Below the pieces are notes generated by a model, which saw nothing but the letters and a program-made list of their open reading frames with translations, searched no databases and had not been told where the DNA came from. Shown piece by piece: positions 1 through 35,778 of a DNA stretch of 35,778 nt. The stretch's first letter is position 1. Every line of letters starts with the position of its first letter. The position numbers were made by a program, and so were the translations under genes. Origin of the DNA: a virus; IMG/VR virus record IMGVR_UViG_3300009151_000194, positions 1 to 35,778 of that record; one strand, 5' to 3'.

Positions 1-1160
1 CATAACCCATTCTCATATAATTTGAATTTGTTTAATGATCCGTCATATACAATATCTCCATTTACAGGAGTAAATGCAGAAATAGCAGAAGAAGATAATG
101 TGGCAACTCTGAAAGGAGTATTATTTACTTTTACTACTGATGTTGCAGATAGAGTAATGCTTGTTGCACTGGTATATGTAGGAGAAGTAATTCCAGTAAA
201 TGTAACAGAATTTGTTGTATTTAAATTTTGATCATATACTGCACCTTGAGCTGCAGTATTTATAGATATCCATGTCCCATTTTCATATAATTTGAATTTA
301 TTTGCAGTAGAATCATATACTACATCTCCATTGGAAGGAGTAAATGAAGAAATTGTGGTAGCAGAAAGTGAAGCAAATCTGAAAGGAGTATTGTTTACTT
401 TTACTATTGTCGATGCAGCAAAAGTAATGTCTGCATTACTGCTATACAAAGAAGATGTAATAGAATTAGATGTTATACCAGAAGTAGCTGTAATAGAAGT
501 ACTTGTGATACCAGAAGTACTTGTTATACCTGCAAATGTAACAGAATTTGTTGTATTTAATGTCTGATTATAACTTACTGCACCAGAATCAAGTGTTACC
601 CATGCATTATTTTCTCGTAATTTAAATTTATTTGCAGTAGAATCATATATCATATACCCATTAGAAGATGCAATTAAATCTATTGCAGTTGTTGTTGCAG
701 AAGCAAGCTGCAATGGAGAATTAACAATTTTTACTGCTTTATTTGCAGGAGCAGTAATGAGGATATCTGTTACATCATTATATAAATTTGATTTTACTCG
801 AAAAAATTCTACAGAATCTGTAGTATTCAGACTCTGATTATATTGTATTGGATTTGCAAGTATTGTCCATACAGAACCATCAGGAACAGTCACTCCTGGA
901 TTAACTGTAACTGGTCCCATCGAAAAGGCATTTTTATTTGCAGGAACAGTATAATTTGTTGTTACTGTCCTATCATTCAAATAAAATACTTGATCAGTTC
1001 CTCCTCCAGTTGCACCACCGCCTCCTCCAGTACCTGTTCCTCCTAATGCAATAGTCTCTACTTGGGTATTAATATTAATAAAATTCTGGTCAAGTTCTTC
1101 TACTGTGAGTGCAGAATTTTTGGCAGTAGCACCGACACTCCTAGTAACAATAATTGCCAT
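1..1160 (-). CDS. Repeat-containing tail fibre / receptor-binding protein, C-terminus outside the window
   Basis: The frame is open from the ATG at 1160 to the left edge of the window (386 codons visible, no stop). The N-terminus carries a short helical segment (LTVEELDQNF) of the kind that opens many phage tail proteins, then a glycine-rich linker around residues 40-54. A beta domain follows (GPVTVNPGVTV, then SVWTI) that recurs in phage fibre proteins. After that come three copies of a roughly 70-residue module built around the phrases NGDxVYDSTANKFKLYENG and LNTTNSVTF. The module matches no enzyme motif; it looks like beta-rich fibre shaft. The ATG follows GGAATAAAAAA, a plausible ribosome site. 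It lies 18 bases past the neighbouring structural gene, so the three are probably co-transcribed. Specific adhesin function is inferred from repeats and neighbours. Confidence 0.8.
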   Translation of the reverse strand, partial: MAIIVTRSVGATAKNSALTVEELDQNFININTQVETIALGGTGTGGGGGATGGGTDQVFYLNDRTVTTNYTVPANKNAFSMGPVTVNPGVTVPDGSVWTILANPIQYNQSLNTTDSVEFFRVKSNLYNDVTDILITAPANKAVKIVNSPLQLASATTTAIDLIASSNGYMIYDSTANKFKLRENNAWVTLDSGAVSYNQTLNTTNSVTFAGITSTSGITSTSITATSGITSNSITSSLYSSNADITFAASTIVKVNNTPFRFASLSATTISSFTPSNGDVVYDSTANKFKLYENGTWISINTAAQGAVYDQNLNTTNSVTFTGITSPTYTSATSITLSATSVVKVNNTPFRVATLSSSAISAFTPVNGDIVYDGSLNKFKLYENGL

Positions 1161-1178
1161 TTTTTTATTCCCTATTTT

Positions 1179-1736
1179 TTACGAAGAAACGCCAATAATT
1201 AATTTCTCTGTAGCAAGAGTAACTGCAGTAGTAATATTGATTCTTAAATATGGCGCATTTACTGTAATTGGAGTTGGCATTGCAGCACCACCTGCAGCTT
1301 GTGTAATTGCAGTACCAATATCGAACCAATTAGTATTATCGATACTTCCTTGTATTTTATATGCTGCAGTAGCAGTAGAAGTAGATCCTGATAATACACT
1401 TACCAACAATGGTGCCATTGCAGTAGAATTAGAAAGTGTCAACGAAGGAGATACTGCTGTTGAATCTAACGATCTAAAAAATGGAACAACAATTATTCCG
1501 TCAGATTGAATTCCGTAATCGGTATTAGAAGGAAATGTCAGTGTAGTAGTAGTGAGAACCGTAACAGGAACATCTATCTGAGTAGTACTATTTTTCATCA
1601 AAATAGAAACTACGTCTCCTGTTGCAAGATTATGTACTCCTGCAGTAGTAACAGTAATAAGATTTGTTCCACTATTGAATGAAGTAGACGTAATTTTTAC
1701 TTCTTTTTTAAAATATCTTACTCTTTTTGAACTCAT
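1179..1736 (-). CDS. Predicted virion structural protein next to tail fibres
   Basis: This 185-residue protein is rich in Ser, Thr and Val with few charged residues, typical of beta-structured phage virion proteins. An early segment (AGVHNLATGDVVSI) resembles the turn found in many phage baseplate and fibre beta-sandwiches, and the second half (YKIQGSIDNTNWFDIG) resembles a receptor-type jelly-roll as found in tail accessory proteins. It has no signal peptide or transmembrane segment. The start at 1736 is supported by an AAAGGT ribosome site. It sits between two genes with fibre-like N-termini and likely shares their late transcript. No named family is recognised, so the precise role is unknown. 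Confidence 0.65.
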   Translation of the reverse strand: MSSKRVRYFKKEVKITSTSFNSGTNLITVTTAGVHNLATGDVVSILMKNSTTQIDVPVTVLTTTTLTFPSNTDYGIQSDGIIVVPFFRSLDSTAVSPSLTLSNSTAMAPLLVSVLSGSTSTATAAYKIQGSIDNTNWFDIGTAITQAAGGAAMPTPITVNAPYLRINITTAVTLATEKLIIGVSS

Positions 1737-1777
1737 TTTAGTATTTACCTTTTATATAAATTGTTTTTATATATTTA

Positions 1778-2083
1778 TTATATTGTCATACCAGTTATTA
1801 TCCATGTAGAAGATGATGGCAATGTTATTACAATTCCATCATTTACAGTAACAGATCCTACACTCAATGCATTACTATTTTCTGAAATGTTATGAGAAAT
1901 AGTAAGGATTTTTGAACTTTCATATATAGGAATAGTAGAAGAAATATTACTTACAGTATTCAAAAGTGCAGAAACATGTGCAGTCGCAGCAATCAATTCA
2001 TTATTTATTTGAATAAAATTATTATCTACCTGAGAAATAGACAATGGAGATGCAGAATTTTGTCTAAGTGTAATATTTGCCAT
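1778..2083 (-). CDS. Small fibre-associated structural protein
   Basis: This 101-residue protein starts with MANITLRQN and a helical segment (SISQVDNNFIQINNEL) similar in layout to the N-terminus of the fibre gene at 1-1160. It ends with a beta element (SVTVNDGIVITLPSSSTWIIT) that also resembles a piece of that gene. It therefore looks like a minimal fibre protein made only of an attachment segment and one beta domain. The start is preceded by AAAGGT. It may be an attachment or trimer-cap protein, or a truncated relative of its neighbour. Confidence 0.6.
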   Translation of the reverse strand: MANITLRQNSASPLSISQVDNNFIQINNELIAATAHVSALLNTVSNISSTIPIYESSKILTISHNISENSNALSVGSVTVNDGIVITLPSSSTWIITGMTI

Positions 2084-2123
2084 TCCGGAAACCTTTGATA
2101 ATTTTTTTAATTATATATATTTA

Positions 2124-2155
2124 TGTGGCAGATATATTTTTTTATATCTGCCACA
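2124..2155. terminator. Perfect 13-bp hairpin downstream of the giant fibre gene
   Basis: TGTGGCAGATATA at 2124-2136 pairs perfectly with 2143-2155 across a T6 loop. It lies 20 bases past the stop of the fibre gene that ends at 2176 (minus strand). No U-run follows it on that strand, so it could act as an RNA 3'-end stabiliser or processing site instead of a classic terminator. Confidence 0.6.
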
Positions 2156-2175
2156 ATACATACTTTAAAAAATTA

Positions 2176-5100
2176 TTATATTGCTGCTGTTCTAGATATT
2201 TCTATTAGATTTGTTCCATTAGAAACAAACTGCATTGTATATACTTTTGCAGTAACTGTTCCAGTAACCAGAGTTGCAGTTGCTTTAAAATTTCCTCCAA
2301 ATGTCAAAGTAAATGATGCAGTTCCTAAAGTATTGACAATAAGAGTTATTATTGTTCCTGCAGGTGCGGAGTCATATGTATATGTAGTACTTGCTACAGG
2401 AGTTACTGAAATAACATTTCTTACCGATGTAGGTAACATTTGTGAAGCATATGAAGTGCCAAAAGTTAAATTTCCTGCAGTATTTTTAAATGCGAAAAAT
2501 GGTGTTGAAAATGACGATCTTCCAAATCCCATATTAATAATTGCAGAATTCCCTTTTTGTGTACTTGGTCTAGTAATGTTATATGTAATTGTTCTAGTAA
2601 TTGGTGTTAATGTGACACCAGAACCATTTATTACAGTTATTGTTACAACATTAGTTGCAGTTTCTGCAGTAAATGCAGATGGTTGAGTTATTTGGAATAC
2701 TGATCCTGAACCTACACCTGCAGCTTGTGTCATACCAGTGACTACTGATGTACAAGTAAATGTATTATTTCCTGATGCAGCATAAGTACATTGAGTAGTA
2801 CCTACATATGCAGTTACATTTGATGAATTCATTGAACCAATAGCAAGATACGTACTATAATATGCATTTGTTGCTGCTGCAAGTGAAGTAGATTGGCATG
2901 TTTGCATTTCATTTGTAACAAATGCATTTGCAACTAATGTTGCTCCTTCAATTAACAATGGTATAGTTATTTGACTAACTGCAGTTTTTGCATCTCCATC
3001 AACAGTTCCGGTTACAGAACATCCAAAAGTAACAACCTGACCTTCTGTTAATGCAGAAAAATTAGATAGTAATGCATTATAATATACTCCTGTATTATCA
3101 ACTGCTCCTCCATTAATATTCCAATTAAATTGTGGAAATAACATATTTGTAGAAAGAGTTTCCCCATACTTATTTGTTTGTGTAGGAATTGATGCTCCAA
3201 GAATTATTTTATTTGTCATATCTATATATGAAGATACTAATGCTTCTCCTACATACATATTACCATTTGTATATATACTAGAAGAGTTATCTACAAAAAG
3301 TCCAACTCTACCAATACCATCTGCAATAATAATAGTATTATTTTGAGAAGACGACCCACTTGCTCCAAATCTTAAATTAGTTTTTGGACTTACTGTATAA
3401 CCACCAATATAATTTCCTATAATAACAGAAGCATTTGTAGATGCGTATGCGACACTGACATAACCTCCTAATGATATATTATCATTCCCAGAAGTTAGTA
3501 TACTATTAGCTGCCCCAATTGAAGTATTATTTATGCCAGATGTTAATGCAGAAAGACTATTAAACCCTATTGCAGTATTATTTGATGCTTTTAACATTGC
3601 TAATAAAGATTTAGCACCTATTGCAGTATTATTTGATTGTGTAAAATTATTTGCAGTCGCGGATGAAGCAGCACCTTTCATCGAACTATATCCGAGTGAG
3701 GTATTATATGAAGATACTAATGCATATTGTTGGGTTGAATGTCCAATAATAGTATTACCTTGTGTAGTAACCCCAAGGTTACTAACACGTTGACTAGAAA
3801 AATCCCCAATTGCAATAGAATAACAATTTCCATTAACTCCACCAAGAGTTAATCTTAACAAACCATTGCCAGCTCCAAGTAAACTAGTTACACCAAATAT
3901 AAGACTAGTTGCTCCAGAATTCCATCCATCACCACCATAAATAAGTTTTGCATAAATAATTATTCCTCCATAAACAACAATTTCTGCTCTTGGGTAGGCT
4001 ACGGTAGCAGAAGTACCTGTAGGTGCTGCTGCTACTAAATTTAATATAACACAAGGATAATATCCATCTGTATATAAAGCACCTGCAGTAGTAATAGTCA
4101 AATTAGAAAAACTAGTACCTCCTGATAATGTAGTATTTCCAATACCAATACACGATCCGGCTGATACGCCAGTAAATCCTAATAATGCATTTATTCCTAT
4201 TGCAATACACGAACCAGAAGCATTAAGGGAATATGTACTCAGAGCATTAGCTCCTATTGCAACACAATTTGTAGAAGTTGTTATAGATTTTCCAGCCTGA
4301 TATCCTATTGCAACACAATTAGAAGCAGTAGTTGCAGAATATAATGTACTTGTTCCTATTGCAACATTATAATATGGGATACTTGCTGTTGTTCCATATA
4401 ATGCATTTGTTCCTATTGCAACATTATTTCCATTATAATTAACTGGGACTATCATCGTGCCACCGTATGAACCAGTAGGATTAGTATTATATAATGCATT
4501 TGTTCCTATTGCAATATCGCTTTTTCCTGATGCATTTTGCATTGTTTTATAGCCAATTGCAATCGAATCAACAGATTCATATGAATATAATGTATTATAT
4601 CCTATTGCAGTATTATTATTTCCATTCTCTATTGAAGATAAAGAACCATTTCCTATTGCAGTATTATTTTTTCCATCTAATAGTTTATTTGAACTGTTAT
4701 ATCCTATTGCAGTATTATTAATACCTGTTATTATATTTGATGTACTATTATATCCTATATATGTTCCTCCAACATTAGTATCTGTAGAAATAGAAAGTTT
4801 TCCAGTTCCTGTAGAATCCTGTAATATCAATCCAGGGTATCTAGATATCGTAACAGGAACTGCACTAAATTTAAGATTTTCTACAGAATATGCAGAACTG
4901 GTGTAAATAAAATTATTATAGCCAGTAGCAACATCATTAGCAGTGATATTAACATATACTACAAATGTCTGTAGTGTATTCGGTATTGATACATCATATC
5001 CTAAATCTATCAACAAATGTTTTTTATCATTTATAATGAAATAACTAGTTACTGAACTATTAATTAAAGGTGCATTTGATGGTGTAATAGAGGTTACAAA

Positions 5101-6039
5101 TAAAGTAATTTTATATTTACCTGCAGAAAATGGAGCTGTATATGTTGCAATTTCTGGTGCAGTTCCTGTTACACCATCAAATGTCCATAACTGAGAACCT
5201 CCAACAGTACTGCCAGTTACATTAACAGTTTGTGGAAGAAAAGCTGCATCTGTAAATTTTTCTACACCATATACAATACTATCCTGTGTAGTATTATTTT
5301 TTAATATTAATGCACCAGAAGGATCTTTACTGGGAATATTATATAAAGATGTTCCATCTCCAATATATAATGAATTTGTGTCACTTACTCTTGCAACACC
5401 ATTAAATAAGGCAGTAATGTTTGTAGATGATGCAAATGTTGAAATACCTGCTGCCTGGGCACCAAGTTTCAATTGGGCAGCAGAAATTGTCCTTTGGACA
5501 GTATCTGTTCCTGTAGTAGCAATAAGATCTGTCATTGCAGAAATATTTGCTCCTACTTGCAGAATAGTTGTTCCGTCACTACAATAGAGAACATTTCCTA
5601 CTTTATATATTCCTTCTGCTGCACCAGCAGAAGGAGCAGATGCAACAGTATATACTCTATTTCTTTTAATTTTTACATTTGCAACTGCTCCTGTAAGAAA
5701 TGTAGAAGCATTTGTTCCAGTAATTATTGCATCGTCTGCAAGAATAAATGTTGCATAAGAAGTGATTCCTGTCATTACAGAAGAAAGAATATAACTTCCG
5801 GAAGGAACAAATATTTCTATAAAATTTCCTGCATTAACAGAATTTGCTGCTGCAGCGAAACCTGATGTAGCATCAGATGCATAATTAAAAGTCTCTGAAA
5901 TATAATCTTTTACAGAAATTATGTCCCATGCCTTGCTCTGCATTGGTCTTGTCACTGCACCCTTTGCCGATCCACCCTTTGCAATCTGTGTTATTGCAGT
6001 AGAACTGATACCATTTGTTCCGTCTATTGTTATACTCAT
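2176..6039 (-). CDS. Giant tail fibre with YadA-like beta-roll repeats
   Basis: This 1287-residue protein is the largest in the window. The N-terminus (MSITIDGTNGISS) is typical of phage fibre attachment regions. Residues near 80-130 resemble the start of a right-handed beta-helix. The central third carries more than a dozen degenerate copies of an NNTAIGxNSL-type repeat spaced 20-35 residues apart. This is the pattern of the Hep/Hag head repeats of trimeric autotransporter adhesins, which form a left-handed beta-roll. The C-terminal third is Ser/Thr/Val rich with Ig-like patches (ATNVVTITVINGSG). The start has an AAAGGT ribosome site and a TATAAATA motif about 60 bases upstream. It is probably a trimeric receptor-binding fibre. 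The role is inferred from architecture; no catalytic motif is visible. Confidence 0.85.
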   Translation of the reverse strand: MSITIDGTNGISSTAITQIAKGGSAKGAVTRPMQSKAWDIISVKDYISETFNYASDATSGFAAAANSVNAGNFIEIFVPSGSYILSSVMTGITSYATFILADDAIITGTNASTFLTGAVANVKIKRNRVYTVASAPSAGAAEGIYKVGNVLYCSDGTTILQVGANISAMTDLIATTGTDTVQRTISAAQLKLGAQAAGISTFASSTNITALFNGVARVSDTNSLYIGDGTSLYNIPSKDPSGALILKNNTTQDSIVYGVEKFTDAAFLPQTVNVTGSTVGGSQLWTFDGVTGTAPEIATYTAPFSAGKYKITLFVTSITPSNAPLINSSVTSYFIINDKKHLLIDLGYDVSIPNTLQTFVVYVNITANDVATGYNNFIYTSSAYSVENLKFSAVPVTISRYPGLILQDSTGTGKLSISTDTNVGGTYIGYNSTSNIITGINNTAIGYNSSNKLLDGKNNTAIGNGSLSSIENGNNNTAIGYNTLYSYESVDSIAIGYKTMQNASGKSDIAIGTNALYNTNPTGSYGGTMIVPVNYNGNNVAIGTNALYGTTASIPYYNVAIGTSTLYSATTASNCVAIGYQAGKSITTSTNCVAIGANALSTYSLNASGSCIAIGINALLGFTGVSAGSCIGIGNTTLSGGTSFSNLTITTAGALYTDGYYPCVILNLVAAAPTGTSATVAYPRAEIVVYGGIIIYAKLIYGGDGWNSGATSLIFGVTSLLGAGNGLLRLTLGGVNGNCYSIAIGDFSSQRVSNLGVTTQGNTIIGHSTQQYALVSSYNTSLGYSSMKGAASSATANNFTQSNNTAIGAKSLLAMLKASNNTAIGFNSLSALTSGINNTSIGAANSILTSGNDNISLGGYVSVAYASTNASVIIGNYIGGYTVSPKTNLRFGASGSSSQNNTIIIADGIGRVGLFVDNSSSIYTNGNMYVGEALVSSYIDMTNKIILGASIPTQTNKYGETLSTNMLFPQFNWNINGGAVDNTGVYYNALLSNFSALTEGQVVTFGCSVTGTVDGDAKTAVSQITIPLLIEGATLVANAFVTNEMQTCQSTSLAAATNAYYSTYLAIGSMNSSNVTAYVGTTQCTYAASGNNTFTCTSVVTGMTQAAGVGSGSVFQITQPSAFTAETATNVVTITVINGSGVTLTPITRTITYNITRPSTQKGNSAIINMGFGRSSFSTPFFAFKNTAGNLTFGTSYASQMLPTSVRNVISVTPVASTTYTYDSAPAGTIITLIVNTLGTASFTLTFGGNFKATATLVTGTVTAKVYTMQFVSNGTNLIEISRTAAI
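3480..4770 (-). repeat. In-gene repeats coding for NNTAIG beta-roll units
   Basis: Within the giant fibre gene, short DNA units whose plus strand reads CCTATTGCAGTATTATT or close variants recur many times, encoding NNTAIGY-type strands. The repeats are imperfect in both spacing and sequence, which fits a beta-roll more than recent slippage. They are candidate substrates for recombination that would change fibre length. Confidence 0.7.
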
Positions 6040-6097
6040 TTATATATACCTTTTTTATGATTTCTATTATTACAAAATAAATTAAACTTTTATCTTG

Positions 6098-6105
6098 TAT
6101 TTATA
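6098..6105 (-). promoter_or_regulatory. Possible T4-type late promoter before the giant fibre gene
   Basis: TATAAATA on the minus strand lies about 60 bases upstream of the fibre ATG at 6039, a typical late leader length. The 8-mer is expected by chance many times in DNA this AT-rich, so the call rests mainly on position and on the gp55-type sigma factor encoded at 18937-19542. Confidence 0.4.
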
Positions 6106-6205
6106 TTTCTTTTATATATGAAAATATATTTTTTTTTCTTTTGCAGAAGCTTTTTCTTTTTTCTTTTCTTTTAAAAATTCTTTTGCAGAAGCTTTTAAAA
6201 ATATA

Positions 6206-6642
6206 TTGCAGTATTCAGGAGATTTAGATTCTACCTTTAAAAGATAGAAATCTTTCTTTCTCTTCTGAATCTTCTATTAAAAAAAAATAGAAAGAAAAAG
6301 AAGAGAAATTTATATTTGCATATAAACTATCGAAAAAGATATCCGAAGAAAACCTTTACTATTAAAAGGGAGCAGTGGTTGGGCTGTCTGCATTTACATC
6401 TGTCTACTATATTTCCCAGCGGTAACAATATTCTATTTCGGATCATTAAAAGAATATTGCATAGGTCTTGTTTCATACCATCATATAAGATAATTATTTT
6501 ATATTCTTTGCTGCCATTTCTTATTTGGGCAGCCAATTTCGAATTCCTTCCAACTTCCTGATATGCAATTGCTATATCATCTTTGGTTACGCATCCCTGC
6601 AAAAGAAATATATTATTATCTTTTTTGCAGTGCGAAATTCTT
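6206..6642 (-). ncRNA. Structured RNA element, copy A (unrecognised family)
   Basis: This stretch matches 35313-35730 in inverted orientation, in several nearly identical blocks. The best is 6345-6402 against 35534-35591: 58 nt with two differences, including 32 identical bases. Others are 6461-6487, 6534-6546, 6414-6425 and 6626-6642. Between the blocks are perfect hairpins: an outer and inner helix at 6550-6586, then 6510-6533 (GCTGCC/GGCAGC), 6426-6459 (8 bp), 6257-6308 (10 bp) and 6227-6252. At the same places copy B has hairpins of entirely different sequence, so pairing is conserved and bases are not. A 91-codon frame overlaps it, but one-base length differences between the copies break any shared frame. 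It reads toward the giant fibre gene. Function unknown: candidates are a late-expressed ornate phage RNA or a long regulatory leader. Confidence 0.8.
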
Positions 6643-6692
6643 TTTGTATTTCATATACCAGTATGGAGACGAAATAATTTATTTCAACCCTA

Positions 6693-6721
6693 TTGACAAT
6701 AAGATTAATATATAATATAAT
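6693..6721 (+). promoter_or_regulatory. Consensus sigma70-type promoter
   Basis: TTGACA at 6693-6698 and TATAAT at 6716-6721 are separated by exactly 17 bases; both hexamers are perfect. Transcription would start near 6728 and run into the small genes from 6756. The promoter diverges from RNA copy A. Confidence 0.85.
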
Positions 6722-6755
6722 ATGCTCTCTATTTACAATACAAGGAAAAAATAAA

Positions 6756-6899
6756 ATGTTTTATAATATATCAAAAAAATTAAATATAACAAACGTAAAA
6801 AAAATGACTTTCAAAGAAATTTGTATTCTTAAACTTGACTTGTTATATGTGATTATATGGTCTATACTTGTATTGTATCTGGTAATTTCACCATTATGA
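6756..6899 (+). CDS. Small single-pass membrane protein
   Basis: A 47-residue protein is read from the ATG at 6756, which follows an AAGGA ribosome site and lies about 28 bases after the predicted start of transcription. The longer upstream frame begins inside the promoter, so it cannot be the true start. The C-terminal half (LLYVIIWSILVLYLVI) is one clear transmembrane helix; the N-terminal half is basic and presumably cytoplasmic. It is the first gene behind a strong early promoter, which is typical of small host-takeover proteins, but no function can be assigned. Confidence 0.6.
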   Translation: MFYNISKKLNITNVKKMTFKEICILKLDLLYVIIWSILVLYLVISPL

Positions 6900-6929
6900 A
6901 AATTTTTAATTCTACGAGACATTTATATC

Positions 6930-7208
6930 ATGAAAAAATTCTACTTACACAACAATATAAAGACTTCTGACAACAACAACAACAATATAGCTTTATTACT
7001 CGTATCTACCAATGAAATAGAAAATAACTTTCTTGTCAATGAACTTTCTAAACTCATGCTGATACTAGAAAAGACAGAAAAAAATCTTTCTCTTCTTTTC
7101 GAAACAAATAGAAAAGAACTCTCAAATATGTATCCTCCCTCAATACAAACAAATTTGAGAGAATCATTGACAGAAATGCAGGATTATATCCATGCGTTTT
7201 ACGAATAA
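6930..7208 (+). CDS. Hypothetical protein, early operon
   Basis: A 92-residue, mostly helical protein with an asparagine run near residues 15-19 (NNNNN) and an amphipathic central region (ELSKLMLILEKTEKNLSLLFE) that could form a coiled coil. It has no membrane segment or known motif. It lies 30 bases after the small membrane protein and before a stem-loop at 7250-7280, so the two likely form a short early transcript. The ribosome site is weak (ACGAGACA). I do not recognise the family. Confidence 0.6.
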   Translation: MKKFYLHNNIKTSDNNNNNIALLLVSTNEIENNFLVNELSKLMLILEKTEKNLSLLFETNRKELSNMYPPSIQTNLRESLTEMQDYIHAFYE

Positions 7209-7249
7209 TAAATAATTGTTATATAAATACCAACCAAAAATAAATTTTT

Positions 7250-7280
7250 TGTTACAGGTTTTTTATATTGTAACATTTTT
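7250..7280 (+). terminator. Probable rho-independent terminator
   Basis: TGTTACA at 7250-7256 pairs with TGTAACA at 7269-7275, followed directly by five T. It closes the transcript of the genes at 6756-7208. Confidence 0.6.
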
Positions 7281-7377
7281 AATGGAAAATTCATTATGGA
7301 TAGATATGTTACAATATATTGTTGTGAATAACACAAAAACCAAAATTTTGATCTTTTTTTAGTTGATATATACCGTA

Positions 7378-7458
7378 TTTGGTGTGGTTTATATAAAAAA
7401 ATAAACTACACCAAATTTGTGAATAGTAGAATATATTTTTTATTCTACTATTTTTTTT
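7378..7458 (+). terminator. Two tandem stem-loops, the second a strong terminator
   Basis: The first stem pairs 7378-7392 with 7401-7415 over 15 bp with a single G-U pair. The second pairs AATAGTAGAA at 7422-7431 with TTCTACTATT at 7443-7452, followed by T6. The rest of the gap 7209-7485 shows only a doubtful 26-codon frame at 7282 and a TATAAATA motif at 7222-7229. Confidence 0.65.
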
Positions 7459-7485
7459 AAAAAACCAAAATAGAGAAATAAAAAA

Positions 7486-7755
7486 ATGAAACTGCAAGAA
7501 AATAAAAATATTGTCGTACAAGAAAATGTCGTCATCACTACCCTTGACCAAGACGAATTCTTCTGCGAAGATACTTCTAATCATCATCCAAAAGATCCAA
7601 AAGATCATTGTGACTGCCCTCTTACAGACGAAAAAGTGTGGCTACAGATATATTGTGCAATCCTCGGCTCTGAAAGATGTATAGAAAATAATTCGCCTTC
7701 AGAATTTGCGGATAAAGGTCTAGAAGCATTCAGAAGAAGATTCCATAACTGCTAG
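7486..7755 (+). CDS. Conserved-type phage hypothetical protein
   Basis: An 89-residue protein. Its first half is acidic and poorly structured with a His/Asp/Cys-rich stretch (HHPKDPKDHCDCP) that could bind metal. Its second half (WLQIYCAILGSERCIE, then ADKGLEAFRRRF) follows a pattern seen in small helical phage proteins: a Trp-x3-Tyr helix and a terminal Phe-Arg-rich helix. The ATG at 7486 lies 28 bases after a strong terminator, with a weak AGAGAAA ribosome site, so its promoter is unclear. Function unknown. Confidence 0.65.
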   Translation: MKLQENKNIVVQENVVITTLDQDEFFCEDTSNHHPKDPKDHCDCPLTDEKVWLQIYCAILGSERCIENNSPSEFADKGLEAFRRRFHNC

Positions 7756-7779
7756 AAAAAAAAGAAAAAATAGTTGTAC

Positions 7780-7819
7780 ACAGATATTATATATGTGATA
7801 TAATATACATAATATCTGT
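7780..7819 (+). promoter_or_regulatory. TATAAT box enclosed by an 11-bp inverted repeat (promoter-operator candidate)
   Basis: ACAGATATTAT at 7780-7790 is mirrored exactly at 7809-7819, enclosing TATAAT at 7798-7803. A weak -35 (TTGTAC at 7774-7779) sits upstream at non-ideal spacing. The arrangement suggests a dimeric repressor site over the -10, or a hairpin at the 5' end of the message. It precedes the genes at 7870 and 7971. Confidence 0.5.
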
Positions 7820-7869
7820 TTCAATTAACCATTCCATTAACAACAACAACAAAAGAAATTATATATACT

Positions 7870-7974
7870 ATGAAAAATTATTATTGCGAAGATTTATCCA
7901 ACGAACCAACAGAACAAGAAATTGACCTCCAAAAAATTCTTGAAATGATAGAATCAGGAATTCTACCTCTATGA
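7870..7974 (+). CDS. Tiny leader gene coupled to the phosphoesterase
   Basis: A 34-residue acidic protein starts at 7870 and its stop overlaps the next start in an ATGA (7971-7974). This suggests translational coupling to the phosphoesterase. There is no clear Shine-Dalgarno (AAAGAAA only). It has no recognised motif. It may be a real small protein or act mainly as a translated leader. Confidence 0.5.
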   Translation: MKNYYCEDLSNEPTEQEIDLQKILEMIESGILPL

Positions 7975-8474
7975 ACAATGTATATCTCATCGCAGATCTC
8001 CATTTCGGACACAAAAATGTCGCAGAATGGCGAGGATTCGATTCAATAGATTCCCATGACAATACAATAATAGAAAACTGGAACTCCAAAGTAAATAATA
8101 ATGATACTATCTGGATTCTAGGTGATGTCGCAATGGGCGATGTCTCTAATATCGATAAACTGGGCGACCTCAAGGGCTATAAGAAGCTCATTCTCGGAAA
8201 CCATGATACAAGACCCTCAGAAAGATATCTGAGATACGTACAGAGAATATACGGAGCATTCCCTCTCAAAAATACTATCCTTACTCATATCCCTGTGCAT
8301 CCTTCAGAATTCCCTAGATTCAAATATAATATCCATGGACATACCCATAACAATTCTATTTTCGATCCCAGATACTTCTGTGTCTCTGTAGAACAAATAA
8401 ATTATTCTCCTGTCCTCTTCTCTGATGTAATAGAAATACTCGACAAAAGAAATGTACAAGAAGAAAAAGAATAA
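7971..8474 (+). CDS. Calcineurin-like metallophosphoesterase
   Basis: A 167-residue single-domain phosphoesterase. The family's metal-binding motifs appear in order: DLHFGHKN near residue 9 (D-x-H), GDVAMGD near 48 (GD), GNHDTR near 73 (GNHD), LTHIPVHP near 104 and GHTHN near 118 (GHxH). This short form corresponds to the YfcE/MJ0936-like group often found in phages, which hydrolyse phosphodiesters in vitro and whose phage role is usually unknown. The start is taken at the ATGA overlap with the tiny upstream gene. It differs from the two other phosphoesterases in this window (19998-20762 and gp47 at 28973-30025). Confidence 0.85.
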   Translation: MNNVYLIADLHFGHKNVAEWRGFDSIDSHDNTIIENWNSKVNNNDTIWILGDVAMGDVSNIDKLGDLKGYKKLILGNHDTRPSERYLRYVQRIYGAFPLKNTILTHIPVHPSEFPRFKYNIHGHTHNNSIFDPRYFCVSVEQINYSPVLFSDVIEILDKRNVQEEKE

Positions 8475-8481
8475 TTCTCTT

Positions 8482-8510
8482 CTTGACATTCCGTATTTAC
8501 AATGATATAA
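8482..8510 (+). promoter_or_regulatory. Consensus sigma70-type promoter for ssb
   Basis: TTGACA at 8482-8487, 17 bases, TATAAT at 8505-8510: perfect hexamers at perfect spacing. The predicted start near 8517 leaves a leader of about 42 bases before the SSB start. Confidence 0.9.
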
Positions 8511-8558
8511 TAGTCTCTCTCTTTCTCTCCATTCAAAATAAAAAAGGAAATATATACA

Positions 8559-8951
8559 ATGAGCAACATAATGACATTCACAGGAAATCTCGGAAACGAT
8601 GCAGAAGTACAAATCCTTCCTTCCGGTACTCCCGTACTGAAATTTAAAGTCGCAAACAATGTAGGATACGGAAACAAAAGAAATACTACATGGTTCAATG
8701 TCTCTCTCTACGGAAAACTCGCAGAATCAACAAAATTTACTGACCTCATGCTAAAAGGTACAAATGTTTTCCTCTCAGGAGAATTCTCTGCAAGAACATT
8801 TACCGGAAAAGATGGATCTCAAAAATATTCTCTTGATATTACTGCAAATACCGTAGAACTAATAGGACATCATTCTACAACATCTGCTTTTGCAGCAGCA
8901 CCCAAATCAGATGCATATCAATCCGATATAGATTTCGATATCCCCTTCTAA
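8559..8951 (+). CDS. ssb: Single-stranded DNA-binding protein (bacterial SSB type)
   Basis: A 130-residue OB-fold protein. The N-terminus (MSNIMTFTGNLGNDAEVQ), the TTWFNVSLYGKLAE segment near residue 45 and the VFLSGEFSARTF segment near 70 are diagnostic of bacterial SSB. It ends in DIDFDIPF, the acidic-aromatic tip through which SSB recruits partner enzymes. It would coat single-stranded DNA during replication and recombination. T4 itself uses the unrelated gp32, so SSB may take that place here; gp32 could still lie outside the window. A perfect promoter precedes it, AAGGA sets the start and a hairpin follows, so it is a one-gene transcript. Confidence 0.95.
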   Translation: MSNIMTFTGNLGNDAEVQILPSGTPVLKFKVANNVGYGNKRNTTWFNVSLYGKLAESTKFTDLMLKGTNVFLSGEFSARTFTGKDGSQKYSLDITANTVELIGHHSTTSAFAAAPKSDAYQSDIDFDIPF

Positions 8952-8980
8952 AAAAAACTATATTATAATTTTATATAAAA

Positions 8981-9011
8981 ACAACTGTTGCAAAATATTT
9001 GCAACAGTTGT
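8981..9011 (+). terminator. Hairpin after ssb
   Basis: A perfect stem of about 13 bp (ACAACTGTTGCAA at 8981-8993 with its complement ending at 9011). There is no long T-run on either side, so it may stabilise the 3' end or terminate in both directions. Confidence 0.55.
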
Positions 9012-9186
9012 ATATTCCCACTCCCCCCTTCAAAAAAAAAAATTCATATTTCTCTCCTTGAAAAAAAAAATTTTGAAAAAATTTTGAAAAAAAAATTTAA
9101 AAGAGGATATTTATTGCTAACAAAATATGCCAGCTTCCCCCCCATATATCACAAAACACTCTTTTTTTCAAGTATTATTGTGAAGT

Positions 9187-9480
9187 ATTTTGAAAATATT
9201 TCTCTTGACAATCTCTTGAGAATATGAATCGAAAATACCTTTCGAATATTTCTCTTGACTTCTGCAGAGGGTTCGTGCATTCTTTTCCTTTCCTTGCAAA
9301 ACCACTCTGCAGAATATTTCTCTTGACTTCTGCAGAGGATTGTGAACAGAGGAAGATTTCCCTTTACTTTTACAAGGGAATAGAGAAGATACACAGAACA
9401 AGGACGATTGCAACAAAAATATATGCAGAGATACAAATAATAATTGGGAAGGGTTTCAAAATATTTTCCTCTTGACTTTG
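9187..9480. repeat. Dispersed AATATTTCTCTTGAC / TCTGCAGAGG repeats in a non-coding stretch
   Basis: AATATTTCTCTTGACTTCTG runs at 9247-9266 and again at 9313-9332, each followed by CAGAGG. Degenerate relatives begin near 9192 and 9462. No TATAAT lies at a suitable distance from the TTGAC, so they are not ordinary promoters. The block 9297-9312 reappears inverted at 10224-10239. The whole gap 9012-9491 has no convincing gene; it also has A-rich runs at 9030-9105. Confidence 0.6.
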
Positions 9481-9491
9481 TTTTGAATGTG

Positions 9492-9521
9492 TGACATTGC
9501 ACTCTTTAGAGTGCAATGTCA
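9492..9521. terminator. Perfect 14-bp hairpin with TT loop
   Basis: TGACATTGCACTCT at 9492-9505 is mirrored exactly at 9508-9521. It sits 31 bases past the stop of the minus-strand gene ending at 9553. It lacks a T-run, so it is a 3'-end hairpin or a protein-binding palindrome rather than a standard terminator. Confidence 0.55.
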
Positions 9522-9552
9522 TTGTGAGAGAGGGATTCTCTCAAGCTGTCAT

Positions 9553-9978
9553 CTAGGCAAGGTAAACATTTTTTCCGTTTCCAGAGCATTGGTATTCGTT
9601 GAAGTAGGTCACTAGGCAGTACGTGAGACCTTCCAAGGTGCTGTCATCGGACTCTTTCCATTCTTTTATGGCATCTGAGCAGACTTGAGGCAGGTATGGC
9701 ACCATTTCTGGTTCGAAGGTGAAGCCATTGTCTGCCGCACATTTCACGGCATCCTTTTCAAGGTTTTCAAGATACTCGTTCCAGACAATCTGGGCTTCCT
9801 GTGTGGCACAAAGGCAGTAAGCAAGCTCTTCTGCAGTATATCCACCGGACATTAGCATCACAACTTTCCCTTCTTCCATACGATATTCAAAAGAAGAAAT
9901 ATCATAATTAGTGCTGTGGCATGATTGCATTACTGCATTAACGTCATTGTAAGAAACTTTAGAATTATATTTTGACAT
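9553..9978 (-). CDS. Hypothetical protein between two repeat-rich gaps
   Basis: A 141-residue soluble, acidic protein with six cysteines scattered along it and no recognisable motif. Its start (AAGGTTTACATATC, then ATG) is well supported. Its base composition is visibly richer in G and C (GGCATC, CCAGAGC) than the very AT-rich flanks, which suggests separate acquisition. It stands alone, with repeat-bearing non-coding DNA on both sides and a 14-bp hairpin after its stop. Function unknown. Confidence 0.7.
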   Translation of the reverse strand: MSKYNSKVSYNDVNAVMQSCHSTNYDISSFEYRMEEGKVVMLMSGGYTAEELAYCLCATQEAQIVWNEYLENLEKDAVKCAADNGFTFEPEMVPYLPQVCSDAIKEWKESDDSTLEGLTYCLVTYFNEYQCSGNGKNVYLA

Positions 9979-10396
9979 GATATGTAAACCTTATAAAAAG
10001 AGAGAGAGAAAATGGTTTTTTGAATACTTCCCGAAGGAGACTATATATTATACTGTCTTCGAATGCATTGCAAGACATTTTTGCAAATATTTCGAAATAT
10101 ATTTTGCAGAAATATTTCTTGACATTCAGAAATTACACGAAAGATACTTCTGCAATACCATGGGCAAGGGTGCACTGCGAAAACGTCTCAGAATGCATTT
10201 TTTGATTTGTCAACAGAAATATTTCTGCAGAGTGGTTTTATATATATTATTTCTGCAGGAAATATATACAGGAAATATATACAAAATACTGCAGAAACAT
10301 ACAGAATATTTTTTGTTGCTATTTATATACATTTTCTGTAGGATGGTGCACTTCAATATATTTTTGAAATATATCAATAAAAGATTACTGATACAA
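9979..10396. repeat. Second non-coding stretch with the same CTGCAG-type repeats
   Basis: Relatives of the 9187-9480 repeats occur at 10105-10130 (AGAAATATTTCTTGACATTC). At 10211-10239 a near-complete copy lies inverted relative to 9295-9325, over about 31 nt with one mismatch and one indel. A tandem repeat (AGGAAATATATAC twice) spans about 10258-10283. A 143-codon plus-strand frame crosses here but looks accidental. No gene is seen. Confidence 0.55.
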
Positions 10397-10423
10397 TCAT
10401 TCCTGTAATATTTACAGGAATGA
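10397..10423. terminator. Perfect 12-bp hairpin after a minus-strand operon
   Basis: TCATTCCTGTAA at 10397-10408 pairs with TTACAGGAATGA at 10412-10423 across a three-base loop, about 20 bases past the stop at 10443. There is no proper T-run on the minus strand; a run of T follows at 10432 on the plus strand. Confidence 0.6.
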
Positions 10424-10442
10424 TAAGAACATTTTTTTTTGA

Positions 10443-10646
10443 TCACGATCTGCAGTATTTTACTTCTATATCTATTGCATTCTTTGCTGTTTCGATAGAA
10501 GAGAACTTTCTGTTTCTCATTCTTCCGCCATATACTGTGTACCCTTTAGAAGGAATCTCTACAGAATACTTTCTTCCGAGTATTTTGCTATGGTATTCGA
10601 TAGAGGTAGTATTTGTTTCTATATAATATATTTCTTTGTATTTCAT
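10443..10646 (-). CDS. Small hypothetical protein
   Basis: A 67-residue basic protein (MKYKEIYYIETNTTS start). The start at 10646 is preferred over one 27 bases upstream because its ATG overlaps the stop of the preceding gene in an ATGA. Beta-strand propensity is high in the first half (KYSVEIPSKGYTVYGG), followed by a helix at the end (SIETAKNAIDIEV). It has no known motif. It is the last gene of a coupled trio (10443-11166). Confidence 0.6.
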   Translation of the reverse strand: MKYKEIYYIETNTTSIEYHSKILGRKYSVEIPSKGYTVYGGRMRNRKFSSIETAKNAIDIEVKYCRS

Positions 10647-10813
10647 ATTAAAGGTATTTCCTTTTTTGTGCATTCTGCGATTTTAATATATTTTCTTTTT
10701 CCGTTATCGGTCTCTATTATCAGAGCATTCTCGCATTGCTGTAATGACTCATAATATTGTTGATATGGTATGTTGCTGGAATAGAATATTATTGTGAGAA
10801 CATAGAATGTCAT
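10643..10813 (-). CDS. Small hypothetical protein, middle of coupled trio
   Basis: A 56-residue protein is read from the ATG at 10813, which overlaps the upstream stop (10810-10812) as ATGA and follows GGATGGGGA as ribosome site. A second ATG nine bases upstream is also possible. The N-terminus (MTFYVLTIIFYSS) is hydrophobic but short. The rest is polar with two cysteines. No family is recognised. Confidence 0.55.
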   Translation of the reverse strand: MTFYVLTIIFYSSNIPYQQYYESLQQCENALIIETDNGKRKYIKIAECTKKEIPLI

Positions 10814-11166
10814 ATTCCCCATCCAATAGATGCAACAGGAAAAGTTTCTGCAGAGAGCAGTTGTTCTGCTGTCATTCTGATAGATTTCAGGAGAGGGTTC
10901 TTGTAGTTCGGTTTCTCGCATGACTGGTAATCTAGGCAATCGATAAGTCTCAGGATGTCATTAGGATTAGTGACAGGAAGAGAATTTGAAATGTCACATT
11001 TTTTGCATCTGATCTTTTCATTGTATCTATAATTGACAGATGACACATTTATTATTTTCAGTTTATCTGCATTGATTTGTGTACCCACAGAAGAGAGATC
11101 AAGTTGGAGAGAATACCACGAAGAAATGGTAGAGATATGATTATCGGAACATATGAATGCAGACAT
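10810..11166 (-). CDS. Conserved-type phage hypothetical protein (MSAFICSDNHI start)
   Basis: A 118-residue protein whose opening, MSAFICSDNHISTI, resembles a recurring N-terminus of small phage and prophage proteins of unknown function. It holds a possible metal-binding pair (RCKKC near residue 53) and further cysteines (LIDCLDYQSC). The helical end (LLKSIRMTAEQLL) is polar. The start has AAGGAT eight or nine bases upstream. It heads a trio of genes joined by ATGA overlaps. Function unknown. Confidence 0.65.
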   Translation of the reverse strand: MSAFICSDNHISTISSWYSLQLDLSSVGTQINADKLKIINVSSVNYRYNEKIRCKKCDISNSLPVTNPNDILRLIDCLDYQSCEKPNYKNPLLKSIRMTAEQLLSAETFPVASIGWGI

Positions 11167-11214
11167 TTTTTTTTATCCTTTTTTATTATGTATTAGAAAG
11201 AAAGAGAGAGAATA

Positions 11215-11532
11215 TTATAATTCAATTTTTAAATCGATGTAGAGTTGTTTTATTTGTTTTTTTACCCTTGCCACGTTGCTGTAGTAATGCGAATCTTTAA
11301 AATTGATATTACCTATGCATGTCCCGATTTTCGTGCCGTAGTGGATTGCTCTTGCCTCACATTCTATGATATCTTTCTTTGTGTGTGCAAATACAGAAGA
11401 AGGGTTTGCTTCTATGAATATTCTTGTTGCGGAATCTATTATTCTATTTCTGTAATAGAAGGAATTATTATTTTGTATTAGGGGAGAATTCTTATTGATG
11501 GAATTGATTGCGATCTGGATGCAGGTTTTCAT
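11215..11532 (-). CDS. Hypothetical protein
   Basis: A 105-residue basic protein rich in Asn, Ile and Lys (pattern NSINKNSPLIQNNNSFYYRNRI), mainly helical in the second half (VARVKKQIKQLYIDLKIEL). There is no membrane segment and no recognised motif. AAAGGA precedes the ATG. It is separated from the next upstream gene by a stem-loop and GA-repeat block at 11564-11630. Confidence 0.6.
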   Translation of the reverse strand: MKTCIQIAINSINKNSPLIQNNNSFYYRNRIIDSATRIFIEANPSSVFAHTKKDIIECEARAIHYGTKIGTCIGNINFKDSHYYSNVARVKKQIKQLYIDLKIEL

Positions 11533-11563
11533 TTTTATTTCCTTTTTTTATAATTTCTTTATT

Positions 11564-11632
<69 letters not shown>

Positions 11633-11635
11633 GAA

Positions 11636-12412
11636 CTATTTTGATACTACTGCGACTCGTTGTATCTGTGTCTGCATTTGTTCCTTGTATTCAGAGAATT
11701 GTTTCACTGTTCCTTTTATTTTGATCTTGTCGCCAAGTTCTGCAATGAATGCACCTTTTGATACAAGGCATGCACCAGAGTTCGATATCATGGTGATGAC
11801 GTTGACCCATCCGTAGTCGTTTGCATATCCGCCAGTACGAATGACCTGTACATCGAATACGTCTCTTTTGCCTACTGTACCGATAGTTAATGTCTTGGAT
11901 GGTACAGGAAGTGCAAGGTGAGAACATTGAGCCGTCACCGCAATTTTTACGATGCTCATTGGTGTGTCTGCATCGAATTCTGTATTGATTATCCATGTAA
12001 TATATGATCTTGGAAGTTCGATCAATTTTACGTTGTAGTGATATCCGAAAGGATATACACCTTTTGCGAGCATTTCTGCAATTTTTGCAAAGAATTCTAT
12101 GTTTCTTGCTGTTTCTTTTTCCAGACGTTCTGCTTCTTTGCGTTCTGCTTTTGTCATTCCTTCGAGGTTTCTTTCTATTTCTCGCAGTTGTTCGTCTAAT
12201 TCAGAACGGACAGTGAGGAGAGGCATTCCAGAATTCTTTGACCAGTCGAGAGCTTTTGTAAATGCTTCGTCAGGATTGATAGAGAGGTTGATAAGATAGT
12301 AGGAAGTAACATCGCCCATTGAATTTCTGTAGGTTTCGCGCAATGTGAACATTGCATTTGTACGACCAGTAGAGATAATAAGATTAGGAGTGAATTCAGA
12401 AAGAGAAGGCAT
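11636..12412 (-). CDS. Phage protein with a C-terminal OB-like domain
   Basis: A 258-residue soluble protein. Residues about 75-115 form a charged helix (LDEQLREIERNLEGMTKAER). The last 45 residues (GDKIKIKGTVKQFSEY, then MQTQIQRVAVV) follow a strand pattern seen at the end of several phage proteins and resemble an OB-type beta-barrel. A role in nucleic-acid binding is therefore possible but inferred. The start has AAGGAT. The promoter-operator at 12447-12482 lies directly upstream, so it may be regulated on its own. It is richer in G and C than its neighbours. Confidence 0.6.
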   Translation of the reverse strand: MPSLSEFTPNLIISTGRTNAMFTLRETYRNSMGDVTSYYLINLSINPDEAFTKALDWSKNSGMPLLTVRSELDEQLREIERNLEGMTKAERKEAERLEKETARNIEFFAKIAEMLAKGVYPFGYHYNVKLIELPRSYITWIINTEFDADTPMSIVKIAVTAQCSHLALPVPSKTLTIGTVGKRDVFDVQVIRTGGYANDYGWVNVITMISNSGACLVSKGAFIAELGDKIKIKGTVKQFSEYKEQMQTQIQRVAVVSK

Positions 12413-12446
12413 TTTTTTTATCCTTGTTGTTGCAGAAGAGAAGCAA

Positions 12447-12487
12447 AATCGCTTCGATGTGTAGTATTATACAGAAGCGATTATTGA
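12447..12487 (-). promoter_or_regulatory. Promoter with a 9-bp inverted repeat around the -10
   Basis: On the minus strand TATAAT lies between AATCGCTTC (from 12482-12474) and GAAGCGATT (12455-12447), which are exact complements. A -35-like TAGACA lies 16 bases upstream. The element can be a repressor site over the -10, a hairpin ending the upstream gene (12503-12730), or both. It precedes the gene starting at 12412. Confidence 0.5.
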
Positions 12488-12502
12488 TGTCTACTTTTAT
12501 TT

Positions 12503-12730
12503 TTATTCTTTTGATCTTCCTAGACTGCCGTTAAACATTTTTTCTGTTTCTAATTCAGAAACCGAATATATCCTCTTGTTTTTTATGAAAAATGTTCCGG
12601 AATGGGTCTCTTCGAGGTGAACATATCCGGTTTTATTGATTTCGTTCATTGCATAGAAATATCCCATAAGACAGCCAGAAAGCATTGAAATGATGATTAG
12701 AACAGATGCAAAAGTAATATTTGTTTTCAT
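12503..12730 (-). CDS. Small membrane-anchored or lipoprotein
   Basis: A 75-residue protein with an N-terminal hydrophobic segment (ITFASVLIIISMLSGC). LSGC fits the lipobox consensus, so signal peptidase II cleavage before Cys20 is possible. However, hydrophobic residues continue (LMGYFYA), so a plain transmembrane anchor is equally likely. The remainder is polar and would face the periplasm. AAAGGT supports the start. Possible roles include superinfection exclusion or lysis control; neither is shown. Confidence 0.6.
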   Translation of the reverse strand: MKTNITFASVLIIISMLSGCLMGYFYAMNEINKTGYVHLEETHSGTFFIKNKRIYSVSELETEKMFNGSLGRSKE

Positions 12731-12764
12731 TTTTTATTTGACCTTTTTTTTAATGATTGGATTA

Positions 12765-13226
12765 TTATACGATTTTAATAATGTTTTCTACTTTTACGTT
12801 GAATACATCAGAAGAAGAAGATTTATCTTTGAATTCATTTGAAAGAGCATATCTTTTTGCTGTTTCTCTGTCGATTTCTACGCCATTGATGGAATAGAGA
12901 GCCGTTGCAATAAAGTTGCTCTTGAATGCAGAGAAACGTGCATAGAGGGTATCTTTGTTTTCGATGATGTACGGGAAAGTTACCCATTTTCCGTAGGGAA
13001 GACCTGCATTCTCTTCTGGAAGAGTTCCGTCTTCGCGTTTCTGTTGTACTGCAGACATATTATCATAATTCACTCCTACTCTGCACTGGAAGGTAGAGAC
13101 CTTCACAATTTCTGGTGAACCCTTGCGAACCTTCAGAAGTCTTTCTGTGGTCACTGTGGCGATCTGACCGCCACGTTTTGCAAGAATCTTTTCGATGGTA
13201 GAGTTGGTTTTTTTCATGTTGTTCAT
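12765..13226 (-). CDS. Hypothetical protein, relatively G+C-rich
   Basis: A 153-residue protein starting MNNMKKTNSTIEKI. This ATG is chosen because AAAGGTAAATATACT sits just before it, whereas the frame continues 23 codons upstream without a ribosome site. It is basic at the start and then mixed alpha/beta (VSTFQCRVGVNYDNM, LPYGKWVTFPYIIENKDTLYARF). The Gly-Lys-Trp and Tyr-Ile motifs resemble conserved phage proteins of unknown function. No catalytic motif is seen. Confidence 0.65.
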   Translation of the reverse strand: MNNMKKTNSTIEKILAKRGGQIATVTTERLLKVRKGSPEIVKVSTFQCRVGVNYDNMSAVQQKREDGTLPEENAGLPYGKWVTFPYIIENKDTLYARFSAFKSNFIATALYSINGVEIDRETAKRYALSNEFKDKSSSSDVFNVKVENIIKIV

Positions 13227-13298
13227 AGTATATTTACCTTTAGTTGTTTTTTGAAGTTGATGATGTATATTAAACCCTTCTGCAGAAGAACGCAAGAA

Positions 13299-13541
13299 TT
13301 ATTTTAAATCTTTTTTCAGATATTTCTGTTTGAGACCTTCTGTTGTTTCTGATAATATTTGTTGTTGTTCTGGTGAAAGATCGAGAGAATACAGAAGGAA
13401 TTCGAATTCTATCAGTGAATTCGAATATTCCCATGCAATATTATTTTCTTTTGCAGTATCGAGAACTTTCATATTCGATGATGCAATAAGAGCATCGATA
13501 TACTGCAGGACAAAAGGGAATTTTTTGTATAATGCATTCAT
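13299..13541 (-). CDS. Small helical hypothetical protein
   Basis: An 80-residue, all-helical, Glu/Leu-rich protein (PFVLQYIDALIASSNMKVLD; LSPEQQQILSETTEGLKQKYL). The composition could suit a small regulator or host-interaction protein, but no family is recognised. It lies directly behind the promoter-palindrome at 13571-13606, so it is probably first in its transcript. Confidence 0.6.
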   Translation of the reverse strand: MNALYKKFPFVLQYIDALIASSNMKVLDTAKENNIAWEYSNSLIEFEFLLYSLDLSPEQQQILSETTEGLKQKYLKKDLK

Positions 13542-13570
13542 TTCTATTTTTCTCGCGTTTCGAATAAGTG

Positions 13571-13606
13571 AATGGCTAATATATATTAGCCATTCTGCAA
13601 TGTCAA
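13571..13606 (-). promoter_or_regulatory. Sigma70-type promoter with a 24-nt perfect palindrome over the -10
   Basis: On the minus strand TTGACA (13606-13601), 17 bases and TATATT (13583-13578) form a promoter. A perfect palindrome, AATGGCTAATAT and its mirror, covers 13571-13594 and thus the -10 and start region. This is the layout of an operator bound by a dimeric repressor. It drives the gene starting at 13541. Confidence 0.65.
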
Positions 13607-13624
13607 CAGATATTTTAATATAAT

Positions 13625-13924
13625 TTACAAAATTATATTAATTTTATATCCCAGAAGTTTTTCTATTTCCGGAATGGTAAGATTTACTGTAAGAGATTCT
13701 TCATACATTTTTGTATATTTCTCTACAATTTCTTCGAGATCTTTTTCTGCCTGAACTGCACGATCATATTCGTAGAATACGGAAGTATATTCATAACTAT
13801 TCAAATCGTCTTCGCATCCATATTGCAATGCATCAAATATTTCACTGTTGAATTTATCAGTATTTTCATATTTGTCATATACATGCTTTGGTATTCCTAC
13901 ATATACTTTATATTCGATTGTCAT
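13625..13924 (-). CDS. Acidic hypothetical protein
   Basis: A 99-residue acidic protein (MTIEYKVYVGIPKHVYDKYEN start) with alternating strand and helix and an Asp/Glu-rich middle (GCEDDLNSYEYTSVFYEYD). AAGGAAAATAAA sets the start. It lies upstream of the promoter-palindrome and follows the frameshifted frame at 13938-14110. Function unknown; small acidic phage proteins sometimes mimic DNA, but nothing here proves that. Confidence 0.6.
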   Translation of the reverse strand: MTIEYKVYVGIPKHVYDKYENTDKFNSEIFDALQYGCEDDLNSYEYTSVFYEYDRAVQAEKDLEEIVEKYTKMYEESLTVNLTIPEIEKLLGYKINIIL

Positions 13925-13937
13925 TTTATTTTCCTTA

Positions 13938-14110
13938 TTATATTTTTGAAAGAATTCTTTGGTAAATATCTTTTTTGCTCATGTAATAGTCATAATTGTT
14001 TTCACCTTCACGGAAATTATTCCACATATTATTTCTCTCGTTATTAATAATGTCTTCACAATATTGTTTACAATAAGAGTTTTTTGGCGTTCAGTGAAAG
14101 GTTTCAACAT
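13938..14110 (-). pseudogene. Small gene split by a -1 frame change at an A6 run
   Basis: Starting at the ATG at 14110 (SD-like GGAACAAC, one base after the stop of the Mom-like gene), ten codons read MLKPFTERQK up to a run of six A. In that frame the rest looks unnatural. The -1 frame after the run gives a coherent hydrophilic sequence (NSYCKQYCEDIINNERNN, ending YYMSKKDIYQRILSKI) that stops at 13938. That second part has no start codon of its own until a late Met. Either an indel inactivated a roughly 57-residue gene or ribosomes slip back one base on the A run. Both readings are inference. Confidence 0.5.
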
Positions 14111-14111
14111 T

Positions 14112-14795
14112 TTAGTTGTTCCATAATTTTAATAGTGGAAGAGAAGGTTTTTCTGCGACAGAAATCTGCAGATCGTCACCGGAATCATACATAGTTTTTT
14201 CTGATTTCGGATAGGTGTCCACTATAGCATACTTCAATTTCGATTGCATAACTTTCTTTTGTCTTTTGTCGCCATGGAAAATAAAATACCTATGTTTAGG
14301 GAATGGTTTGACTGTCTGTATATTATTTTCTTTTGCCCATGTCTTAGGAGAAGTGATGCCTTTTTCTCTCAACGTCATCGAATGCGTTCTTTTTCCATCT
14401 ACAATATACAGGTGATCATGAGAAACAGTATTTCCTGTGTACATCCAGTTCGTTGCCTGATAGATAATCCCAGAGTGACCATATTCTGTGTCTGCATAAG
14501 AAACGACTGCACATGGTGCCTCTAGTTGCTTTAATGCATTAGAAACAAGAAAGGATGCCGCATTTTTTGATTTAGATTGTACGACAAGTCTGCAAAGTTC
14601 GTATAATTTAAAATCTCTTTCTTGGAATGCATATTTCTGTATTGCAGGAGAAGGTTGACCGAATACACAAACACCAGTTATCATGCCGTTTTCTATCAAA
14701 CCGAAACCTGCCCAGAATATTGATGCTCTTCTGGAATAATGTTTTTTTGTAACAAACTCTTCACAGATTGCCTTTGAAATTTTTATTACTTCCAT
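14112..14795 (-). CDS. Mom-like DNA base-modification protein (acyltransferase fold)
   Basis: A 227-residue protein. The ATG at 14795 is chosen because GGAGGATAAAAAAA stands just before it; the frame extends 53 codons upstream but overlaps the previous gene. Features typical of the phage Mu Mom family are visible: HYSRRA near residue 20, FGLIENGMITGVCVFGQPSP at 29-48, YELCRLVV, an SFLVSNAL helix, and VVSYADTEYGHSGIIYQATNW near 110-130. Mu Mom converts adenine in DNA to a carbamoylmethyl form and shields phage DNA from restriction. The same role is inferred here. It follows three small genes (14800-16100) that may belong to the same cassette. Confidence 0.8.
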   Translation of the reverse strand: MEVIKISKAICEEFVTKKHYSRRASIFWAGFGLIENGMITGVCVFGQPSPAIQKYAFQERDFKLYELCRLVVQSKSKNAASFLVSNALKQLEAPCAVVSYADTEYGHSGIIYQATNWMYTGNTVSHDHLYIVDGKRTHSMTLREKGITSPKTWAKENNIQTVKPFPKHRYFIFHGDKRQKKVMQSKLKYAIVDTYPKSEKTMYDSGDDLQISVAEKPSLPLLKLWNN

Positions 14796-14799
14796 TTTT

Positions 14800-15069
14800 T
14801 TATCCTCCGCCTTGGTGCTCTGTGGGAAGATCATTCGGATTCCTTGCGATACTTCCACACCATTCTGCGCCATCATAGCACAGTGGAAAGTAAACGAAGT
14901 TCTCTGTCCATAATGTAAATGGTTTTCCTTCTGTACCACCAAAACCATCATCAAATTCTTCTATTAATTCTGCATGATTAGAAAATGTAGAAATGTAACG
15001 CACATTGTCGTCTTCATTGTTACTTTTCATTTCGTCTTTAATTAATTTGTACCAAGTCGTTTTTGACAT
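14800..15069 (-). CDS. Small conserved phage protein beside the Mom-like gene
   Basis: An 89-residue protein with a compact conserved-looking core: EFDDGFGGTEGKPFTLWT at about residues 38-55, then VYFPLCYDGAEW and a final HQGGG. This phrase pattern is familiar from small phage proteins of unknown function. The start follows AGAGGATAATAGT. Only four bases separate its stop from the Mom-like start, so the two are translated from one message. It may be a Mom partner, but that rests on proximity alone. Confidence 0.7.
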   Translation of the reverse strand: MSKTTWYKLIKDEMKSNNEDDNVRYISTFSNHAELIEEFDDGFGGTEGKPFTLWTENFVYFPLCYDGAEWCGSIARNPNDLPTEHQGGG

Positions 15070-15073
15070 ACTA

Positions 15074-15304
15074 TTATCCTCTGTAGACTGTTACGTTATT
15101 TCCAACAATATAATAATGGTTTCCATCGAATGAAATAAGATAACTCAATGCATCAGTTTTATTACCTTCATCATCCCATGTATAATTTCTTATTACAGCA
15201 TCTTTTACTGTATTGATGATTGATGTTGTACCACCAAAATCATATTCTACCAGTACACCAACAACAGAATTAGGGTCTTTTTGCATCATTTCTAGTACAT
15301 TCAT
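15074..15304 (-). CDS. Small hypothetical protein in the Mom cassette
   Basis: A 76-residue protein read from MNVLEMM at 15304, where AAGAGAATTTATT provides a ribosome site; 22 further codons upstream lack one. It is beta-rich (VVGVLVEYDFGGTTSI, SYLISFDGNHYYIVGNNVTVYRG), which suggests a small barrel. Its stop is four bases from the next start. No family is recognised. Confidence 0.6.
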   Translation of the reverse strand: MNVLEMMQKDPNSVVGVLVEYDFGGTTSIINTVKDAVIRNYTWDDEGNKTDALSYLISFDGNHYYIVGNNVTVYRG

Positions 15305-15386
15305 AATAAATTCTCTTTTTTGTATTTTGTAGTGCACATTGTATACCCTAATGGATATTAAAGTATACAATTATTTTTTTTTTATT

Positions 15387-16100
15387 TTAAACTTGAGTGT
15401 GCACTACGAAACCGGAAGTATCTTTTTTTGCTCTTCCTTTTGCATACAATCCAACAATATTGTTTTTTGGGTCTAAGAATCTTAAATCGCTTTCGTCACC
15501 GTTAAAAACAGGCATATCGATGTAAGATGCAGGTAATTCTTTTGTTGCAAATACTACTGCGACATTAAGACCTTCTGCAATTGCTTTTTCTACGTCTGCA
15601 TCATTTCCATCTGCCTTGCTGAAGGTCAAATGATAATTAGAAATGTTTGCAACTTTACGATTCAATACTTTTGTGTAATCATAAAATTGTATTCCTGGAA
15701 ACATTTCAAAAATTGTTTTTCCATCTATTTTATATTTTTCCCAAGAAATATCTGAAGTGCCGTTTAATCTGAATACAGGAATCAGTCCAAGTTTCGATGC
15801 CTGTTTGATTGATTTGGTAATGTCGTCTACCAATACCTTCAAAAAGTCTTCGCGGTCATTGATGAACATCAGAGTTTTGCGAATTCTGGCTTGTTGAATC
15901 ACATTAGTGATTTCACCTGTCTTAAACATACCACCACGACCTGCAGTATTCAGGCATGCGGCAATGCATCCTGCTGTCGCTTTTGGGCACACATTGTGAC
16001 CACTTACATTGCTGGGTGCAAGATGCAGAATATACGTCATATATCCTTGTTTGGTGCCTTTTAAAGTTTTTGGATTTCCAGTAGAAAGTAATTTAGCCAT
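15387..16100 (-). CDS. DUF7227-like phage protein with N-terminal cysteine cluster
   Basis: A 237-residue protein with the layout of a widespread phage family of unknown function (I believe DUF7227). Near residues 34-56 it has VSGHNVCPKATAGCIAACLN followed by AGRGG, a four-Cys cluster with a Gly-rich turn. Further markers are PVFRLNGTSDISWEK near 110, FYDYTKVLNR near 140, HLTFSKADGND near 158, and the end LRFLDPKNNIVGLYAKGRAKKDTSGF. The Cys spacing recalls an iron-sulphur or zinc site. It is complete, and GAGG precedes the start. It lies upstream of the Mom-like gene, so a link to DNA modification is attractive but unproven. Confidence 0.75.
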   Translation of the reverse strand: MAKLLSTGNPKTLKGTKQGYMTYILHLAPSNVSGHNVCPKATAGCIAACLNTAGRGGMFKTGEITNVIQQARIRKTLMFINDREDFLKVLVDDITKSIKQASKLGLIPVFRLNGTSDISWEKYKIDGKTIFEMFPGIQFYDYTKVLNRKVANISNYHLTFSKADGNDADVEKAIAEGLNVAVVFATKELPASYIDMPVFNGDESDLRFLDPKNNIVGLYAKGRAKKDTSGFVVHTQV

Positions 16101-16179
16101 TTTTTGTTGCCTCTGTGTATGTTTGTTGTTTAAGTGATGTTGTAGCCATTATATTGCACTTCCTTGTGCATATCTACAA

Positions 16180-16440
16180 TTAAATTTCGTATGTTGTAAA
16201 TGGTATGCCTGTCTTCTTTAAATCCTTTATTACACGCAACAAATACTTGTATTTGCGCATTGCTTCAGTTCTTGAAATTTCACCGTCACAGTGCAGGTTT
16301 TCTGAACTGGCTTTGCAGTCGATAGATTCAGCAATTTCTTTTACATCAGATTCAGAAAGGTTGTTGATATCATATAAAGAACCACCAAATAATTGACTCA
16401 TGCTATTGTTGCAATCTATATATTCTTTTAATGCTTTCAT
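16180..16440 (-). CDS. Hypothetical protein, first gene of the minus operon
   Basis: An 86-residue mixed-charge, mostly helical protein (LSESDVKEIAESIDCKASSEN; MRKYKYLLRVIKDLKKTGIP) with no membrane segment. AAAGAGAAGACACT precedes the ATG. It lies about 50 bases after the minus-strand promoter at 16490-16519, so it heads the transcript that runs on to the Mom cassette. Function unknown. Confidence 0.6.
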   Translation of the reverse strand: MKALKEYIDCNNSMSQLFGGSLYDINNLSESDVKEIAESIDCKASSENLHCDGEISRTEAMRKYKYLLRVIKDLKKTGIPFTTYEI

Positions 16441-16489
16441 AGTGTCTTCTCTTTTTGTTGAAGTGGATGTTGTTTTTTAATGTTGTGCT

Positions 16490-16519
16490 ATTGTAATTGA
16501 AATATTTTGAAGCTGTCAA
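16490..16519 (-). promoter_or_regulatory. Sigma70-type promoter, minus strand
   Basis: TTGACA (16519-16514), 18 bases, TACAAT (16495-16490). It fires away from the plus-strand promoter 25 bases to its right, making a divergent control region for the 16440 and 16605 operons. Confidence 0.7.
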
Positions 16520-16543
16520 CAAAAAAATATAATTTATTTTTGT

Positions 16544-16572
16544 TTGACTAAACATAAAAATTAAAATATTAT
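16544..16572 (+). promoter_or_regulatory. Sigma70-type promoter, plus strand
   Basis: TTGACT (16544-16549), 17 bases, TATTAT (16567-16572). It drives the plus-strand operon from 16605 to 18940. Confidence 0.7.
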
Positions 16573-16604
16573 ATGCTACATCAACTTTCAAGTGGGCAAA
16601 CATC

Positions 16605-16790
16605 ATGGAAACATTAAAATATAGTTACAATGTAGAAATAACCTTTAGAGGTAAGAATCCTTCTGTATCTATAACCGAAATTTTTGCATACAATAAAGAT
16701 GATGCAAAACAAAAAGCTCTTCTCTTTGCATACCGGAATGGTCTGTGGTGCGATCAGCCAGTCAAAAAAGTCAATGTTGTTTTATCTTAA
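16605..16790 (+). CDS. Small hypothetical protein, first gene of the plus operon
   Basis: A 61-residue protein with a beta-alpha-beta look (YNVEITFRGKNPSVSITEIFAYNKDDAKQKALLFAY). The pattern (strand, then AxNKDDAKQKA helix) resembles small phage proteins with a dsRBD-like or similar fold, but no assignment is safe. GTGGGCAAACATC precedes the ATG, about 27 bases after the predicted transcription start. Confidence 0.6.
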   Translation: METLKYSYNVEITFRGKNPSVSITEIFAYNKDDAKQKALLFAYRNGLWCDQPVKKVNVVLS

Positions 16791-16808
16791 TTTTTAGAGG
16801 CATATATT

Positions 16809-17756
16809 ATGAGAAAGAAAAGAACTGTTACCAAACCTGCAATAACAAAGAACAGGCAAAAACTTTTAGATATGGGATATTCCTTACAGGAAATTGTAGA
16901 AAATAATTTGAATATTAATACAGTAGGTTTACATCAACAACAACAGAGTGCTCCTGTGTCTTCTGTTCAGGTAGCAGAAAGATTTATGAGTGACGAAGAA
17001 ATTTTAGATCGTCAGGTATCTTTCTTTGATACTTTGGATAAGATTGCTCATGGTGTCGCAAATGGCATAAGTAAGGCTCTTGTTATCTCTGGCAGTGCAG
17101 GTATCGGTAAATCGTATGGTGTAGAGAAGATATTGTCTAATATGGATGACAGTGAAGTTAATCATTGTTATGTTACCGGACATTGCACACCTACAGGTCT
17201 TTTTCAGACATTTTATAATTATAGATTTGAAAAATGTGTCATTGTATTTGATGATACTGACAGTATTTTTAATAATGAGACATCATTAGGAATATTGAAG
17301 CATGCTCTGGACATGAAGAAGGAAAGAAAAATTTCATGGCTTTCTAAAACAGAAATAAAGGACGAAGATGGTGAAGTAATACCTGCAACATTCACATTCG
17401 AGGCATCCGTAATTTTTATTTCTAATATCAATCTCTCTGCAATAGTAGAGCAGAATAATAAATTGTCTCCGCATGTGAACGCGATAATTTCCAGATCATT
17501 GTATCTTGATTGCTATAGTATCTTTAAGACTGACCGTGACTATCTTTTGAGAATTGATTATTTGAAGGGTTCGATATTTAGAAGAGAAAACATTGACAAT
17601 GCTGGCAGAGATATTATAATGTCATACATCAGCGATAATTCTGCGAATATGAGAGAATTATCTCTGAGACTGATATCTAAATTGTGTCATATTTATAAAA
17701 TATCTGGTAAAGATAATTTTTCTGAAATGGCAACTGCATTAACTGGAAGGAGATAA
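16809..17756 (+). CDS. AAA+ P-loop ATPase
   Basis: A 315-residue protein. Walker A GSAGIGKS is at residues 95-102 and Walker B VIVFDD at 144-149. A sensor-like Asn pair (FISNIN) lies near 205 and an arginine-bearing motif (IISRSLYLDC) near 230; a helical lid fills the last 60 residues. The first 90 residues are a basic, helical arm. This phage ATPase type is widespread but its partner is usually unknown; it may remodel protein or nucleic-acid complexes in early infection. AGAGG precedes the start. It is the largest gene of the operon. The fold is certain, the role is not. Confidence 0.85.
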   Translation: MRKKRTVTKPAITKNRQKLLDMGYSLQEIVENNLNINTVGLHQQQQSAPVSSVQVAERFMSDEEILDRQVSFFDTLDKIAHGVANGISKALVISGSAGIGKSYGVEKILSNMDDSEVNHCYVTGHCTPTGLFQTFYNYRFEKCVIVFDDTDSIFNNETSLGILKHALDMKKERKISWLSKTEIKDEDGEVIPATFTFEASVIFISNINLSAIVEQNNKLSPHVNAIISRSLYLDCYSIFKTDRDYLLRIDYLKGSIFRRENIDNAGRDIIMSYISDNSANMRELSLRLISKLCHIYKISGKDNFSEMATALTGRR

Positions 17757-17760
17757 AAAA

Positions 17761-17925
17761 ATGACTGCAAGATACATTATAATACAAAAGAATTTCCCTA
17801 TTTGGAGTATATATTCGACAGAGCAAAAAATGTATGTCAACAGACTAGGACAAGAGGATAAACTTGGGTTTTTAACTCTTGTCGAAGCACAAGCATCATT
17901 GAATTTTATATTAAAAGGTTATTAA
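17761..17925 (+). CDS. Small hypothetical protein
   Basis: A 54-residue protein (start MTARYIIIQKNFPIWSIYS, end LNFILKGY) placed between the ATPase and the next gene with one- to four-base gaps. The ribosome site AAGGAGAT is the best in the operon, which supports real translation. The pattern of a strand pair then a helix is common among tiny phage proteins; the function is unknown. Confidence 0.65.
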   Translation: MTARYIIIQKNFPIWSIYSTEQKMYVNRLGQEDKLGFLTLVEAQASLNFILKGY

Positions 17926-17926
17926 A

Positions 17927-18484
17927 ATGAATATATTTTATCTCTCAAAAAACACTTCAGAATGTGCACAGATGCACAATGATAAACATTGTGTAAAAAT
18001 GATACTGGAGTATTCTCAATTGCTTTCTACTGCTCACCGAATTCTTGATGGTGTAGAATATATCGATGATTCTTCTGGCAGAAATATCAAAAGATGGAAA
18101 CTTGATTTTGAAAGTTATGAAAATGTGTTGTACAAGGCAACACACATCAATCATCCTTCTGCAGTATGGGTAAGACAGACATACGAAAATTATCGATGGT
18201 TGCATGCACTGTTAAGGCATTTGTGTCGTGAGTACACTCACAGATACGGAAGGATACATAAATGTGAGTCTTCTGGTCTTGTAGAGAAATTATCATATAC
18301 TCCTTTCAATATTCCTATTGTAGGATTATTTTCTGAGCCTCCTGCATGCATGCCAGAGAAATATATAATACATAATGATGCAGTATGGTCATACCAGAAT
18401 TATTATGTATTTGAGAAAGATCATCTTGCAAAATGGACAAAAAGAGAAGTTCCCGAATTTTATAGTAAAAGGAAAATGTTGTAA
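17927..18484 (+). CDS. Conserved phage protein (CDKHxVKM / HxNHPxxxWV type)
   Basis: A 185-residue protein with the marks of a common phage family: NIFYLSKNTSECAQMHNDKH at the start, CVKMILEYSQLLSTAHR near residue 23, THINHPSAVWVRQTYENYRWL near 73-93, a REYTHRYGRIH motif near 100 and AKWTKREVPEF at the end. Conserved His, Asp and Trp suggest an enzyme or nucleic-acid role, and some relatives are labelled pyrimidine-dimer glycosylase-like, which I cannot confirm. It starts one base after the previous stop and shares its last base with the next start (TAATG). Confidence 0.7.
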   Translation: MNIFYLSKNTSECAQMHNDKHCVKMILEYSQLLSTAHRILDGVEYIDDSSGRNIKRWKLDFESYENVLYKATHINHPSAVWVRQTYENYRWLHALLRHLCREYTHRYGRIHKCESSGLVEKLSYTPFNIPIVGLFSEPPACMPEKYIIHNDAVWSYQNYYVFEKDHLAKWTKREVPEFYSKRKML

Positions 18485-18741
18485 TGATAAAAAAAGTTGG
18501 AGTTATTTCTGGATGGATTGGAATGGTATTGATTCAATGTGCAACAGTACCTACCACAATAAAAATTCTTTATGGGACAACAGAGAGAATTCCTCCTATG
18601 GACATGGTATTATTGGTATGGGCAGGATTGTTTCTTTTTCTTGTCCGTTCAATAATTAATAGAGACACATTGTATATTGTGTCGAATTCGACAGGAATAT
18701 TTTTCCAGTCGCTTCTTTTGATAGTAATATTAATAAAATAG
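18484..18741 (+). CDS. Three-helix membrane protein, SemiSWEET-like
   Basis: An 85-residue protein with three predicted transmembrane helices (near residues 5-27, 38-56 and 64-84). Its pattern GWIGMVLIQCATVPTTIKI then WAGLFLFLVRSI then SNSTGIFFQSLLLIVIL resembles SemiSWEET half-transporters, including the proline near the end of helix 1 and the Asn-Ser in helix 3. The usual PQ is PT here. SemiSWEETs dimerise to move sugars; in a phage it might alter host membrane transport. The assignment is by resemblance only. Confidence 0.55.
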   Translation: MIKKVGVISGWIGMVLIQCATVPTTIKILYGTTERIPPMDMVLLVWAGLFLFLVRSIINRDTLYIVSNSTGIFFQSLLLIVILIK

Positions 18742-18751
18742 GAAAATATAA

Positions 18752-18940
18752 ATGAATAATTATGTTGCAAAACATGCAGGTAAATTCAATACGTCAAAGA
18801 TAATTCCTTCAGGAAAAGAGTATGACAGAACAAAAAAATATGAAGAGGTAAATAATCATATTTTTTTTATGTCAGATGAAGAGAAAGAAGAGGATAAAAT
18901 GCTGGAAGAAGAATTATTGTATTATTATATGAGGAATTAA
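18752..18940 (+). CDS. Small conserved phage protein (NYVAKHAGKFN type)
   Basis: A 62-residue hydrophilic protein opening MNNYVAKHAGKFNTSKI, a start seen in many tiny phage proteins of unknown function, followed by an acidic helical end (SDEEKEEDKMLEEELLYYY). It is the last gene of the plus operon. Its stop overlaps the stop of the convergent sigma-factor gene by a few bases. Confidence 0.65.
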   Translation: MNNYVAKHAGKFNTSKIIPSGKEYDRTKKYEEVNNHIFFMSDEEKEEDKMLEEELLYYYMRN

Positions 18941-19542
18941 AATATTTCTACGATAATATCTTCTATGTCAGTAATTTTTTGTGAAAGAAGAATATCTGCA
19001 GAAGTTTGTTTTTTTACTGCAATCTTTATGTCATATTCTACATAGTCATTGCCACTCATTTCTCGCAGGATATTACAGTATTCTTCGTTTACCAGACCTA
19101 TTTCATGTTCCTGAACAACAAAAATGTCTTCCATTGCAACTGCAATATATTTTTGTTTTAGAAACATCTGCTTTTTTTCTGTTGCAATTCTTCTTACCAT
19201 CGCATAATATGCAATAGTGGTCATGTAAGGGAATGCACCTATAGTCTTTTTTCCGGTTCTCTTAGAGATTGCTTCAGGATTATATCTATCGAAGTATCTT
19301 ATACAATTTTCTATTGCATCAGAAATCATTTCGTCCTTGAACGAATAATTCTGAAAACATGGCATATTTGCTATTCTTGTTGCAATGAGAATGATACATT
19401 CTCCGAGATATCTTGTTTGTGTAATAGAAGGATCAAGTTTTTTCAATTCGATCCATTTTATTGCTTCTTCTGTAAATTTTTCGTTGTCAATATAATTTTC
19501 TGTCTGCTTCTTGAATTTCGTTGTCATTGTATTATTATCCAT
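18937..19542 (-). CDS. 55: T4 gp55-type late sigma factor
   Basis: A 201-residue protein from MDNNTMTTKF. It matches the gp55 pattern: YLGECIILIATRIANMPCFQNYSF near residues 40-65, DEMISDAIENCIRYFDRYNPE near 67-87 (the core-binding helix pair shared with sigma region 2), and FPYMTTIAYYAMVRRIATEKKQ near 102-125. Gp55 directs host RNA polymerase to TATAAATA late promoters in partnership with the sliding clamp. The last residues (TDIEDIIVEIF) are acidic and hydrophobic, as expected for a clamp-contact tail. A longer start 33 bases upstream exists but is less likely. Confidence 0.85.
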   Translation of the reverse strand: MDNNTMTTKFKKQTENYIDNEKFTEEAIKWIELKKLDPSITQTRYLGECIILIATRIANMPCFQNYSFKDEMISDAIENCIRYFDRYNPEAISKRTGKKTIGAFPYMTTIAYYAMVRRIATEKKQMFLKQKYIAVAMEDIFVVQEHEIGLVNEEYCNILREMSGNDYVEYDIKIAVKKQTSADILLSQKITDIEDIIVEIF

Positions 19543-19555
19543 TTTATATATAAAG

Positions 19556-19603
19556 AAATAGTGGTAGGAGATCATAGCAGAAATGTTTCTACCACTATTT
19601 ATA
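19556..19603 (-). promoter_or_regulatory. 12-bp stem-loop plus TATAAATA motif
   Basis: AAATAGTGGTAG at 19556-19567 pairs exactly with 19589-19600. On the minus strand TATAAATA (19603-19596) begins at the outer edge. The hairpin lies between the gene ending at 19612 and the sigma gene. It may end the upstream message or fold in the sigma leader; the late-promoter reading is weak. Confidence 0.45.
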
Positions 19604-19611
19604 TAAAATTT

Positions 19612-19983
19612 CTAGTGTTTTATTTCAGATTCTTCGTTATCAGGATAATATATATTGCTCCATTTAGTATAATTTTCTTTGCCGTTATCGCTTGCCTCTT
19701 CTGCCCATACAACATCCAAAGCAGAGACTGCCACCATATCATATTTTGCAAAATGTATTGCAGGTGCCAGTTCAAGACTTTTTCCATGGTTGTATATGAT
19801 CTGCAGAGGTTTTTTTAAAAGAAACACAGCCGAACCAAATTCATCATTAACATCGTCATCTTTATTGCCAAACCCTAAATTTTCTGACAATTCTTCTTTA
19901 GGAATAACTATTGCCGCAGAAAGATAATCTCTTTCTGCTATTTTCAAAACAAATATTCCCATATTTTTTTCATATTCTTTCAT
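19612..19983 (-). CDS. Hypothetical protein
   Basis: A 123-residue acidic protein (MKEYEKNMGIFVLKIAERDYL start; EEASDNGKENYTKWSNIYYP end) of mixed alpha/beta build without membrane segments. GAGAGAGAGAATTAT precedes the ATG, although MGIFVL six residues later is also a possible start. It lies between a phosphoesterase and the sigma gene. No family is recognised. Confidence 0.6.
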   Translation of the reverse strand: MKEYEKNMGIFVLKIAERDYLSAAIVIPKEELSENLGFGNKDDDVNDEFGSAVFLLKKPLQIIYNHGKSLELAPAIHFAKYDMVAVSALDVVWAEEASDNGKENYTKWSNIYYPDNEESEIKH

Positions 19984-19997
19984 ATAATTCTCTCTCT

Positions 19998-20762
19998 CTA
20001 TACATTAATAATTTTTAATTGGAATGGTTCAGGTATTTCTTTTTTGTAGCCTCGTGCATTATTGATAACAGTACAATTTCCTATTTTATATTCGTGTCTC
20101 CAGTGAGTATGTCCACATATCCAGTAATTCACTCCTTCAAAATATTCTTCTGGTAGTTCATTCATGAAATATGCAGAAATGGGGTCTCTGGAATGCTTCT
20201 CTTCAAGAGATCTGAGAGAAGGAGGGAAATGTGTCACAACAACAGTTTTTCCTTCGTAGGGTGTCATAATTTCTTTTAAAAGAAATTCTTTTGCCTCAAT
20301 ATGTAATTGTGTCATAATTTTTACAGAAAATATTTCTTCTCCATATTTTATCTGCCTAAAATCGTTGATGCTCTTTTCTAATTTCAATATGTCAAAAGGA
20401 TCTTTATTGTTGAACAACAAAGGAAGAGAACTGCAGTCGCTCCACAACAAAGAACAAATGAATCTGATCTTTCTTTTCTTGTTGTAGTACACCTGATTAT
20501 TGAAACATCCTCCTGCCTTTATATTTTCCCATTTATAATTTTTTAGACTATTCCCAAGAGAAAAATATTCTTCTCCATAAAATTCATGGTTTCCTGGGAT
20601 ATATACTACTTCTTTGTTTGTGAATCTCCAATCAATAAAGGAGCATCCATAAGTACCAGAATCAACATCTCCGCACACAATATATATGTCTGCATCATCA
20701 AGATATCCGAGTTCGTCCCATGGTCTAATATGAAGGTCACTCATTACTGCTATTTTCGTCAT
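19998..20762 (-). CDS. Calcineurin-like metallophosphoesterase
   Basis: A 254-residue protein starting MTKIAVMSDLH. The metal-site motifs are in order: SDLHIRP (D-x-H) at residue 8, CGDVDSG near 31, PGNHEFYG near 52 (GNHE), VTHFPPS near 183, and CGHTHWRHEY near 223 (GHTH). It is longer than the enzyme at 7971-8474 and closer to the general phosphatase/phosphodiesterase group than to Mre11. The substrate cannot be read from sequence. The earlier ATG at 20783 is rejected because it falls next to the upstream terminator. Confidence 0.85.
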   Translation of the reverse strand: MTKIAVMSDLHIRPWDELGYLDDADIYIVCGDVDSGTYGCSFIDWRFTNKEVVYIPGNHEFYGEEYFSLGNSLKNYKWENIKAGGCFNNQVYYNKKRKIRFICSLLWSDCSSLPLLFNNKDPFDILKLEKSINDFRQIKYGEEIFSVKIMTQLHIEAKEFLLKEIMTPYEGKTVVVTHFPPSLRSLEEKHSRDPISAYFMNELPEEYFEGVNYWICGHTHWRHEYKIGNCTVINNARGYKKEIPEPFQLKIINV

Positions 20763-20789
20763 ATTTTTGCTTCTGTTGGTCAAATAATA

Positions 20790-20818
20790 AAAAAAGGCTA
20801 CGTCAGGTAGCCTTTTTA
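20790..20818 (-). terminator. Strong rho-independent terminator
   Basis: GGCTAC at 20796-20801 pairs with GTAGCC at 20807-20812; a T-run follows on the minus strand and an A-run precedes, so it can work in both directions. It ends the transcript of the gene at 20854-21315. Confidence 0.9.
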
Positions 20819-20853
20819 TTTAATGTTGTTATATGGTGCCTTAAATTTGATAT

Positions 20854-21315
20854 TTACGACATTTTTAATGAGTCTTCCAGAACTTTCACGCGGATATTAT
20901 TGAAATAAAGTTGAGTGAGCCACAGATACTGTTCTTCTTTCGTTATTTCCTCGTCTAATACGATTTCAAGATCATCTTCTGTGTGATAGACTTCAAAAAT
21001 ATTCGGCATTGTTTTCATGTCAATAGTTCCGGAAGGGAACAGAGAATCAATTTCTGAGTCTTCCATAAGAAAACACATCAATTCTATTGCAGAAGCATAT
21101 CCTTTGAATCTGGAAGAATTACGGGAGAGTGACGTTGCAAGAACTTTACCGTATTCTATGCTCCATAGAATTGTCTGATTTTTTTCTTCTTCTTCTCTGT
21201 CTACTCTGTCATCCTCTTTTTTACAAAAGAAGAAAGAATAATTACCGAAAAACGTCAGATATATGTCTGTCAAGATTAAAAAAATAAGAATAATATATAA
21301 TACTTCATTTGTCAT
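20854..21315 (-). CDS. Membrane-anchored hypothetical protein
   Basis: A 153-residue protein with one N-terminal transmembrane helix (VLYIILIFLILTDIYLTFF, about residues 5-23). A short aromatic turn follows, then a highly charged linker (KKEDDRVDREEEEKN) and a soluble C-terminal domain. It follows the spanin genes and precedes a terminator. A lysis-related role, such as an antiholin, is possible from place alone. No motif is recognised. Confidence 0.65.
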   Translation of the reverse strand: MTNEVLYIILIFLILTDIYLTFFGNYSFFFCKKEDDRVDREEEEKNQTILWSIEYGKVLATSLSRNSSRFKGYASAIELMCFLMEDSEIDSLFPSGTIDMKTMPNIFEVYHTEDDLEIVLDEEITKEEQYLWLTQLYFNNIRVKVLEDSLKMS

Positions 21316-21346
21316 TTTTTGCAGTTTCCCATTATAAATTAATAAA

Positions 21347-21616
21347 TTATTTTTGTTCTGTCGTAGACATAATAATAATTTCTAATTGTTCAGAATATTG
21401 TTTTCTGAGACGATCTCTTTCTATTATTTTTTCTTTTATTTCTTTTGAAATACACACAACATCTTTTGCTCCGAAAGTAGGGAGAATAGGTCTGTTGGGA
21501 AGTACAAGAGGAACAGTTTTATATATTATTCTTTCTGTTGGTGTCGGTGGTTCTGTATGAAAATAAGAACATCCACTAAGAAGGAATACTGCAATCACAA
21601 TACTATATATTTTCAT
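21347..21616 (-). CDS. Outer-membrane spanin lipoprotein (Rz1-like)
   Basis: An 89-residue protein with a lipoprotein signal (MKIYSIVIAVFLLSGC; lipobox LSGC, Cys16 the likely lipid site). A proline-rich stretch follows (EPPTPTERIIYKTVPLVLPN) with LPNRPILPTF, then a helical end (IKEKIIERDRLRKQYSEQLEIII). This matches outer-membrane spanins, which join an inner-membrane partner and fuse the two membranes at lysis. The gene upstream (21620-21892) is the expected partner. Spanins indicate a Gram-negative host. Confidence 0.8.
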   Translation of the reverse strand: MKIYSIVIAVFLLSGCSYFHTEPPTPTERIIYKTVPLVLPNRPILPTFGAKDVVCISKEIKEKIIERDRLRKQYSEQLEIIIMSTTEQK

Positions 21617-21619
21617 ATC

Positions 21620-21892
21620 TTATGAATCCTGTCCGAATTGATCATCGAATTGGGCATCAACAGATTTCTTTTTTGCTTTTGCAGTATCTTCTGTCTGTTT
21701 TTTTCTTACTTTTTCTAATGCAACATTTGTTTTTTCTAATTGCTCTACTGCAACAGAATTTTGGTTTGCTCTTATTTCCTGCAGAACTGCCTTTTCTGTT
21801 ACTTCTGCAAGTGTCACTTCCTTTTTCTTTTCTGCAGTACTATTTTTGAAAAAGGAAGTTAAAAAAGTTATAATCAAATTTATTAGTGTCAT
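21620..21892 (-). CDS. Inner-membrane spanin candidate (Rz-like)
   Basis: A 90-residue protein read from MTLINLIITFLTSFF at 21892; longer frames upstream run into the previous gene. One N-terminal transmembrane helix is followed by a long coiled coil rich in Glu, Lys, Ala and Gln (VTLAEVTEKAVLQEIRANQN; VEQLEKTNVALEKVRKK). This is the layout of inner spanins. It stands four bases before the lipoprotein gene. Sequence similarity to Rz is not obvious, so the call rests on architecture and neighbours. Confidence 0.6.
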   Translation of the reverse strand: MTLINLIITFLTSFFKNSTAEKKKEVTLAEVTEKAVLQEIRANQNSVAVEQLEKTNVALEKVRKKQTEDTAKAKKKSVDAQFDDQFGQDS

Positions 21893-21911
21893 AATATATG
21901 TAATTGTGTAG

Positions 21912-22211
21912 TTATTTTTTCGCGTTTGCAAGTAATTGCTGCACAGCAATCTCAATTGCAAGATTAATTGTAGAAGTTTTTATATCTTTCTGAGAATTTA
22001 CTAATTCTGCACCAATCAACTTAAACGCAGAAACGAATTTATCTTTAGAAGTAACGATAGAAGGATCTGCTTCAATAATATGTACTGATCTAACTGCAAT
22101 AGGAATAACAATTAATAATTCTTGTTGCAGAGCAGTTCTGAACAAAACAGCAAATGCTTTTCCGATAGTGCCCAAATTTTTTAATAGAAATGTGATAATA
22201 GCTTGTGTCAT
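21912..22211 (-). CDS. Lysis-cassette protein, possibly holin-related
   Basis: A 99-residue protein: an amphipathic to hydrophobic N-terminal half (ITFLLKNLGTIGKAFAVLF; ELLIVIPIAVRSVHII) and a polar helical end (INLAIEIAVQQLLANAK). The phrase DKFVSAFKLIG near the middle and the final IEIAVQQL resemble the phage Holin_LLH group. A true transmembrane helix is not clear, so the holin label is tentative. AAAGGAAAAAAA sets the start. It is flanked by a two-helix membrane protein and the spanins. Confidence 0.55.
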   Translation of the reverse strand: MTQAIITFLLKNLGTIGKAFAVLFRTALQQELLIVIPIAVRSVHIIEADPSIVTSKDKFVSAFKLIGAELVNSQKDIKTSTINLAIEIAVQQLLANAKK

Positions 22212-22258
22212 TTTTTTTCCTTTATGATAATAGAATAATGCTTAATATTTATGTTTTT

Positions 22259-22447
22259 TTACCACATACCGAACCATATACCGAATCCATGAACAATTGC
22301 AATAGGAAAAGCAATTGCACCTGCAATCAAAAATCCCCATTGTTCTGCTTCAATACAATTCAATACATGAGTTCCCCATGCAGAAATATTTACAATTAAA
22401 ATTGTTCCTACAATTAATACATATTGCATATCTTTATTTGGTTTCAT
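22259..22447 (-). CDS. Two-helix membrane protein, holin candidate
   Basis: A 62-residue protein with two transmembrane helices (YVLIVGTILIVNISAWG near residues 9-25; WGFLIAGAIAFPIAIVHGFG near 37-56). The phrases NISAWGTHV and GAIAFPIAIVHGFGIWFG recur in phage membrane proteins beside lysis genes. Holins of this size form pores that trigger lysis. The start overlaps the previous stop in an ATGA, so translation is coupled. Confidence 0.6.
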   Translation of the reverse strand: MKPNKDMQYVLIVGTILIVNISAWGTHVLNCIEAEQWGFLIAGAIAFPIAIVHGFGIWFGMW

Positions 22448-22608
22448 AATGTTTTCTCACTTAACAATTTTTTTTGCATATTTAAAGTTTCAAAATATTT
22501 AATTATTGCTTTTATTTTTAAATTGTTCATATCAAAATAAATATAATTTTCTACTGCATTCAATATTTTTTCTTTTTCGAACGAAAATACTTCTTCTGAA
22601 TTATGCAT
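22444..22608 (-). CDS. Small hypothetical protein bridging two genes
   Basis: A 54-residue helical, charged protein (MHNSEEVFSFEKEKILNAVE start). Its ATG overlaps the stop of the gene at 22601 and its stop overlaps the next ATG at 22447, so three genes are chained by overlaps. That tight packing supports reality despite small size. No motif is seen. Confidence 0.6.
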   Translation of the reverse strand: MHNSEEVFSFEKEKILNAVENYIYFDMNNLKIKAIIKYFETLNMQKKLLSEKTL

Positions 22609-22786
22609 AATCATCTGATCTTCTGATTAGATAAGAATCGTCTCCTAGAAGTTCCCATAACAATTTTTCTCCTATACAGAGACCAGTTGCTTCGATGATG
22701 TCATCTGTCAATTCAATGAACAGATCACTGTCTTCATTTTCTTGAACTTCTATTTCCCATGTAGGATTTTCGTTTTCTTCTGCCAT
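22601..22786 (-). CDS. Small conserved-type phage protein
   Basis: A 61-residue acidic protein. WEIEVQENEDSDLFIELTDD then IGEKLLWELLGDDSYLIRR follows a strand-loop-strand pattern familiar from small phage proteins related in shape to AbrB-like swapped-hairpin domains. DNA binding is possible but the acidity argues for caution. GAGAGAAATATAAT precedes the start. Confidence 0.65.
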   Translation of the reverse strand: MAEENENPTWEIEVQENEDSDLFIELTDDIIEATGLCIGEKLLWELLGDDSYLIRRSDDYA

Positions 22787-22840
22787 ATTATATTTCTCTC
22801 ATTTTAAAATTAAATAATTACGTTTTTTACTATTATACCA

Positions 22841-24550
22841 CTATTTTTTAAACATTGCAAATAAATTTGTTGTTTTCTTTGATTCATATCCTATAGAATT
22901 TAAAATTTTGGTCAATGGAGCAATGAATGCTTTTTCAAATTGCATATTATAATCTATATATTTTTCTAATTTAAATTCTTCTGGTAGTTCATCAGGAAAT
23001 GCAATAATATTTTGCTGTAATGGATTAGGTTCTCTCATATAACAATATTTTACCTTGTCTCCGTCCACAATGTCGCTGTATATATGGGCAATTTTAAGTT
23101 TTTTTACTGTTCTATTGAAATTTATTGCTCCTCTTACCTGTGCAGGACATCTTTTCTTTACTCCATATTCAGAATAGTATTTCATCATGTTATCTATTCC
23201 TCTTGGAAATGAGATTTCGTGTACAGGTCGATTCATAAAATCTTTCTTTACGTCTTCAATATATTTTATGACTGTATCATTATCAGATGTCAGAATCAAT
23301 TCAATAGAATTCTTCAGAGATTCTCTTATACATTCTGGAGTAGAAGATCGAACAACTTCTAGTCCCATTATCTTAATGTAATATGGGTCATACCATATGC
23401 CCTCAGAATTGTGTACCAACATGGCATACTTTTTCTTTGCAGTCCAAAAAGAAGTAGAAGATATTGCTTCTCTCTTGAAATGTAATTTATGTTCGTATCC
23501 ATTAGTATATTCGTACAATTCTGTATAACATTTATCGAACACCTTAGAAATTTTCTTTTCACATACTGCATCAAGAAATTCTACTTTTTCTTTTGTGGTA
23601 GCATCAGATTTAAATTTAGAAATAAATTCATTCATGTCCAGATATATCGAATCAGTATCTTCGTATACTACCCAATCTTTTGTGACAGGAGTATCAAATA
23701 AATTATTCATATAATTATTAATATACTTTTCGCCATACTTCAATGCCATCTGCCCTGATGCCGTGATCGCAAGAGCAAGACGCAGATCAAACATCTTGAA
23801 ATATACATTAGAAATACCTCCATAGAGAGAATTCAATGTCAATTTCAATGCCTGTTCAAAATTGCTGTACATTGCTATCTCATTATCAATTTGTTTCCTT
23901 TCTTCTGCAGAATATTCTCCTACTATTCGCTTCAGGTCTAACATTTTCCCTTTATATGTCTTCCTGTCAGATAACATTTTCTTACACAGTATAGGCAAAA
24001 ATCCTTCTACATTCTTGTCGAACATTGCACCATTTGCCGCAATACAAATGTTCTCTTCTTTCAAATATTCCAGATCATATTCTTTTTCGACAAAAGAAGC
24101 GATAGAATTATTTTCTTCGCTCATACCAACAAATGTTTCAGGAGAAATATTATATTGACAAATTAAACTAGGATAGAGAGCCGTTGCATCAAAAGATACT
24201 ATCCATTTTTTTAAGCCATGCGTAGGTTCTTTTACATATGCCCCTGCAAATTTTTCTGCCTCTACCTTTTGTATAGAAAATGGAGGAATTGTATTACTTT
24301 CTAGTAAATGATTGTTAATGATTGCTTCCCATGTCTTCACAGGAGAATAACAGTCACCATAGTTTATTTTTGCAATATATGCAATCTTTAGTGCAATCTG
24401 AATGAGTGTAAGTTTTTCTTCTAGTCTCTTCACAAGATTAGTGTCTTGTATATTATATAAGACAAATTTGTTAAACGCTCTTTGTTTCAGGTCTTTATCT
24501 AATGCACCATATTCCGCAAGAAGTTCACTATCACTCATTTCTTCAAACAT
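22841..24550 (-). CDS. 43: Family-B DNA polymerase, polymerase part (split gp43)
   Basis: This 569-residue piece carries the rest of gp43. Exo III (YNIQD) is at 32-36, motif A (DATALYPS) at 121-128, motif B (NSLYGG) at 240-245 and motif C (YEDTDS) at 296-301, followed by palm and thumb to a C-terminal end (TTNLFAMFKK) where a clamp-binding tail is expected. The catalytic Asp residues are intact. Translation begins anew at ATG 24550 after a TTGGAG site. The N-terminal piece lies at 25441-26427, so the proofreading domain is divided and both pieces must join. The break falls in a spacer between Exo II and III, with little or no core sequence lost. Confidence 0.95.
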   Translation of the reverse strand: MFEEMSDSELLAEYGALDKDLKQRAFNKFVLYNIQDTNLVKRLEEKLTLIQIALKIAYIAKINYGDCYSPVKTWEAIINNHLLESNTIPPFSIQKVEAEKFAGAYVKEPTHGLKKWIVSFDATALYPSLICQYNISPETFVGMSEENNSIASFVEKEYDLEYLKEENICIAANGAMFDKNVEGFLPILCKKMLSDRKTYKGKMLDLKRIVGEYSAEERKQIDNEIAMYSNFEQALKLTLNSLYGGISNVYFKMFDLRLALAITASGQMALKYGEKYINNYMNNLFDTPVTKDWVVYEDTDSIYLDMNEFISKFKSDATTKEKVEFLDAVCEKKISKVFDKCYTELYEYTNGYEHKLHFKREAISSTSFWTAKKKYAMLVHNSEGIWYDPYYIKIMGLEVVRSSTPECIRESLKNSIELILTSDNDTVIKYIEDVKKDFMNRPVHEISFPRGIDNMMKYYSEYGVKKRCPAQVRGAINFNRTVKKLKIAHIYSDIVDGDKVKYCYMREPNPLQQNIIAFPDELPEEFKLEKYIDYNMQFEKAFIAPLTKILNSIGYESKKTTNLFAMFKK

Positions 24551-24620
24551 AAAATCTCCAATAATAAATTTATACTATACTACAAAACATATTAAAATAA
24601 ATAGTAAACTTTTTAATTTT

Positions 24621-24628
24621 TATAAATA
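24621..24628 (+). promoter_or_regulatory. Possible late promoter for the homing endonuclease
   Basis: TATAAATA on the plus strand about 75 bases before the endonuclease start. Late promoters in front of T4 homing endonucleases are known, but the motif alone is weak evidence. Confidence 0.35.
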
Positions 24629-24638
24629 ATATTAAAAC

Positions 24639-24677
24639 AAAAAAATGCCAATCACGGGTTTCTGACACCCTATTGGC
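24639..24677 (-). terminator. Hairpin with minus-strand T-run between polymerase halves
   Basis: GCCAAT (24647-24652) pairs with ATTGGC (24672-24677), with a second pairing GGGT/ACCC inside. On the minus strand a T7 run follows, the form of an intrinsic terminator. On the plus strand the same hairpin stands in the leader of the endonuclease gene. Confidence 0.65.
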
Positions 24678-24702
24678 TCTAATACTATAACGGAGTATCA
24701 GC

Positions 24703-25458
24703 ATGAATATTTATACGACTATCATACCAACCTATCTTTACATCAAAAGGCATTCAGTTACCAAGTTAAAATACTTCGGTAAAACTTCCTTAGATGATCC
24801 AATAAAATATCTAGGCTCAGGAACCTATTGGACAAAGCATATTAACAAACACGGCAAACAATTCGTTGATACTATTTGGTTATCTGATTTATATACTGAT
24901 ATATCTATCTCCGAACACGCTCTTCATTTTTCGCACGAAAATGATATAGTTAAATCAGACGAGTGGGCTAATCTAAAACTAGAAAATGGTTTAGATGGCG
25001 GAGCATATTTACCATCACAACCTACAGTAGAAAGAATTTGTTATTGTGGAAATATTTTTCAAACTAAACACTCTAGCAAAAAGGCTACTTGTGGGTATTC
25101 CTGCTCAAATACCATTACTGCTAATAAAAGAATACCAATCGCATTAAATAATAATATCTATATATTTAAAAACCTATTCAATAACGAAATTATACACTCT
25201 ACTATTTTTGATTTTAAAAAATATTCTTTTCTTTCTGCAGCAAATATAAATCATTTAGTACATGGAAATCATAAAATAATAAAATATTGGACTATTTTTG
25301 ATACTGTAGCAAATAAATTTAGAAATGAAATTCCAAATAAATCTCCCCCAAAACCATTAACTAAAATTTGCTCCCATTGCAATAAAGAAATATCATATGC
25401 AAATTATGTTAGGTGGCATGGGGATAATTGCAAAATGATATCATTCATTATGAATTAA
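24703..25458 (+). CDS. GIY-YIG-type homing endonuclease
   Basis: A 251-residue protein. The N-terminus (TYLYIKRHSVTKLKYFGKTS, then DPIKYLGSGTYW and HINKHGK) is a GIY-YIG variant of the phage-borne kind, with the phrase SDEWANLKLENGLDGG near residue 84 that recurs in this group. The C-terminal half has two zinc-finger-like clusters: CYCGNIF with CGYSC near 110-131, and CSHCNKEIS with RWHGDNCK near 222-245. A cleavage and DNA-recognition pair is thus complete. The gene lies on the opposite strand inside gp43, and its end overlaps the end of the N-terminal polymerase gene by 18 bases. ACGGAG sets the start. It probably caused the split. Confidence 0.85.
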   Translation: MNIYTTIIPTYLYIKRHSVTKLKYFGKTSLDDPIKYLGSGTYWTKHINKHGKQFVDTIWLSDLYTDISISEHALHFSHENDIVKSDEWANLKLENGLDGGAYLPSQPTVERICYCGNIFQTKHSSKKATCGYSCSNTITANKRIPIALNNNIYIFKNLFNNEIIHSTIFDFKKYSFLSAANINHLVHGNHKIIKYWTIFDTVANKFRNEIPNKSPPKPLTKICSHCNKEISYANYVRWHGDNCKMISFIMN

Positions 25459-26427
25459 ACCTCTCAATAAAAGCTCTTTTTTTATCAAAGTTCTCCTAAG
25501 CCCCAGTTCATCTATTTCTTGATGATCTGGGCGGATTTTTTCTATATCATATTCACCAGAATAAAATTCTTTGAATGTCTTATAGGGGTTTTTTAATTTG
25601 TTTTGTTTTAATTCATAATATCCAATCGTATCTAATTTATAATTTTCTCTTGTAATAAAAGTAAACTTCTTATATAAATTTAAGTAGTCAAGATGTTGCA
25701 CTCCATATATGTCATATGTGTTTACTATTTTTACACTCTTATCTTTTTTCTTTGTTCTTATTTCTCTTGCGCTCACTACTCCAAAAGGAGAAAGTCTTTT
25801 TGCATATTCTACTCCGAGAATCTCAGAAATTCTATTGTAGATATATGGAATATCAAATGATTCTGTGTTCCATCCGGAAACAATATCAGGATAATGAGAA
25901 GACCAGTATTGTACGAATTTACGCAGAAGAACTATTTCTCCGTCACATTCTACATAATTAATGGATTCGTCCCCTGTATACGGCTTATATCCAAATGTTA
26001 TTATTCCATTCTTACTGGAACACAAAGTAATAAGAGTAATTTTTTCTTTTGCCGTGTCCGGATGTGGAAAACAATCTCCTACTTCTGTCTCAATATCAAT
26101 AAAGCACATATCAATATCATTAATATTATACTTTACTTCTTCTTTATATTCTTCTGCAAGGAACTGATAGCTATAGTTACCATTCCCGTATAACTTCATG
26201 TTCTCTATATCTTTGTGTCGCTCAATAAAGCTCTTACATTCCTTTATGGTAACAAAACTATGCTCTACTAAAGGTTCTTTATATATCGTACAATGAGTAG
26301 CATCTAGTTGAGATTTTGTGTATATTTTTGGAGAGAATTTAAACTTACTTCTGGTTCTTTCTCCATTTTCAATATACGAATAAAATAATGTGTCGCCAAT
26401 CTGTCTAATATCAGTATAAAATTTCAT
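25441..26427 (-). CDS. 43: Family-B DNA polymerase, N-terminal exonuclease part (split gp43)
   Basis: This 328-residue piece holds the N-terminal domain and most of the 3'-5' exonuclease. Exo I (DIET) is at 111-114 and Exo II (NTESFD) at 187-192, followed by the NYKLDTIGYYELKQNK region. Exo III is on the other piece. The last roughly 35 residues (RPDHQEIDELGLRRTLIKKE, then LLLRG) look like the first half of a spacer whose second half opens the C-terminal gene (EEMSDSELLAEYGALDKDLK). The start overlaps the previous stop as ATGA. It should assemble with the product of 22841-24550. Confidence 0.95.
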   Translation of the reverse strand: MKFYTDIRQIGDTLFYSYIENGERTRSKFKFSPKIYTKSQLDATHCTIYKEPLVEHSFVTIKECKSFIERHKDIENMKLYGNGNYSYQFLAEEYKEEVKYNINDIDMCFIDIETEVGDCFPHPDTAKEKITLITLCSSKNGIITFGYKPYTGDESINYVECDGEIVLLRKFVQYWSSHYPDIVSGWNTESFDIPYIYNRISEILGVEYAKRLSPFGVVSAREIRTKKKDKSVKIVNTYDIYGVQHLDYLNLYKKFTFITRENYKLDTIGYYELKQNKLKNPYKTFKEFYSGEYDIEKIRPDHQEIDELGLRRTLIKKELLLRGLIHNE

Positions 26428-26603
26428 CGATAGTCAAAAATATCTATTTGTGTATATTCCTTTCTTTTTTTGGTATTATGCATTCTATTGTTTTCACAAT
26501 ATTCACATCCTCCATTATTTCTGCAGGACTTATCACATTTTTTTGAACCATAATATTTCTTTCTATGATCTTTTCTATTAGGATATTCTTTATCAAATGA
26601 CAT
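26424..26603 (-). CDS. Small conserved phage protein, Cys-rich
   Basis: A 59-residue basic protein from MSFDKEYPNRKDHRK; AAGAGAAAATT precedes the ATG. The pattern NRKDHRKKYYGSKKCDKSCR then GGCEYCENNR matches a small phage protein family of unknown function with a four-Cys zinc-type cluster. Its stop overlaps the polymerase start by ATGA, so the two are co-translated, and it lies just after a strong promoter. Confidence 0.7.
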   Translation of the reverse strand: MSFDKEYPNRKDHRKKYYGSKKCDKSCRNNGGCEYCENNRMHNTKKRKEYTQIDIFDYR

Positions 26604-26638
26604 AATTTTCTCTTTTTTTATATTTAACATATATACAC

Positions 26639-26667
26639 ATAATACAGTATATTTTATGCACTGTCAA
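26639..26667 (-). promoter_or_regulatory. Sigma70-type promoter for the polymerase operon
   Basis: TTGACA (26667-26662), 17 bases, TATTAT (26644-26639). It overlaps the last bases of gp46 and drives 26424-26603 and the N-terminal polymerase gene. Confidence 0.8.
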
Positions 26668-28382
26668 ACAGAAATTTCTTCTATCAACGAAAAATTTCCT
26701 GTCTTTTCTGCTTTAAGATGTCGCCATTTTTCTGGAACATCCGAGATAGTATGAGAAACAATAAAAATATTTCTGTCGCCCATGTCATCTAACAATTTAA
26801 CAATTGCATCTGTTCCTACAGTGTCCATGCTACTGCTGAACAATTCATCGAATATCAGAAGGTTTGTATTGCAAGTATTCTTTCCTTCTGATATCTTACG
26901 GAACGCAAATAATACTGCAAGATTAATTCGTTGTTTCTCTCCTTCACTGAAATTTTGATATTTCATCAGATCTCTGTGTCGTGCCTTGATTGTCTCACCA
27001 AAACCTTCGTCCAGAGTAAAATTAACATAGAAATCAAGTTCTTGTAGATAATAATTTATCAATTGGTTCAATATAGGAACATATTTCTTTATAATATTAG
27101 ATTTGATTCCGGTATCTTTTAGAAGTTCTGCACAAACTTTATAATTATATATCTGTTGCGAAAGAATTTCTTTTTTCTCCTGCATATCAATAATTTTCTT
27201 TTCTATATCAATAATATCATTAGATTCTTTTTCTGTATTGATAGATTCCAATAATTTTACCAATTCCTTCTGTTGTGAACCAATAGTCCAAACATTTTTG
27301 CTCTTCAATTTATCTAGTTCTGCAATCTTATTGTCCTGCTCTCTTATTTTATTCATTACAACAAGAATAGCATTATATTCTTCTTCATATTTCTGCAATT
27401 TTGTGTCTGCTTTCTGGATTGCATCATTCAATGTAGAAATTTTTGTTTCGAACTGCTCAAGTTTCTGTTCTTTTAATTCTGAATCAATCTGTTGTGTGCA
27501 TGTAGGACATGAAGTTTTTGTATGGAAAAATTTGATTTCCTTTTCTTGTTCTCTGATCTGATACAGATATAATTTTTTATATTCTACTATTTTAGATTTC
27601 TTTTCTGATATGTCAGGCATCGCAGAAGTATTTTCATATAGATCAGTACGAATTTTTATGTGTGATTCTATTGACATATCAATACTTTCATTATCTTTTT
27701 CGCACACATCAATATTTTTTATCAAATCATTTTTTGTGTTACTTCTGTCCTGCTTAATTGCATCAATATATTTCTGTAATGACCATACCTTTTCTGTTGC
27801 AATCTCTATTGCAGTATCTATTTCTCTTTTGTCCTGCACAACAGAATCATTCTGATCTTTAAGCAATTTTTTCATTGCCGTAAATACTTTTATGTCAAGC
27901 AGATCTTCTATGATAGTCCTGCGATCCCCTGCAGACAATTGCATGAATGGAACATACGATGCCGAACCAAGAATGACCAGTTGCGTAAAAGATTTATAAT
28001 TCAATTTCAGTATCTGATCTTCTAGTATCTTCTGATAATCTTTTGTTGCTGCGTCCTGATTCTGTAATATTCCGTTCTCATATATCTCGAATATTGCAGG
28101 TTTTATTCCTCGAATAATTTTATATTCTTTTGTGCCAATATTGAAATGTAATTCTACTACACAATTCTTTGCATTAATAGAATTTACTACTGTTCCTTTT
28201 GTTATTTCTCTGAATGCTCTATTATAGAGCACAAAACATATCGTGTCCAGAATGCATGTAGATTTCCCACTACCATTTTTCCCAGAAATAAAGGTAACAG
28301 GAGAAGAATCAAGAGATATCTCTGTAGGAGCATTGCCATACGAAAGGAAATTCTGAAAAATAATTTTTTTGAATAGTATCAT
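26664..28382 (-). CDS. 46: Gp46 / SbcC-Rad50-type recombination ATPase
   Basis: A 572-residue SMC-like ATPase. Walker A GKNGSGKS is at 34-41, two coiled-coil arms run from about 175 to 430, a zinc hook CPTC is at 292-295, the ABC signature FSEGEKQR at 478-485 and Walker B LLIFDE at 508-513. It forms a 5'-3' DNA end-resection complex with gp47, which prepares ends for recombination-dependent replication. All key residues are present and its length matches T4 gp46 (about 560). The partner gp47 is at 28973-30025, with three small genes between. Confidence 0.95.
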   Translation of the reverse strand: MILFKKIIFQNFLSYGNAPTEISLDSSPVTFISGKNGSGKSTCILDTICFVLYNRAFREITKGTVVNSINAKNCVVELHFNIGTKEYKIIRGIKPAIFEIYENGILQNQDAATKDYQKILEDQILKLNYKSFTQLVILGSASYVPFMQLSAGDRRTIIEDLLDIKVFTAMKKLLKDQNDSVVQDKREIDTAIEIATEKVWSLQKYIDAIKQDRSNTKNDLIKNIDVCEKDNESIDMSIESHIKIRTDLYENTSAMPDISEKKSKIVEYKKLYLYQIREQEKEIKFFHTKTSCPTCTQQIDSELKEQKLEQFETKISTLNDAIQKADTKLQKYEEEYNAILVVMNKIREQDNKIAELDKLKSKNVWTIGSQQKELVKLLESINTEKESNDIIDIEKKIIDMQEKKEILSQQIYNYKVCAELLKDTGIKSNIIKKYVPILNQLINYYLQELDFYVNFTLDEGFGETIKARHRDLMKYQNFSEGEKQRINLAVLFAFRKISEGKNTCNTNLLIFDELFSSSMDTVGTDAIVKLLDDMGDRNIFIVSHTISDVPEKWRHLKAEKTGNFSLIEEISV

Positions 28383-28414
28383 AATATATATTTTTTACAA
28401 AAAGAATTTTAAAA

Positions 28415-28432
28415 GTGGTATAATTATACCAC
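28415..28432. repeat. Perfect 18-nt palindrome upstream of gp46
   Basis: GTGGTATAATTATACCAC, 33 bases before the gp46 ATG. It contains TATAAT on both strands but no matching -35, so a protein-binding site or hairpin is likelier than a promoter. Confidence 0.5.
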
Positions 28433-28454
28433 CATTGAAATTAATAGAGGGGAT

Positions 28455-28649
28455 TTATTTTGAAGTTTTATTTTGTTGTACTACTTTCCAATTGTAGAAT
28501 GCATCCTCTTTCAGTCTACTGAGATCCATTTTCAATGATTCATTAATCTCAGTCAACTTTTGCATATATTCTTCGCACTTTTTATCTCGGATGAAATGAA
28601 TTGTCATCTGTTCTCGCGTTCCCTCGTCATATATTACTGTTCCCTTCAT
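28455..28649 (-). CDS. Small hypothetical protein
   Basis: A 64-residue protein (MKGTVIYDEGTREQMTIHFI start, then a charged helix LTEINESLKMDLSRLKEDAF) lying between gp47 and gp46. Six bases separate it from the preceding gene, whose end provides a GGGATAAATTCTC leader. No motif is seen. It is probably co-transcribed with the recombination genes. Confidence 0.6.
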   Translation of the reverse strand: MKGTVIYDEGTREQMTIHFIRDKKCEEYMQKLTEINESLKMDLSRLKEDAFYNWKVVQQNKTSK

Positions 28650-28655
28650 GAGAAT

Positions 28656-28859
28656 TTATCCCAACAAAATATCTTTAATTTCATCTTTACCATTAATTGT
28701 TTCTCTCAATTTTATAGGAGAATAAAATAATGATCCGGTTTCCAGAGATTTATAAATGAATGCAGATTCATTTGTTTCTGGATTGATTGCTGTTCCAACG
28801 TATTTATATTCCATGTTCGTCTCGTGTAGTCTGAATTTCATTTTCTTTGTCTCTTTCAT
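28656..28859 (-). CDS. Small beta-rich hypothetical protein
   Basis: A 67-residue protein from MKETKKMKFRLHE. Two upstream ATGs exist, but only this one has AGAGG at a normal distance. Beta strands dominate (MEYKYVGTAINPETNESAFI; GSLFYSPIKLRETI). Its first 56 bases overlap the end of the gene at 28804-28971 in another frame. Function unknown. Confidence 0.55.
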   Translation of the reverse strand: MKETKKMKFRLHETNMEYKYVGTAINPETNESAFIYKSLETGSLFYSPIKLRETINGKDEIKDILLG

Positions 28860-28971
28860 TTTTGACATCCTCTGGTTTTTTATTTCCAAAAATTATGTCC
28901 CAATTATCATTATATTTCTGTTTGTCCATTTTTCTCTGTGCACTTCCCTTGCCACCATGCCATCCACTCAT
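28804..28971 (-). CDS. Small conserved phage protein (GWHGGKGS type)
   Basis: A 55-residue basic protein (MSGWHGGKGSAQRKMDKQKY start; NWDIIFGNKKPEDVK core). Gly-x-His-Gly-Gly-Lys-Gly-Ser at the start with a WDxIFG core is a familiar small phage protein pattern. It begins one base after the gp47 stop, which argues for translation. Its 3' end overlaps the next gene in a different frame, so the true end of coding pressure there is unclear. Confidence 0.65.
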   Translation of the reverse strand: MSGWHGGKGSAQRKMDKQKYNDNWDIIFGNKKPEDVKNERDKENEIQTTRDEHGI

Positions 28972-28972
28972 A

Positions 28973-30025
28973 TTAATTACTCGCTTCGATATATAATTTG
29001 TTGAAAATTTCTTTTATGTTATTACTATTTATATTATCTATTCCATCGATATAATTATTTATAATTTCCATTGTGTCATATATATCATTGCCTTCTTCTG
29101 AATCTTCTGGGACACTATCATCAATATATTCAAAAGTTTCTTCTATTATCTTTAGATCTGCAGGGTTGTTATTCTGTAGTTGCAATATGAACTTATCATA
29201 TGCCTTTACGTCTCCTCTGTCCTCTACAGTCAACTTTATTATCTTTCCGACATATTGACTAAGATCTTTCGAAAAGTCCTTGTTATAGACGATTTTCTCG
29301 TATATCGTAAAAGGATTTCTTATTTCTTCCATAGTTCCTGTATCTGTATCGTACACATGGAAATATTTTGGGTCGTCTGCATCTACCATAGTTATTTCAT
29401 ATGGCGTACCTACATATGTTATATTGCCTTTATTTGACTTTGTATGATAGTGCCCACTCCAACAATTATCAAATTTCTTTAAAAATCCGGATTCCATTCC
29501 TTCCTTCATTTCGTATCCCTTGTTCATCGCAAACCCAGAAAGTTCAAGATGTCCGAATGCAACCTTACATTTAGTGTTCTTTATAGAGACAGAAGTTTCT
29601 TCTTCGTTCCCTTTGCATATCCATGGGAGCAATAATACAGTAGAATATTTCCCTTCGTCAGAAAATTTATATTCTGTCGGTTTCTTTATTACTTCAATAT
29701 TTTTATATTTCTCAAGAAATAATTCAGAAAAAGAAATCTCTAATGTGTCCTTGTAGAATATATCATGGTTTCCAAGAATAGTTACCAGACGTATATTCTC
29801 TTCTTCAAAAATATCAAAGAAATACTTTTTTGCATTGTATATAGAAAGATGATTAGAAGTTTTTCTGCAATCTACTATATCTCCTAACTGAAGAACAACA
29901 TCAATGTTATGTTCTTTTATGTAAGGAAAAAATATTTCTTTATAAAATTTTTTAAAATATTCATCGAATATTGGGGATGCATTATGTACACCAAAATGAG
30001 TATCTCCCAGAACAGCAATTTTCAT
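28973..30025 (-). CDS. 47: Gp47 / Mre11-SbcD-type nuclease
   Basis: A 350-residue metallophosphoesterase. Motifs in order: GDTHFG at 7-12, QLGDIVD near 46, TILGNHD near 83, FGHLELSG near 157 and SGHYHTKSN near 189, the full Mre11 set. It forms the nuclease part of the complex with gp46 that resects double-strand ends. T4 gp47 is 339 residues, so this copy is full length. Its ATG directly follows the gp49 stop (TAAATG). Confidence 0.95.
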   Translation of the reverse strand: MKIAVLGDTHFGVHNASPIFDEYFKKFYKEIFFPYIKEHNIDVVLQLGDIVDCRKTSNHLSIYNAKKYFFDIFEEENIRLVTILGNHDIFYKDTLEISFSELFLEKYKNIEVIKKPTEYKFSDEGKYSTVLLLPWICKGNEEETSVSIKNTKCKVAFGHLELSGFAMNKGYEMKEGMESGFLKKFDNCWSGHYHTKSNKGNITYVGTPYEITMVDADDPKYFHVYDTDTGTMEEIRNPFTIYEKIVYNKDFSKDLSQYVGKIIKLTVEDRGDVKAYDKFILQLQNNNPADLKIIEETFEYIDDSVPEDSEEGNDIYDTMEIINNYIDGIDNINSNNIKEIFNKLYIEASN

Positions 30026-30490
30026 TTATTTCCACTCCCAAGTTTTGGAATCTTGTATTTTAATTTTTTGTAGCCACAATATCGCTTTTGCTAATATTTC
30101 TTCTGAATCTCTAAAACTTCCTAGTGCAGTATTGCATCCATTACAGAGATATCCTCTGATTGTTCCTGTATGATGACAATGATCAAGTTTTGCATGTTTT
30201 GCCGTTACCTTGTCTCCACAGATAGGACAATTAAATTCTGTCGGGGGAAGAGGATATGATTTTTTTATTATAGGATTAATGGCTTTCTTTGTGCTTCTGC
30301 ATGATATACAAGAAGGTCTTCTTAAAATTCTAAATTTCTCTGCAGAACTGGCATCGAAAAATTTTCTATTTGCCTCAAAAGATTCTAAAGGCAACTCTTT
30401 TTCGCATGTTTTGCAGATTTTTGTTTCTTTAGAGATTTTTTCGCCAAATAAATTTATCATATCTATAATATAAAAAAATGGGGATGACAC
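30026..30490 (-). CDS. 49: Recombination endonuclease VII (gp49)
   Basis: A Holliday-junction resolvase with the endonuclease VII fold. A zinc site is formed by CPICGDKV with a later CNGCN, and the catalytic HNH-like motif is LDHCHHTGTIRGYLCNGCNT with the tail LGSFRDS. An extra N-terminal Cys pair (CKTCEKELP; CISCRS) makes a second zinc site. It resolves branched DNA before packaging. The start is uncertain: GTG at 30490 lies inside a terminator-like hairpin, and ATG at 30460 (MINLFGEK) is the other choice. It is followed directly by gp47. Confidence 0.85.
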   Translation of the reverse strand: MSSPFFYIIDMINLFGEKISKETKICKTCEKELPLESFEANRKFFDASSAEKFRILRRPSCISCRSTKKAINPIIKKSYPLPPTEFNCPICGDKVTAKHAKLDHCHHTGTIRGYLCNGCNTALGSFRDSEEILAKAILWLQKIKIQDSKTWEWK

Positions 30491-30520
30491 ATCTCCGCTA
30501 CGCAGAAATATGAAATCCCC
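30472..30520 (-). terminator. Terminator-like hairpin at the end of the tRNA unit
   Basis: GGGGAT/ATCCCC form the outer stem (30480-30485 with 30515-30520), with an inner imperfect TCTGCG/CGGAGA stem, then a T7 run on the minus strand. It probably ends the tRNA transcript. Its outer stem repeats the acceptor sequence of tRNA-Gln next door. Confidence 0.55.
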
Positions 30521-30589
30521 TAATTAAAAATGGTCGTCTATTATAATCCGGACGATACGGATACTTGTTTGTACCATTGGTACATCAAT

Positions 30590-30663
30590 TGGCTGGGGAT
30601 GATGAAGTCGAATCACCGATGACTGGATCAAAACCAGTTGCCTTACCGCTTGGCTAATCCCCA
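30590..30663 (-). tRNA. tRNA-Gln (TTG)
   Basis: A full cloverleaf on the minus strand: acceptor TGGGGAT with ATCCCCA, D-arm AGCCAAGCGGTAAGGC, anticodon stem ACTGG/CCAGT with loop TTTTGAT (anticodon TTG), a TTCGACT loop on a five-pair stem, discriminator G and an encoded CCA. CAA is a favoured Gln codon in this AT-rich genome. Confidence 0.9.
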
Positions 30664-30670
30664 ATAAATT

Positions 30671-30830
30671 TATCAGTATATTTTTAAAAATATACTGATA
30701 TTCGTAGTGTCACTACGATTCACCCAAATACTTTTAAGAATATACTGATTCGTATTAGCACTACGATTCGACACATTTTACCTTGCCCTTGCGGTCATGC
30801 TCCGCAGCTCAGTATATTCTTAATATAATT
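30671..30830. repeat. Palindromes and imperfect repeats between tRNAs
   Basis: A perfect 30-nt palindrome lies at 30671-30700. TCGTAGTG/CACTACGA hairpin at 30702-30718. A degraded second copy of the ATATACTGAT-TTCGTA-CACTACGATTC unit spans 30740-30772, and an inverted piece (CAGTATATTCTTA) lies near 30810. A GCGG/CCGC hairpin sits at about 30791-30805. No gene is present. The palindromes may guide tRNA processing or be remnants of mobile or duplicated tRNA spacers. Confidence 0.65.
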
Positions 30831-30898
30831 GGGAACCTTGTGGGAATCGAACCCACGTTATTCCCCACAGAGCGTCCTAACCACTAGACGATAAGAAT
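30830..30898 (-). pseudogene. Degenerate tRNA
   Basis: The T-arm (GTGGG-TTCGATT-CCCAC), D-arm (GTCTAGTGGTTAGGAC) and CCA end are perfect. However, only 17 bases lie between the D- and T-stems where about 23 are needed, the anticodon stem does not pair, and the 5' and 3' acceptor halves (ATTCTTA against AAGGTTC) do not match. It appears to be a damaged tRNA that lost part of its anticodon arm, or one with changed structure. The original identity cannot be read; His or Pro anticodon remnants are possible. Confidence 0.6.
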
Positions 30899-30902
30899 AA
30901 AC

Positions 30903-30978
30903 TGGTGAGCCGAGAGGAATTTGAATCCCCACTCATCGACTTATGAGGTCGCTGCATTAACCATTATGCTATCGGCTC
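30903..30978 (-). tRNA. tRNA-Met (CAT)
   Basis: Acceptor GAGCCGA with TCGGCTC, D-arm GCAT/ATGC, anticodon stem of four good pairs (CGAC/GTCG) with loop CTCATAA (anticodon CAT), T-stem GGGGA/TCCTC with loop TTCAAAT, discriminator A and encoded CCA. CAT could also be a lysidine-modified tRNA-Ile2; sequence alone does not decide. Confidence 0.85.
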
Positions 30979-31036
30979 AAAACTAAAAATATAATAAATA
31001 GTTACACAATATATTACCTAAGGGTTCAAATTTATA

Positions 31037-31056
31037 TAAAATAGCGTCCCTGCTAT
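31037..31056 (-). terminator. Weak terminator-like hairpin
   Basis: ATAGC (31041-31045) with GCTAT (31052-31056), followed on the minus strand by TTTTATATAAATTT. It stands between the small gene ending at 31070 and the tRNAs. Confidence 0.4.
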
Positions 31057-31069
31057 ATTATATTATAAA

Positions 31070-31231
31070 TTACTTCTTTTTGCCTGTACCATTTCCAGTA
31101 TTTCCGCAAATAGTACATCTATTTGCTTCACCTCTGTTGTTTTTTGTCCACAATCTCATACCTTTGCCATATTCTTTTGATTGAAATACTGCAGAAGGTG
31201 AATTATCTGGGCAATTACATGCTTTTATCAT
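31070..31231 (-). CDS. Small Cys-rich phage protein
   Basis: A 53-residue basic protein (MIKACNCPDNSPSAVFQSKE start) with CNC near the start and CTICGNTG at 39-46. This makes one possible four-Cys zinc site. The phrase KEYGKGMRLWTKN is familiar from tiny phage proteins of unknown function. AGGAAATATATT precedes the ATG. It is the second gene behind the promoter at 31489-31517. Confidence 0.65.
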   Translation of the reverse strand: MIKACNCPDNSPSAVFQSKEYGKGMRLWTKNNRGEANRCTICGNTGNGTGKKK

Positions 31232-31247
31232 AATATATTTCCTATTT

Positions 31248-31445
31248 TTATACTAATTCGCCTTCTTTTGCTGTTTCTGCTTCTTCTTGGCTCTTCTTTT
31301 CTGCCAATTGAGCTTCACCTTGTTCACGGATTTTAGTAATCAGCGCAAAAATATCTTCAAAAGGATGTTTTCCTAATGATGCAAGGATAGCATTTACATC
31401 TGCAACAGTCAATGTAATATTTAATTCAATTTCAGATTCGTTCAT
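31248..31445 (-). CDS. Small conserved-type phage protein
   Basis: A 65-residue acidic protein: NITLTVADVNAILASLGKHP then a helix (FEDIFALITKIREQGEAQLA) and a charged end. This strand-then-helix pattern (LTVxxVNxILxxLG) recurs in small phage proteins of unknown role. AGGAAATAACC sets the start. A good promoter lies about 40 bases upstream. Confidence 0.7.
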   Translation of the reverse strand: MNESEIELNITLTVADVNAILASLGKHPFEDIFALITKIREQGEAQLAEKKSQEEAETAKEGELV

Positions 31446-31488
31446 GGTTATTTCCTGTTTAGTTGTGGTTGTGTATTTAAAGATTAGT

Positions 31489-31517
31489 ATTATATATCAT
31501 TTTTTTACATTTGTCAA
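31489..31517 (-). promoter_or_regulatory. Consensus sigma70-type promoter
   Basis: TTGACA (31517-31512), 17 bases, TATAAT (31494-31489), both perfect. It starts next to the uvsW stop and drives 31248-31445, 31070-31231 and possibly the tRNAs. Confidence 0.9.
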
Positions 31518-31520
31518 GCT

Positions 31521-33032
31521 TTATTTTATTGTTACATCAATTATTTTATAATCAAACTTTTCTTCTGCATAATAATTTATTCTTTCCTGAAAATGTTTCA
31601 GAGTATGGTTCTGATTGCTCTTGTGAGAAATATCATCTGCAATGTCAAACATTATACACCCTTTTTTATTTTCTGCAAGTCTTAATATTCTTCCCAGTGA
31701 CTGCAGAACTTTTATTCTGCTTTTATATGGAGAACAAAGTACAAGATTATTCAATTTCTTTATTGATACTCCTGTACTAAAAATTCCGTATGATGCAACA
31801 ATAATTGCTCCATCAGAATTCTCTACTAATTTTCTTGTTTCTTCTCTTATGTCTGCAGAAATCTTTCCATGAAGAAAATATACTTTCTTGTGTCCAGCTT
31901 CCTTCAGCATTTTCTGTATCATATCACCATGCTTAATTCTTGTAAACAATAAAAGTGTATTTCCTTTCATTTGCATTGAAAGTTTCACAATAAATTTATT
32001 TCTGTTTTCATTTATAGATATAAAATCCATTTCAGATTTATAATCTATATCTATAAATAATTTTCTTGTTTCTGCAGGATAATTCAAAAGAAGACATTTT
32101 ATTTTTAACTGTGCGACATGATTATTTTTCATCAGTGTTGCAGTAGTAGTAGTATTGTATTCTTTTCCTGTCAGACCTTCTATCACTAATTTATGTGCCT
32201 TTGCTCCCTGCAATGTTCCTGTTGCTCCCATACGGTACTGAATATTATGAGCGTTCTCATATATAGATGTAAGAGATTTACCTATGATACCATGACATTC
32301 GTCCGTTATTATGGCATCGAATCCTCCTATTCTGTTTCCTTCTTTCATTGTCCCACTATAATATGGTGGTTTCAATTTGTATATTGACTGCCATGTAGTG
32401 AATACAATTCTTTTGCCATAGTCGTCCTTGTCCATTCCTGCATAGACAGAATGGCAATATTTATGTATGTTCCACCCAGAGGCAGTAGAATAATCTGCAA
32501 AATCTGATCTCATTTGTGTGACAAGAGAAATAGAAGGGAAAATAAATAATGCCCTTTTTATTAAATTATTGTCCAACAAATATCTTATAATAGAATACAA
32601 TATCAAAGATTTTCCGGAAGACGTAGGAGAAACGAGAAGACATTTTTTTTCATTGATTGCATGATGTATCGCAGCAATCTGATAGTCTCTTGTTTCTATT
32701 GGCTTTCCATTGGAATGTGGTCTAATAATTTCTGTTATATATGTCTTTATTTCTTCTATAGAAACATCATTTTTTTCTATAACAGTTTCGTCAACATAGT
32801 CATATCCAGAAGCATTCAAAAACTCTATCACATGAGAATACAATCCAGAATATATCATTCTTGTATTGATATTGAATAATCTTAGGCGACCATCCCACAT
32901 TTTATTTTTATAGGCTGGCATGAACTGATATCCGTCTACCATAAAACTAAAATGATTCTGCAGTTCCATTGAGACACATGGTTCGCACAATATTCTCAAA
33001 TATACTTCATTATATTTCGATATTGTTATCAT
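31521..33032 (-). CDS. uvsW: UvsW-type recombination helicase
   Basis: A 503-residue superfamily-2 helicase. The N-terminal region (NHFSFMVDGYQFMPAYKNKM, then WDGRLRLF) matches the DNA-binding domain of UvsW. Motif I is SPTSSGKS at 135-142, motif II DECHG at 244-248, motif III near ATGTL, and motif VI near QSLGRILR at the end. UvsW unwinds branched DNA and R-loops and shifts replication from origin- to recombination-dependent mode. It starts right after the UvsY stop (GGAGGATAAATG). Confidence 0.93.
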   Translation of the reverse strand: MITISKYNEVYLRILCEPCVSMELQNHFSFMVDGYQFMPAYKNKMWDGRLRLFNINTRMIYSGLYSHVIEFLNASGYDYVDETVIEKNDVSIEEIKTYITEIIRPHSNGKPIETRDYQIAAIHHAINEKKCLLVSPTSSGKSLILYSIIRYLLDNNLIKRALFIFPSISLVTQMRSDFADYSTASGWNIHKYCHSVYAGMDKDDYGKRIVFTTWQSIYKLKPPYYSGTMKEGNRIGGFDAIITDECHGIIGKSLTSIYENAHNIQYRMGATGTLQGAKAHKLVIEGLTGKEYNTTTTATLMKNNHVAQLKIKCLLLNYPAETRKLFIDIDYKSEMDFISINENRNKFIVKLSMQMKGNTLLLFTRIKHGDMIQKMLKEAGHKKVYFLHGKISADIREETRKLVENSDGAIIVASYGIFSTGVSIKKLNNLVLCSPYKSRIKVLQSLGRILRLAENKKGCIMFDIADDISHKSNQNHTLKHFQERINYYAEEKFDYKIIDVTIK

Positions 33033-33488
33033 TTATCCTCCCATAGTGAGAGTCTGCCATGCAATATAATTTTTTATATCATAGCTGCGACTATGCAAAC
33101 TTTTCATTATAGATTCTAATGTATATATGACAGTCTCCATATATACGACCTTATCATAAAATTTACTGAGTTCTTTATCAGAATTCAATATTTCATTCAT
33201 TTCCGTTTTCAGAGGTTTATTTTCTTGGTACTGATCCCAATTTTTTTGTAGTAATTCTTCTTTGGTCAATTTGCCAGTATAATACCGCTGACGCAATGAT
33301 TTCATTGCATTGTATTCATTGTATATCTTTCTGAGTTTTAATTTGTAGGCAGACAGTAATTCGAGGTATTTTGCATGTAAAGAAGGAACTTTTATGCTTT
33401 CTGTTGCGATATCGTTTCTGTCTACTACAGAATCAATTTTCCATGCCGAATTAATTTCATCAAGATTCATAATATATTTTTCTGCCAT
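33033..33488 (-). CDS. uvsY: UvsY-type recombination mediator
   Basis: A 151-residue helical protein. LHAKYLELLSAYKLKLRKIY, YYTGKLTKEELLQKNWDQY and RSYDIKNYIAWQTLTMGG match the UvsY core. UvsY helps the UvsX recombinase load on SSB-covered DNA. T4 UvsY is 137 residues, so this is full length. Its end supplies the SD for uvsW, so both are coupled as in T4-like phages. The recombinase UvsX itself is not in this window. Confidence 0.88.
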   Translation of the reverse strand: MAEKYIMNLDEINSAWKIDSVVDRNDIATESIKVPSLHAKYLELLSAYKLKLRKIYNEYNAMKSLRQRYYTGKLTKEELLQKNWDQYQENKPLKTEMNEILNSDKELSKFYDKVVYMETVIYTLESIMKSLHSRSYDIKNYIAWQTLTMGG

Positions 33489-33512
33489 ATTTAAAAATAA
33501 ATGTTATATATC

Positions 33513-33520
33513 TATTTATA
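33513..33520 (-). promoter_or_regulatory. Possible T4-type late promoter before uvsY
   Basis: TATAAATA on the minus strand, 25 bases before the uvsY ATG. The spacing is short but workable. The motif is common by chance. Confidence 0.3.
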
Positions 33521-33546
33521 TAAAAAATATGACATGAAATATTTTT

Positions 33547-34236
33547 TTATTGTTGAAATGTATACCTGTGCACATGGATAGCATTACCATTGCTGTCCCG
33601 ATATTTTTCTGGTTCATTACCATCTGATTCTAAAGAACCACCGCGTGGAATAATTATTTTATTTTTGTTTTTTGGAAATACCGGATTACCTTCGGTATCT
33701 TTTGCTCTGCCAATGATACCAACTTTTGTTCCCTGTGGAATATCGACTCTTGCAACATGGCGAACAATTTCTCCGTTAGAGGTATTTGCAATGGTTTTAC
33801 CGATATGTGGAGAAATATCTCCTAGATGTGGTGTCTGCACAGGAAAACTATTATTACCGACCATATTCTTGTTCATTGGCATATGCACAGTAACATTTGA
33901 TTTCAATTTGTGTTGTCTGGATGCCGTATCAAATTCTTTGATATTATGATCTCCAAATGAAGATCCAGCAGTTGTTTTGGAATTTGCAGACGCAACAAAA
34001 TGATCATCTAATGGTTTCGGATCGTCAAGATATTTTTTGATATGATGCACAGAATATTCATCTGTCTTTTTATGTGCAGATGCCAGCTTTCGCATTATCA
34101 TATCTGAACCACTTTCATTTTTCTTTATGTCAGAATTTCCTCCAAGATGAGAATTAAAATTCTTTCTGGCATAATCATCCCAGTTCCGTTCAATATTATC
34201 TGCTTCTTCTGCAAGATATTCTTTAAATGTTTTCAT
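33547..34236 (-). CDS. Capsid-targeted protein with possible ADP-ribosyltransferase-like domain
   Basis: A 229-residue protein opening MKTFKEYLAEEADNIE. This closely resembles the capsid-targeting sequence of T4 internal proteins and Alt (MKTYQEFI-type), which carries proteins into the head for injection with DNA. The body has DDHFVASANSKTTAGSSFG near residue 75 and KIIIPRGGSLESDG near 200. Such phrases recall ADP-ribosyltransferase folds, but the catalytic Glu motif is not clear. Its start overlaps the previous gene as ATGA, and that gene opens with the same MKTFK. Function is inferred. Confidence 0.6.
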   Translation of the reverse strand: MKTFKEYLAEEADNIERNWDDYARKNFNSHLGGNSDIKKNESGSDMIMRKLASAHKKTDEYSVHHIKKYLDDPKPLDDHFVASANSKTTAGSSFGDHNIKEFDTASRQHKLKSNVTVHMPMNKNMVGNNSFPVQTPHLGDISPHIGKTIANTSNGEIVRHVARVDIPQGTKVGIIGRAKDTEGNPVFPKNKNKIIIPRGGSLESDGNEPEKYRDSNGNAIHVHRYTFQQ

Positions 34237-34667
34237 CGTTTGTCTAATCCGAATTCATAAGGTGAATCTGCATTGGTATACAGATGTTTTGCTGGATGTT
34301 TTTCATGAACTATTTTATAATCATCAAGATGTGATTCTCCATGATCTTTTGCATATGGTTTATGTATTGTTACCCAATCCCCATGATTTATTTTATCTGG
34401 AGCAGATTTTGGTACTGCCCTATATACATCGACCATAGATTCTGGTTTATTTTTTAAAGAATGTATTTTAGCAAAAACTGCTTTATCCCCAGATTTACCT
34501 GTACCATAATATTGTACTGCCTTATTAGAATATACATCATTTGGATACATCCCATTTGCAGTAACATCATGCAATGGTGCGCCAGAATCTTTGTTTGGTG
34601 CAGTATGAGATCCTTTATATTCTTCGTCTTCTAGTAATTTACCAATGAAAATTTTAAATGTTTTCAT
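34233..34667 (-). CDS. Second capsid-targeted candidate with a VYRAVP-type domain
   Basis: A 144-residue protein opening MKTFKIFIGKLLEDEEYKG, again like a T4 capsid-targeting sequence. The body has GMYPNDVYSNKAVQYYGTG near residue 38, then VDVYRAVPKSAPDKINHGDW near 79, TIHKPYAKDHGESHL and a final DSPYEFGLDKR. The YRAVP...GDWVT...YAKxHG pattern recurs in phage and toxin proteins and may be related to ADP-ribosyltransferases. AAGGAGAGAATA sets the start. Injected effector is the leading guess. Confidence 0.6.
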   Translation of the reverse strand: MKTFKIFIGKLLEDEEYKGSHTAPNKDSGAPLHDVTANGMYPNDVYSNKAVQYYGTGKSGDKAVFAKIHSLKNKPESMVDVYRAVPKSAPDKINHGDWVTIHKPYAKDHGESHLDDYKIVHEKHPAKHLYTNADSPYEFGLDKR

Positions 34668-34685
34668 TATTCTCTCCTTTATTTT

Positions 34686-35216
34686 CTAATGAAATTTAAA
34701 ATATGTGTATCTGAAGGTTGCATTGCATGTGATATATGTAGTATCTTCTGCAGTTGTTCCAAATGTGAGTGTAGATATCCTAATAGGAAACAAATCTGTA
34801 AAATGAACATCTAAATTTATATTATTATTATTTGTTAAAATACTCAATATTCCGTCAGATGTCAATTGTGATTGACCATTCACAGATGTTCTGCCAAATA
34901 GACGCTTTTTCTCGCTCTCACTGAATTCTTTGAATTGATCCAATGATTCGGGATGACCAAGACCATATATCCAGTGTTGCAATTCCTTGTAGTTTTTTAG
35001 ATCTTCGTCCACAATAAAAGAAAGTTCTAAATCATCGTAATCTATTTTATCTGAAGGTACATGATAATCTTGTACTGGAGTACCAATATTTATACTTCCC
35101 ATGCTCAATTCAGGTATTGGACAGACTTGAGTAAAAAATGTCACAGTAGGTATCTTGTCTATCACAAGACGAAATCCTAGCTGCGAAAGAAATTTTGGTT
35201 GATTTGGTAGAAGCAT
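34686..35216 (-). CDS. T4-like tail-tube-fold virion protein
   Basis: A 176-residue structural protein. NQPKFLSQLGFRLVIDKIP, VTFFTQVCPIPELSMG near residue 30, DYHVPSDKIDYDDLELSFIVDEDLKNY near 49-75, a short linker and the final ITCNATFRYTYFKF are the marks of the tail-tube family of contractile phages (gp19, and the related gp54/gp48 baseplate-tube proteins). In distant T4 relatives this group serves as tail tube or tube initiator; which one applies here cannot be decided. A TATAAATA motif lies 35 bases upstream. Confidence 0.75.
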   Translation of the reverse strand: MLLPNQPKFLSQLGFRLVIDKIPTVTFFTQVCPIPELSMGSINIGTPVQDYHVPSDKIDYDDLELSFIVDEDLKNYKELQHWIYGLGHPESLDQFKEFSESEKKRLFGRTSVNGQSQLTSDGILSILTNNNNINLDVHFTDLFPIRISTLTFGTTAEDTTYITCNATFRYTYFKFH

Positions 35217-35241
35217 TATTTATTTTCCAGAATTTTTTTTA

Positions 35242-35258
35242 TATAAATAGTATTTATA
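35242..35258. promoter_or_regulatory. Divergent pair of TATAAATA late-promoter motifs
   Basis: TATAAATA on the plus strand (35242-35249) faces RNA copy B and TATAAATA on the minus strand (35258-35251) faces the tail-tube gene. The two motifs form a 17-nt near-palindrome. This back-to-back position between two outward units is the strongest late-promoter case in the window. Confidence 0.55.
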
Positions 35259-35312
35259 CATTAAATGTATTGAAAAAAAATGTATTGCCCCCATGTCATA
35301 TTTTGACATTAC

Positions 35313-35730
35313 AAGAATTTCACCCTGCATAGTAATTGCAGAGATGTGTAAGTACAGATATCAGAACTGGAAATGGTCTGATTTATATTGGTACAAAGAA
35401 TTCGAAATTGCATGACAAAATACAGGAAAGTCATGTCTAAAATAAATACCGTATATGATGGTGTGAAACAAAACCTATATAGATACTGCTAATGACTTGA
35501 TTTAGTATCTATTACCGCTGGGATCTCAGTAAACAGATGTAAATGCAGACAGCCCAACCACTGCTTCCTTTTAATAATAAAGGTTTTCTTCAAGTATCTT
35601 TTCGAGAGATTATATGCATATGTGCTTTCTGTTTCGTAGAATGTTTCTTTTTTTTTATGTTACAGAAAGTATTATAATTTTTTCAGATTTTATCTTTCAC
35701 AGGTAAAATCTATCCTCCTGAATTCTGCAA
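35313..35730 (+). ncRNA. Structured RNA element, copy B (unrecognised family)
   Basis: Partner of 6206-6642 in the opposite orientation. Conserved blocks: 35313-35329, 35337-35351, 35398-35410, 35452-35478, 35513-35524, 35534-35591 and 35717-35730. Hairpins at positions equivalent to copy A but with other bases: GTAC/GTAC plus ATCAGA/TCTGAT (35352-35394), CATGAC/GTCATG (35411-35435), ATAGATACT/AGTATCTAT (35479-35512), CTTTCTGT/ACAGAAAG (35625-35669) and AGATTTTATCT/AGGTAAAATCT (35685-35711). It lies about 65 bases after a TATAAATA motif and reads off the right end, presumably toward another gene. No long frame is conserved between copies. A possible pseudoknot joins TGGG near 35519 to CCCA near 35553. 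Confidence 0.8.
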
Positions 35731-35778
35731 CAGAAAAAGCTTCTGCAAAAGAAATCAAAAAATAAAAAAAAAGAAAAG

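Follow-up and report, generated by a model that had tools for sequence, protein, structure and literature searches.

The question raised by this locus is why a T4-like phage carries one stretch of DNA twice between its genes, and whether that stretch acts as a folded RNA. The source is a virus record of 35.8 kb (G000), a fragment of a T4-like phage, and all of it (35,778 nucleotides) is referred to here as the window. The gene content includes a tail spike/structural gene, a two-part DNA polymerase, SbcCD-like gp46/47, a DNA helicase, UvsY, endonuclease VII, SSB and a tail-tube/gp3-like protein; the best protein matches (40-46% identity) are in cyanophages and other aquatic T4-like phages. Looking at the rest of the window, the DNA polymerase gene (22841-26427) is in two pieces: its N part occupies 25441-26427 (-), its C part 22841-24550 (-), and between them, on the opposite strand, is an HNH-endonuclease-like ORF (24703-25458, +). 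In the cyanophages ACG-2014f there are two genes for DNA polymerase, and hypothetical genes occupy the matched place. A tRNA-like remnant (30840-30889, -; 22.6 bits, below threshold) is located between tRNA-Met and tRNA-Gln and adjoins a 25-nt inverted repeat (30724-30748/30809-30833). Also, judged by a first-order Markov expectation, the word CTGCAG, found 47 times in the window, is ~11-fold over-represented, and TTCTGCAG is found 29 times, with ~1 expected; a gene of the Mom DNA-modification family (14112-14954) is present in the same window.

The features of the two copies, A and B, are presented in Table 1. Judged by their alignment, the copies are homologous, as the original prediction had held: 321 of 464 aligned columns are identical (69%), and blastn gives E values of ~3e-58 to 1e-57 over 434-436 columns. 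The most conserved block, described earlier as 58 nt with two differences, is found at A1 columns 177-234. Based on the lengths of the gaps (1, 2, 5, 6 and 17 bases) and the stops in all frames (3-14 in every frame, on both strands of each copy), a shared reading frame is excluded, in agreement with the earlier reading, and the 81- and 91-aa ORFs of copy A have no counterpart of at least 60 aa over copy B. A protein-coding repeat was rejected, as A and B share no open frame. The same applies to a peptide reading of the conserved block (AVVGLSAFTSVY), the frame of which stops at once in B, with conservation continuing beyond the stop. A second IMG/VR contig from the same phage, L001, carries copy B without any difference in the 491 bases compared (100% identity), and both contigs end at the 5' side of this copy.

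Table 1. Positions of the two copies, of their predicted pairing elements and of neighbouring promoter-like sites in the window
Feature	Position	Strand	Details
Copy A, RNA element	6178..6676 (approx.)	+	From A/B alignment; extends reported 6206-6642
Copy B, RNA element	35282..35755 (approx.)	-	From A/B alignment; extends reported 35313-35730; identical copy in contig L001
Most conserved block, copy A	6345..6403	+	58-59 nt, two differences to B; holds hairpin CCTTT/AAAGG
Most conserved block, copy B	35533..35591	-	From A/B alignment
Hairpin Ha, copy A	6226..6253	+	AGATTCTA/TAG-A-AATCT
Hairpin Ha, copy B	35685..35711	-	AGATTTTA/TAAAATCT
Hairpin Hd, copy A	6426..6459	+	CAATATTCT/AGAATATTG, 16-nt loop
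Hairpin Hd, copy B	35480..35511	-	TAGATACT/AGTATCTA, 16-nt loop
Hairpin He, copy A	6510..6533	+	GCTGCC/GGCAGC
Hairpin He, copy B	35411..35435	-	CATGAC/GTCATG
3' sub-domain, copy A	6535..6639	+	Closed by AATTTCG/CGAAATT; holds Hf (CCAA/TTGG) and Hg (CTGCA/TGCAG)
3' sub-domain, copy B	35316..35409	-	Closed by AATTTCG/TGAAATT; holds Hf (GTAC/GTAC) and Hg
Candidate PK1, upstream strand, copy A	6341..6346	+	ATCCGA, pairs with TCGGAT 6438-6443 in Hd loop
Candidate PK1, upstream strand, copy B	35590..35595	-	ACTTGA, pairs with TCAAGT 35500-35495 in Hd loop
Candidate PK2, upstream strand, copy A	6485..6490	+	ATAAGA, pairs with TCTTAT 6519-6524 in He loop
Candidate PK2, upstream strand, copy B	35449..35454	-	ATACGG, pairs with CTGTAT 35425-35420 in He loop
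Late promoter word TATAAATA, T4-type	6098..6105	-	Before tail spike gene, divergent from copy A
Sigma-70 promoter TTGACA-17-TATAAT	6693..6721	+	12/12 matches; directly 3' of copy A, faces following small genes
Late promoter word TATAAATA, T4-type	35251..35258	-	Between copy B and gp3/tail-tube-like gene

Concerning the hairpins, many positions of the Hd, He and Hf stems differ between the copies, and pairing is kept in both. Hd has three double changes plus one whole base pair that is present in one copy only, and He has three double changes. The stem comparisons singled out in the original prediction, those of Hd, He and Hf, were all recovered at matching positions in A and B. We folded seven aligned segments of each copy separately and compared them with dinucleotide shuffles; for most segments the same hairpin was obtained in A and B (p mostly <0.05), so the hairpins do keep their aligned places, as had been claimed. 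A 5' helix predicted by RNAalifold (P1, TGCAGA/TCTGCA) carries little weight here, TGCAG words being in excess throughout the window.

The pairing model compiled by hand from A and B contains 86 pairs: 65 are the same in both copies, six have a one-sided change and are still paired, 15 show double changes and none is broken. When the same 36 changes were placed at random, double pairs had a mean of 3.7 and a maximum of 11 (200,000 draws), a comparison that is descriptive rather than a strict test, since the helices were picked by eye and the probability for the 86 pairs is too favourable. For the consensus fold, the controls kept the alignment fixed and redrew the substitutions of one copy, taking either copy in turn (n=120). 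The RNAalifold consensus energy was lower than in 120 of 120 controls (z -3.2 and -3.4), and the consensus fold of the opposite strand was weaker (z -2.2 and -1.9); the covariation term of RNAalifold, taken alone, gave z of 1.2-1.8. The folding energy of the whole copy has a z of -3.98 for A, whereas that of B is -0.47, so that the argument depends on comparing the copies. When full-length copy A is folded as a single sequence, its ensemble contains a competing fold and Hd is not formed. As far as the two sequences can tell, the pairing of the diverged stems is preserved, and the element is very probably a folded RNA. The prediction of a folded, selected RNA present twice is thus supported, and its length of 420-440 nt has to give way to the wider limits of Table 1. 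Being long and untranslated and having compensatory stem changes, the element probably belongs to the broad kind of large structured phage non-coding RNAs.

Scanning A and B for shared stems yielded two candidate pseudoknots, PK1 and PK2, which were not among the stems listed originally. PK1 has 6 bp, with three double changes between A and B; PK2 also has 6 bp, with two double changes and one G-C/G-U. A blind stem search found PK1-like stems in 9-14% of redrawn alignments and two PK-like stems together in 7-8%, rates at which the statistics support PK1 and PK2 only moderately. Additional to the statistics, one strand of each lies in the loop of a hairpin that is present in both copies. Taken together, PK1 and PK2 are moderately supported as real contacts. 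The predicted duplex energies of PK1 are -8.9 (A-A) and -5.9 (B-B), with -1.9 and -3.2 kcal/mol for the cross pairs; those of PK2 are -4.0 (A-A) and -5.0 (B-B), with -1.8 and +0.5 kcal/mol for the cross pairs.

Both copies are intergenic. The original statement that they read away from the core gene block proved wrong: A (+) and B (-) face each other and read inward. Copy A adjoins the divergent gene of a 1287-aa tail protein. No sigma-70-like site was found 5' of copy A, the 5' region of copy B lying beyond the contig, and neither copy showed an intrinsic terminator. The word TATAAATA has 16 sites in the window against 7.8 expected; the tail gene, the UvsY gene and the gp3-like gene are among those preceded by one. 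Another word, TTTTGCAGAAGCTTTT, is found twice before copy A (6138-6196, 42 bases apart) and once before copy B. Both this contig and L001 end at the TTTTGCAGAAGCTTTT of copy B, which may reflect an assembly break at a repeat, and more copies of the element may perhaps be present elsewhere in the genome.

In a search of the window with Rfam 15 only tRNA families reached the threshold, and over copies A and B there was no match of note at E up to 10, which agrees with the earlier remark that no known family was recognised. GOLLD (RF02032) and ROOL (RF03087) had been named as the first families to compare; their models gave no match in the window at E 10, not even below threshold, and membership is unsupported, in a search for which both models lacked a positive control (GOLLD: 0 of 14 control genomes over the cut-off). 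Using blastn with A and B, no relative was found in GenBank phages and plasmids. Patterns from the conserved core, exact or gapped, retrieved from the viral contigs (IMG/VR) the same phage and otherwise chance matches, which on inspection were mostly in what reads as coding sequence, and the core pattern found no relative in genome contigs. The core covariance model R1 found nothing in 50 related viral records and the pattern matches. The phage clade appears thinly sampled, since relatives of the tail-tube-like gene come from the same phage only and those of the helicase reach at best 46% identity among the matches listed. As no homologue was found beyond the same phage, the family rests on two sequences, A and B.

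We consider it probable that a T4-like phage here encodes one large structured non-coding RNA (~475-500 nt) in two paralogous genes, A and B. Each RNA would form several hairpins in succession and a closed 3' sub-domain, with the loops of Hd and He pairing with strands upstream of them. It would act during infection as its own transcript, a scaffold or assembling RNA, and not as the leader of the next gene; its transcription and its action in trans are our inference. A cis-acting leader or regulator, whose structured 5' region would be transcribed together with the genes that follow (small early genes for A, the gp3/tail-tube-like gene for B), is unlikely, although copy B is directly upstream of the gp3-like gene (34686-35216) on the same strand and copy A is upstream of + strand genes. 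The stand-alone RNA is preferred because a good promoter-like site is present for each of the two downstream genes, 3' of the RNA and before the start codon; for the gp3-like gene, its own late word TATAAATA suggests that it need not depend on copy B. Also, the genes downstream of A and B are unrelated to each other, and ~480 nt with two pseudoknots would be large for a leader.

The places of the copies resemble those of T4 origins close to uvsY and to tail fibre gene 34: copy B is ~1.8 kb from the uvsY homologue (33033-33488) and copy A is beside the tail protein gene. It is nevertheless quite improbable that the transcript structure serves replication initiation, as T4 origins are not known to have a long structured RNA in common, and the GC skew has no sharp turn at A (B, at the contig end, is not assessable). 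A decayed mobile element, intron-like or transposon-derived, would account for two diverged copies in unrelated places with a common 5' flank (TTTTGCAGAAGCTTTT), and an HNH-like ORF is present elsewhere in the window. Stems that were relics should however contain broken pairs, of which there are none; no reverse transcriptase, transposase or TnpB was found among the ORFs scanned, and we regard such an origin as very improbable. A group I or II intron was rejected, with no Rfam match to a catalytic core and no insertion inside a gene, both copies being located between genes. It is hardly credible that the copies are a shared DNA repeat without RNA function: the sequence is AT-rich and hairpin-prone and the blind stem search is only moderately significant, but none of the 120 controls reaches the consensus fold, the hairpins are kept in both copies and the 15 double changes come with no broken pair.

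Known large structured phage RNAs are very few, and the function of the best-studied ones, GOLLD and ROOL, is not settled (PMC12286853). In ROOL a junction pairs with the loop of the next hairpin (J6/8-L8), and GOLLD has a loop-junction contact (J13/15-L20), both shown to be intermolecular (PMC12286853). Like ROOL, the element described here is large, phage-encoded and hairpin-rich, and the candidate PK2, if it forms, would have the arrangement of J6/8-L8 (two double changes; the blind search gives 7-8% for two such stems together). Unlike ROOL, it is ~480 nt long against 574 positions of the ROOL model, has no Rfam match at E 10 and is not beside the tRNAs of the window. With GOLLD (Rfam model of 416 positions) it shares the size of a large phage RNA and, in the candidate PK1, would share a loop-junction contact; it differs in being present twice in one genome fragment, in giving no model match and in having no sequence similarity that could be found. 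The pairing of loops with upstream strands, if it forms as predicted, is a resemblance to ROOL and GOLLD in the way of working, not membership. By the same analogy the loop-strand contacts may form between molecules.

ICP1 (~800 nt; PMC7567579) and phage K (lnc001 and lnc002; PMC9241854) express long ncRNAs of no assigned class that rank among their most abundant transcripts, so that long ncRNA genes are known in lytic myoviruses. The element resembles these as a long ORF-less stretch; those are known from RNA-seq, and A and B gave no blastn relative in the phage collection. The manA (RF01745) and wcaG (RF01761) RNAs are structured RNAs of T4-like cyanophages, described as motifs of potential 5' UTRs (PMC2864571); the element is likewise very probably a structured RNA of a T4-like aquatic phage, but unlike these motifs it has no Rfam match. 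It is likely a new large structured phage RNA that acts in trans, similar to ROOL and GOLLD in its predicted loop-junction contacts and not a member of either family.

A further large phage RNA, unrelated in sequence to GOLLD and ROOL and present in a T4-like phage as two diverged copies, would suggest that such RNAs have more than one origin. The paralogues A and B are also a natural test of whether loop-strand contacts are copy-specific. On the basis of the modelled duplexes we raise, as a speculative and rather doubtful proposal, a new class of self-assembling RNA with intermolecular pairing of two hairpin loops to upstream strands, the paralogues having diverged in these contacts so that A would pair with A and B with B. 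If this is true, one phage would build two separate RNA assemblies.
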